IMG/VR virus record: IMGVR_UViG_3300046005_000748
Coordinates: 1-35,638 of that record
Strand: one strand, 5' to 3'
DNA: 35,638 bases
Source: a virus
The translations under genes were made by a program, and so were the position numbers. Every line of letters starts with the position of its first letter. Position 1 is the stretch's first letter. Under the pieces are notes generated by a model. It was not told the DNA's origin, did no database searches, and worked only from the letters and a program-made list of their open reading frames with translations. Of the stretch, positions 1 through 35,638 are shown piece by piece.

Positions 1-105
1 CCTAAGAGTAACTCCTGGAATAACCTTATAGCATTCGATCTACCAAGTTTAGACTTACAAGCAAGTATTATACACAACGTAGATATATTAGAAACTTTAA
101 ATTAA
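1..105 (+). CDS. 3' end of an unknown phage gene (partial)
   Basis: An open frame enters from the left edge in frame 1 and runs 34 codons to TAA at 103-105. The visible C-terminus is hydrophilic to mildly hydrophobic (begins PKSNSWNNLIAF, ends DILETLN) and shows no recognisable motif. The next start codon lies one base after the stop, the compact spacing typical of this genome arm, which supports it being a real gene end. Function unknown. With only 34 residues visible it could be a chance open frame. Confidence 0.5.
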   Translation, partial: PKSNSWNNLIAFDLPSLDLQASIIHNVDILETLN

Positions 106-106
106 A

Positions 107-211
107 ATGCTTATGAGGTTAATAAAATATTTTATAATTGCAATAGGGGTTTTGTTTGGCAAAGCCCTTATGGTTTTGTTAGGAGTAATATTAATATTTA
201 AAAATAAATAA
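107..211 (+). CDS. small single-pass membrane protein (34 aa)
   Basis: ATG at 107 (an alternative in-frame ATG is at 113) opens a 34-codon frame. The product has a short basic start (MLMRLIKY), about 24 almost entirely apolar residues, then a lysine-containing end (IFKNK). That is one predicted transmembrane helix with positive residues at both ends. It starts one base after the preceding stop and ends three bases before the next start, so it behaves as a member of the early operon. Small membrane peptides of this kind in phages can be holin-like or superinfection-exclusion proteins, but nothing here identifies a role. Confidence 0.5.
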   Translation: MLMRLIKYFIIAIGVLFGKALMVLLGVILIFKNK

Positions 212-214
212 GAT

Positions 215-436
215 ATGGAAATAATTAACGGCAGATGGGTGTCTTCAAATAAAGAGCCTATAAGTAACTTCAACTACAATGAGTTTAAGGTATTAAAAGA
301 TTCGCTCTCAACATCTTTTGGTAAAGAAATTACATACGATAAAATAAACTTAATGTCTTACATATTAAGAGATAAAGATTCGGTAAGTAAATTAAATAAG
401 ATAGTTGGAAATAAAGAAATTTTAGATAAATTATAA
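215..436 (+). CDS. hypothetical early protein (73 aa)
   Basis: A 73-residue, lysine- and asparagine-rich soluble protein starting MEIINGRWVSSNKEP. No family is recognised. The N-terminal tripeptide INGRW and alternating polar/apolar pattern suggest a small alpha/beta fold. It is placed three bases after a membrane-peptide gene and three bases before the next gene, so it is likely co-transcribed. No cysteines or histidine clusters that would suggest metal binding are present. Confidence 0.6.
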   Translation: MEIINGRWVSSNKEPISNFNYNEFKVLKDSLSTSFGKEITYDKINLMSYILRDKDSVSKLNKIVGNKEILDKL

Positions 437-439
437 TAT

Positions 440-772
440 ATGACAAACAATAAAAGACCATCAGTACTTCAAGTTGCAGAGATATTAAGAAAATATGATA
501 AGCACAGATTAAATAGAAAGGTTTTCAATCAATTCACAGAGAAAGATTTTAAATCAGTTCAGTATATAATAGATAATGGAGAACCTGATCCATCAGACCT
601 TGTAAATAGAAACATTGAAAAGATATATGTACTTCAAGATAAGAAAGGGAATCCTTTAGAGTTTGAATCAGTAGCAGAGATGTCTGAACACTTTGGTTTT
701 AAAGCCAAGAACTACTGGAAGAAATATATTGCAGATGCTGGATATGAACTTGTAAGGATAGAAGAATGCTAA
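440..772 (+). CDS. hypothetical protein (110 aa), possible DNA-binding C-terminus
   Basis: A 110-residue basic protein beginning MTNNKRPSVLQVAEILRKYD. The C-terminal third (about residues 75-105) reads as a possible helix-turn-helix: SVAEMSEHFGFKAKNYWKKY, where an AEM-type first helix is followed by a turn and a basic/aromatic second helix. That is only suggestive. Its stop overlaps the start of the following HTH gene by seven bases, implying translational coupling. Function unknown; a small regulatory role is an inference from the neighbour. Confidence 0.65.
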   Translation: MTNNKRPSVLQVAEILRKYDKHRLNRKVFNQFTEKDFKSVQYIIDNGEPDPSDLVNRNIEKIYVLQDKKGNPLEFESVAEMSEHFGFKAKNYWKKYIADAGYELVRIEEC

Positions 773-954
773 ACGATATACTTATAGAGTTAATAGAAGA
801 TAGTGGCTTAAATCAAATGGAATTCGCCTTAAAGAGTAGGCAAAGTTACAGTTCAATTAATCATTGGGTAAATTACGAGAGCAATTTAAGTTTTAATAAA
901 CTACAAGAGATATGCGATAACATTAATAAGAAATTAAAAATAGAAGTATTATGA
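766..954 (+). CDS. XRE/Cro-like helix-turn-helix protein (62 aa)
   Basis: The 62-residue product has the layout of a minimal Cro/CI-type DNA-binding domain. A first helix (LNDILIELIEDSGL) leads into NQMEFALKSRQSYSSINHWV, in which Q-x-x-F-A precedes a turn and a recognition helix. It then has the usual trailing helices (SFNKLQEICDNINKKLKIEV). No dimerisation or other domain follows. The gene overlaps the upstream stop by seven bases and its own stop by ATGA with the next gene, so all three are likely translated together. In XRE proteins of this size the role is usually local transcription control. No operator can be assigned from the sequence. Confidence 0.7.
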   Translation: MLNDILIELIEDSGLNQMEFALKSRQSYSSINHWVNYESNLSFNKLQEICDNINKKLKIEVL

Positions 955-1163
955 AACAACAAACAGCAGTAGAGTTTTTAATGGATAAGTTATTTGATGC
1001 ATCATTTGACATAGAAAGACAAATAGAATGGTTTGACCAAGCCAAAGAAATGGAAAAGCAACAGATTATTGATGCTTATCAACAAGGATTTAATAATGCT
1101 TATTTTAGCAATCCTTTAAATCCAGAACAATACTACAACGAAACATTTAAAAAAGATGAATAA
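951..1163 (+). CDS. hypothetical acidic small protein (70 aa)
   Basis: A 70-residue protein (MKQQTAVEFLMDKLFDASFD...) predicted to be mostly helical, rich in Glu, Gln and aromatic residues, with a tail QYYNETFKKDE. Bacteroidota phages often encode similar short proteins of unknown function that begin with a TAVEFL-type segment. It overlaps the HTH gene by ATGA and the next small gene by eight bases. No catalytic motif is visible. Confidence 0.65.
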   Translation: MKQQTAVEFLMDKLFDASFDIERQIEWFDQAKEMEKQQIIDAYQQGFNNAYFSNPLNPEQYYNETFKKDE

Positions 1164-1323
1164 ACCACAAATCATAGCTGAGCTACAAGAGATACTTGAC
1201 TTAGCAGAACAGACAGAGAATGTATATTTATTCCACAAAACAAAAAGGATAATTGATTCACTTAAAGAAACCTTTGGCAGAGAGGAATGGTATTACCAAG
1301 AAATGCAAAAAAGTTTAGAGTAA
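1156..1323 (+). CDS. hypothetical helical protein (55 aa)
   Basis: A 55-codon frame begins at ATG 1156, inside the end of the previous gene, and stops at TAA 1321-1323. The product (MNKPQIIAELQEILDLAEQT...) is strongly helical with heptad-like leucine/isoleucine spacing over residues 6-40 and ends WYYQEMQKSLE. No known family. The overlap with the preceding gene and the promoter immediately downstream mark it as the last gene of the first early cluster. Confidence 0.55.
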   Translation: MNKPQIIAELQEILDLAEQTENVYLFHKTKRIIDSLKETFGREEWYYQEMQKSLE

Positions 1324-1327
1324 TTAC

Positions 1328-1357
1328 TTGTATATTAAAATATTATAGTTATATTTG
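1328..1357 (+). promoter_or_regulatory. Bacteroidota-type promoter of the SSB gene
   Basis: TTG at 1328-1330 is followed after exactly 19 bases by TATATTTG at 1350-1357. This fits the Bacteroidota sigma factor consensus TTG-N19/20-TAnnTTTG. Transcription would begin near 1362 and leave a leader of roughly 55 bases before the ATG at 1417. Confidence 0.7.
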
Positions 1358-1416
1358 CATAAGTTCAATAGCCGACAGGAGCAAAACAAGGTAGGCAAAA
1401 CATAAATTATTTTATT

Positions 1417-1701
1417 ATGGCACAATTGCTAGCAGTTAGTATCGACCTAACAAAGATTGACAAGTCTCAAATCATCGAAGGTAAAAATGGTGGTAAGTAT
1501 GTTAATGTTACATTATCAGTAAATGATGAAGATGACAAATTTGGTAACAATGTTTCCTTATGGCAGTCACAAAGTAAGGAGGATCGTGAGGCTAAGGCAT
1601 CTCGTAACTTCTTAGGAAATGGTAAAAAACTTTGGAGTGATGATTCAAAACCACAAGGTAAAACATCTGCACCAGCTAAAGATGATTTACCTTTTAATTA
1701 A
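1417..1701 (+). CDS. ssb: phage single-stranded DNA-binding protein
   Basis: A 94-residue acidic protein with a compact beta-rich N-terminal part (LAVSIDLTKIDKSQIIEGKN, then KYVNVTLSVND) as in short phage SSB-like OB-fold proteins. It has a Gly/Lys/Ala-rich linker from about residue 68 and an acidic C-terminal tip DDLPFN. Such a tip is the protein-interaction tail known in bacterial SSBs (DDIPF). It is expected to coat single-stranded DNA at phage forks and recruit replication and recombination proteins. It has its own promoter and stands just before an HNH insertion and the ERF annealing protein, so an SSB-ERF-exonuclease recombination set is probably ancestral here. Confidence 0.78.
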   Translation: MAQLLAVSIDLTKIDKSQIIEGKNGGKYVNVTLSVNDEDDKFGNNVSLWQSQSKEDREAKASRNFLGNGKKLWSDDSKPQGKTSAPAKDDLPFN

Positions 1702-1771
1702 GGGTTTATGGTAAACCTGTAAAAACAAAACCATTAAAAACAAAGAAGTTAAAACTTCCATTTTAAATGCT

Positions 1772-1779
1772 TACCTTTG
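1772..1779 (+). promoter_or_regulatory. -7 element of the promoter for the HNH gene at 1807
   Basis: TACCTTTG at 1772-1779 matches TAnnTTTG. No TTG lies at the expected upstream distance (the -33 area near 1748-1752 reads AAGTTA), so this is half of the consensus only. A transcript from here would start near 1785, which rules out a TTG start at 1777 for the HNH gene and supports ATG 1807. Confidence 0.45.
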
Positions 1780-1806
1780 TTATTATTAATTTTAATATTG
1801 CGCAAT

Positions 1807-2319
1807 ATGAATGAAGTTTTAACAAAGGTTTGTTTTAAGTGTAACAAAGAAAAAACACTTGATAATTTTTATAAGCACAAACAAATGAGTTTAGGCGTTG
1901 TAAATAAATGTAAGGAATGCAATAAAAAAGACGTTCAATTAAATTATTCAAAAAGAGCAGAAGATTTTGATTTTATATTAAAAGAAAGGGAGCGCTCAAA
2001 AGAAAAGTATCATAGATTAAATTACAAGGAAAAGCAAAAAGAATGGGATTCTAAAAAAGAATGGAAGAAATTAAGCATTTATAAAGGCTTGAGAAGTAAA
2101 TTTAAAGATATTCCAAAGACACATCACTTGCATCACTGGAACTACAATCATGATTTTTTAGAAGACATAATTGTAATTGAAAAATTTAATCACAGAAGAG
2201 CTCACAACTTTATGGTTTTGGATATTGAGTTAAAAACTTATAGAACTTTAGATGGAGATTTATTAAACACAAAAGAAAAACACATAGATTACCTTAAGCA
2301 AAAAGGTATTAATTTCTAA
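1807..2319 (+). CDS. HNH homing endonuclease with N-terminal zinc finger
   Basis: A 170-residue basic protein. Residues 9-12 (CFKC) and about 38-41 (CKEC) form a four-cysteine zinc ribbon of the kind seen at the front of many phage HNH proteins. Around residues 105-115 comes HHLHHWNYNH, with a distal HRRAH near residue 137, which together resemble a degenerate HNH/beta-beta-alpha-Me active site. A long lysine/glutamate-rich helix links the two. The frame extends upstream to a TTG at 1777, but that lies in the promoter, so ATG 1807 is chosen. It separates ssb from the ERF gene and has its own promoter element and a strong terminator, as expected for an independently expressed selfish endonuclease. 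Confidence 0.72.
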   Translation: MNEVLTKVCFKCNKEKTLDNFYKHKQMSLGVVNKCKECNKKDVQLNYSKRAEDFDFILKERERSKEKYHRLNYKEKQKEWDSKKEWKKLSIYKGLRSKFKDIPKTHHLHHWNYNHDFLEDIIVIEKFNHRRAHNFMVLDIELKTYRTLDGDLLNTKEKHIDYLKQKGINF

Positions 2320-2349
2320 AAAGCTTTTCATTAAAACACACAACTACAC

Positions 2350-2376
2350 AAGGCTATCATATCGGTAGCCTTTTTT
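2350..2376 (+). terminator. rho-independent terminator after the HNH gene
   Basis: AAGGCTA (2350-2356) pairs with TAGCCTT (2366-2372) across a nine-base loop, followed by a run of six T residues (2371-2376). It lies 30 bases after the HNH stop and just before the ERF gene. Confidence 0.8.
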
Positions 2377-2390
2377 AATCTAATTTAATT

Positions 2391-2975
2391 ATGGCAACAA
2401 CAAAAAAAACAGAGACATTACAAGAGAAGTTAAATTACATTCAAACAACTCTTAACGCACCAAAGAATTTATACAACTCGTTTGGTAAATACTCATACAG
2501 AAACCTTGAAGGTATATTAGCTGGTGTAAAACCACTTCTAAAAGAAACTGGGTGTACGTTTACACTTTCAGATACAATGGTTGAAGTAGGCGGTAGGGTG
2601 TATGTAGAGGCAGAGGCTACAATTCATTTTGCAGATGATAGTTTATCAGTAAGAGGTTATGCTAGAGAGGAAGAAAATAAGAAGGGAATGGACTCGTCTC
2701 AGTTAACAGGATCTACTTCTTCATACGCAAGAAAGTATGCCGCTAATGGTTTATTTGCAATTGATGACACAATTGATGCTGATGGATATAACACACACGA
2801 TAAAGAAGTTTCTAAACCTTCTAAAGAAACAAAAACATCACACTCAACTAAGGCTACAATCTCTGACTTATCTAAGGTAAAAGAAATGTTAGCAAAAGAT
2901 AAAGAAGGAACAATTAAGATTCTTAATGATAAGTATGAGTTAACTCCAGCACAACGTAAAGAACTAGGGCTTTAA
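2391..2975 (+). CDS. erf: ERF-family single-strand annealing protein
   Basis: The 194-residue product has the hallmarks of the ERF superfamily of phage annealing proteins. Near residues 25-50 it has FGKYSYRNLEGILAGVKPLL. A beta-rich core follows (GGRVYVEAEATIHF), then GMDSSQLTGSTSSYARKYAA and GLFAIDDTIDADG (about residues 100-130). After this conserved core comes a Ser/Thr/Lys-rich linker and a C-terminal helical piece. ERF proteins form rings that anneal complementary strands in phage recombination and genome circularisation. The partner exonuclease lies immediately downstream. A terminator overlaps the stop codon, so the gene may be its own short transcript, with readthrough feeding the exonuclease. 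Confidence 0.88.
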   Translation: MATTKKTETLQEKLNYIQTTLNAPKNLYNSFGKYSYRNLEGILAGVKPLLKETGCTFTLSDTMVEVGGRVYVEAEATIHFADDSLSVRGYAREEENKKGMDSSQLTGSTSSYARKYAANGLFAIDDTIDADGYNTHDKEVSKPSKETKTSHSTKATISDLSKVKEMLAKDKEGTIKILNDKYELTPAQRKELGL

Positions 2976-2990
2976 TTAGCCTTAGTTTTT
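2964..2990 (+). terminator. hairpin terminator overlapping the erf stop codon
   Basis: CTAGGGCT (2964-2971) pairs with AGCCTTAG (2978-2985) with one G-T wobble and a six-base loop that contains the stop codon. Five T residues (2986-2990) follow. The loop is closed only after translation ends, so leaky termination is plausible. Confidence 0.65.
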
Positions 2991-3005
2991 ATAAATAAAT
3001 ATACT

Positions 3006-3719
3006 ATGGATAAGATAATTTTGATAGACGCAGACAGCTTTGCATACATTGGTTCAAACTGCGAGGAAGTAGAACAAGCATACGACAAGGTAGATACTGC
3101 AATATCAAATATTGTATCTACATCTGGAGCATCACATTACGCAGTACTTATAGAACAACCATATAACAATAACTTCAGGAAGAAGATTGTATCATCATAC
3201 AAGATTGGTCGTAAGGGTAAACCACTACCAAACTTCTACAAGGAGATAAAGGAGTATATAACAAACAACTGGGGTGGCTATGGTCTTGGTGGTTATGAAA
3301 CAGATGATGTAATAATCTCTATGTGGAAGAAATGCAAAGAAGAATATCCTTTCACAGAAGTATTAATTGCTTCAATGGATAAGGATCTTCGTCAATTTCC
3401 TATAACATTATTTGACACCTACTATACAAGATTTGGAGAGGTTACTGAAATAAGTAATGAAGAGGCTAATTATAACTTCTGGAAGCAAGTCATTATGGGT
3501 GATTCTACCGATTCAATAGGTGGGGCTAAGGGCAAAGGACTAAAGAAGGCAGAAAGTGCTTTAAATCAATCTAAAAATCACTTTATAACAACGTGCAGGG
3601 TGTATAGAGAGGTGTATGGAAGTAGATGGCAGAAAAACTTTATTAAGAATTATGTACAGGTTAAATTATTAGATAACCTAAATGTTAAAATTGAATTACA
3701 AAAGGCAAATTATGAGTAA
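3006..3719 (+). CDS. 5'-3' exonuclease (PIN/FEN-like, T7 gp6 type)
   Basis: This 237-residue protein has the acidic metal-binding residues of the PIN-like 5' nuclease family. IDADSF puts Asp at 8 and 10, YETDD puts Glu/Asp at 98-101, MDKDLRQF puts Asp at 125 and 127, and GDSTDSIGG (165-173) is the helix-hairpin-helix-proximal DxxD motif. The basic segment SSYKIGRKGK (63-72) matches the arch/K-R region that contacts the 5' flap. The likely role is degrading 5' ends of host DNA, removing primers and supplying 3' tails to the ERF protein. Its last codons overlap the methyltransferase start (ATGAGTAA), implying coupled translation. Confidence 0.87.
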   Translation: MDKIILIDADSFAYIGSNCEEVEQAYDKVDTAISNIVSTSGASHYAVLIEQPYNNNFRKKIVSSYKIGRKGKPLPNFYKEIKEYITNNWGGYGLGGYETDDVIISMWKKCKEEYPFTEVLIASMDKDLRQFPITLFDTYYTRFGEVTEISNEEANYNFWKQVIMGDSTDSIGGAKGKGLKKAESALNQSKNHFITTCRVYREVYGSRWQKNFIKNYVQVKLLDNLNVKIELQKANYE

Positions 3720-4377
3720 GAAATTAAAACTATTAGAGCTTTTTGCTGGGTCAAGAAGTATAGGTATTGAGGCAGAAAAAAATGGGTTTGAAGTATTTTC
3801 TGTAGATTGGACTCCATACGAAGGTATAAATTTAGTTGCAGACATAGGTAATATAAATACAAACGACATACCGTTTGTTCCAGATGTTGTATGGGCTTCC
3901 CCTGATTGCACCACATATAGTATAGCCGCTGTATCTACTCACAGAAATAAAGATAAATCCCCTAAAAGTGATTATGCAATAAAATGTGACAATGTAAACA
4001 AACACTGGATTAATTTAATAAATGAATGGTTGGTTATTAATCCTAATATAATTTTCTTTATAGAGAATCCAAGAGGAGTGTTAAGACATATGTATTGGAT
4101 GAAGGATTTTAAAAGACATACTGTATGGTATTGTAAATACGGTGATGATAGAGCAAAGCCAACAGATATATGGACAAATTCAAGCGATTGGTCTCCAAGA
4201 GAGGAATGTCATAATTACAAGTATGATAAAGGTGGTAATATAGTAAATAAACATTGTCATCACGAGAGTTCAAGGAGAGGATCTAAAACAGGAACGCAAG
4301 GTAGAAAAGGAAGTTATGATAGGTCTAAAATACCTCAAGAATTATGCGAAGAAATAATAAAAAGTATTAAATTATGA
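3712..4377 (+). CDS. C5-cytosine DNA methyltransferase-like protein
   Basis: A 221-residue class I methyltransferase-type protein. Motif I is LELFAGSRSIGIEAEKNGF (about residues 7-25), followed by VFSVD, the acidic end of strand 2. The catalytic-loop position reads WASPDCTTYSIAA (about 61-73), with Ser-Pro-Asp-Cys where classic C5 enzymes have Pro-Cys. ENPRG (about 119-123) is the ENV-type motif. The C-terminus is rich in Lys, His and Ser. ATG 3712 is preferred over an upstream in-frame ATG at 3682 inside the exonuclease gene, because motif I then sits at the usual distance from the start and the gene overlaps the exonuclease stop. A role in protecting phage DNA from host restriction is likely but inferred. 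Confidence 0.75.
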   Translation: MSKKLKLLELFAGSRSIGIEAEKNGFEVFSVDWTPYEGINLVADIGNINTNDIPFVPDVVWASPDCTTYSIAAVSTHRNKDKSPKSDYAIKCDNVNKHWINLINEWLVINPNIIFFIENPRGVLRHMYWMKDFKRHTVWYCKYGDDRAKPTDIWTNSSDWSPREECHNYKYDKGGNIVNKHCHHESSRRGSKTGTQGRKGSYDRSKIPQELCEEIIKSIKL

Positions 4378-4682
4378 GTAAGAAAAGAAAAGATTACTAC
4401 CCAAGTGAGAGGGATATGGTAAACGTACACGAGGTAATTAATGTAGCGAAGATAGGGTTCAGTGTAGAGAAATGTATTGGTGGTTTTAATGTTGTAAAGT
4501 TTAATGTAGATGATAATGGTGTTGCCTTAAAGAATACCATTACATATAAAAGAATTGATACAACAAGAAAAGATACACCTACAAATAGGGTGATTTACTC
4601 CACACAAAATGAGGCTGAAGAGGAACTATTTAATCTGTATAGACAAACAGCTGATTACTATGGTCTTGCAAAGGTTTCTTAA
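4374..4682 (+). CDS. hypothetical protein (102 aa)
   Basis: A 102-residue protein starting MSKKRKDYYPSERDMVNVHE, with beta-strand-like alternation through the middle (FNVVKFNVDDNG) and an acidic/aromatic C-terminal helix (EAEEELFNLYRQTADYYGL). No family recognised. ATGA overlap with the methyltransferase suggests the two are translated together, so an accessory role in DNA modification is possible but unsupported by any motif. Confidence 0.65.
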   Translation: MSKKRKDYYPSERDMVNVHEVINVAKIGFSVEKCIGGFNVVKFNVDDNGVALKNTITYKRIDTTRKDTPTNRVIYSTQNEAEEELFNLYRQTADYYGLAKVS

Positions 4683-4733
4683 AGTGTTAGTACCACCAAT
4701 AACAATATTATTAACTATAATTTATATAATAAA

Positions 4734-5197
4734 ATGAAGATTTTAGTAGCTTGCGAAGAGAGTCAAGCGGTAACAAAAGAGTTAAGGTTATTGGGTCACG
4801 AAGCGTATAGTTGTGACTTATTACCTACTACTGGGGAAAATCCTGAATGGAATTTGTAAATGCAGATTGTGATAAGATTGCTATTGAAAATCCTATTGGA
4901 ATTATGAGTGGTAAATATAGAAAACCAGATCAAATTATACAGCCTTGGCATTTTGGCGATAAAGCACAGAAAAGTACTTGTTTATGGTTAAAAGGATTGC
5001 CAAAACTAGAACCTACCAATATAGTTGATAAGGGTGAGTTTTTTGAATTTACAAGTAAAAAAGGAGAGAAAAAAAGAATGCCTATGTGGTATTATAAAGC
5101 ACTGCAAGAAGCAAAAACACCCGAACAAAGAAGAACGTTAAGAAGTAAAACATTCAAAGGTATAGCAGTAGCTATGGCTACACAATGGACTAAATAA
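4734..5197 (+). pseudogene. relic of a phage C5-methyltransferase-like gene (internal deletion plus frame break)
   Basis: The first piece (ATG 4734, stop 4857-4859, 41 codons) reads MKILVACEESQAVTKELRLL and then SCDLLPTT, the typical beginning of a widespread phage cytosine-methylase-like family. The second piece (frame from ATG 4847 to 5197, 116 codons) reads ADCDKIAIENPIGIMSG, RKPDQIIQPWHFGDK and WLKGLPKLEPTNIVDKG, the typical second half of the same family. The central block that normally follows GHPEW and carries the D-PPC catalytic loop (several dozen residues) is missing. The halves are in different frames and meet near 4845-4857. Both remaining parts are otherwise well conserved, so the loss looks recent. 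The second half has its own ATG and could still be translated as a truncated protein, but without the catalytic cysteine loop. Confidence 0.8.
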
Positions 5198-5217
5198 TAA
5201 TTAACAAATATAATAAG

Positions 5218-5766
5218 ATGAAAGTAAAAGACTTACCAAAGGTAATTAAGAAGAGAGCAATGGTTTATATTAAGGAAAATTTCCCAAATAAAAAAAATAG
5301 ACCTAAATATTTAGGTTCAGCATTTACTTGGGAAGATACAACAGAAAAGCAAGAGTATTGGTTATTAGTTTATTATGGAAAATTTATTGAAGCTGAAAAC
5401 TTATTGTTAGAAAGACTTAAAGAAGAAAACCCTATTTTGTATAAGTTAAATCAACTAAATGAAGATGCTTGTATGAATGGATTGTCTTCAAAAGCATTAA
5501 ATAGCAACCCATTCTTCTTAGATGAAGCTTTAGATGTTAAGGTTAATGAGCCAGAGGTTGTACCTTACAAAGATGAGTATATGAAAATTGATCCTATAGT
5601 AAATAGTGTCATAGATAAGTTTCTACATAGAAGTCGTGTAGGGATTGAAAAGTATGGCACAACACTTGCTGAAAACAATACAGATGATTTTTATAACCAT
5701 CTACAAGAAGAATTGATGGATGCGATTTTGTATTTGCAGAAGATTAAAGAACTTAAAAACAAATAA
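5218..5766 (+). CDS. MazG-like NTP pyrophosphohydrolase domain protein
   Basis: A 182-residue protein in two parts. Residues about 1-110 are unfamiliar and helix-rich (KVKDLPKVIKKRAMVYIKEN, then TEKQEYWLLVYYGKF). The C-terminal 55 residues read VIDKFLHRSRVGIEKYGTTL and then HLQEELMDAILYLQKIKELK. This E-E-L-x-D-A helix is the metal-binding core of MazG-like all-alpha pyrophosphatases carried by many phages. Such enzymes hydrolyse nucleoside triphosphates, and in phages they are thought to trim nucleotide pools or (p)ppGpp. It follows the methylase relic by 20 bases and precedes a small zinc-ribbon gene by three bases. Confidence 0.72.
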   Translation: MKVKDLPKVIKKRAMVYIKENFPNKKNRPKYLGSAFTWEDTTEKQEYWLLVYYGKFIEAENLLLERLKEENPILYKLNQLNEDACMNGLSSKALNSNPFFLDEALDVKVNEPEVVPYKDEYMKIDPIVNSVIDKFLHRSRVGIEKYGTTLAENNTDDFYNHLQEELMDAILYLQKIKELKNK

Positions 5767-5769
5767 GAT

Positions 5770-5883
5770 ATGGGATTAGTTAGCAATTGTTGTGGTGCTT
5801 ATAGTGATTTTGCAACCGATATAGATTTATGTCCAGAATGTATGGAACATTGTGATTTTGTAGATGATGAAGATGATTGTTAG
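5770..5883 (+). CDS. small zinc-ribbon protein (37 aa)
   Basis: ATG 5770 to TAG 5881-5883. The 37-residue product reads MGLVSNCCGAYSDFATDIDL followed by CPECMEHCDF and an acidic end. CC-GA...CPEC-x-EHC is the recurrent signature of very small phage zinc-binding proteins with four metal ligands. It starts three bases after the MazG-like gene and is the last gene before the RNA unit. Its function is not known; the fold is a knuckle-type zinc ribbon by motif only. Confidence 0.65.
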   Translation: MGLVSNCCGAYSDFATDIDLCPECMEHCDFVDDEDDC

Positions 5884-5909
5884 CCAAATGTATATTTTTA
5901 TAAATACTT

Positions 5910-5942
5910 TTGGCTGTATATAAACAAATTTGTTTATATTTG
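5910..5942 (+). promoter_or_regulatory. promoter of the small-RNA unit
   Basis: TATATTTG (5935-5942) matches the Bacteroidota -7 box. TTG at 5910-5912 is 22 bases upstream, slightly longer than the usual 19-20. The start site would fall at about 5947-5950, almost exactly at the 5' end of the tRNA-like acceptor stem. Confidence 0.65.
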
Positions 5943-5952
5943 CAATTCAAAG

Positions 5953-6105
5953 TCAGATGTGGCGGAATGCTTATAATGTGAGTTAAATCGTTAAGGTGTT
6001 TAATTCCTGTTATAACTTGGTCAGACGCAACCCCGAACTGCTTGTAAAAGTGGGTAATTAGATAATCGTAAGCTAATTATACAGGTTCAAATCCTGTCAT
6101 CTGAC
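5953..6105 (+). tRNA. class II tRNA-like fold (Leu-type D-arm) with a hairpin insertion; identity unresolved
   Basis: TCAGATG (5953-5959) pairs perfectly with CATCTGA (6098-6104). The spacer TG and GCGGAAT follow, as in tRNA-Leu D-arms, and the other D-arm half GGTCAGACGC is found only from about 6018. The T-arm is ACAGG-TTCAAAT-CCTGT (6081-6097). The variable arm is TAATTAG/CTAATTA. Between the two D-arm halves lies a hairpin of about 49 nt (TTATAA/TTATAA outside, GAGTTAAA/TTTAATTC inside). The anticodon arm does not form a standard 5-bp stem with a 7-nt loop: ACCC and GGGT pair, but enclose 18 nt. A CTTGTAAAAG segment could supply a GTA anticodon in an 8-nt loop. At about 153 nt it is far longer than a normal 85-90 nt class II tRNA. 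It may be an interrupted, degenerate or non-canonical tRNA. Confidence 0.45.
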
Positions 6106-6231
6106 CTAAAAAACCATCTATGCGTAAGAATCTTTGGCAAAGCTCTAAAGTAGATTGTTGTAATGGTCGTATCTCTGTAGTGCGTAGTATGGGGAGTATT
6201 CATAATAGCTACAAATTACAATATGCTTGAC

Positions 6232-6253
6232 AACCTGGAGAGACAGGTTTTTT
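6232..6253 (+). terminator. rho-independent terminator of the small-RNA unit
   Basis: AACCTG (6232-6237) pairs with CAGGTT (6244-6249) over a GAGAGA loop, followed by a six-T run (6248-6253). Confidence 0.8.
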
Positions 6254-6284
6254 ATCGCACTCAACATTGTTAATAACTTTAACT

Positions 6285-6315
6285 TTGAAACGTATTAAAT
6301 AATTTTGTATCTTTG
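6285..6315 (+). promoter_or_regulatory. promoter upstream of the pseudoknot leader
   Basis: TTG at 6285-6287 and TATCTTTG at 6308-6315 with a 20-base spacer match the Bacteroidota consensus well. Expected start near 6320. It follows the preceding terminator by about 30 bases, so the downstream genes form a new transcription unit. Confidence 0.7.
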
Positions 6316-6319
6316 TACC

Positions 6320-6431
6320 GCAATCCATCACTTGCAAGGAAAATATTAGCTAATTTATTTAGCAACAGACAAACCCTTTAAGATGTGTGATGGCTCTTGG
6401 AGGGTTTTGTCATTTAAAAAATATAAGTAAA
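6320..6431 (+). promoter_or_regulatory. 5' leader able to form an H-type pseudoknot
   Basis: About 110 untranslated bases separate the predicted start from ATG 6432, long for this genome. CCATCAC (6325-6331) is perfectly complementary to GTGATGG (6387-6393). GACAAACCCT (6368-6377) pairs with AGGGTTTTGTC (6401-6411), ten pairs with one bulged T. The two helices interleave, so together they make a pseudoknot; separately they are alternatives. The second helix ends 20 bases before the ATG and is not followed by a T-run, so control of translation is more likely than termination. No known riboswitch class is recognised. Confidence 0.5.
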
Positions 6432-6677
6432 ATGAAGAAACCATTTAAAATTTCAGAATCAAACCAAAGATTAATTCAAGGAATTGCTGACGATTATTTC
6501 GGAGGACACTTTACAATCTTAACATTCACAACTTGCTATTCATTTATGTTTGGAACGCCAAGCGATAGAGATGATGTATCAGGTTTAGAAAGTTTTTATG
6601 ACATAAACGATGCTATAGTAGATTCAGTTCAAAAATTTATTGTTAATTTTAAAGATGGAGATTATGGCAGAAAATAA
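6432..6677 (+). CDS. hypothetical protein (81 aa) under the structured leader
   Basis: ATG 6432 is chosen over an upstream in-frame GTG at 6387, because the latter lies inside the leader pseudoknot helix and would add an unlikely N-terminus. The 81-residue product (MKKPFKISESNQRLIQGIAD...) has a hydrophobic central stretch (HFTILTFTTCYSFMF) too polar for a clear membrane helix, and an acidic helical C-terminal half (DINDAIVDSVQKFIVNF). Family not recognised. It overlaps the following HNH gene by 14 bases and stands at the head of the replication-initiation operon. Confidence 0.6.
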   Translation: MKKPFKISESNQRLIQGIADDYFGGHFTILTFTTCYSFMFGTPSDRDDVSGLESFYDINDAIVDSVQKFIVNFKDGDYGRK

Positions 6678-7158
6678 AATATTTCCTAATTTTTTAAGAT
6701 GTATTGAAGTAAACTCAAAATTTAATTCTAAGTACGGATTAAATTATTATGAACCACACGCTTATTCAAGATTATGTAATTATTTATCAGAAATGAGAAA
6801 AAATAAAGAACTTAATTTTTATGAAATAGGAACTATATCTAATATAATTAAACACAATTATTCTAATTACTACAAAATAAAATCATTGGAATCATTAGAG
6901 CCTAGAAATATAGCTCAAAAATTTATAGGAAGAAAAAAAATAAGGTCATTTATCTTGAATAGAGATGGAAACAAATGTTTAAAATGTTCATCAGAAATAA
7001 AATTACAATTAGATCATATCATTCCTATATCAAAAGGAGGTGAAAATAAAATTTCTAATCTACAGACATTATGTAATAGTTGTAATAGTATAAAAAGAGA
7101 TAACTATGCTGATTATAGAGCAGGTTCAAAACAAATAAATATTAAGAAAAATGGCTAA
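6664..7158 (+). CDS. HNH homing endonuclease
   Basis: The 164-residue product ends in a textbook HNH nuclease. RSFILNRDGNKCLKC begins near residue 93, followed by LQLDHIIPISKGGENKISNL and LCNSCNSIKRD. It has two CxxC zinc pairs, the DH catalytic pair and the downstream Asn. The N-terminal 90 residues are helical and probably give DNA recognition (KFNSKYGLNYYEPHAYSRL). ATG 6664 has GGAG five bases upstream, better than the ATG codons at 6640 and 6655. It is wedged between a small gene and the replication initiator, overlapping both by a few bases, so unlike the other HNH genes here it depends on the operon for expression. Confidence 0.82.
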   Translation: MAENKIFPNFLRCIEVNSKFNSKYGLNYYEPHAYSRLCNYLSEMRKNKELNFYEIGTISNIIKHNYSNYYKIKSLESLEPRNIAQKFIGRKKIRSFILNRDGNKCLKCSSEIKLQLDHIIPISKGGENKISNLQTLCNSCNSIKRDNYADYRAGSKQINIKKNG

Positions 7159-7915
7159 AGAACTTCCGTATTTTAAATTTGAACCAAACCAATGGGAAAA
7201 CGGAAACATACAAATGTTATCACGTGAGGACAAAGGTTTGTTTATTGACTTATGTAGTATGTATTGGTCAAGACTTGGCGATGTACCTTTAAAACTTGCT
7301 ATACAAAAGTTATGCGCTGGCAATGCGACCGCATTAAATTCGCTTTGCGATGAAAAAATAATAGAGGTAATAGAAGGTAATGTTTTTATAAATTTCTTGT
7401 CAGAACAGTTAAATGAATTTGATGATATTAGTAAACAAAACTCTAAAAATGCAAAAGAGGGTTGGGAGAAACGCCGTAAACAAAAGGAAGAAAGCGAGCG
7501 CAATGCGACCGCATTAATTTCGCAATGCGAAAACGATGCCATAAGAGAAGATAAGATAAGAGAAGAGAAGATAATATTAAAAAATAAACCAAAAAGTTTT
7601 GATTTTAAAAAATCTTTAATTGATTATGGTTTTAAAGAAAATTTAGTTGAAGATTGGTTGGTTGTTAGGAAGAGTAAAAAATCATCTAATACTGAAACAA
7701 GTTTTAATTCATTTATAACTATGGTTGAAAAAAATAAATGTGACATAAATGTTTTATTAGAATATATAATAAATAGAAGCTGGTCTGGTTTTAACTGGAA
7801 GTGGGTTGAAAACAACGGAGATATGAATTTATTTACAAATAAGCCTAAAGAAAATCTACCATCAAATGTATATAGAGGTGAAGACGGAAAATTAAGAATG
7901 AAAACCCCATTTTAA
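7151..7915 (+). CDS. replication initiation protein (phage O/DnaT-like, winged-helix N-terminus)
   Basis: A 254-residue protein. The N-terminus (YFKFEPNQWENGNIQMLSRE, then DKGLFIDLCSMYWSRLGDVP) is the pattern of Bacteroidota phage/plasmid replication proteins in which W-x-x-G-x-I and EDKGLFIDLCxxYW mark a winged helix. A charged linker (about residues 95-140) follows. The C-terminal domain has FKKSLIDYGFKENLVEDWL and WSGFNWKWV, resembling the helicase-loader-like tails of such proteins. The linker is encoded by two palindromic DNA repeats, which put the near-duplicate peptides NATALNSLCD and NATALISQCE 60 residues apart. Like lambda O, it probably binds an origin inside its own gene and recruits the primase-helicase that starts three bases downstream. 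Confidence 0.72.
   Translation: MAKELPYFKFEPNQWENGNIQMLSREDKGLFIDLCSMYWSRLGDVPLKLAIQKLCAGNATALNSLCDEKIIEVIEGNVFINFLSEQLNEFDDISKQNSKNAKEGWEKRRKQKEESERNATALISQCENDAIREDKIREEKIILKNKPKSFDFKKSLIDYGFKENLVEDWLVVRKSKKSSNTETSFNSFITMVEKNKCDINVLLEYIINRSWSGFNWKWVENNGDMNLFTNKPKENLPSNVYRGEDGKLRMKTPF
7320..7350 (+). repeat. palindromic iteron copy A inside the initiator gene
   Basis: G plus CAATGCGACCGCATTAA followed by ATTCGCTTTGCGA. It contains the inverted repeat AATGCG-AC-CGCATT and a second one TCGC-TTT-GCGA. Copy B matches it at 28 of 31 positions. Confidence 0.75.
7500..7530 (+). repeat. palindromic iteron copy B inside the initiator gene
   Basis: G plus CAATGCGACCGCATTAA followed by TTTCGCAATGCGA. 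It contains AATGCG-AC-CGCATT and TTCGC-AAT-GCGAA. It starts exactly 180 bp after copy A. The changed bases (AA for TT) keep the second palindrome intact. Confidence 0.75.
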
Positions 7916-7917
7916 CT

Positions 7918-9720
7918 ATGAATAAATTTATTGATTGGAATACATTAGACTTTAAAAAAGTTAATGGCAGGGAGAAACTAAGATGTCCTTCTTGTGATGA
8001 TATTAGGTCTGACAAAAAAGATAAGAGCTTAGTTATAAATCACGATGGTGGTTTCGGCAAATGTTTTTATTGCTACTCATTAACATTTAAGGAAAATGCA
8101 AGTAAGATAATTGATAACTCATATACAATACCATCTCAAGACTGGATTAATTATACAAACCTATCTGAAGGAATAGTTAAGTATTTAGAGTCAAGAGGTA
8201 TATCACAAAAAACAGCTAATGAATTAGGTTTAAGTGAAGAAAATTACTTTCAACCAGGTGTAAATAAAAACAGATTAAACATTGTATTCAATTATTTTGA
8301 AGGCGATATTGTTGTAAATAAAAAATATAGAACATCTGATAAATTCTTTACTCAGTCAGCTAATGGTAAATCAATATTCTATAACATCAATTCGGTTATA
8401 AATGAAACTGAATGCTATATAGTTGAAGGAGAGTTCGATGTTTTAGCTGTTCATCAGGTTGGTATAAAAAATGTTATATCAGTTCCAAATGGAGCTAATG
8501 ATAATGATAAGTATTGGTTAAACTCTGAAAAGTATTTAAAAAATATAACTAAGTTTTATATTGCAACTGATAATGACGACAAAGGAAATGATCTTGCTGA
8601 AAAAATAGCTCAAAGATTAGGGAGATGGAGATGTGAAAGGATTAACTTTAAAGGTAAGGATGCTAATGAAGATTTAATTAATGGTTGCTTATTACAGTCT
8701 TTGGGAAATAGAACTTCATATCCTGTAGCTGGAACTCACCTTGTAAATGATTTAATTTTAGATATTAATGACTTGTACGATAACGGTTTTCCTGATACTA
8801 TATACCCTAAACATAGGTCTTTTGGTAACTTAAAGAATGTTTTTTCAGTTATGAGAGGTCACTTAATTGTTGGAACAGGTATACCTTCTCACGGAAAGTC
8901 AAACTTTACAGAATGGTATGTATTAAACCTAATATCTGATTATAATATGAAGGCTTCATTTTATTCTCCAGAACATCACCCATTTAGCTTACATCACGCT
9001 ACATTCATTCAAAAGGTTTATGGTAAAAATTTCTTTAGAGATTACGATGGAGTACCAAGAATAACTAAGAAAGAAATAGATAGATATCACGAGTGGGCTA
9101 ATGATAAAATTTATTTAACAGCTCCAGATAATAGTAGTTCTCCTACTTGGAGTTGGTTATTAGAAAGATTTAAAGAACAGATGTTTTGTTATGGTATAGA
9201 TATATTTGTGATTGACGCCTTTAATAAACTTGAGTTTGACAAAGGAGGTAATAGATTAGAACAAATAAACGAAGTATTAACAAAGCTAACAACATTTGCT
9301 CAAATGAATAACGTAATGATATTCTTAATTGCACATCCAACAAAGATGAAGAAAAATGAATCAGGAGTTTACGAATCTCCAACTCTTTATGATGTAAGTG
9401 GGTCTGCTGATTTTAGAAACCAAACACACGATGGTTATTGCATATACAGAAACTTTGGTAATGGTGTTTGTGAAGATTACACCACATTTACAAACCTAAA
9501 GACTAAGATGAGCTTTCAAGGAGAGATAGGAGGTATTGCTGACTTTGAATATCACATTCCTTCTGGTAGATATTACGAGAGAGGTACTGAATATCCTACT
9601 CATTGCCTTATTGATAACAATGAACCTATAGAATACGAATTAGAAGAAAAAACATTACCAATTATTAACCCATCAGATGCGTTTGATAAACCAAGCATAG
9701 ATGATATAATACCATTTTAA
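7918..9720 (+). CDS. bifunctional DNA primase-helicase (T7 gp4 type)
   Basis: A 600-residue protein with the full T7 gp4 layout. The N-terminal zinc finger has CPSC (residues 23-26) and CFYC (49-52). The TOPRIM primase core has IVEGEFDVLA (168-177, catalytic Glu) and IATDNDDKG (215-223). A linker is followed by a RecA-like helicase with Walker A GTGIPSHGKS (319-328), a SPEHH element near 350, Walker B IFVIDAF (about 429-435) and a sensor-like FLIAHPTKM. The usual GSADFRNQTHDG segment follows. The acidic end DIIPF is reminiscent of the SSB tip. It would unwind the fork and synthesise primers. Three bases follow the initiator gene and three bases precede the DnaA-like gene, so the three form a replication-start cassette. 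Confidence 0.9.
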   Translation: MNKFIDWNTLDFKKVNGREKLRCPSCDDIRSDKKDKSLVINHDGGFGKCFYCYSLTFKENASKIIDNSYTIPSQDWINYTNLSEGIVKYLESRGISQKTANELGLSEENYFQPGVNKNRLNIVFNYFEGDIVVNKKYRTSDKFFTQSANGKSIFYNINSVINETECYIVEGEFDVLAVHQVGIKNVISVPNGANDNDKYWLNSEKYLKNITKFYIATDNDDKGNDLAEKIAQRLGRWRCERINFKGKDANEDLINGCLLQSLGNRTSYPVAGTHLVNDLILDINDLYDNGFPDTIYPKHRSFGNLKNVFSVMRGHLIVGTGIPSHGKSNFTEWYVLNLISDYNMKASFYSPEHHPFSLHHATFIQKVYGKNFFRDYDGVPRITKKEIDRYHEWANDKIYLTAPDNSSSPTWSWLLERFKEQMFCYGIDIFVIDAFNKLEFDKGGNRLEQINEVLTKLTTFAQMNNVMIFLIAHPTKMKKNESGVYESPTLYDVSGSADFRNQTHDGYCIYRNFGNGVCEDYTTFTNLKTKMSFQGEIGGIADFEYHIPSGRYYERGTEYPTHCLIDNNEPIEYELEEKTLPIINPSDAFDKPSIDDIIPF

Positions 9721-9723
9721 GAT

Positions 9724-10119
9724 ATGGAAAGCAAAAAAGTATTAAGAGCTATTAAAAAATTCTCAGGAATTAATATTAAGGATAATAAATCAAGAAAAAG
9801 ACCAGTAGTAGAAGCAAAGCAATTGTACTCTAAACTAATGAGGGATTCTGGTCATACTTACGAATCAATAGGCGATACAATAGGATTAGGACACGCAACA
9901 ATATTACACCATTACAATAATTACAATATAGTAAAGATGTGTTCTAAAGAATTACAGGACCTTGAGTTTAATGTATTAACTTACATATACAAAGACGATA
10001 GAGCAAGAGTTGTAGATATGATTGATGACTTGAAGGGAGAGATTAAGAAGCTTGAAGGATATTTATCGCACTCAACAAATGAAAATTTAGATGTAAACAA
10101 TTGTTTATTAGAAAAATAA
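9724..10119 (+). CDS. small DnaA domain IV-like DNA-binding protein
   Basis: A 131-residue protein. Residues about 23-64 (KSRKRPVVEAKQLYSKLMRD, then HTYESIGDTIGLGHATILHH) follow the pattern of the DnaA C-terminal DNA-binding domain. The resemblance lies in a basic start, a helix with two small residues, the S-x-x-x-I-G turn, and G-H-A-T-I-L-H-H in the place of the DnaA signature D-H-T-T-V-L-H-A. There is no AAA+ ATPase part. The rest is a helical acidic tail. A role in binding origin DnaA boxes or regulating initiation is inferred from its position right after the primase-helicase. Confidence 0.65.
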   Translation: MESKKVLRAIKKFSGINIKDNKSRKRPVVEAKQLYSKLMRDSGHTYESIGDTIGLGHATILHHYNNYNIVKMCSKELQDLEFNVLTYIYKDDRARVVDMIDDLKGEIKKLEGYLSHSTNENLDVNNCLLEK

Positions 10120-10130
10120 AATTAAATTTG
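10101..10130 (+). promoter_or_regulatory. promoter for the small-gene cluster at 10147
   Basis: TTG at 10101-10103, exactly 19 bases, then TAAATTTG at 10123-10130. The -33 part lies inside the end of the DnaA-like gene and the start would fall just upstream of ATG 10147. Confidence 0.65.
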
Positions 10131-10146
10131 TAAAAAATAATTAAAG

Positions 10147-10560
10147 ATGAAAAAAACTTATAAAAATAGATACGGTGAAATATTCACCTTTACATTGCAA
10201 GATGATGGAAACGTGTTATGGGAAGGAAACTTTGAGTATTGTAGATTTGGAATGCCAAATGATTACACAAGAGCATATAAAGAATACATAGATGATAATT
10301 GTAATAGCGATCACTGTATGTCTTTAAAGCAATTCAAAGAAGAAGTGCATAGATGGGATGATGAGACAAATAAATATGTTTATGATAAGTATGTTAGAAT
10401 GGTTGATTCTATTAAAGATAAGATTGATATGGTAGATACTTCAGGAGGTCCTTACATCAGTGTTGGAATGTCTTTATCTCTTTTTGGTTTTAAAGATTTA
10501 AAGGTTAAGGATTTTGAAAGTAAAGATAATGGGTATTTAATTATAACAGAAAAATTATGA
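10147..10560 (+). CDS. hypothetical protein (137 aa)
   Basis: A 137-residue protein with a beta-rich beginning (KKTYKNRYGEIFTFTLQDDG, then NVLWEGNFEYCRFGMPND), a charged helical middle (FKEEVHRWDDETNKYVYDKY) and a beta-rich end. No recognised family. It is preceded by a well-matched promoter and overlaps the next gene by ATGA, making it the first gene of an accessory cluster. Confidence 0.65.
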   Translation: MKKTYKNRYGEIFTFTLQDDGNVLWEGNFEYCRFGMPNDYTRAYKEYIDDNCNSDHCMSLKQFKEEVHRWDDETNKYVYDKYVRMVDSIKDKIDMVDTSGGPYISVGMSLSLFGFKDLKVKDFESKDNGYLIITEKL

Positions 10561-10814
10561 GTACAAAATTTGGAATTTTAACACAAAACATTGATCACGA
10601 AAAGTTAGTCGATGAAGATGGTGATTTATTAGATTATATATCAAGAGATATATTTGAACCTATTTTCTTTAGAGGAATTAATACAAGATGGTTATCTGCT
10701 GTAGGAGTGTATTTACCAGATGATATGAAAGTATATGCCTTAGATAATACACAACAAGGTATTTTTACAATAGGTGATATCAAAAAATTTTTAAACGATG
10801 AAACCAATTCATAA
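10557..10814 (+). CDS. hypothetical acidic protein (85 aa)
   Basis: An 85-residue acidic protein starting MSTKFGILTQNIDHEKLVDE. Alternating strands around residues 40-75 (WLSAVGVYLPDDMKVYALDN) suggest a small beta fold. No motif identifies a function. Acidic proteins of this size in phages can mimic DNA or inhibit host enzymes, but nothing specific supports that here. It overlaps both neighbours. Confidence 0.6.
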   Translation: MSTKFGILTQNIDHEKLVDEDGDLLDYISRDIFEPIFFRGINTRWLSAVGVYLPDDMKVYALDNTQQGIFTIGDIKKFLNDETNS

Positions 10815-11013
10815 GTGGAATAGTGGATATCTCGCTACCATATGCCACAAATGTAGCGTAATTATTTCATTAGGTCATACAGATGATTTATATTGTAAGG
10901 ATTGTAGAAAAGAAATGCTACAAGATATGATGAATGAAGATGAAGCTTTAGGCTTGTACTTTGAACAAATGGAAAAAGAAGTGCATCAAAATAGAAGTAA
11001 CTTAAATAAGTAA
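10798..11013 (+). CDS. small zinc-ribbon protein (71 aa)
   Basis: The 71-residue product has CHKC (about residues 16-19) and CKDC (about 33-36), with GHTDDLY between, a typical four-cysteine zinc ribbon. The acidic helical tail (MNEDEALGLYFEQMEKEVHQ) shows no further motif. It overlaps the previous gene by 17 bases and precedes the next start by two bases. The ribbon could bind nucleic acid or another protein; the partner is unknown. Confidence 0.65.
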   Translation: MKPIHKWNSGYLATICHKCSVIISLGHTDDLYCKDCRKEMLQDMMNEDEALGLYFEQMEKEVHQNRSNLNK

Positions 11014-11015
11014 TT

Positions 11016-11204
11016 ATGAAACTAATCACAGAAAAAGAATTTGAAACTCACATAACAGAGTTTAAGAATGTAGATGTATCTTTAGAGCAATTGTTTGATG
11101 CATTTAAAGGACACCTTATAGCTATGACTTGGCATCCTATGACGATAGACCAATACATAATAGAGTTAGCAGATGAATTAAGAGAAGACCCTAATAAAAA
11201 CTAA
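11016..11204 (+). CDS. hypothetical acidic protein (62 aa)
   Basis: A 62-residue protein, MKLITEKEFETHITEFKNVD at the start and IDQYIIELADELREDPNKN at the end. Two amphipathic helices are predicted by pattern, with a Trp-His-Pro turn (TWHPMT) between them. No family recognised. It belongs to the closely spaced small-gene cluster. Confidence 0.58.
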   Translation: MKLITEKEFETHITEFKNVDVSLEQLFDAFKGHLIAMTWHPMTIDQYIIELADELREDPNKN

Positions 11205-11207
11205 AAT

Positions 11208-11348
11208 ATGAAATCACAACACATAGCAATTATCAGAGAACAAGAAAGGATAATTAAACAATTACAAAGAGAGACAACTATTTACATATTAGTTGGTTTC
11301 TCAATAGGAGTATTTACATCAGTATTAACATTTATATTATTAAAATGA
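11208..11348 (+). CDS. small membrane protein with N-terminal helix (46 aa)
   Basis: ATG 11208 to TGA 11346-11348. A charged amphipathic helix (residues 5-22, REQERIIKQLQRE) is followed by a clear hydrophobic segment of about 20 residues (YILVGFSIGVFTSVLTFILL) and a final Lys. A single-span membrane protein with its N-terminal part in the cytoplasm is likely. The layout is compatible with a spanin-, holin- or exclusion-type peptide, but no lysis gene neighbours it. It begins three bases after the previous stop and overlaps the next start (ATGA). Confidence 0.6.
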   Translation: MKSQHIAIIREQERIIKQLQRETTIYILVGFSIGVFTSVLTFILLK

Positions 11349-11515
11349 GTTGCACATCACACAGCATAGAGTTAGATAGACTTTATAAAGAATTGGAAGA
11401 AGTTAAAAATAGCATAACCTTTTTCTATAATCAAGGACACAATGACGAAGAATTGAATAGTAAATACCACAAGCTATTATCAGCGATTAATGGAACTAAA
11501 TTAAGTAAATTTTAA
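11345..11515 (+). CDS. hypothetical helical protein (56 aa)
   Basis: ATG 11345 overlaps the membrane-peptide stop. The 56-residue product begins MSCTSHSIELDRLYKELEEV and has heptad-like spacing over residues 8-30, so a short coiled coil is plausible. Its C-terminus is LLSAINGTKLSKF. No family recognised. It ends four bases before the PAPS-reductase-like gene. Confidence 0.52.
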   Translation: MSCTSHSIELDRLYKELEEVKNSITFFYNQGHNDEELNSKYHKLLSAINGTKLSKF

Positions 11516-11519
11516 GTAT

Positions 11520-12392
11520 ATGAATAAAAATATTATAGCTTGGTGGTCTGGAGGAGTTACTTCTGCTGTAACTTGTAAAATATGTATAGATACTTATGGT
11601 ATAGATAATGTTAGGGTTATATTTATAGACACAATGAATGAAGATGACGACACATATCGTTTTAAAAATGATTGCGAAGTTTGGTATGGTACTGAAATAG
11701 AAACAATAAAGAATGAAAAATATAACTCAATACAAGAAGTTTGGGAAAAACATAAATCATTAAATGTAGCCACTGGAGCTGTGTGTTCATCTGAATTAAA
11801 AAGAAGGACAAGAGAGATGTTTCAAAAAGAAAATCAATATACTCATCAGGCATTTGGATTTGAAATAGAAGAAATCAATAGGGCTAAGGCAATGAAAATG
11901 AATCACTCAAAGTCTAAACCTATATTTCCTTTATTATTGTTTGGATACAGTAAAAAAGATTGTATAGATATAATACAAAAAGAAGGAATAGAAGTTCCTA
12001 AAATGTATCAATTAGGTTTTCATAATAATAATTGCTTTAAAACAGGTTGTGTTCAAGGTGGAATTGGTTATTGGCAAAAGATTAGAGATGAGTATCCAGA
12101 TAAGTTTGACGCTATGGCTGAAATGGAGCATAAGTTAACTGCTTTAAAAGGATCTCCAGTAACAATGCTTAAAGACCAATCTAAAGAAGCTAAAGAAAGT
12201 AAAAACCAATTATTGTTTCTAAAACCTCATCCAGAATATCCTAATATAAAAGATATATCTATGATTAAAGGTAGAGAAGTAAAGCCTTTGTTAGAGTGTA
12301 ATGGTTTTTGTGGAATTAATGATTTATCAGATAGAAGCGAAACTGAATTAGAAATAAATTATCAAGAAGACAATCAATTAAAAATGTTTTAA
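11520..12392 (+). CDS. PAPS reductase-like PP-loop enzyme
   Basis: A 290-residue protein. WWSGGVTSAV (residues 8-17) is the PP-loop (SGGxxS) that binds the pyrophosphate of ATP or PAPS in the adenine nucleotide alpha-hydrolase family. VRVIFIDTMNEDDDTYRF matches the following strand and acidic loop. CSSELKRRTREMF (about residue 89 on) resembles the family's C-x-x-x-x-K-R element. Paired cysteines NNNCFKTGCVQGG and CNGFCGI near the C-terminus suggest a metal or Fe-S site. Phage members are usually annotated as phosphoadenosine phosphosulfate reductases. Sulfur transfer to DNA or tRNA (DndC- or TtcA-like) is an equally valid reading. No other sulfur gene is in the window. Confidence 0.75.
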   Translation: MNKNIIAWWSGGVTSAVTCKICIDTYGIDNVRVIFIDTMNEDDDTYRFKNDCEVWYGTEIETIKNEKYNSIQEVWEKHKSLNVATGAVCSSELKRRTREMFQKENQYTHQAFGFEIEEINRAKAMKMNHSKSKPIFPLLLFGYSKKDCIDIIQKEGIEVPKMYQLGFHNNNCFKTGCVQGGIGYWQKIRDEYPDKFDAMAEMEHKLTALKGSPVTMLKDQSKEAKESKNQLLFLKPHPEYPNIKDISMIKGREVKPLLECNGFCGINDLSDRSETELEINYQEDNQLKMF

Positions 12393-12395
12393 ATT

Positions 12396-12731
12396 ATGAA
12401 TGAATTAAGAAACGGATTAGAGTTATTACTAACAGGGCAATTGTTCCTGGATATATCAGATACATATAAACTAAATGGTCTCCTAAAGAAAAGAGGTAAC
12501 TTATTTATCAAAGACCTTGAAGTATCTGTAAAGAAAGGATATGAAAATGTATATAAGAATGACCCAGAGTTTACTACCAATTCAATCAATATCAAACAAC
12601 GTATGATCGGTCAAATTGCTGATATGAATGAAGCAGATGCAATATTAGCTTCAGAGTTCTTAGATAAGTTTGGTAAGAATATAGAGATTGCTAGAAAAAA
12701 AGGCGTAGTGTTCTTTGACAAACTATTGTAA
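12396..12731 (+). CDS. hypothetical helical protein (111 aa)
   Basis: A 111-residue helical protein starting MNELRNGLELLLTGQLFLDI. Repeated amphipathic helices and the segment MIGQIADMNEADAILASEFL give no family match by eye. It starts three bases after the PP-loop gene and ends before a 68-base gap with a promoter element, so it probably closes that operon. Confidence 0.62.
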   Translation: MNELRNGLELLLTGQLFLDISDTYKLNGLLKKRGNLFIKDLEVSVKKGYENVYKNDPEFTTNSINIKQRMIGQIADMNEADAILASEFLDKFGKNIEIARKKGVVFFDKLL

Positions 12732-12770
12732 CTGTTAATAACTTTAATTCAAAACATCACTTTATTTTAA

Positions 12771-12778
12771 TAAATTTG
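12771..12778 (+). promoter_or_regulatory. -7 element upstream of the endonuclease I-like gene
   Basis: TAAATTTG at 12771-12778 fits TAnnTTTG. The -33 area reads TTC rather than TTG, so the match is partial. It sits in the only sizeable gap of this stretch. Confidence 0.45.
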
Positions 12779-12799
12779 AGTCCATAATAAATAAAAGTT

Positions 12800-13258
12800 A
12801 TGGCATTCAGAAAAAAACCAGATAGAAGATTAATAAAATCAAAGGCAATGACCATTGATGGTATAAACTTTAAGTCAAGACTTGAAGGGCATATGTATAA
12901 ACTTCTAAAGGAAAATAAGATAAACTTCAAATACGAGGATGAAAGCTTTGAGCTTTTGTCCTCCTTTGTTTTTAATAACGACTACTTCGCTAGATTAGCA
13001 TCAGGTAAAGGCGACTTTATAAATCGTGGTCATAAGAAGATAAATAATATGTCGTACAAACCTGATTTTGTAATCAATCATAATGGGTATTACGCTATTG
13101 TAGAAACAAAAGGACTACCAACTGAACCATTTAATATGCGAATGAAGCTATTTAAGGGTACTTTAAATCAATCAAATACCGAATGTGATATATTCGTACC
13201 ACAAACCCAAACTGAATGCGTTAAAACAATGGAAATAATCTTAGATAAAATAAAGTAA
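12800..13258 (+). CDS. PD-(D/E)XK nuclease resembling T7 endonuclease I
   Basis: A 152-residue basic protein. FKSRLEGHMYKLL (residues 24-36) supplies the helix Glu. MSYKPDFVI (84-92) supplies the catalytic Asp. YAIVETKGLP (98-107) supplies the E-x-K pair, followed by MRMKLFK. Spacing and context match the T7 gp3 Holliday-junction resolvase family more than HNH enzymes. Such enzymes debranch recombination intermediates and degrade host DNA, complementing the ERF and 5' exonuclease of this arm. The middle (SSFVFNNDYFARLASGKGDF) is an insert of about 30 residues not usual in gp3. Confidence 0.78.
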   Translation: MAFRKKPDRRLIKSKAMTIDGINFKSRLEGHMYKLLKENKINFKYEDESFELLSSFVFNNDYFARLASGKGDFINRGHKKINNMSYKPDFVINHNGYYAIVETKGLPTEPFNMRMKLFKGTLNQSNTECDIFVPQTQTECVKTMEIILDKIK

Positions 13259-13260
13259 GT

Positions 13261-13488
13261 ATGGAATTTAAACACACACAAAGACAAATCAACAACGCTA
13301 TCTTAGATAGTCAAAGAGTAACTAATGTAAATAGAGTTATGAAGAAAGTAAATCAAGCCTCAGACTTCTTATATGAATCAATGATTGATAAAGAAAGAGC
13401 TTATACAGTATCTGCTTGCGCTAAGTTAAAGGTATTGTGTGAAGAAATAGAAAATAATATGGAGAAATATTTAAAGGATGCAGAATAG
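13261..13488 (+). CDS. hypothetical helical protein (75 aa)
   Basis: A 75-residue basic-to-acidic helical protein, MEFKHTQRQINNAILDSQRV at the start. It contains a possible coiled coil (VMKKVNQASDFLYESMIDKE) and a C-terminal helix with two cysteines (SACAKLKVLCEEIENNM). No family recognised. It starts two bases after the nuclease gene and overlaps the phosphoesterase gene by 11 bases. Confidence 0.6.
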   Translation: MEFKHTQRQINNAILDSQRVTNVNRVMKKVNQASDFLYESMIDKERAYTVSACAKLKVLCEEIENNMEKYLKDAE

Positions 13489-14734
13489 TATAAACGACCA
13501 CTTATTAAGTGTTGTTAAGGAACAGTACTTAAAGACTGGTAATATAACTCAGTCTTGCATTAATGCTTGTAAAGAATCAGGTGTTGATTACAATGATAGT
13601 TTGAGGAGGAAATTCTCTAATAAACTAAAACAATTAGAAATGAAAAATGAATTGTTTATTGATGAAGATTTGGAAAACACAACAAATACAGACACAAATC
13701 AATATAACAAATCTGTGTCTCAATTATCAGCTTTAAAACCAGATGGTAAAATAATGCCTATAGACGAGTATTGTAGATTTTATGGAATACCTTATGATCA
13801 AGTTAGGACGTACAAACTTGTCACACACTCTTCTAAAGGAGCTTATTATAACATAGCTAGCAATACGATAAAAGGAGATGGTTTTGAAGAATTTTACAGT
13901 AAGCTTCTAAAAGATTTATACGAATTACCGAATAAACCAAAAACAATAGTAAGAGATAGACCTATTGATGGCGAGGAATATTTACTTGTATTAGACCCTT
14001 GCGATATTCATATTAATAAGCTTGCTGATGCATATGAAGTTGGTGAGGAATATAACAGCCAAATTGCAGTGCAAAGAGTTAAAGAAGGTGTAGAAGGCAT
14101 AATAGAAAAAACAAAGGGATTTAAAATAGACAAAATACTATTTATTGCTGGTAATGATATATTGAATATAGATACGCCTAAAAAAACAACAACATCTGGA
14201 ACGCCACAGGATACCGATGTAAATTGGTATAGAGGTTTTTTAATGGCTAAAGATGTGTATATTGACGTGTTAAAAAGATTATTAGAGGTTTCTGACGTAC
14301 ATTTTGTTCATAATCCATCAAATCACGATTGGACTCACTCTTGGTTTTTAGCGGATGTAATCCAAACTTATTTTAAAGATTGTAAAAACATTACATTTGA
14401 TTGCGATTTACAGCATAGAAAATATTTTACATATGGTAAAAACCTAATAGGAACAACTCACGGTGATGGGGCTAAAACTCAAGACTTACCTTTGCTTATG
14501 GCTCACGAATCTAAGGATTGGAGTTTTTGTAAGCATAAGTACATATATACACATCATATTCATCATAAAATGAGTAAAGACTATATGGGTGTTAATGTAG
14601 AGTCAATGAGGAGTGCTTCTGGAACTGATGGATGGCATCATCGTAACGGATATGTTTATGCTCCTAAAGCTATAGAAGGATTTTTACATTCTAAAGAACA
14701 CGGTCAAATAGCGAGAATTACACATATATTTTAG
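13478..14734 (+). CDS. calcineurin-like metallophosphoesterase
   Basis: A 418-residue protein with an N-terminal helical region (1-85) that may bind DNA, a variable linker, and a metallophosphoesterase core. The core motifs are LDPCDIHINKL (Asp/His at about 176/178), IAGNDILN (GND at 225-227), NPSNHDW (NH at 282-283), GTTHGDGAK (His 328) and IYTHHIHH (His-rich metal site near 359-363). In order these are D-x-H, GD/ND, NH(D), H and H-x-H of the calcineurin-like fold. Phages of Bacteroidota often carry such a gene in the replication arm, probably as a nuclease or nucleotide phosphatase (SbcD/Mre11-like). The exact substrate is unknown. Confidence 0.8.
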   Translation: MQNSINDHLLSVVKEQYLKTGNITQSCINACKESGVDYNDSLRRKFSNKLKQLEMKNELFIDEDLENTTNTDTNQYNKSVSQLSALKPDGKIMPIDEYCRFYGIPYDQVRTYKLVTHSSKGAYYNIASNTIKGDGFEEFYSKLLKDLYELPNKPKTIVRDRPIDGEEYLLVLDPCDIHINKLADAYEVGEEYNSQIAVQRVKEGVEGIIEKTKGFKIDKILFIAGNDILNIDTPKKTTTSGTPQDTDVNWYRGFLMAKDVYIDVLKRLLEVSDVHFVHNPSNHDWTHSWFLADVIQTYFKDCKNITFDCDLQHRKYFTYGKNLIGTTHGDGAKTQDLPLLMAHESKDWSFCKHKYIYTHHIHHKMSKDYMGVNVESMRSASGTDGWHHRNGYVYAPKAIEGFLHSKEHGQIARITHIF

Positions 14735-14735
14735 T

Positions 14736-15548
14736 ATGATAGAGTATTATAAAGATTTAAGTTTAAAAAACCTTTCTTATATAAATGAGGAAGGTTTAAA
14801 TTGTTTAGAGGAATTTAAAGATATTCCTGGATATGAAGGTTTGTATCAAGTTTCTAATTTAGGAAGAATTAAATCTTGCAACAGAGTGGTTAAACATAAT
14901 AATGGAAACGTACATCATAAAAAAGAAAAAATATTAAGACAATCAAATAACGGAAAAGATTATTTATCTGTATTGCTTTACGATGATAATGGATTTAAAA
15001 AGTCTCACTACGTTCATAGATTAGTTTTAAGAAGCTTCATAGGAGAGTCTAATTTATTAGTCGATCACAAAAACCATATACGTACTTGTAATATATTGTC
15101 AAATTTAAGATATTTAACTGCAAGATTAAATTCATCTACCGTTGTTAATAGACCCATTCCTGCTTCAAAATATGTAGGGGTAACTAAAAATAGTAACAGC
15201 ATAAACAAATGGAAGTCTACTTTAAGAATAAATGGAACTAAAAGGTATGTTGGTTCGTTTAAAACAGAAATTGAAGCTTCTGAAGCTTATCAAAAAGCCT
15301 TGTATAATTGGGAGAATTTTAGTATAAATCAAAAAGGAGAATATGAAGAAAAAAATCCTGTTAAAGTATTTTATAGGAAAAGCGGTGAAAAATTACTGGT
15401 AAATTCAAAGATGGTTTTAGATAAAAATACTGGCATATTTTACGATTCATTAATTGATGCTTGTAATAGTCTTAATTTAAAATACAAATACATTAGTTCT
15501 TTATTGTGTAAAGGTAAATTAGATAAGACATCTATTGTGTACATTTAA
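14736..15548 (+). CDS. NUMOD4-HNH-AP2-NUMOD1 homing endonuclease
   Basis: The 270-residue protein is modular. NUMOD4 covers about residues 25-50 (FKDIPGYEGLYQVSNLGRIK). A His-Asn-His nuclease core follows at about 90-130 (HRLVLRSFIG, VDHKNHIRTCNILSNLRYL). Then comes an AP2-like DNA-binding domain at about 143-190 (SKYVGVTKN, WKSTLRINGTKRYVGSF, EASEAYQKAL). A NUMOD1-like helix-turn-helix ends the protein (GIFYDSLIDACNSLNLKYKY). This is a typical phage homing endonuclease in which several small modules tether the nuclease to its site. It starts two bases after the phosphoesterase stop and separates that gene from the MazG-like gene. Confidence 0.88.
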   Translation: MIEYYKDLSLKNLSYINEEGLNCLEEFKDIPGYEGLYQVSNLGRIKSCNRVVKHNNGNVHHKKEKILRQSNNGKDYLSVLLYDDNGFKKSHYVHRLVLRSFIGESNLLVDHKNHIRTCNILSNLRYLTARLNSSTVVNRPIPASKYVGVTKNSNSINKWKSTLRINGTKRYVGSFKTEIEASEAYQKALYNWENFSINQKGEYEEKNPVKVFYRKSGEKLLVNSKMVLDKNTGIFYDSLIDACNSLNLKYKYISSLLCKGKLDKTSIVYI

Positions 15549-15558
15549 AATAATTAAT

Positions 15559-15942
15559 ATGGAAATAAATAAAATGTTAGAAATGGTTGCAAACTTTATG
15601 AAGGCTTGCGACCAAGAGGTAAATGATAAGCCTGTAGCACAAGACCAAAGCACAATATCACTAAGGTATCACTTGATGTCTGAAGAAAATAGAGAGTATA
15701 TGGTAGCAGGAATACAAGAAGATAAGGTAGAAATACTTGATGCTTTAATTGACCAGGCTTATGTATTATTTGGCACTATTAATGCACACGGTATGCAGAA
15801 AGAGTTTGTAGAAGGCTTTAGACTTGTTCACGAGAATAATATGACTAAGGTCCAAGAGAATGGTAAAGTATTAAAAGATGCTTCAGGAAAGGTTTTAAAA
15901 CCACAAGGTTATCAGAAAGTAGATTTAAGGGAGTTGTTATAA
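15559..15942 (+). CDS. NTP pyrophosphohydrolase-like protein (MazG/PRA-PH type)
   Basis: ATG 15559 is preferred over an upstream in-frame ATG at 15535 that overlaps the homing endonuclease. The 127-residue protein has MLEMVANFMKACDQEV near its start. The metal-binding helices follow in RYHLMSEENREYMVAGI (E-E-x-x-E) and VEILDALIDQAYVLFGTINA (E-x-x-D-A-x-x-D), the two-helix core of all-alpha NTP-PPases. FVEGFRLVHENNMTKV and GKVLKPQGYQKVDL complete the pattern common in phage phosphoribosyl-ATP pyrophosphohydrolase-like proteins. It would hydrolyse a nucleoside triphosphate to the monophosphate. It is the second enzyme of this superfamily in the window and the last plus-strand gene before the convergence point. 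Confidence 0.82.
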   Translation: MEINKMLEMVANFMKACDQEVNDKPVAQDQSTISLRYHLMSEENREYMVAGIQEDKVEILDALIDQAYVLFGTINAHGMQKEFVEGFRLVHENNMTKVQENGKVLKDASGKVLKPQGYQKVDLRELL

Positions 15943-15975
15943 AAAAAGAGGGGTTTATAGCCCCTCTCTTAATTT
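15941..15975. terminator. bidirectional terminator at the convergence of the two arms
   Basis: AGAGGGG (15947-15953) pairs with CCCCTCT (15961-15967) over a seven-base loop. Seven A residues on the left give a seven-T run for minus-strand transcripts; the plus side has the weaker CTTAATTTT. It sits between the stop codons of two convergent genes. Confidence 0.85.
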
Positions 15976-18900
15976 TATTTCTTAATTACTTTTGAACTCT
16001 CTACATCCATTTTTATAGGAAACTTATATAGAGTATCTTTTTTATTAAATACCTTATTTTTTTCAGAGGCATCGTAAAATACTTTTCCTCTTGCATTTTG
16101 ATATACCTCATCTTTTTCAACTTCTCTAAGTATTTTAGATAAATCAGTTGATGTTGGTAATCCTAATAACATTCCTATGTCAGCATACTTTGGTTCTGAT
16201 GTCATCTTTGAAATCATAGCAAGCTCTGGTACTGTCATATTAATTACATCACCTATTTCTTTCGACAATCCTAAACTTTTACCTGTAATATCATCTTCTT
16301 CAACTTTAAATTTTCCATCAAATGCTGTTTCTCCATTTAGCATTGTTCTTCCAAATCCATTAGTTATTCTGTCTTTACTTGAATCATAGAAACCATATCT
16401 TTCTTCTCTTTGGTATTTATTTAATACCTCTACAAGTGTTGATATAGCTCTTACCTTTATATTACCTCTTGAGCCAGCAGCTGTGTTAATACTAAATTCT
16501 AAAGCGCCTCTTAATGCTCTACCTTCTATTGAGTTATACCTATGATTTTTCAACATATCTATTGTTTGAAATAAATTAGCTACTTTAAATTTACCTTCAC
16601 TAGTAGTTATATCATATTCTCCTTTTTTATTTAAACCACCATTTCTTTCTTTAAAAGTATAGAATCCATCTTCTTCCATTCTTGAAATAGCTTTGTCTAA
16701 TATATCTTTTCTTTCTTCTGCATTATATCTTGTATAACCATACTCAGAATTAATATAACTTAATAAATCTACGTACTTAGTGTAATTAACAGGTTCATCT
16801 TTATCATCAATCATTTTAATTACATTATTTATATACGACATATTTCCATCAAGTTTCTTCATAGCATCAACATTGGCGGAATGTCCGTTTATTATTTTGT
16901 TAAAATGTTCTCTAGCAAAGAATCTATATCTAGCCTCTACAGCCTCCCTGAATCTATCATCTTTTAATAAATTCATTAATTCACTTCTCCTATCTCTATA
17001 CATTTCAAGAACCTTCTGCATATACTCATCTGAATCTTCTAAATTCTTAGCTTGTTCTTCATATTTATTGTAAATTTCAACTATTCCTTTCATAAAGTCA
17101 GGATCTGAACTCATATCATCAAAATTGTCTTTTATATTTTCTTCATCATCATCTCCACCAATTAATAAAGACGCAAACTTTAATGGTATTACTCCAGCTA
17201 ATGCAGTATATACTACATTCCTAAGTGCATTACCTACTATAATTCTTTCTTGCGCACCTCTCTCATCTCCAAATCCATTTTCGATAAGGTTATTAATAGC
17301 TGTTCTTGTGTCTCTTGCAGATATAATTCTAAATCTAGAAAACAAATAATTCATATACTTTTCAAATACATTATTACCTCCTTGATTTTTTGATAAGTCA
17401 ATTATTTTTTGAACACCCTCTGCTATATTCTTACTACCAAGTCTTGATGATAAAGTATAGTTAGCTATTAAAGAAGCTATTTCTATTTCTTTTTTATACT
17501 TTAATAAGTAAGCCTTATCTCCTGATGCTATTTTTTGCATATCAACACTTGTGCCAGATAATGCCTCAAACTCTTTGTAAAAAGAACCAGCCCATAATGA
17601 TAATGCAGGAGCGTTATCAGAGAAAGATTGTAATTGTTCATTCATTCTCTTAGCAAAATCACCTGGAATATTTAATTTTGTCTTCCTTGTCGCAGAATCT
17701 ATAAATGTTTTAAACTTATTACTAAAACCTCTATTTGTTAATAATGAAGAAGCCCCTTCTGTTTGAAAATCAATTCTACTTGTCTTAACATCAAAGTCAT
17801 TATTCATTAATCTTGTTGGTTGACTAGCTCCAGAATTAATTAAAAAGTTCTTTATTAATTCCTTTCTTTTTTCTTTAGGCACACTATTTAAATCATCTAC
17901 TAATTTTGATGAAAGAAGTTTCTCTCCATCAGATAACAATAAACCAGTATAGTTAGCTGTTAAATCTTTAATCGTTCTATCAACACTTGCTAATGTACTT
18001 CTAAAGAATATGTTTTCTAAGACTCTTGAAATATCATTTCCAATAGAATCAGCATCTATCCTTGTTGCATTTTGAGTTTGTTCTACAAATTTGTTTACAA
18101 CACCTAAAATGTTTTCATATAAAAACTTTAAATCTTCATTACCTTCATTTTCTTTTATAAGGTCAGTTAAAGCCCTTTTTGCAATATTTACATCAGTAAG
18201 TAGTTTGTGTTGTAATTCAACACTCTTAATAGCAGATACGGCAATAGAAAAAGGATTATGACCTACAGCGTGAGCTTGTTGTTTAGATACCCTACTCTTT
18301 ACATTAGAAGACCTTAAAGAAGGATTATTGAATGCTTTTTGCAATGTATCTAACTCCTCGTTTCCATATACCTTTGAATAGTTATTTTGAGGAAAGTAAT
18401 TTGTGATAAGTGGAGAAGCATTTTTTTCGTGATAAAACTGAGATTCATAAGCGGCTTCTGCTTGTATATCTAACTCTTTTCTTATTGCATTATACGAATC
18501 AAGTTCCTCTTTTGAAAAGAAATCACTTACTTCATTTCCATTCCCATCTGTTACTTTTAAAACGCCATTATCGTAAGTAATACTATAATCTCCATACTTA
18601 TTGATAAATTCAGCATATTTCTTTCTCTCTGATTTAGTATAAGAACTTGATTTTGAATTTGCTAAGAATGAATCTTTTGCAGTTTGAACTGTATTATTAT
18701 CAGGATTTGAATTCTTTTGAGCAGAAAGAAATGCAAAATGTATCTTCATTAATGACTCTTCGTAATCCTTTGACTTCTCAATTAATTTACCCCTAACTTT
18801 ATCAAGATTAGACATCACCTCTTCTACTCTAGCATTAACTCTTCCTTGTTGTTTTTGTATAGCTCCCATAATATATCTTAATACAGGAATACCCTTAAAG

Positions 18901-21900
18901 TTTTCTGCTACAATGTCCGCTACTTTAGGTATGCCTCCATATATTTTAAACGCAGCATCTATGGATGTTAAATTGGTTTTGTAAGCCTTAGTCTTTTCAT
19001 CTTGTCTAAATCTACTAAACAAACTATCAATAGCCTTAAATATTTTATTAGAAGCTAATCCAGTCTTTTTGTAACTACCTTCTACATTCTTAGATAAACC
19101 ATATTTATTTCTATTTGCCATTACCGCTGTAAATATATCATTTGCATAAGTCGGTATTTCAAAACCATCTACAATCGCATTGATTGCATTATTCAATCCT
19201 ATGATTTGATTTCTATTCAACATATCCAAATCAGATTGTTTTAAATCAGCAAACAACGACAATATCTGGAAAGATTTAGATGTAGGACTATACTCTGAAT
19301 CTGTAGCTATACCTTTTATAGTAGGAATATTGTTAATTATCTCTTCCTTACTATTATCTAACTCTTCATCAACATCGTCTGTTGTTTCACTATCAACATT
19401 ATTGAAATTAAATAAAGTTTTATTTTCGTTGTAAAACTCTTTATCGTTTTCAGATGGTTTAAAAGAATCTCTTTTAGCATTAGGATTTGCTTCTTCAAAA
19501 TTATCTATTTCATTTTGTATAGACAATATTTTATCAGAAGTATCCATATATTTTTTCTCTACCTCTTTGTAGAAATTAGAAAATTCTTCAATACCACCAA
19601 GTTCAGATAAATTCAATGATAATCTTCTTTTAGATAAAACATTGATATATGACTTGTATTTTTCAAACATCTCAGGACTTAAAGATAGCTTTACAATCTT
19701 AGGGTTTAGAGAAACAAATCTAAATGTAGGAGATTGATTATTTAAAAAACCTGTTTTTCCTGATTTTACATTTTTAATAGCGGCTTTTCTTTCTTTATTT
19801 AATTTAGATGATTCAGCCTTAACTTCATCTCTCTGTGCTTTCTTTTGTTGGTTTTTAAATACATATTCAGACAAAGATGTAGGTAATTCTGCTTCTATAT
19901 TAGATTGTACTTCAGGAGTCAAATTTTTATACCACTCTGTTTCCTTTAAAGCATTAATACCAACTTCAATTAATTCTCCAATAGTTTTAACTGTTTTTAA
20001 CGCACCCTTCATAGCTTTTATAGCTACTTGAACAGCAGGAGCAGGAATTAACACTCCTTTAACACCACTTTTTTGAATGTCTTGTAATTCTTTCTCTGCT
20101 TTATCTAAGAAGTTAATTACTTTATCTAAAACACCTTTGTCTTTTAAATCTGCATCTTTATCTAAATCAAAAATACTTTCTACTAATTTTTCTTCGGTAA
20201 TCATAGAATCATAAATAGACTTCATCTTGTCATTCAACTTAATATCTATTTCACTTCCCTGAATACCGTTATATATATCTAATAACCACTCTTTAAATTT
20301 ATCAAACAACTTCTGTAATGAAGGTATAGGAGATACACCATCTGCTAAGTATTTTTCAAAACCTCTTGCAAAGAATTCACTTGTTTCAATAGTCCATCCT
20401 TTTGTACCTGCACTCTTTATAATTGCATCTCTCTCTGATTTTGATAAGTAATGTTCAAATACGTGAGCCATTTCGTGTAGTGGCGTGGACACATTAGGGT
20501 CTGTTAAAGCGTATATTATAGCTTGACCATCCATAGCTACCATTGCAGCACCACGAGCTTTATTAGCGTCTTTTTGAAACCTAATAACTTCATCTATACT
20601 TACAGCATCTTCATCAAATACAACATAGTTAAAACCTCTTGCTGTATCTGATGTTGCTCCACGAGAAATACTTTCTGCTGGGTATTTTATTCCGTCTATA
20701 CCAGCCCCTAAAAGTAAAAGCGATGCTTCTTTTGATGATTTAAAATTAGACTCTAAAGCTCTATATAAATCTTTACCTTTTATGTCTTCAATAGGAATAT
20801 AGTCATAATCATATTGGCTAATAGTTAACAATTCTCCTTCCTCTTTAGCTTCTTTTACTACCTGTTCCGCTTCTTTTAAACTCATATATTCACCAACAAC
20901 ATCCATCCCATCTTCATCTAAAACAATAAAATTAGGAATGCCTAATCCATACTCTTCATCAAGTATTAAATCATTTTTATTAGCTATATCTTTTAATATT
21001 TCTTCACTAACAGGTTTATCCCACTCTAACCAAGTATATTCTCCTGCTTTTTTCCCTTTTTGTAGAGATACCTTGTATAAGTTTCTTATTTTTGAATTAT
21101 ATAACTCATTCTTATTTTCTTTAATGTATTTTATAGCTTCATTGTCTTGTTCTCTTTCTAAAGCATTTAATACTTTGTCATAATCGTACGAATAATATTC
21201 TGAAAATTCAGATATATTCAATATAGACAATTTTGATAAATTACTTTTCTGTAATTTACTAACAAAATCTTCAAATAAAGGAGAACTCAAATATTTAGCG
21301 TAATGTTCAGCAATACTTTTAATTTCTGTAAAATATAATCCCCAACCAAATGCTTGAACACCTTCTCCAGTACCCATCTTTTCAGTTGTAAATTTATCAA
21401 AAAAATGAGGGCTTCCGTGCCAAGCATCTACTTGAAATTTAATACCTTTAGGTAAGTCTGTTTCACTTGATTTTTCAAACCTTATTTTTTTATATATTTC
21501 AGACTTATCTACATTAGCTCTTTTAGCCATAGAACCTATCATTCTATCCATAATCACAGCAGAAGCTAATGCCTTAACTCTGTTTTGACCAAACATCTTT
21601 CTATTTACATCGTATAAACCTTTTATGTTTTTAGGTTTAACACCAGATATTCTAGCTACTTTTTCAATTTTTTCGGTAGTGACTTCAGATTCTTGGTCTC
21701 TTTGGACCACTTCTTGCAATCCCATTTCGGATTGTTCTGGGCGTAACACGCCTTCACTTGTGCTTTGCTCTTGAATGGCATCTTCTTGTGTTTTAATGTT
21801 AGTTAATAATGGTTTTAGTAACTTATCATACTTAGCGTAAATTTCCCTTGCCTTTGCGTTGTCAGATTCGGCTATTTTAGTAGCATCTACTTTACCATCT

Positions 21901-24872
21901 GTAATAAATTCTTCAGAGTTTTCAACTTGCTCTTTAAGTTCAGCAATTTCTTGACCTCTTAATTCCTCTACTTTGTTTTTTTCTTGTACGACTTTATCTT
22001 GTTGTCCTTGTGTTGAGGTAACATCTTGTACGTTTTCTTGCCCTGTAGGTCCTTCTTTAGTGGGTTTTTCGGCTGTAGTTTCTTTAGATTGTTTTTCATA
22101 ATTATCTATTGCTCTTTTAGTTATTTCTTCTTCCTTAATGTTTACTTTACCTTCTTCAATGCCACTTTTTATAGCTTCTGCCTTTAATTCTTCAGCAGCT
22201 TGTACTTTAAGTTTAGTTGAATCCTCTTCTGGCAAGTAAGATAATGGATCGTATTTGTCAGATAATATATTGTCTCTTTTTTCATTTAACTTACTATACT
22301 CTAACTCTTTTTCTTTTAGTAATATAGTTTTTTCTGAATCTGTTAATTCATTATTATCCTTTATAGAATAACCTTCTTTTATTTTTTCTTCAATTTGAGA
22401 ATTTACATCTTCAACTTCTTTTAATAGAAAAGGTTTTTCAGCTATTCTCTTTCTAGCTTTTTCGTATGTAGAATTTAATTCAGATTCTATCTTTAAAGCT
22501 TTGTCATTATAAAGTTTTTTAGTATCTTCACTTATACCTTCCTCATTTACTCTATTCTTCCAATACCCAAGTTCTTTTTCTTTTTCTTGTATAAGCTTTG
22601 ACTCGTTACTATTAGATATTCTATTAACTATTCCTTTTCCAAATAGAGGAAAAACCTTCATTAATCCTGTAAATGTAGTAGTGTCTTTTAATACATCAAT
22701 AGTTCCGTCACCTAGTTTTGCAGTAGGGTCTTGTAATACAAATACTTTAGACGCATTTTGCATCCATTCAGCTAGTGTTTCTTCACCAAGTTCTTTACCT
22801 AAATCAATACCTGTTTCTTTACCGTATTCAAGTCCTTTTTTGGCAAACGATTTCCAAAACATACTGCTGGTAGATGGTTTTTGTAAAACATTATTCAATC
22901 CTTTACTAAATCTAATAGCTGTTGGTAAATTACCTATAATATCAGCAGTACCACTTAAACTTCCGTGTAGCACTTTCTCCCAAGTAGAATACACTTTACC
23001 AATTTCTCCTGGCTCAACTTCTCCTCTACTTAATCTTTCTTCGTAATTTTCAGACTCTCCAACACCTCTACCAAAACCACTTGAAAAATAAACAGCACTC
23101 TGTCTTAATAAAGGCATAGCTATCTTTCCATATCCAGCCATCATAGGTAAAGCCATTTGACCTAATTGTGTAGATGATACATCTGAAAAATAGTTTATAA
23201 GACTATTAGCATCAGTAACCTCTTTTACGTCTTCTCTAATTAATTCCTTTTCCTTGTCTATTTGGTTTTTAAAATCATAGTAATTATACCCTTCAAATAC
23301 CTTGTTAAATAAGTACTTATCAAGACCTGGAGCTGGTAGATTATATTTTGTTTTTATTTCAGATGATAAATCAGCTAAAGTTTCAACCATCTTGACTACA
23401 CCATTAACGGTTTCTTTAGCACTTATAATACCCTTATCTAAAAACACATTATCATAACTTCTTTTAGAGTTATCAAAATCTTCGTACACATCTACTTTGT
23501 CGTCATACTTATTTTCGTATTTTTCTAAAGACGTATAATATTGCTTTAACGACTCATTGTATTTAGAAGAGTTGTCTGATAAACTTTGATTTAATTTTGC
23601 TACGGTTTCATTTAGATTGGGATTTATAGGTGATTTAGCCGCTTGTTCTTTGTTTTTTTCATAGTAATTAACAAAGCTTGATTCGTCTTTAGTTAGACCA
23701 TCTTTTGACTTTAGTTTATTATATATATCTGTAGCACCTTGAAAGTTTCCAAATATTATTTGATGATTAAGAACATCTTTTGTTTGTTGTATTTCTTTAT
23801 ATATAGATTGTAACTCTAAATCATTTAACTTTACTTTATTAGATAAGTCTACAGTTTCTTTATCTAATGTTTTGTATTTATTATAATCATTAAGAGATAG
23901 TAAATCTTTTACTTTTGTTTTTACACCTGTATTAGGGTCTAAATATTCATCATTTTTTATACTTTCTAAAAACTTAGAGTCTTGATTTTCTATGTAATTT
24001 CTCTTATCTTCCTCTATTTTTAATTCTTTAGCCTTATTGTATCTGTCTTGTTCACTTGCCTTTACGCCTTGTTTATTGAATAAATCATCAGCTTGTTTAA
24101 AATATTTCTCTACAGAGTTTTTGTCTGCTATAATACCCATTTTATTAGACGCACTTGCAATTTCTTCTCCTATTAATGGAAGTTTAGACGCTGCCGCAAT
24201 AGCTGTGTTCCAAGAACCTCTTATAAAATTCTCTGCTTTGTTTAAAATACCACTACCAGAAACAGCATCCTCAAAATCAGTACTAGATTCATTTACTACA
24301 GAATCTAATCCTTCTTCTTTAGCTTTAGCTCTATTTTTCTGTAAATTATTAACTAACTCATTTTGTGATAATAGAGGAACTTTTATTTTAGAGTTTAAAT
24401 CAAATTTAGCCTGACCAATTGACTCTTCAATAGTTTTTGGAGTACCAAGAGCTTCATTTAAAGTTTTTGGTTTCTTAGAAGAAGGCTGTGGTGCAGGTGG
24501 TAATACATTTAAACCACCATACATATTATTACTTCCTCCAAACGAAGAACCCGAAGGCGTAGTTTTTACTGGTTTTTCTCCAACCGAAGTAGTAGTTTTT
24601 TGTTTTGGTTTCGTAGCTGACACCTTTTGAGGAGTCGTTACAGTAGAATTTGAATTTTTTTTTTGAGGTTTAGGTGAAGACACTAATGACTTGAATTGTT
24701 CAGGAGTTTTACTGAATCCATCTACTTTATCACTCAAAGCCTTATATACATTGCTTACGTATTTATCATCATTTAATGAAGCAGAAAATTCTTCTAAACT
24801 TTTATTAAAACCATCTACTTTATCAGTTAATGCTTTATGTACTTTTTTTACGTATTCTGGATCTTGAATCAT
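15975..24872 (-). CDS. giant polyvalent virion protein (2965 aa) with ART-like and zincin domains
   Basis: The largest gene of the window. Residues 1-65 hold two tandem copies of a 30-residue unit (KALTDKVDGFNKSLEEF and KALSDKVDGFSKTPEQF), then a Ser/Thr/Pro-rich linker. Residues about 570-610 are glycine/alanine-rich and hydrophobic; 750-1000 is charged coiled coil ending in a Q/E/T-rich linker. From about 1150, AWHGSPHFFDKF then FGWGLYFTE mark the ADP-ribosyltransferase-like module common in phage polyvalent proteins. At about 1460-1490, STPLHEMAHVFEHYL gives HExxH, and ETSEFFARGFEKYL may supply a third ligand, so a zinc peptidase is likely. The remaining 1400 residues are mostly helical with a hydrophobic patch near 2555-2575 (ALAGVIPLKFASLLIGG). 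It is the last gene of the virion operon, the position of ejected internal proteins. No RNA polymerase DxDGD-type motif was found. Confidence 0.8.
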   Translation of the reverse strand: MIQDPEYVKKVHKALTDKVDGFNKSLEEFSASLNDDKYVSNVYKALSDKVDGFSKTPEQFKSLVSSPKPQKKNSNSTVTTPQKVSATKPKQKTTTSVGEKPVKTTPSGSSFGGSNNMYGGLNVLPPAPQPSSKKPKTLNEALGTPKTIEESIGQAKFDLNSKIKVPLLSQNELVNNLQKNRAKAKEEGLDSVVNESSTDFEDAVSGSGILNKAENFIRGSWNTAIAAASKLPLIGEEIASASNKMGIIADKNSVEKYFKQADDLFNKQGVKASEQDRYNKAKELKIEEDKRNYIENQDSKFLESIKNDEYLDPNTGVKTKVKDLLSLNDYNKYKTLDKETVDLSNKVKLNDLELQSIYKEIQQTKDVLNHQIIFGNFQGATDIYNKLKSKDGLTKDESSFVNYYEKNKEQAAKSPINPNLNETVAKLNQSLSDNSSKYNESLKQYYTSLEKYENKYDDKVDVYEDFDNSKRSYDNVFLDKGIISAKETVNGVVKMVETLADLSSEIKTKYNLPAPGLDKYLFNKVFEGYNYYDFKNQIDKEKELIREDVKEVTDANSLINYFSDVSSTQLGQMALPMMAGYGKIAMPLLRQSAVYFSSGFGRGVGESENYEERLSRGEVEPGEIGKVYSTWEKVLHGSLSGTADIIGNLPTAIRFSKGLNNVLQKPSTSSMFWKSFAKKGLEYGKETGIDLGKELGEETLAEWMQNASKVFVLQDPTAKLGDGTIDVLKDTTTFTGLMKVFPLFGKGIVNRISNSNESKLIQEKEKELGYWKNRVNEEGISEDTKKLYNDKALKIESELNSTYEKARKRIAEKPFLLKEVEDVNSQIEEKIKEGYSIKDNNELTDSEKTILLKEKELEYSKLNEKRDNILSDKYDPLSYLPEEDSTKLKVQAAEELKAEAIKSGIEEGKVNIKEEEITKRAIDNYEKQSKETTAEKPTKEGPTGQENVQDVTSTQGQQDKVVQEKNKVEELRGQEIAELKEQVENSEEFITDGKVDATKIAESDNAKAREIYAKYDKLLKPLLTNIKTQEDAIQEQSTSEGVLRPEQSEMGLQEVVQRDQESEVTTEKIEKVARISGVKPKNIKGLYDVNRKMFGQNRVKALASAVIMDRMIGSMAKRANVDKSEIYKKIRFEKSSETDLPKGIKFQVDAWHGSPHFFDKFTTEKMGTGEGVQAFGWGLYFTEIKSIAEHYAKYLSSPLFEDFVSKLQKSNLSKLSILNISEFSEYYSYDYDKVLNALEREQDNEAIKYIKENKNELYNSKIRNLYKVSLQKGKKAGEYTWLEWDKPVSEEILKDIANKNDLILDEEYGLGIPNFIVLDEDGMDVVGEYMSLKEAEQVVKEAKEEGELLTISQYDYDYIPIEDIKGKDLYRALESNFKSSKEASLLLLGAGIDGIKYPAESISRGATSDTARGFNYVVFDEDAVSIDEVIRFQKDANKARGAAMVAMDGQAIIYALTDPNVSTPLHEMAHVFEHYLSKSERDAIIKSAGTKGWTIETSEFFARGFEKYLADGVSPIPSLQKLFDKFKEWLLDIYNGIQGSEIDIKLNDKMKSIYDSMITEEKLVESIFDLDKDADLKDKGVLDKVINFLDKAEKELQDIQKSGVKGVLIPAPAVQVAIKAMKGALKTVKTIGELIEVGINALKETEWYKNLTPEVQSNIEAELPTSLSEYVFKNQQKKAQRDEVKAESSKLNKERKAAIKNVKSGKTGFLNNQSPTFRFVSLNPKIVKLSLSPEMFEKYKSYINVLSKRRLSLNLSELGGIEEFSNFYKEVEKKYMDTSDKILSIQNEIDNFEEANPNAKRDSFKPSENDKEFYNENKTLFNFNNVDSETTDDVDEELDNSKEEIINNIPTIKGIATDSEYSPTSKSFQILSLFADLKQSDLDMLNRNQIIGLNNAINAIVDGFEIPTYANDIFTAVMANRNKYGLSKNVEGSYKKTGLASNKIFKAIDSLFSRFRQDEKTKAYKTNLTSIDAAFKIYGGIPKVADIVAENFKGIPVLRYIMGAIQKQQGRVNARVEEVMSNLDKVRGKLIEKSKDYEESLMKIHFAFLSAQKNSNPDNNTVQTAKDSFLANSKSSSYTKSERKKYAEFINKYGDYSITYDNGVLKVTDGNGNEVSDFFSKEELDSYNAIRKELDIQAEAAYESQFYHEKNASPLITNYFPQNNYSKVYGNEELDTLQKAFNNPSLRSSNVKSRVSKQQAHAVGHNPFSIAVSAIKSVELQHKLLTDVNIAKRALTDLIKENEGNEDLKFLYENILGVVNKFVEQTQNATRIDADSIGNDISRVLENIFFRSTLASVDRTIKDLTANYTGLLLSDGEKLLSSKLVDDLNSVPKEKRKELIKNFLINSGASQPTRLMNNDFDVKTSRIDFQTEGASSLLTNRGFSNKFKTFIDSATRKTKLNIPGDFAKRMNEQLQSFSDNAPALSLWAGSFYKEFEALSGTSVDMQKIASGDKAYLLKYKKEIEIASLIANYTLSSRLGSKNIAEGVQKIIDLSKNQGGNNVFEKYMNYLFSRFRIISARDTRTAINNLIENGFGDERGAQERIIVGNALRNVVYTALAGVIPLKFASLLIGGDDDEENIKDNFDDMSSDPDFMKGIVEIYNKYEEQAKNLEDSDEYMQKVLEMYRDRRSELMNLLKDDRFREAVEARYRFFAREHFNKIINGHSANVDAMKKLDGNMSYINNVIKMIDDKDEPVNYTKYVDLLSYINSEYGYTRYNAEERKDILDKAISRMEEDGFYTFKERNGGLNKKGEYDITTSEGKFKVANLFQTIDMLKNHRYNSIEGRALRGALEFSINTAAGSRGNIKVRAISTLVEVLNKYQREERYGFYDSSKDRITNGFGRTMLNGETAFDGKFKVEEDDITGKSLGLSKEIGDVINMTVPELAMISKMTSEPKYADIGMLLGLPTSTDLSKILREVEKDEVYQNARGKVFYDASEKNKVFNKKDTLYKFPIKMDVESSKVIKK

Positions 24873-24890
24873 ATTAATTTTAATTTTATA

Positions 24891-26255
24891 TTAAAGCCCT
24901 CTTTGTTCTGCTTCACTACTATTGTTATTGTTGTTAGAATTAAATTTTAATTCACCGCCTGATACCCAAGAAGCTAATTGTTTATCTGTTTTTAACCCTA
25001 AAAGATTCTTAGCTTTTTCTCTAGCAATTCTAAACCCTTTATCTGAAGCTGTTAGATATGTATTACCTGCTTCTTTATTTGACTCAGAAGCTCCTCCTAA
25101 ACCTGTAGAAGACCCAATCGGCTGTTCTAAAACAAATACTATATTTCCATTTTTATTAACCATAATGTTAGTTAAATCCAATCCGCTTATCTTAACATTT
25201 CCTTTATCTCCTTTAAAGATAGGTCTAGTATATCCTCCGTTTCTAAATAATTTATCTACTGAGTCATTGAAACCAACAGTACCAGCTACAACAGGTTCTA
25301 CTATAGAAGGAATACTTGGAGTTTCCTTACCTCCTCCTCCAGAACCACCTCCAGGACTGCCAAATCCCATTTCAACTTCTCTGTTATAAGAGTCAATAAG
25401 TGAACTCATATAAAATTCCTTAGCCTCTTTTCTTTGGTCTTCAGTCCAATTAGTTGTTTTGTTAGGCAAAGATTTATCTTGCGCTCTCTTTGTTTTGTAC
25501 CAAGAGTACATAAAGTTATCATTAGAAACCCAAGTATCTACATTTTTTTCAATAGCTCTTACTTGAGGTTGAGACTCTTTGCTATTTATATCTGTAATTT
25601 TTTTATTAACAGAATAACTACCACTTTCTATTTCAGATGGTTTTATAGTTGTGATTACTTTTTTTGTTTCATCTATTAAATCAATTTTACTTGGTATAAC
25701 CTTAAATGTACCTAAGAAATCATCTAATAATTGTTCTTGTTGCAATTCTCCATCTTTATCCCTTAAAGCTATTTTTATATTTCTAGGGTCTTCTGTGTTT
25801 ATAACATAATTATTATCCCTTAGCGTAGTCAAGTCTCTTAAATGGTCATTACCAGCATCATCATCTAATGTTTTATCTGTTTCAATTCTTTTAGCTATAC
25901 TAGGCATCAACTCTTTAAGTTCGTCATATCTAGATATAATTGTATTCATAGCCCCTGTAGCCTCTAACAATGTTCTTTCATCACCAATTAGTTTTGCTTC
26001 AGAAGCTTGTGTGTATAAATTCTTAAACGTTCCTTGAGCTGACCTATCAAATTCAGCGATTCCTGTAAAACCTAATTTATCTGGAATCTTATAGTCTTTT
26101 ACAGCATCTCTTTTAGCTTGTTCAGCCTTAGCCTTAGCCTGAGCTTTAGCTTCTTCTTCAGCCTTAATCTTATCTATATTTCTTTCAGCCATTGAACCAA
26201 AGTCAACTAACGCTGGCTCTACTGTTGCAAAACTTCCTACTCTACCTATTGCCAT
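24891..26255 (-). CDS. probable internal virion protein (454 aa)
   Basis: A 454-residue protein. It has a short ordered start (MAIGRVGSFATVEPALVDFG), a highly charged Ala/Glu/Lys helix (about 30-50), a mixed helical body and a poly-glycine hinge (SPGGGSGGGGK) near residue 305. A beta-like C-terminal domain follows, then an Asn-rich end (FNSNNNNNSSEAEQRGL). The design resembles phage internal or adaptor proteins encoded between a gp14-like protein and a giant gene. No enzymatic motif is visible. It starts three bases after the 212-residue gene and precedes the giant gene by 18 bases, so all are in one late operon. Confidence 0.65.
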   Translation of the reverse strand: MAIGRVGSFATVEPALVDFGSMAERNIDKIKAEEEAKAQAKAKAEQAKRDAVKDYKIPDKLGFTGIAEFDRSAQGTFKNLYTQASEAKLIGDERTLLEATGAMNTIISRYDELKELMPSIAKRIETDKTLDDDAGNDHLRDLTTLRDNNYVINTEDPRNIKIALRDKDGELQQEQLLDDFLGTFKVIPSKIDLIDETKKVITTIKPSEIESGSYSVNKKITDINSKESQPQVRAIEKNVDTWVSNDNFMYSWYKTKRAQDKSLPNKTTNWTEDQRKEAKEFYMSSLIDSYNREVEMGFGSPGGGSGGGGKETPSIPSIVEPVVAGTVGFNDSVDKLFRNGGYTRPIFKGDKGNVKISGLDLTNIMVNKNGNIVFVLEQPIGSSTGLGGASESNKEAGNTYLTASDKGFRIAREKAKNLLGLKTDKQLASWVSGGELKFNSNNNNNSSEAEQRGL

Positions 26256-26258
26256 AAT

Positions 26259-26897
26259 CTATACATTTTGTTTGAATTGACTCATATTAAATCCATTGCC
26301 AAAATTCTTCATATAATTATTCATAACTGTAGACCCTGTATTATCTGTTTTCGTTGTATCTACTTTATCACCAACTCCTCCTCCATCTCCATCCCATAAT
26401 TTAGGGTTTGATAGACCAGCCATTCCACTTTGTGCAACACCTCCAATTCCCTGCCATAACATAGCGTTTCCTGCATTATATTGTGAAGATAATGCTGATA
26501 TATCACTAACTTCTCTTTGCTCTTGCATACCTCTTATATTAGCTTCATCTTGAGCATACATTTGATCTATCTGTTTTTGCTGAGCATCTAAGTTAGCACC
26601 AATTTCTCTATTAGTCATTTGATTACCAGCTTCAACTCTACCTAAACCTCCAATTAAACCTCTAACACCAGCACCTTGTAATGCTCCAACTTGAGATGCA
26701 GCTAATCTTGCTTGCTCCTCTCTCTGTAAGTCAGCCCCTAATGTAGATACTTGTAACCCTTCAGCTACATTCTCTAGGTTTTGTCTTTCGTAATTCTCTA
26801 ATGCTTGTCTTGCATCTCTACGTTGCTTTGCTCCTGATATTGCTTGAATACCACTTGCTAATGCTCCTGTAGCCGCTATTGCTGTCATTGCACCCAT
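26259..26897 (-). CDS. T7 gp14-like internal virion protein (212 aa)
   Basis: The 212-residue protein begins with an apolar Ala/Gly/Ile segment (TAIAATGALASGIQAISGAK), then a Gln/Ala/Arg-rich helical body. The body contains GALQGAGVRGLIGGLGRVEA and DAQQKQIDQMYAQDEANIRG, ending in a Gly/Asn/Ser-rich tail. A short hydrophobic start with an A/Q/R-rich coiled coil is characteristic of small internal (ejection) proteins of podoviruses such as T7 gp14. These help form the channel through the host envelope. Position between tail and giant internal genes supports this. Assignment is by composition and context. Confidence 0.65.
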   Translation of the reverse strand: MGAMTAIAATGALASGIQAISGAKQRRDARQALENYERQNLENVAEGLQVSTLGADLQREEQARLAASQVGALQGAGVRGLIGGLGRVEAGNQMTNREIGANLDAQQKQIDQMYAQDEANIRGMQEQREVSDISALSSQYNAGNAMLWQGIGGVAQSGMAGLSNPKLWDGDGGGVGDKVDTTKTDNTGSTVMNNYMKNFGNGFNMSQFKQNV

Positions 26898-26902
26898 ATA
26901 TT

Positions 26903-27310
26903 CTATAATGTTTTTATAAGTTCGTTTGTATTTGTTGTTCCTACTTCATACCCTGCCTTTATATATCTATTTAGCAAAGAAGGGTGTTTAATTGATGCGA
27001 AGATAGCTCCAAATCCCAATGACTGAGCCTCTATTGTAAATTCTTGTATTAATTTATCAAGACATTCTCCTCTGTCTTCTTTACTTACATTCGGATTTGC
27101 TACAATAAATTCTAACCAACATAATGCTGAATTAGTTTCGTATAAAAATCCAGCGCAAACATCTACACCATTTTTAGTAACCATTAGTCCTGTAGTTGTT
27201 TCTTCATCATATTTAGGTAGTGCAACGATAGGAGGAGCAGGGAACTCCCAAAAGCTCCACCACTCCTTTAATTGCTCGTAATCACTATATTTAACAGCTC
27301 TTAATTCCAT
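26903..27310 (-). CDS. GNAT-family acetyltransferase (135 aa)
   Basis: A 135-residue protein with a GNAT-like order: MELRAVKYSDYEQLKEWW at the start, a beta hairpin GLMVTKNGVDVCAGFLYE, the strand LCWLEFIVANPNVSKEDRGE, a helix ECLDKLIQEFTIEAQSLGF, and the final GAIFASIKHPSLLNRYIKAGYEVG. The acetyl-CoA loop (R/Q-x-x-G-x-G/A) is replaced by SKEDRGECL, which is degenerate. Similar small GNAT-like proteins occur among the structural genes of several phage groups, where their substrate is unknown. A TATATTTG element lies only five bases upstream of the ATG (27315-27322, minus strand), too close to judge as a promoter. Confidence 0.7.
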   Translation of the reverse strand: MELRAVKYSDYEQLKEWWSFWEFPAPPIVALPKYDEETTTGLMVTKNGVDVCAGFLYETNSALCWLEFIVANPNVSKEDRGECLDKLIQEFTIEAQSLGFGAIFASIKHPSLLNRYIKAGYEVGTTNTNELIKTL

Positions 27311-27328
27311 ATTGCAAATATACCTCTT

Positions 27329-30300
27329 TTATTCAAAAGATTTAGATACCTCAGAATTTAAGGCGTAAACCTCAGCGTATCCTGTTGTGTTTAATTCTGC
27401 TTTTACATTCATATAATAACCTCTAATACCTGATGTTTCTACACTACTAGGTTTTGCAGATAATAAGAACATTCCTATAGAAATAAGTGACGTACTATTT
27501 ATCGTTATCGAGTTGCTTGTAATACCAGTTATAGTACCTACTTGTTGTAAGTTTGTATCGAAAACTAAATCACCAACACTAATTAAAGTAGATATAGTTC
27601 CGTTAAAGTTAACAACGTTACCTACAATACTACCTATTGTTCCTATACCACTAACAGCTAATGTTGCTGTATCTACCGCATCGTCACCTCTAACGTATCC
27701 ATAATAAACCCCTTCTTTATTCTTAAAGTCTGCAATTGATATATAACCACTTTGCATATCTGTTTTAAGAGCTACTTGCCAAGAGGTATTCCCTTCTATT
27801 GAAATATTCTTAAATATTTTTCTTGTAGAAGGTTCTTGATTAAAGTTGAATTCAAAACCACAAGAATTTGATGTTCCATAGAAATTACTGTAAGGACCTA
27901 TATTATGTTTGTAAACATCTGCACCTTTAAATGATAAGAAATGATTATTCACTCTAAGCATTTCATCAGGGTTAAATGTTTGCTTACCTAAAAATCCTTG
28001 TGCCTCTGGAGAATATACCCAAGTTACATAATCGTATGGTGTTGATGTATATACTTTACCTGGTATTAAGTATTTTATGTTTACAATATAAGTGTCAAAG
28101 AACGCATCATACTTCCCGATTATGTTTACAATTTCATTGTCTCTAAATAAAGTCTTGAAGTAATCCCTCATTCCATTAGAACTAATTTCCATAAGACCAT
28201 TACTATCATTAAGTCGAACAATACAACCTCTCTTTATATCAACGCTAAACGCATTTGTAGAGTAAGAGTCGTAAGATTCAGGTTGAAATGAAATACCATA
28301 TTCACCACCATAAACTACTTGTTGACCTAATACATCTTCTATTCTTGATAAGTTTGTAGTTGCATCTGTATTATAAAGTAAGTCTTTACCGTATAAAACC
28401 TTACTGAATCTATCTTCCTGAATTACAAGTAAATCTGTAGCTTCTGAATCTAATACCATAATAGGACCAAAAGACTTTTCTAAATCATCTTTATAGTTTG
28501 CTAATGATAGGTTAAACTCATTCAATCTATTTACATTTGTACTCTCTTGATAAATACCAGAATATGTTAAGTCAGCATATCTATCTACTTGTCTATATAT
28601 ATCTTCACTTACTGCATTTACAGCATAATCTAAATTTAAGAAGTTTGTAGTCATCTCGTCTCTAACAGATATACTTTCAACACCATTTCCAAAACAATAG
28701 CAATTAAACACATCATTTAATGTGTGAGTTGTGAATTGATACTGACCATTATTTATTACATAGGTCTTAGGAGTCTCTATGTATACGTTATCATCATTTT
28801 TTAATGGTATTGTTTCAAATACAGGTATATTAGATCTAGTAACAAATATATCTGTCTTGGTATCTATATCGCTATTTCTTGGTCCTGTAAGCGGAGCGAA
28901 ACTAATTTGGGTTCTGCCTCCAGGATCTGGAATCCATTTGTAAGACATCTTAATATCTCCTTCGACTGCAAACTTTTGGTATGCATTAGATGGTTCAATC
29001 ACATCCTCAAACACAGCTCTAAAGTCAGCGTAATCTCTTGTAAGTAAATATTCCTGATCCATTTTATTCTCAAACGAAGAGCTGCCGCCTCTATTACAAT
29101 AAGAGAAAAATCTAACTACATTACCACCAGTAAAAGCTAATGGAGTTCCAATTGGAAGCTCTACCTTTGCTGATTCAATGTAGTATGGATTTCTATAAGA
29201 TTTAGCTGGACCAATAAATTCCAAGAAGTCGTCTTCTGAAACTCTTAAATCAAAATTTCCTGCCTTAACCTTAAAGAAAAAACCACTTTCTGTATCTGTA
29301 TCTATTTCCTCTTTATCGTAAAACTTAGCCTCTAAAACTTTTACTTTTACATAACTATTTAAAGGACCGTTTAAATCACTTTTAACAACCAAGTAATCAC
29401 CATCTTTCACTTTGTTTCTATTGTCTCCAACAAGTTCTAAGTAAGAGAATAAACCTACTGTATACACTTTCTTTGTAAATATAGTGTCATACTTGCCTCT
29501 ATCATATTTTACAGCAAACTTATAATACTTAGCCCAACTTGGAGGTGTTCCAGTGGTTGTAACTTTTAGTACGTTTTGAGTTACAGAGTCAGAAACATTT
29601 ACATAAACATTATTATTCTTTGAGTCTATTACAGTTGTCTTTCTTCCTTTATCATCTAAGAATACCATACCAACCTCATAATCTCTTGAAGAGTGCATAC
29701 TTGTAAATAATGTGCCTAACGAATATGATATTAATACACCTTCGCATAAAAGGTAATCTATTTTCTCCTCTAAATCACCACTTCCAGACTCTTCTATATC
29801 TATTGTTCTATTTGGTATTATTAAGTTTAGTACATTTGTGGTAGGATTAAAACTTGTTAATAACGGATCAATGACAACATTAATAACTCCAGGTAAATTT
29901 GAATCTGCTAATGCTAATTGTGTTGAAAAAAAAGTCTCAAGTTGAGATATAAAATTCGAATCATTTATAAACGCTTCTTTAGTTGCATAAGTTCCATTAA
30001 CCGTATATATAAAAGTATATAGATTAAGATTATCTATAGGTGGTAAAAAATCATTTGGAGAGAAATAAGTTCTTATGTCAAAGTCAAATAATATTTGTGT
30101 ACCATCTGTAACTGGTATATTTGTAAAATCAATATCTAAAGATTTCTTATTTATTACATTATCGTCATTAGAGAATAATTGATAGTAGTCATCTGAATCA
30201 AATCCTTTTTGAGATGTAGTAGTCGCAAGTAAATTAACCAATCTAAATGTAATAGTTGGCTTTAAAAGTAAAGGTAATGTACTGTCTATTTCAAAATAAA

Positions 30301-31732
30301 CATCTACACTTTCGCCTGCTAATAATTCATAACCAATAGATCCACCCCAAGATTGAGTTGAATTCACTTGATTAGTTCCAATAGAAAATGATGTAGGAAT
30401 TCCATCAAAGTACATCTTTAATGTAAATGGCACAGAAGAATAAGTAGCTTCTTTTTCTGTTTCAACGATAACTCTTAAAGCTCTTCCGTCAGTAGGATGT
30501 GTATTTGTAATTGTGGCTACATTAGTTGTGTAGTCCATAACTATTCCTGCACCACCACCTATTTCTGTTACACTATCTGAAACACCCCACATATCTAAAA
30601 GAGCTGGTAACGCATCAGGAGACTCGTAACTACCAACTTCCTCTATGTCTAATGTATTTATTTTTCTACTATCATAATCAACTGAAAAGTCTACCATAGA
30701 ATCTATATCTCTACCCTCTACGAAGTTACCATAAACTAATCTATTACCTATCCTTGCTTGAGCATAAGCACTTAATGGTACGTTATCAAAACTTCTAAAA
30801 AATTCATTCTCAGACAATACATTATAAACCTTATAGTTTTCAAATAAGTAAGATTTATTAAAGTTATTAGCCCATACTTCATCTGCTTTATTTAACTTGA
30901 TAATAGAATAAACATTATTACTATTAGATAATTTAAACACTAACTCTATTATTTCTACCTCTCTTGGTCCTGTATTGAATGATATTTGATAAGCCCTAGA
31001 TATATTCTCCATCGCTAAATTAGTTGACGTATCTAAATCAACATTAAAACTGCCTGGAGTAAAGGCATAAGGACTCCAAGATGAAAACGAAGAGTAATAT
31101 CCATCTTTATATCTATATCTATAAGCGAATGATAAGAATTTATCTCTAAGAAATCCTGCAAAATCAGCATTATTAGATTGCACTTGTGTTACACTTGGAG
31201 CAAAAATAGGAGAAGGCTTCATTACAGATACTTCATCTTCTGAAAAACCATTGATACCATACGTCTTAGCTCTCTCTATATTGATTATTCTTGGTGGATT
31301 TAAACCATCAGTCCAAGATAATAAATCATCTCCCTCTACACTTGTAAATATGTCAGAATGCGATATGCGATATTCGGTATCAAAATTTAATACACGACCT
31401 GCTGTATCTTGCAATACAATAGTATATGCGGTATTCACATCATCAACCTCAGTATCATATTGAATAACGTAATCATATCCAAGACCCTTTACAAAATAAA
31501 AAGCCCTATTCCTTGCTTCATCTGAAATACTACCTATTGTTTCTGCTCCTAATATTCCTGTATTAGTAACTTTTAAGTTACCTTTTATGTTCTTTAACAC
31601 ACCAACATTCCCAGCATCTTCAGATATAACCATAACATTGGTAGCATCTGTCATCTGTCCGTTAGGAGTTAATCTCTCATCAAGATCTTTATTAACTGTC
31701 GCTTTTAGAAAATTATTTTGAATTTTACCCAT
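27329..31732 (-). CDS. large tail protein of the crAss-like 'stabilization/muzzle' type (1467 aa)
   Basis: A 1467-residue, mostly beta-structured protein. The N-terminus reads KIQNNFLKATVNKDLDERLT, then PNGQMTDATNVMVISEDAGN. This opening, in which the protein declares a set of uncertain N-terminal beta propeller-like repeats, is what I associate with the tail stabilization (muzzle) proteins of crAss-like phages. Its size and position right after the ring-type genes agree. Other signs of a tail-tip protein are WTDGLNPPRIINIERAKTYG, and a C-terminal region with repeated valine/threonine/isoleucine strands. It overlaps the preceding gene by one base (TAATG). No enzymatic motif is seen. The identification rests on remembered family features and gene order. 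Confidence 0.72.
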   Translation of the reverse strand: MGKIQNNFLKATVNKDLDERLTPNGQMTDATNVMVISEDAGNVGVLKNIKGNLKVTNTGILGAETIGSISDEARNRAFYFVKGLGYDYVIQYDTEVDDVNTAYTIVLQDTAGRVLNFDTEYRISHSDIFTSVEGDDLLSWTDGLNPPRIINIERAKTYGINGFSEDEVSVMKPSPIFAPSVTQVQSNNADFAGFLRDKFLSFAYRYRYKDGYYSSFSSWSPYAFTPGSFNVDLDTSTNLAMENISRAYQISFNTGPREVEIIELVFKLSNSNNVYSIIKLNKADEVWANNFNKSYLFENYKVYNVLSENEFFRSFDNVPLSAYAQARIGNRLVYGNFVEGRDIDSMVDFSVDYDSRKINTLDIEEVGSYESPDALPALLDMWGVSDSVTEIGGGAGIVMDYTTNVATITNTHPTDGRALRVIVETEKEATYSSVPFTLKMYFDGIPTSFSIGTNQVNSTQSWGGSIGYELLAGESVDVYFEIDSTLPLLLKPTITFRLVNLLATTTSQKGFDSDDYYQLFSNDDNVINKKSLDIDFTNIPVTDGTQILFDFDIRTYFSPNDFLPPIDNLNLYTFIYTVNGTYATKEAFINDSNFISQLETFFSTQLALADSNLPGVINVVIDPLLTSFNPTTNVLNLIIPNRTIDIEESGSGDLEEKIDYLLCEGVLISYSLGTLFTSMHSSRDYEVGMVFLDDKGRKTTVIDSKNNNVYVNVSDSVTQNVLKVTTTGTPPSWAKYYKFAVKYDRGKYDTIFTKKVYTVGLFSYLELVGDNRNKVKDGDYLVVKSDLNGPLNSYVKVKVLEAKFYDKEEIDTDTESGFFFKVKAGNFDLRVSEDDFLEFIGPAKSYRNPYYIESAKVELPIGTPLAFTGGNVVRFFSYCNRGGSSSFENKMDQEYLLTRDYADFRAVFEDVIEPSNAYQKFAVEGDIKMSYKWIPDPGGRTQISFAPLTGPRNSDIDTKTDIFVTRSNIPVFETIPLKNDDNVYIETPKTYVINNGQYQFTTHTLNDVFNCYCFGNGVESISVRDEMTTNFLNLDYAVNAVSEDIYRQVDRYADLTYSGIYQESTNVNRLNEFNLSLANYKDDLEKSFGPIMVLDSEATDLLVIQEDRFSKVLYGKDLLYNTDATTNLSRIEDVLGQQVVYGGEYGISFQPESYDSYSTNAFSVDIKRGCIVRLNDSNGLMEISSNGMRDYFKTLFRDNEIVNIIGKYDAFFDTYIVNIKYLIPGKVYTSTPYDYVTWVYSPEAQGFLGKQTFNPDEMLRVNNHFLSFKGADVYKHNIGPYSNFYGTSNSCGFEFNFNQEPSTRKIFKNISIEGNTSWQVALKTDMQSGYISIADFKNKEGVYYGYVRGDDAVDTATLAVSGIGTIGSIVGNVVNFNGTISTLISVGDLVFDTNLQQVGTITGITSNSITINSTSLISIGMFLLSAKPSSVETSGIRGYYMNVKAELNTTGYAEVYALNSEVSKSFE

Positions 31733-32592
31733 TATTTAAGCCATTTTTTTCTACCATTTAACATAATAAGAAGTTCATCTCCTCTTAAATCAAGCATTCT
31801 TATATTGGTATTTTGTAAGTCTCTGTAGTAATCTTTCTTAGCTCTATTTATAATGTATTCTTGAACACCATATTTATTGTTTAATAATTGGTATTTAACA
31901 TAACTATACAAAGCATCTTCTGCTAATTTATGAACCATTACCTCATCACCATTGTTGTATTCTAATCCGTCAGATACATATTCTATAACTATTAGATTAC
32001 TCTTTACATTTGAAGAAAATGATAGTACACCTTTTCTCTTATCTATATTGAAATACCCATTAGCATTAATATCTGGTTTTAAACCATAAGCAGGTGAATT
32101 ATCAAATGGTAACTCACAATCTCCTTCAGAATATGGACTACCAACTTTATATCTCTTAGCCATTTCAGTTTCCTCTGCTTCCAATGGATATCCTGCTTCA
32201 TCAAATAAAATATTGAATTGATTATCTTGCAAGTAAGCAGAACCTAAAGCTGTATAAGAATTTTGCGACAATGGTCTCAATAAACCATCTTGACCAACAA
32301 TAGATATTCTAACATAAGAAACATAATCGTGAGGAAGTGTAATTGTTAAATTATCATTAATCTCTAACTCTGTTACTTTAATTTCTTTTAATGTATCGTA
32401 GTTAAATTCTTGAATACCCCTCTTAAATTGAGCTAATACATTATATCTCTTTACATTAGACAATAACTTGTCATCTCCAATATAGTTTAATATGAAATTA
32501 TCAACTAACTGAGACAAAGTTACGTATTGATAACTTCCCCAATTACTTTCTGTTTGATAATAATTTATAGGTGGTAAAATTTGATGTGCCAT
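31732..32592 (-). CDS. neck/ring (tail adaptor) protein, crAss-like type (286 aa)
   Basis: A 286-residue protein with many short strands and helices. Features include LSQLVDNFILNYIGDDKLLS near the start, ITLPHDYVSYVRISIVGQDG and GVLSFSSNVKSNLIVIEYVS in the middle, and an ordered C-terminal helical part (EDALYSYVKYQLLNNKYGVQ). The combination of a helical hairpin with a beta core of this kind is common in the tail-tubular or ring proteins that connect portal to tail in podoviruses (P22 gp4/T7 gp11-like role). TAATG overlaps at both ends indicate translational coupling with neighbouring tail genes. Confidence 0.68.
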   Translation of the reverse strand: MAHQILPPINYYQTESNWGSYQYVTLSQLVDNFILNYIGDDKLLSNVKRYNVLAQFKRGIQEFNYDTLKEIKVTELEINDNLTITLPHDYVSYVRISIVGQDGLLRPLSQNSYTALGSAYLQDNQFNILFDEAGYPLEAEETEMAKRYKVGSPYSEGDCELPFDNSPAYGLKPDINANGYFNIDKRKGVLSFSSNVKSNLIVIEYVSDGLEYNNGDEVMVHKLAEDALYSYVKYQLLNNKYGVQEYIINRAKKDYYRDLQNTNIRMLDLRGDELLIMLNGRKKWLK

Positions 32593-33293
32593 TATAATTG
32601 TTCTTGGTTATTGTTATTAACTTCCATTCCTTGTGATACTTGAATTATATCAGCCTCTCTTATCTCTACTCCAGCATACCCTAAAATCTTTACAACTAAA
32701 TCATTAAACATAGACTCAGGAAATTCAAAGTCCTGGTAATCTGTAGCCGTAGGATTAAATAAAGGATTACCTCCAACTACTTGATAAGTCCATTTAGGTT
32801 GTTTAGGTTTTCTAATATATGTTACATCTGCATTTGCACCAACAATAGTTGTAGGATATAATCTATAACCACCATTTAATGATATATAAGCAGGATATTG
32901 TAACGTAGGAGCGATTAAATTATTATTTAACACCCTATTTACCTCTAACTTACTTATCTCTTCTAATTCCTTTTGTAAGTAATCTATCTTAATTAATCTA
33001 TAAAAATCAGTTGTATTAGGATACCATAATAAAGAAACTAAATTTTGAGATAACTTACATTCATTTGTAAATACATCTATTACTTCTCTTATGTGTTTAG
33101 GTATATCTGAATACTCAGAATGATACATTCTTGCATTCTGCTTTACAATTGATTTAGAGTATTTATGGAATAATTCCTCAAACAAGGACATTTGAGCAAG
33201 TTCTGCATATAAATTAAACTCTAACGGAGATACATAACCTCTATTATCTTTATTTATAATTGCTAAAACTGTAGTATAAACTTGGTTTATCAT
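32592..33293 (-). CDS. neck/ring or head-completion protein, crAss-like type (233 aa)
   Basis: A 233-residue protein with an N-terminal segment (MINQVYTTVLAIINKDNRGY, then VSPLEFNLYAELAQMSLFEE) that is helical with two predicted turns. A beta-rich centre (YISLNGGYRLYPTTIVGANA) and an aromatic loop (TYIRKPKQPKWTYQVVGG) follow, then a helical end (MFNDLVVKILGYAGVEIREA). The arrangement 'LEFN-Y...Q..LFEELF' and PKQPKW are familiar from structural proteins in crAss-like and related podovirus cassettes. It is the first gene of the long late operon and has its own promoter upstream. Confidence 0.66.
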   Translation of the reverse strand: MINQVYTTVLAIINKDNRGYVSPLEFNLYAELAQMSLFEELFHKYSKSIVKQNARMYHSEYSDIPKHIREVIDVFTNECKLSQNLVSLLWYPNTTDFYRLIKIDYLQKELEEISKLEVNRVLNNNLIAPTLQYPAYISLNGGYRLYPTTIVGANADVTYIRKPKQPKWTYQVVGGNPLFNPTATDYQDFEFPESMFNDLVVKILGYAGVEIREADIIQVSQGMEVNNNNQEQL

Positions 33294-33310
33294 ATCTATA
33301 AAATTATTTG

Positions 33311-33329
33311 CAAAGATACGAAATAAACC
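33311..33329 (-). promoter_or_regulatory. late promoter of the main virion operon
   Basis: On the minus strand the sequence reads ATTTCGTATCTTTGCAAA, containing TATCTTTG (33311-33318). It lies 18 bases upstream of ATG 33293. There is no TTG at the usual -33 distance. Instead the ATTTCG block is shared with the promoter at 34638. Confidence 0.6.
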
Positions 33330-33372
33330 ACTTATTTAATAACAAGACACACCTTCGGTAGAAATTAATTTA

Positions 33373-33380
33373 TATATTTG
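33373..33380 (+). promoter_or_regulatory. -7 element for the plus-strand HNH gene
   Basis: TATATTTG at 33373-33380 lies 15 bases before ATG 33396. The -33 area reads TTC. It diverges from the late promoter at 33311, with about 55 bases between the two -7 boxes. Confidence 0.45.
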
Positions 33381-33395
33381 TAAAAATATTTATTT

Positions 33396-33824
33396 ATGAA
33401 TTATAATGAATTATTAAAAACACATAGCTGGGAACTAAAAAGAAAAGAAGTTCTTGAAAGAGATAATTACCATTGCACTAAATGTGGAAGCAAAGGAAAT
33501 CTAAACGTACACCATATTCATTATGTTCAAGGATTTAACCCTATTAATCAACCTATATGCACAATGGAGTCATTGTGTTTTATATGCCATAAAAAAGAAC
33601 ACGAATCAAAAAGCATTTCTAGTTTTGTTATATCTAGAACTAAGTTTAAAAAAATATATGGATTTGAAATACAAACAAAAAGAATAAAAACAAATAATAA
33701 AATAAAATCAATAAAACAAAAAAAGAACTGGAATATGTCTAGTAGCGATAGTAAATTACAGAAACTTTATGATAAAATAAATGAAAAGAAAAACGCTTAT
33801 AAACAAAAAAGGAGTGATACTTAA
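33396..33824 (+). CDS. free-standing HNH endonuclease inserted against the late operon
   Basis: A 142-residue basic protein. WELKRKEVLERDNYHCTKCG (residues 12-31) begins a compact HNH fold, with NLNVHHIHYVQGF (HH catalytic pair) and LCFICHKKEH giving the second zinc pair and final His. The C-terminal half is a lysine-rich helix (KTNNKIKSIKQKKNWNMSSS), probably for DNA binding. It is the only plus-strand gene in the virion arm. It has its own promoter element and its stop codon lies in the loop of a hairpin terminator, so it reads as a self-contained inserted unit between two structural genes. Confidence 0.82.
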   Translation: MNYNELLKTHSWELKRKEVLERDNYHCTKCGSKGNLNVHHIHYVQGFNPINQPICTMESLCFICHKKEHESKSISSFVISRTKFKKIYGFEIQTKRIKTNNKIKSIKQKKNWNMSSSDSKLQKLYDKINEKKNAYKQKRSDT

Positions 33825-33838
33825 ACCACTCCTTTGTA
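33808..33838. terminator. hairpin terminator shared by the HNH gene and the 249-residue gene
   Basis: AAAGGAGTG (33808-33816) pairs with CACTCCTTT (33827-33835), nine pairs with a ten-base loop. On the minus strand it is followed by a run of T residues (from the A-tract at 33805-33810), so it chiefly stops leftward transcripts of the gene at 33861-34610. The HNH stop codon (33822-33824) is in the loop. Confidence 0.8.
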
Positions 33839-33860
33839 ATCATAGATATAGAAACCTAAA

Positions 33861-34610
33861 TTACTTAATCTTTGTTTCAATAAATTTTAAGAAAGCCTTA
33901 CCTTCATCTGTTGAATTCATCCAACTTGCAATGGTGTTATACTTATCTGTTTCATCAAATGGAACTTTACATAATAATGTATCGTTATTGTAGAAAGCAT
34001 TAGATTTATATTGACATAGATTTAAAGTTTCTGCCCTAACAGCTAAACCTTTTAATTTAGTCATATCATCTTTAGCTAATGCCAAGAAATGCTCTGGATT
34101 TTCTTTTGCGTAAACAAATAAATCTCTCTTCACTTCTGCGGTCTTTTTCTTTAACACACTAGATCCAAATACCGTTAAAGCAATACTTTCCATTTCAGAA
34201 GCCTTTAACTCCATAGCGATTTGTAATGCCTCCATTTCAAGTTCAATACTTGTAATTTCTCTTTCAGCAATTTCATCTGGTTTAAATTCTTCAAACACAA
34301 TACCATTGTCAGGTGTAGTGTCTAAGAAGATTTGCAATTGAGGGTTTGTTTTTGGTACAGTTAAATTACCATTGATAAATACAATAGAACCTAACATTAC
34401 ATCTCCTGTTTGCTCATCCTCAAAGATTGATATTTGATTTGATGCGTAACATAAAGACCTTAATTGTTTTTTCTCCTCATCGTAGTATTGTAATGGAGAT
34501 TGTTTCTTATGCCTATTTCTTAAAAAGAATTGCATAGGAGTGTTTGTGCTTAACAAGGTGTAAGTCTTGTCTTTTGGTGCTAAATCAGCACTCTTTGTTG
34601 TTTTTGCCAT
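33861..34610 (-). CDS. capsid-associated protein (249 aa)
   Basis: A 249-residue protein in two parts. The N-terminal part is beta-rich (KTYTLLSTNTPMQFFLRNRH, FEDEQTGDVMLGSIVFINGN), after a Lys/Ala start. The second half is helical (ITSIELEMEALQIAMELKAS, VFGSSVLKKKTAEVKRDLFV) and ends in ASWMNSTDEGKAFLKFIE. Position directly after the major capsid gene, with its own promoter and terminator, marks it as a separately controlled, probably abundant virion component such as a capsid auxiliary or head-decoration protein. The QFFLRNRHKKQSPLQYYDEE stretch recalls crAss-like gp just after the capsid. No enzymatic motif is visible. Confidence 0.6.
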   Translation of the reverse strand: MAKTTKSADLAPKDKTYTLLSTNTPMQFFLRNRHKKQSPLQYYDEEKKQLRSLCYASNQISIFEDEQTGDVMLGSIVFINGNLTVPKTNPQLQIFLDTTPDNGIVFEEFKPDEIAEREITSIELEMEALQIAMELKASEMESIALTVFGSSVLKKKTAEVKRDLFVYAKENPEHFLALAKDDMTKLKGLAVRAETLNLCQYKSNAFYNNDTLLCKVPFDETDKYNTIASWMNSTDEGKAFLKFIETKIK

Positions 34611-34637
34611 AATTAATTAAATTAAATTTTATTTTTG

Positions 34638-34656
34638 CAAAGGTACGAAATAAAGA
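34638..34656 (-). promoter_or_regulatory. late promoter of the 249-residue capsid-associated gene
   Basis: The minus strand reads ATTTCGTACCTTTGCAAA, containing TACCTTTG (34638-34645), 28 bases before ATG 34610. It matches the promoter at 33311 over about 20 bases with one difference. It lies directly beyond the capsid gene terminator. Confidence 0.6.
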
Positions 34657-34657
34657 T

Positions 34658-34687
34658 ATAAAAAAAGAGGGGAACTAACCCCTCTTT
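34658..34687 (-). terminator. terminator of the major capsid gene
   Basis: AAAGAGGGG (34664-34672) pairs with CCCCTCTTT (34679-34687) over a six-base loop, followed on the minus strand by seven T residues. Near-identical to the convergence terminator at 15941. Confidence 0.85.
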
Positions 34688-34712
34688 ATATTGTGTAATT
34701 TCTTACAAAATT

Positions 34713-35638
34713 TTAACCTTTCACTAAGACAAAATTGTTTCTCGACATCACACATAGTGCGCGCTCTGAAAGCATGTGTAATTGGTTAGCATCTAAGTCA
34801 GAGTTGTTTGCACCACCTGCTGAACCTGTTTGCCAAACTTTGTAACGTCTATCTTCTGTAGCAGATTTACGGTATTTAACGTGTAAGAAAGGTAAAGTAG
34901 TGTTAGCTCCTAATACTTCATCACGTACAGTTTTTGTTCCTGAAGGACACATAACTCCGTTAATTGCTTGATTACCTTCGAATAAACCACGTGCAGTTGG
35001 ATCATCTAAGTATTTCCATTGAGATTTATAGATTTCAAAACCAGCTACTTTGAATCCTGTGAATCCTAAGTTTAAAGCCATATCTTCGCTGTTATTGAAA
35101 GCACCATAAGAAGTACCACCAACACCGTAAGAGTTTTGAGAAGCTAATAAGTAATCTAAAGCTCTATCTTGCTCAAAGTCATTCATCATAATGTATTCAG
35201 AGATAGCACCTTGCTTGTTTAAACGAGCTAAGATATCATCAACATCAGCTAATGAAGTAATAACACCAGAGAAGATATTTCCTTGCTCTACAGATTCGAA
35301 GAAACCTTCAGTTCCTGTAAATCCAGCAGTAGCAGCAGCAGAACCACTTTCGAAAGAAGTTCCCTCAATCATACCCATTTCAAGGTAGTCATCAAATCTC
35401 ATACGAGATTGCGCTCTTGATTTTAAGTACCATAAGTAACCAGCTCCGTTTTCTCCTTCTACTTCAATCCAACCAACTTGAGTCATATCAGAACCATTAA
35501 CTTCATCTAATTCTTTGATGATGATTGGTTTGTTCTCAAAGATGTCTGGTTGTGCTTCTAAAGACTCTTCTCTACCATTAGTTCCTTTTCTGTACTCATT
35601 AGAGTAAGTAAATGCTTTAAGGTCAGCAGCAAAGTCTC
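34713..35638 (-). CDS. major capsid protein, crAss-like type (3' part, cut by the right edge)
   Basis: The frame stays open from its stop at 34713-34715 to the right edge, so about 307 C-terminal residues are visible and the start lies outside. An internal ATG at 35484-35486 is not the start, because the upstream frame (LKAFTYSNEYRKGTNGREES, then IIIKELDEVNGSD) continues without a stop. Typical features are TQVGWIEVEGENGAGYLWYL, RMRFDDYLEMGMIEGTSFES and GFTGTEGFFESV, a pattern I associate with crAss-like capsid proteins (HK97 fold). Codons are richer in G/C and more regular than in neighbours, as expected for the most highly expressed gene. A strong terminator follows. Confidence 0.8.
   Translation of the reverse strand, partial: DFAADLKAFTYSNEYRKGTNGREESLEAQPDIFENKPIIIKELDEVNGSDMTQVGWIEVEGENGAGYLWYLKSRAQSRMRFDDYLEMGMIEGTSFESGSAAATAGFTGTEGFFESVEQGNIFSGVITSLADVDDILARLNKQGAISEYIMMNDFEQDRALDYLLASQNSYGVGGTSYGAFNNSEDMALNLGFTGFKVAGFEIYKSQWKYLDDPTARGLFEGNQAINGVMCPSGTKTVRDEVLGANTTLPFLHVKYRKSATEDRRYKVWQTGSAGGANNSDLDANQLHMLSERALCVMSRNNFVLVKG

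Follow-up and report, generated by a model that had tools for sequence, protein, structure and literature searches.

The RNA element analysed here lies in a 35,638-nucleotide stretch of viral DNA (the window), a source record of 35.6 kb related to the Elemovirus phages of Flavobacterium. It sits between a protein gene that ends at position 5766 and a group of replication genes. A -7 box over a palindrome comes first, followed by two structured parts, the first of them tRNA-like, and by a T-run hairpin reaching 6253 (Table 1). The promoter, structured non-coding RNA and terminator claimed by an earlier, sequence-only reading could all be located. The element is best explained as a phage gene standing on its own that encodes a non-coding RNA of about 300 nt with two domains. 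The -7 box occupies an identical position in five of the loci collected for comparison (designated by L-numbers: L003, L004, L005, L006 and L069), and the 5' strand of the acceptor begins 9 nt past its end; a -33 match (TTTG, 5909-5912) is weak because its spacing to the -7 box is 22 nt. The palindrome is probably an operator: L004 and L006 retain it, with changes that are symmetrical (GTAAACAAATTTGTTTAC), and L069 nearly does. In a BLAST comparison of the element with isolate phages, this promoter/operator stretch was the sole match. A palindrome-like stretch is also seen upstream in many Flavobacterium LMO6/LMO9 phages, and the palindrome is likely to be a repressor site common to these phages. 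At the other end of the gene, the terminal hairpin is a probable intrinsic terminator.

Table 1. Features of the RNA gene in the window.
Feature	Position	Strand	Remarks
Palindrome TATAAACAAATTTGTTTATA	5919-5938	.	perfect, 20 bp; overlaps promoter
-7 box TATATTTG	5935-5942	+	Bacteroidota-type promoter
tRNA-like domain	5952-6105	+	tRNA-Leu-type frame without usable anticodon
Acceptor 5' strand GTCAGATG	5952-5959	+	G-1 plus 7 bp; partner 6098-6105
D-arm	5962-6028	+	stem GCG 5962-5964 / CGC 6026-6028; conserved GG 6019-6020 in loop
D-loop insert	5969-6016	+	48-nt hairpin; conserved TGTGAG...CCTG
Hairpin CUGCUU-GUAA-AAGUGG	6038-6053	+	GNRA-type tetraloop; occupies anticodon-arm place
Long variable arm	6054-6080	+	8-bp hairpin GTAATTAG/CTAATTAT
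T-arm ACAGG-TTCAAAT-CCTGT	6081-6097	+	AAAGG/CCTTT in L004
Acceptor 3' strand CATCTGAC	6098-6105	+	final base C73 paired with G-1
3' pseudoknotted domain	6112-6255 (model match)	+	covariance model R1, 139.7 bits
P1 5' strand	6114-6124	+	partner 6181-6192; interleaved with P3/P4
P2 hairpin CTTTGG/CTAAAG	6132-6150	+	comparative alignment
P3 5' strand TTGTAAT	6158-6164	+	partner 6215-6221; 100% paired, two-sided changes in 6/7 pairs
P4 5' strand TGTAG	6176-6180	+	partner 6209-6213; 100% paired, two-sided changes in 4/5 pairs
P1 3' strand TGCGTAGTATGG	6181-6192	+	partner 6114-6124
Terminal hairpin ACCTG-GAGAGA-CAGGT plus T-run	6233-6253	+	stem covaries in 5/5 pairs; loop GRRAGA conserved

Folded alone, the tRNA-like part forms the acceptor, the D-insert hairpin, the hairpin at the anticodon-arm place, the variable arm and the T-arm at -40.2 kcal/mol, an energy that beats dinucleotide shuffles (z -2.3, 3/200); the short D-stem is conserved in sequence but missing from the MFE fold. 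The domain has the acceptor stem, the T-arm with a TTCRANY loop and the D-stem with GG of a canonical tRNA. Its acceptor had been described as a perfect 7-bp stem, and a stem is indeed present at that position, although its length is 8 bp: the best read is TCAGATG/CATCTGA, followed by T8-G9, plus a tRNA-His-like G-1:C73 pair. This additional pair recurs in L004, L005, L006 and L069 and is absent in L321, while the A5-T pair becomes G-C in L004 and L005. The T-arm and long variable arm noted earlier were both found. The anticodon position, by comparison, holds a 6-bp hairpin with a GUAA tetraloop, with no 5-bp stem and 7-nt loop carrying U33, and the GUAA loop cannot serve as an anticodon. Standard tRNA models do not call the region: ARAGORN returned neither a tRNA nor a tmRNA for the element, nothing in Rfam reached the gathering threshold, and the best RF00005 score (18.5 bits against a threshold of 29) came from a misaligned placement beginning in the D-arm. 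The structure thus supports the suggestion that 5952-6105 is a tRNA mimic, without a normal anticodon arm and with stems that are conserved through compensatory base changes in relatives; on both points the earlier reading had named the opposite outcome as grounds for its refutation. The alternative raised at the same time, an unusual tRNA precursor, is less likely because the window has no decodable anticodon loop, though the corresponding Elemovirus locus has a real tRNA-Met.

Related loci indicate how the parts of this unit vary. Along the unit, L004 and L005 are 77% identical to the window and contain its D-loop insert nearly letter by letter, but their middle differs (GTATC-TACTG-GATAC). 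This middle recurs with a compensatory change and without the insert in L203 (GCATC-TACTG-GATGC), an element of the GTCAGG type described below for which ARAGORN gives tRNA-Ser(act); the L004/L005 version can alternatively be read as a 4-bp stem with a 7-nt loop, CTACTGG. In L321, the window's D-insert stands on a covarying outer stem (TAACAA/TTGTTA versus TTATAA/TTATAA) within an element that has another acceptor and another middle, and in L259, where the outer stem also covaries, the insert takes a shortened form. The insert is near-identical in the window, L004, L005 and L321 despite diverged surroundings. Five elements located by means of the D-loop insert alone have acceptors that pair in 7/7 positions and T-stems that pair in 5/5, with four acceptor sequences among them. 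At the corresponding locus, Elemovirus isolates have a normal tRNA-Met(CAU) followed by the same 3' module as in the window, L069 has a tRNA-Trp-like gene and L006 has two tRNA-like elements. A separate observation at this locus concerns L008:1602-1678, which ARAGORN calls as tRNA-Ala(GGC) with the anticodon loop read as 8 nt; this tRNA-Ala-like gene may possibly be a frameshift-type tRNA.

The 3' part of the RNA, previously taken for a separate nested stem structure, turned out to be a pseudoknot. The strands of P1 flank P2 and the 5' strands of P3 and P4, and P1 therefore interleaves with P3/P4. In a MAFFT alignment of seven sequences, P2, P3, P4 and the terminal hairpin occupy nearly the same columns; pairing holds in 96.9% of cells, two-sided changes occur in 17/23 pairs, and covariation is 0.832 versus 0.190 when shuffled (0/500), a signal that is lost when partners are slid. 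The covariance model R1, of which P1 is not part, gave 31 matches, 24 of them distinct, from 50 sources searched together, with 95.7% standard pairs and covariation of 0.856 versus 0.177 shuffled (0/500); because the R1 alignment is fitted to the model, the seven-sequence statistics are the cleaner test. For P1, the best helix in 22 sequences spans 5-14 bp with a mean score of 10.2, compared with a mean of 5.9 and a maximum of 6.7 when partners are swapped among sequences. The nested folding energy of the 3' part and of the whole molecule shows no excess over shuffles, and folding alone would therefore have missed the pseudoknot. Stretches that are conserved and unpaired (AATC before P2, GTAG after P2, GGTCGTATC between P3 and P4, TCATAA before P4' and GRRAGA in the final loop) point to compact folding and tertiary contacts. 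The window contains the P1/P3/P4 pseudoknot, P2 and the terminal GRRAGA hairpin of motif R1. A 36-aa ORF within the domain is interrupted by a stop codon in L004 and was discarded as not conserved.

The pseudoknot domain matches no known family in Rfam, and a keyword search of the open-access literature found no description of it. In the window's group, Elemovirus, L008, L069 and L321 it stands behind a tRNA or a tRNA-like element; in L009, L192, L322, L330, L333 and L335 it comes directly after protein stop codons, and at other loci it is also intergenic, near the next start codon. Judged by these settings, it is an independent module that is not tied to the window's tRNA-like part. The last hairpin has a T-run in some loci and elsewhere continues into the next gene or into a tRNA-like element (L192). 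Copies occur in 3/150 Flavobacterium genomes, where L350 and L352 appear phage-derived and L351 is intergenic. As a role for the pseudoknot, that of a 3'-end module (stabiliser or terminator) fits best; a ribozyme is possible.

Several known systems resemble the window RNA in part. Canonical phage tRNAs (RF00005, including nuclease-evading anticodon-loop variants) have in common with it the acceptor, the D-stem with GG, the T-arm and the Elemovirus tRNA-Met locus, whereas the window has a 48-nt D-loop insert and an 8-bp acceptor, lacks the standard anticodon arm and falls below ARAGORN and Rfam calls. RNAs that resemble tRNA are already known as a kind, among them tmRNA, Y RNAs and the tRNA-like ends of plant viruses. 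In tmRNA, permuted forms included, a tRNA-like domain is likewise combined with a pseudoknot; the tRNA-like part of the window, by contrast, is contiguous at the 5' end, and the element has no tag frame that is kept in relatives and no tmRNA call. A permuted two-piece tmRNA does lie between tRNA-Ile and tRNA-Met genes on one pseudoknot-bearing phage contig (L326:13335-13599; RF04321 57.8 bits, alpha_tmRNA 50.8 bits). Bacterial Y RNAs such as YrlA mimic tRNA and are bound by Ro60; they share with the window RNA a non-coding nature and tRNA D/T features, but the window RNA, like a tRNA, has its ends at the acceptor. The window, whose record is a fragment, contains no TROVE/Ro60 gene. Genes of this type are found near a tRNA/mimic cluster in the phage of L267 (G020:C1:29834-30610) and inside one in the phage of L275 (G022:C1:122228-122440), which recalls the pairing of Ro60 with tRNA-mimicking Y RNAs; with a TROVE gene in 2/18 other phages and none in the window, a general Ro60 link was rejected. 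Theta (HDV-like) ribozymes are also pseudoknotted RNAs that follow phage tRNAs, with most reports from phages of Bacteroidota hosts (PMC10879173). Their strand order is P1-P2-P3-P1'-P4-P2' and they start no more than 5 nt beyond the tRNA 3' end, whereas the order here is P1-(hairpin)-P3-P4-P1'-P4'-P3' and P1 begins at a distance of 8-9 nt from that end (9 nt from C73 in the window); the present pseudoknot, moreover, occurs after protein genes as well and has no HDV-type Rfam match. Strand order and gap together led us to reject a theta-ribozyme assignment.

The tRNA-like half belongs to a large and apparently undescribed phage family of tRNA mimics, with which the window is connected by the D-insert common to L004, L005, L321 and L259. 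A structural scan of the collected loci for a 7-bp acceptor plus T-arm yielded, among elements with a CCTGAC end (the GTCAGG type), 223 distinct sequences, 200 of them with an A1-T72 pair. These elements have in common the frame AGTCAGG-TGGCGGAA(T)GGTAGACGC...ACAGGTTCGAATCCTGT-CCTGACT-AC and are wholly different in sequence between the D-arm and the T-arm. ARAGORN recognises 47, but the anticodons it assigns are scattered or impossible, many having 2 or 4 bases. Their 22-nt 3' signature (T-arm/acceptor) was found in at least 120 stretches among 2.9 million viral contigs and in six among 11.3 million bacterial contigs, all metagenome-assembled and 4-33 kb long. Among 50,697 phage records, no isolate matched the greater part of a 55-nt query joining the two constant ends. 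Two sets of candidates were set aside: a match of cyanophage S-TIP37 to the tRNA frame, which adjoins an integrase and probably represents a fragment of an attachment site, and L062-L066 and others, an unrelated, protein-coding group drawn by the pattern GGTCGTNTCTCTGTAGT.

With other acceptors included, the family comprises 271 distinct elements, of which 106 fall in 37 clusters with a common insert or middle. L135 and L164 have the same D-insert and different middles, and those middles occur without the insert in L229 and L210; an insert of the GGGGTGTCCC type is common to L006, L076, L106, L246 and L314, whose middles differ except that L006 equals L076. The latter two elements have the same body on a fully swapped acceptor (TCAGGTG/CACCTGA versus GGTGCAA/TTGCACC), perfectly paired in both. 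In 11/11 clusters, the consensus folding energy of the middles lies below the mean of column-shuffled alignments (p<0.05 in three). H-type pseudoknots occur in 47% of middles versus 29% in shuffles, with 11/75 at p<=0.05; the proposal that all middles are H-type pseudoknots was rejected, being true of a subclass at best. Comparison across elements indicates that the D-loop inserts, and likewise the structures replacing the anticodon arm, are modules that are conserved, covary and are recombined between elements. Only the acceptor, D-stem and T-arm are constant across the family. Most members have no standard anticodon loop, and some have near-normal anticodon arms; because some are near-normal tRNAs, the family grades into real tRNAs. 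Neither Rfam nor a keyword search of the open-access literature yielded a description of modular non-decoding phage tRNA mimics.

Taken by its structure and relatives, the window RNA is very probably a non-decoding mimic joined to a pseudoknot module. Transcription would begin a few nt before the acceptor and end at the terminal hairpin, the tRNA-like half would be processed as a tRNA is, and the pseudoknot would protect or define the 3' end. Since the mature RNA would be unable to decode, it would most likely act by tying up proteins that recognise tRNA; these might be defence nucleases or toxins that attack tRNA, or other factors that bind it, with the variable modules setting which proteins are bound. 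The parts that are kept (acceptor, D-stem and T-arm) are those that RNase P, RNase Z and the CCA-adding enzyme recognise, as do other proteins that bind the tRNA elbow. The decoy idea fits because tRNA-attacking defences exert a known pressure. Such defences and phage counter-tRNAs are established (PMC10264068, PMC12851939): they include anticodon nucleases, Cas12a3 of Bacteroidetes makes contact with the T-arm and cleaves the CCA tail (PMC12851939), Septu is described as cutting the tRNA variable loop (PMC13096335), and some phage tRNAs have altered anticodon loops (PMC10264068). Granting the identity, a decoy or protein-binding function is plausible, though we would place it somewhat below an even chance. 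For the reading as a whole, a non-decoding mimic that is matured like a tRNA and binds tRNA-recognising proteins, with the pseudoknot as its 3'-end module, we regard the prospects as evenly balanced. An antisense or guide role against the phage's own genome was rejected, as no match was longer than in shuffled controls.

An unlikely but serious alternative is that the element is an RNA-processing unit, in which the tRNA frame is a cutting signal for RNase P/RNase Z, the pseudoknot is self-cleaving or blocks exonucleases, and the mature product is irrelevant. That the acceptor, D-stem and T-arm alone are constant agrees with this, as do the positions of the pseudoknot after tRNAs and stop codons, including the L192 copy between a gene and a tRNA-like element, and the processing of phage tRNA 3' ends by theta ribozymes, mostly in Bacteroidota phages (PMC10879173). 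Middles and D-loop inserts that are conserved and covarying would, however, be superfluous in a bare cutting signal, and in the window the unit, which has no gene to separate, comes with a promoter and terminator of its own; the distance of P1 from the tRNA 3' end and the strand order are likewise unlike those of HDV-like ribozymes. It is improbable that the element is a functional deviant tRNA that tolerates its inserts and decodes through loop nucleotides (ACU in L004/L005, or frameshift suppression with 5-, 6- or 8-nt loops). The real tRNA-Met at the Elemovirus locus, followed by the same 3' module, makes a translational role possible, and the tRNA-Ser(act) call for the insert-free L203 and the histidine-type acceptor point the same way; against these stand the GNRA tetraloop hairpin in place of a 7-nt loop with U33, the lack of a tRNA call by ARAGORN or Rfam, and the absence of a standard anticodon loop from most of the family. 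Still less probable is a cis-regulatory leader, with the tRNA-like part and pseudoknot as a sensor or attenuator for the downstream replication genes: the element lies just 5' of these genes and its position is kept in relatives, yet a separate promoter-like sequence (6284-6315) intervenes before the next gene, the module adjoins many unrelated genes, and the locus in L007 is empty, with no tRNA-like element. A decaying, insertion-torn tRNA pseudogene that survives by chance is very improbable, for although decay can yield D-loop insertions and a replaced anticodon arm, this reading is contradicted by the compensatory changes in the acceptor, T-stem and D-insert stem, and is further opposed by the constancy of the D-insert while its flanks diverge and by the many related elements.

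Extended to the family, the reading as a non-decoding mimic leads to a broader proposal, which we advance tentatively: that the tRNA frame is a natural RNA scaffold in Bacteroidota phages, a constant acceptor/D/T body with exchangeable D-loop and anticodon modules, giving each phage a set of non-decoding mimics directed at host proteins that recognise tRNA, in some cases together with a new class of transcript-finishing pseudoknot. If true, this would be a class of phage RNA effector not recognised before. Phage tRNA genes are increasingly regarded as weapons and shields in the contest for host tRNAs, and non-decoding look-alikes that keep the protein-read parts and are modular elsewhere would indicate RNA-based counter-defence or host control. 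tRNA gene finders miss most such mimics or assign them dubious anticodons. The pseudoknot, for its part, is a strongly covarying RNA family absent from Rfam, and it occurs in cultivable isolates, in which its role is directly testable.

Some further structures were observed in and around these loci. Examined by eye, the leader of the gene that follows the RNA element contains a promoter-like sequence of its own together with a second conserved structure (window 6318-6432; L003:6950-7060; L008:1870-1985; L007:4574-4680), in which the loop of one hairpin (GTGGAGG / TGAGAGC) is complementary to that of a terminator-like stem further downstream (GCCTCCAC / GCTCTCA), in the manner of an attenuator. 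Two further conserved tRNA-like families have expanded D-loops or a fixed core, ACCTCCCCAAGGTT...TTTATGGYAAAG (L117:2053, L138:3589, L179:9955; L134, L174, L179, L209, L235, L313, L317). L009:3085-3930 and L014:2580-4010 are large structured non-coding regions that contain several tRNA-like elements as well as an H-type pseudoknot (GTTGC..ATGTC..GCAAC..GACAT), with an apparent protein gene to the 3' side; in L014, an HNH endonuclease gene is inserted within the repeat GGTTGCTTGATGT. Finally, the hairpin TGACTGATGGAAAGACATCA ends quite different phage structures in L076, L161, L162, L184, L191 and L192, in some cases with a T-run and in others directly 5' of a tRNA-like element.
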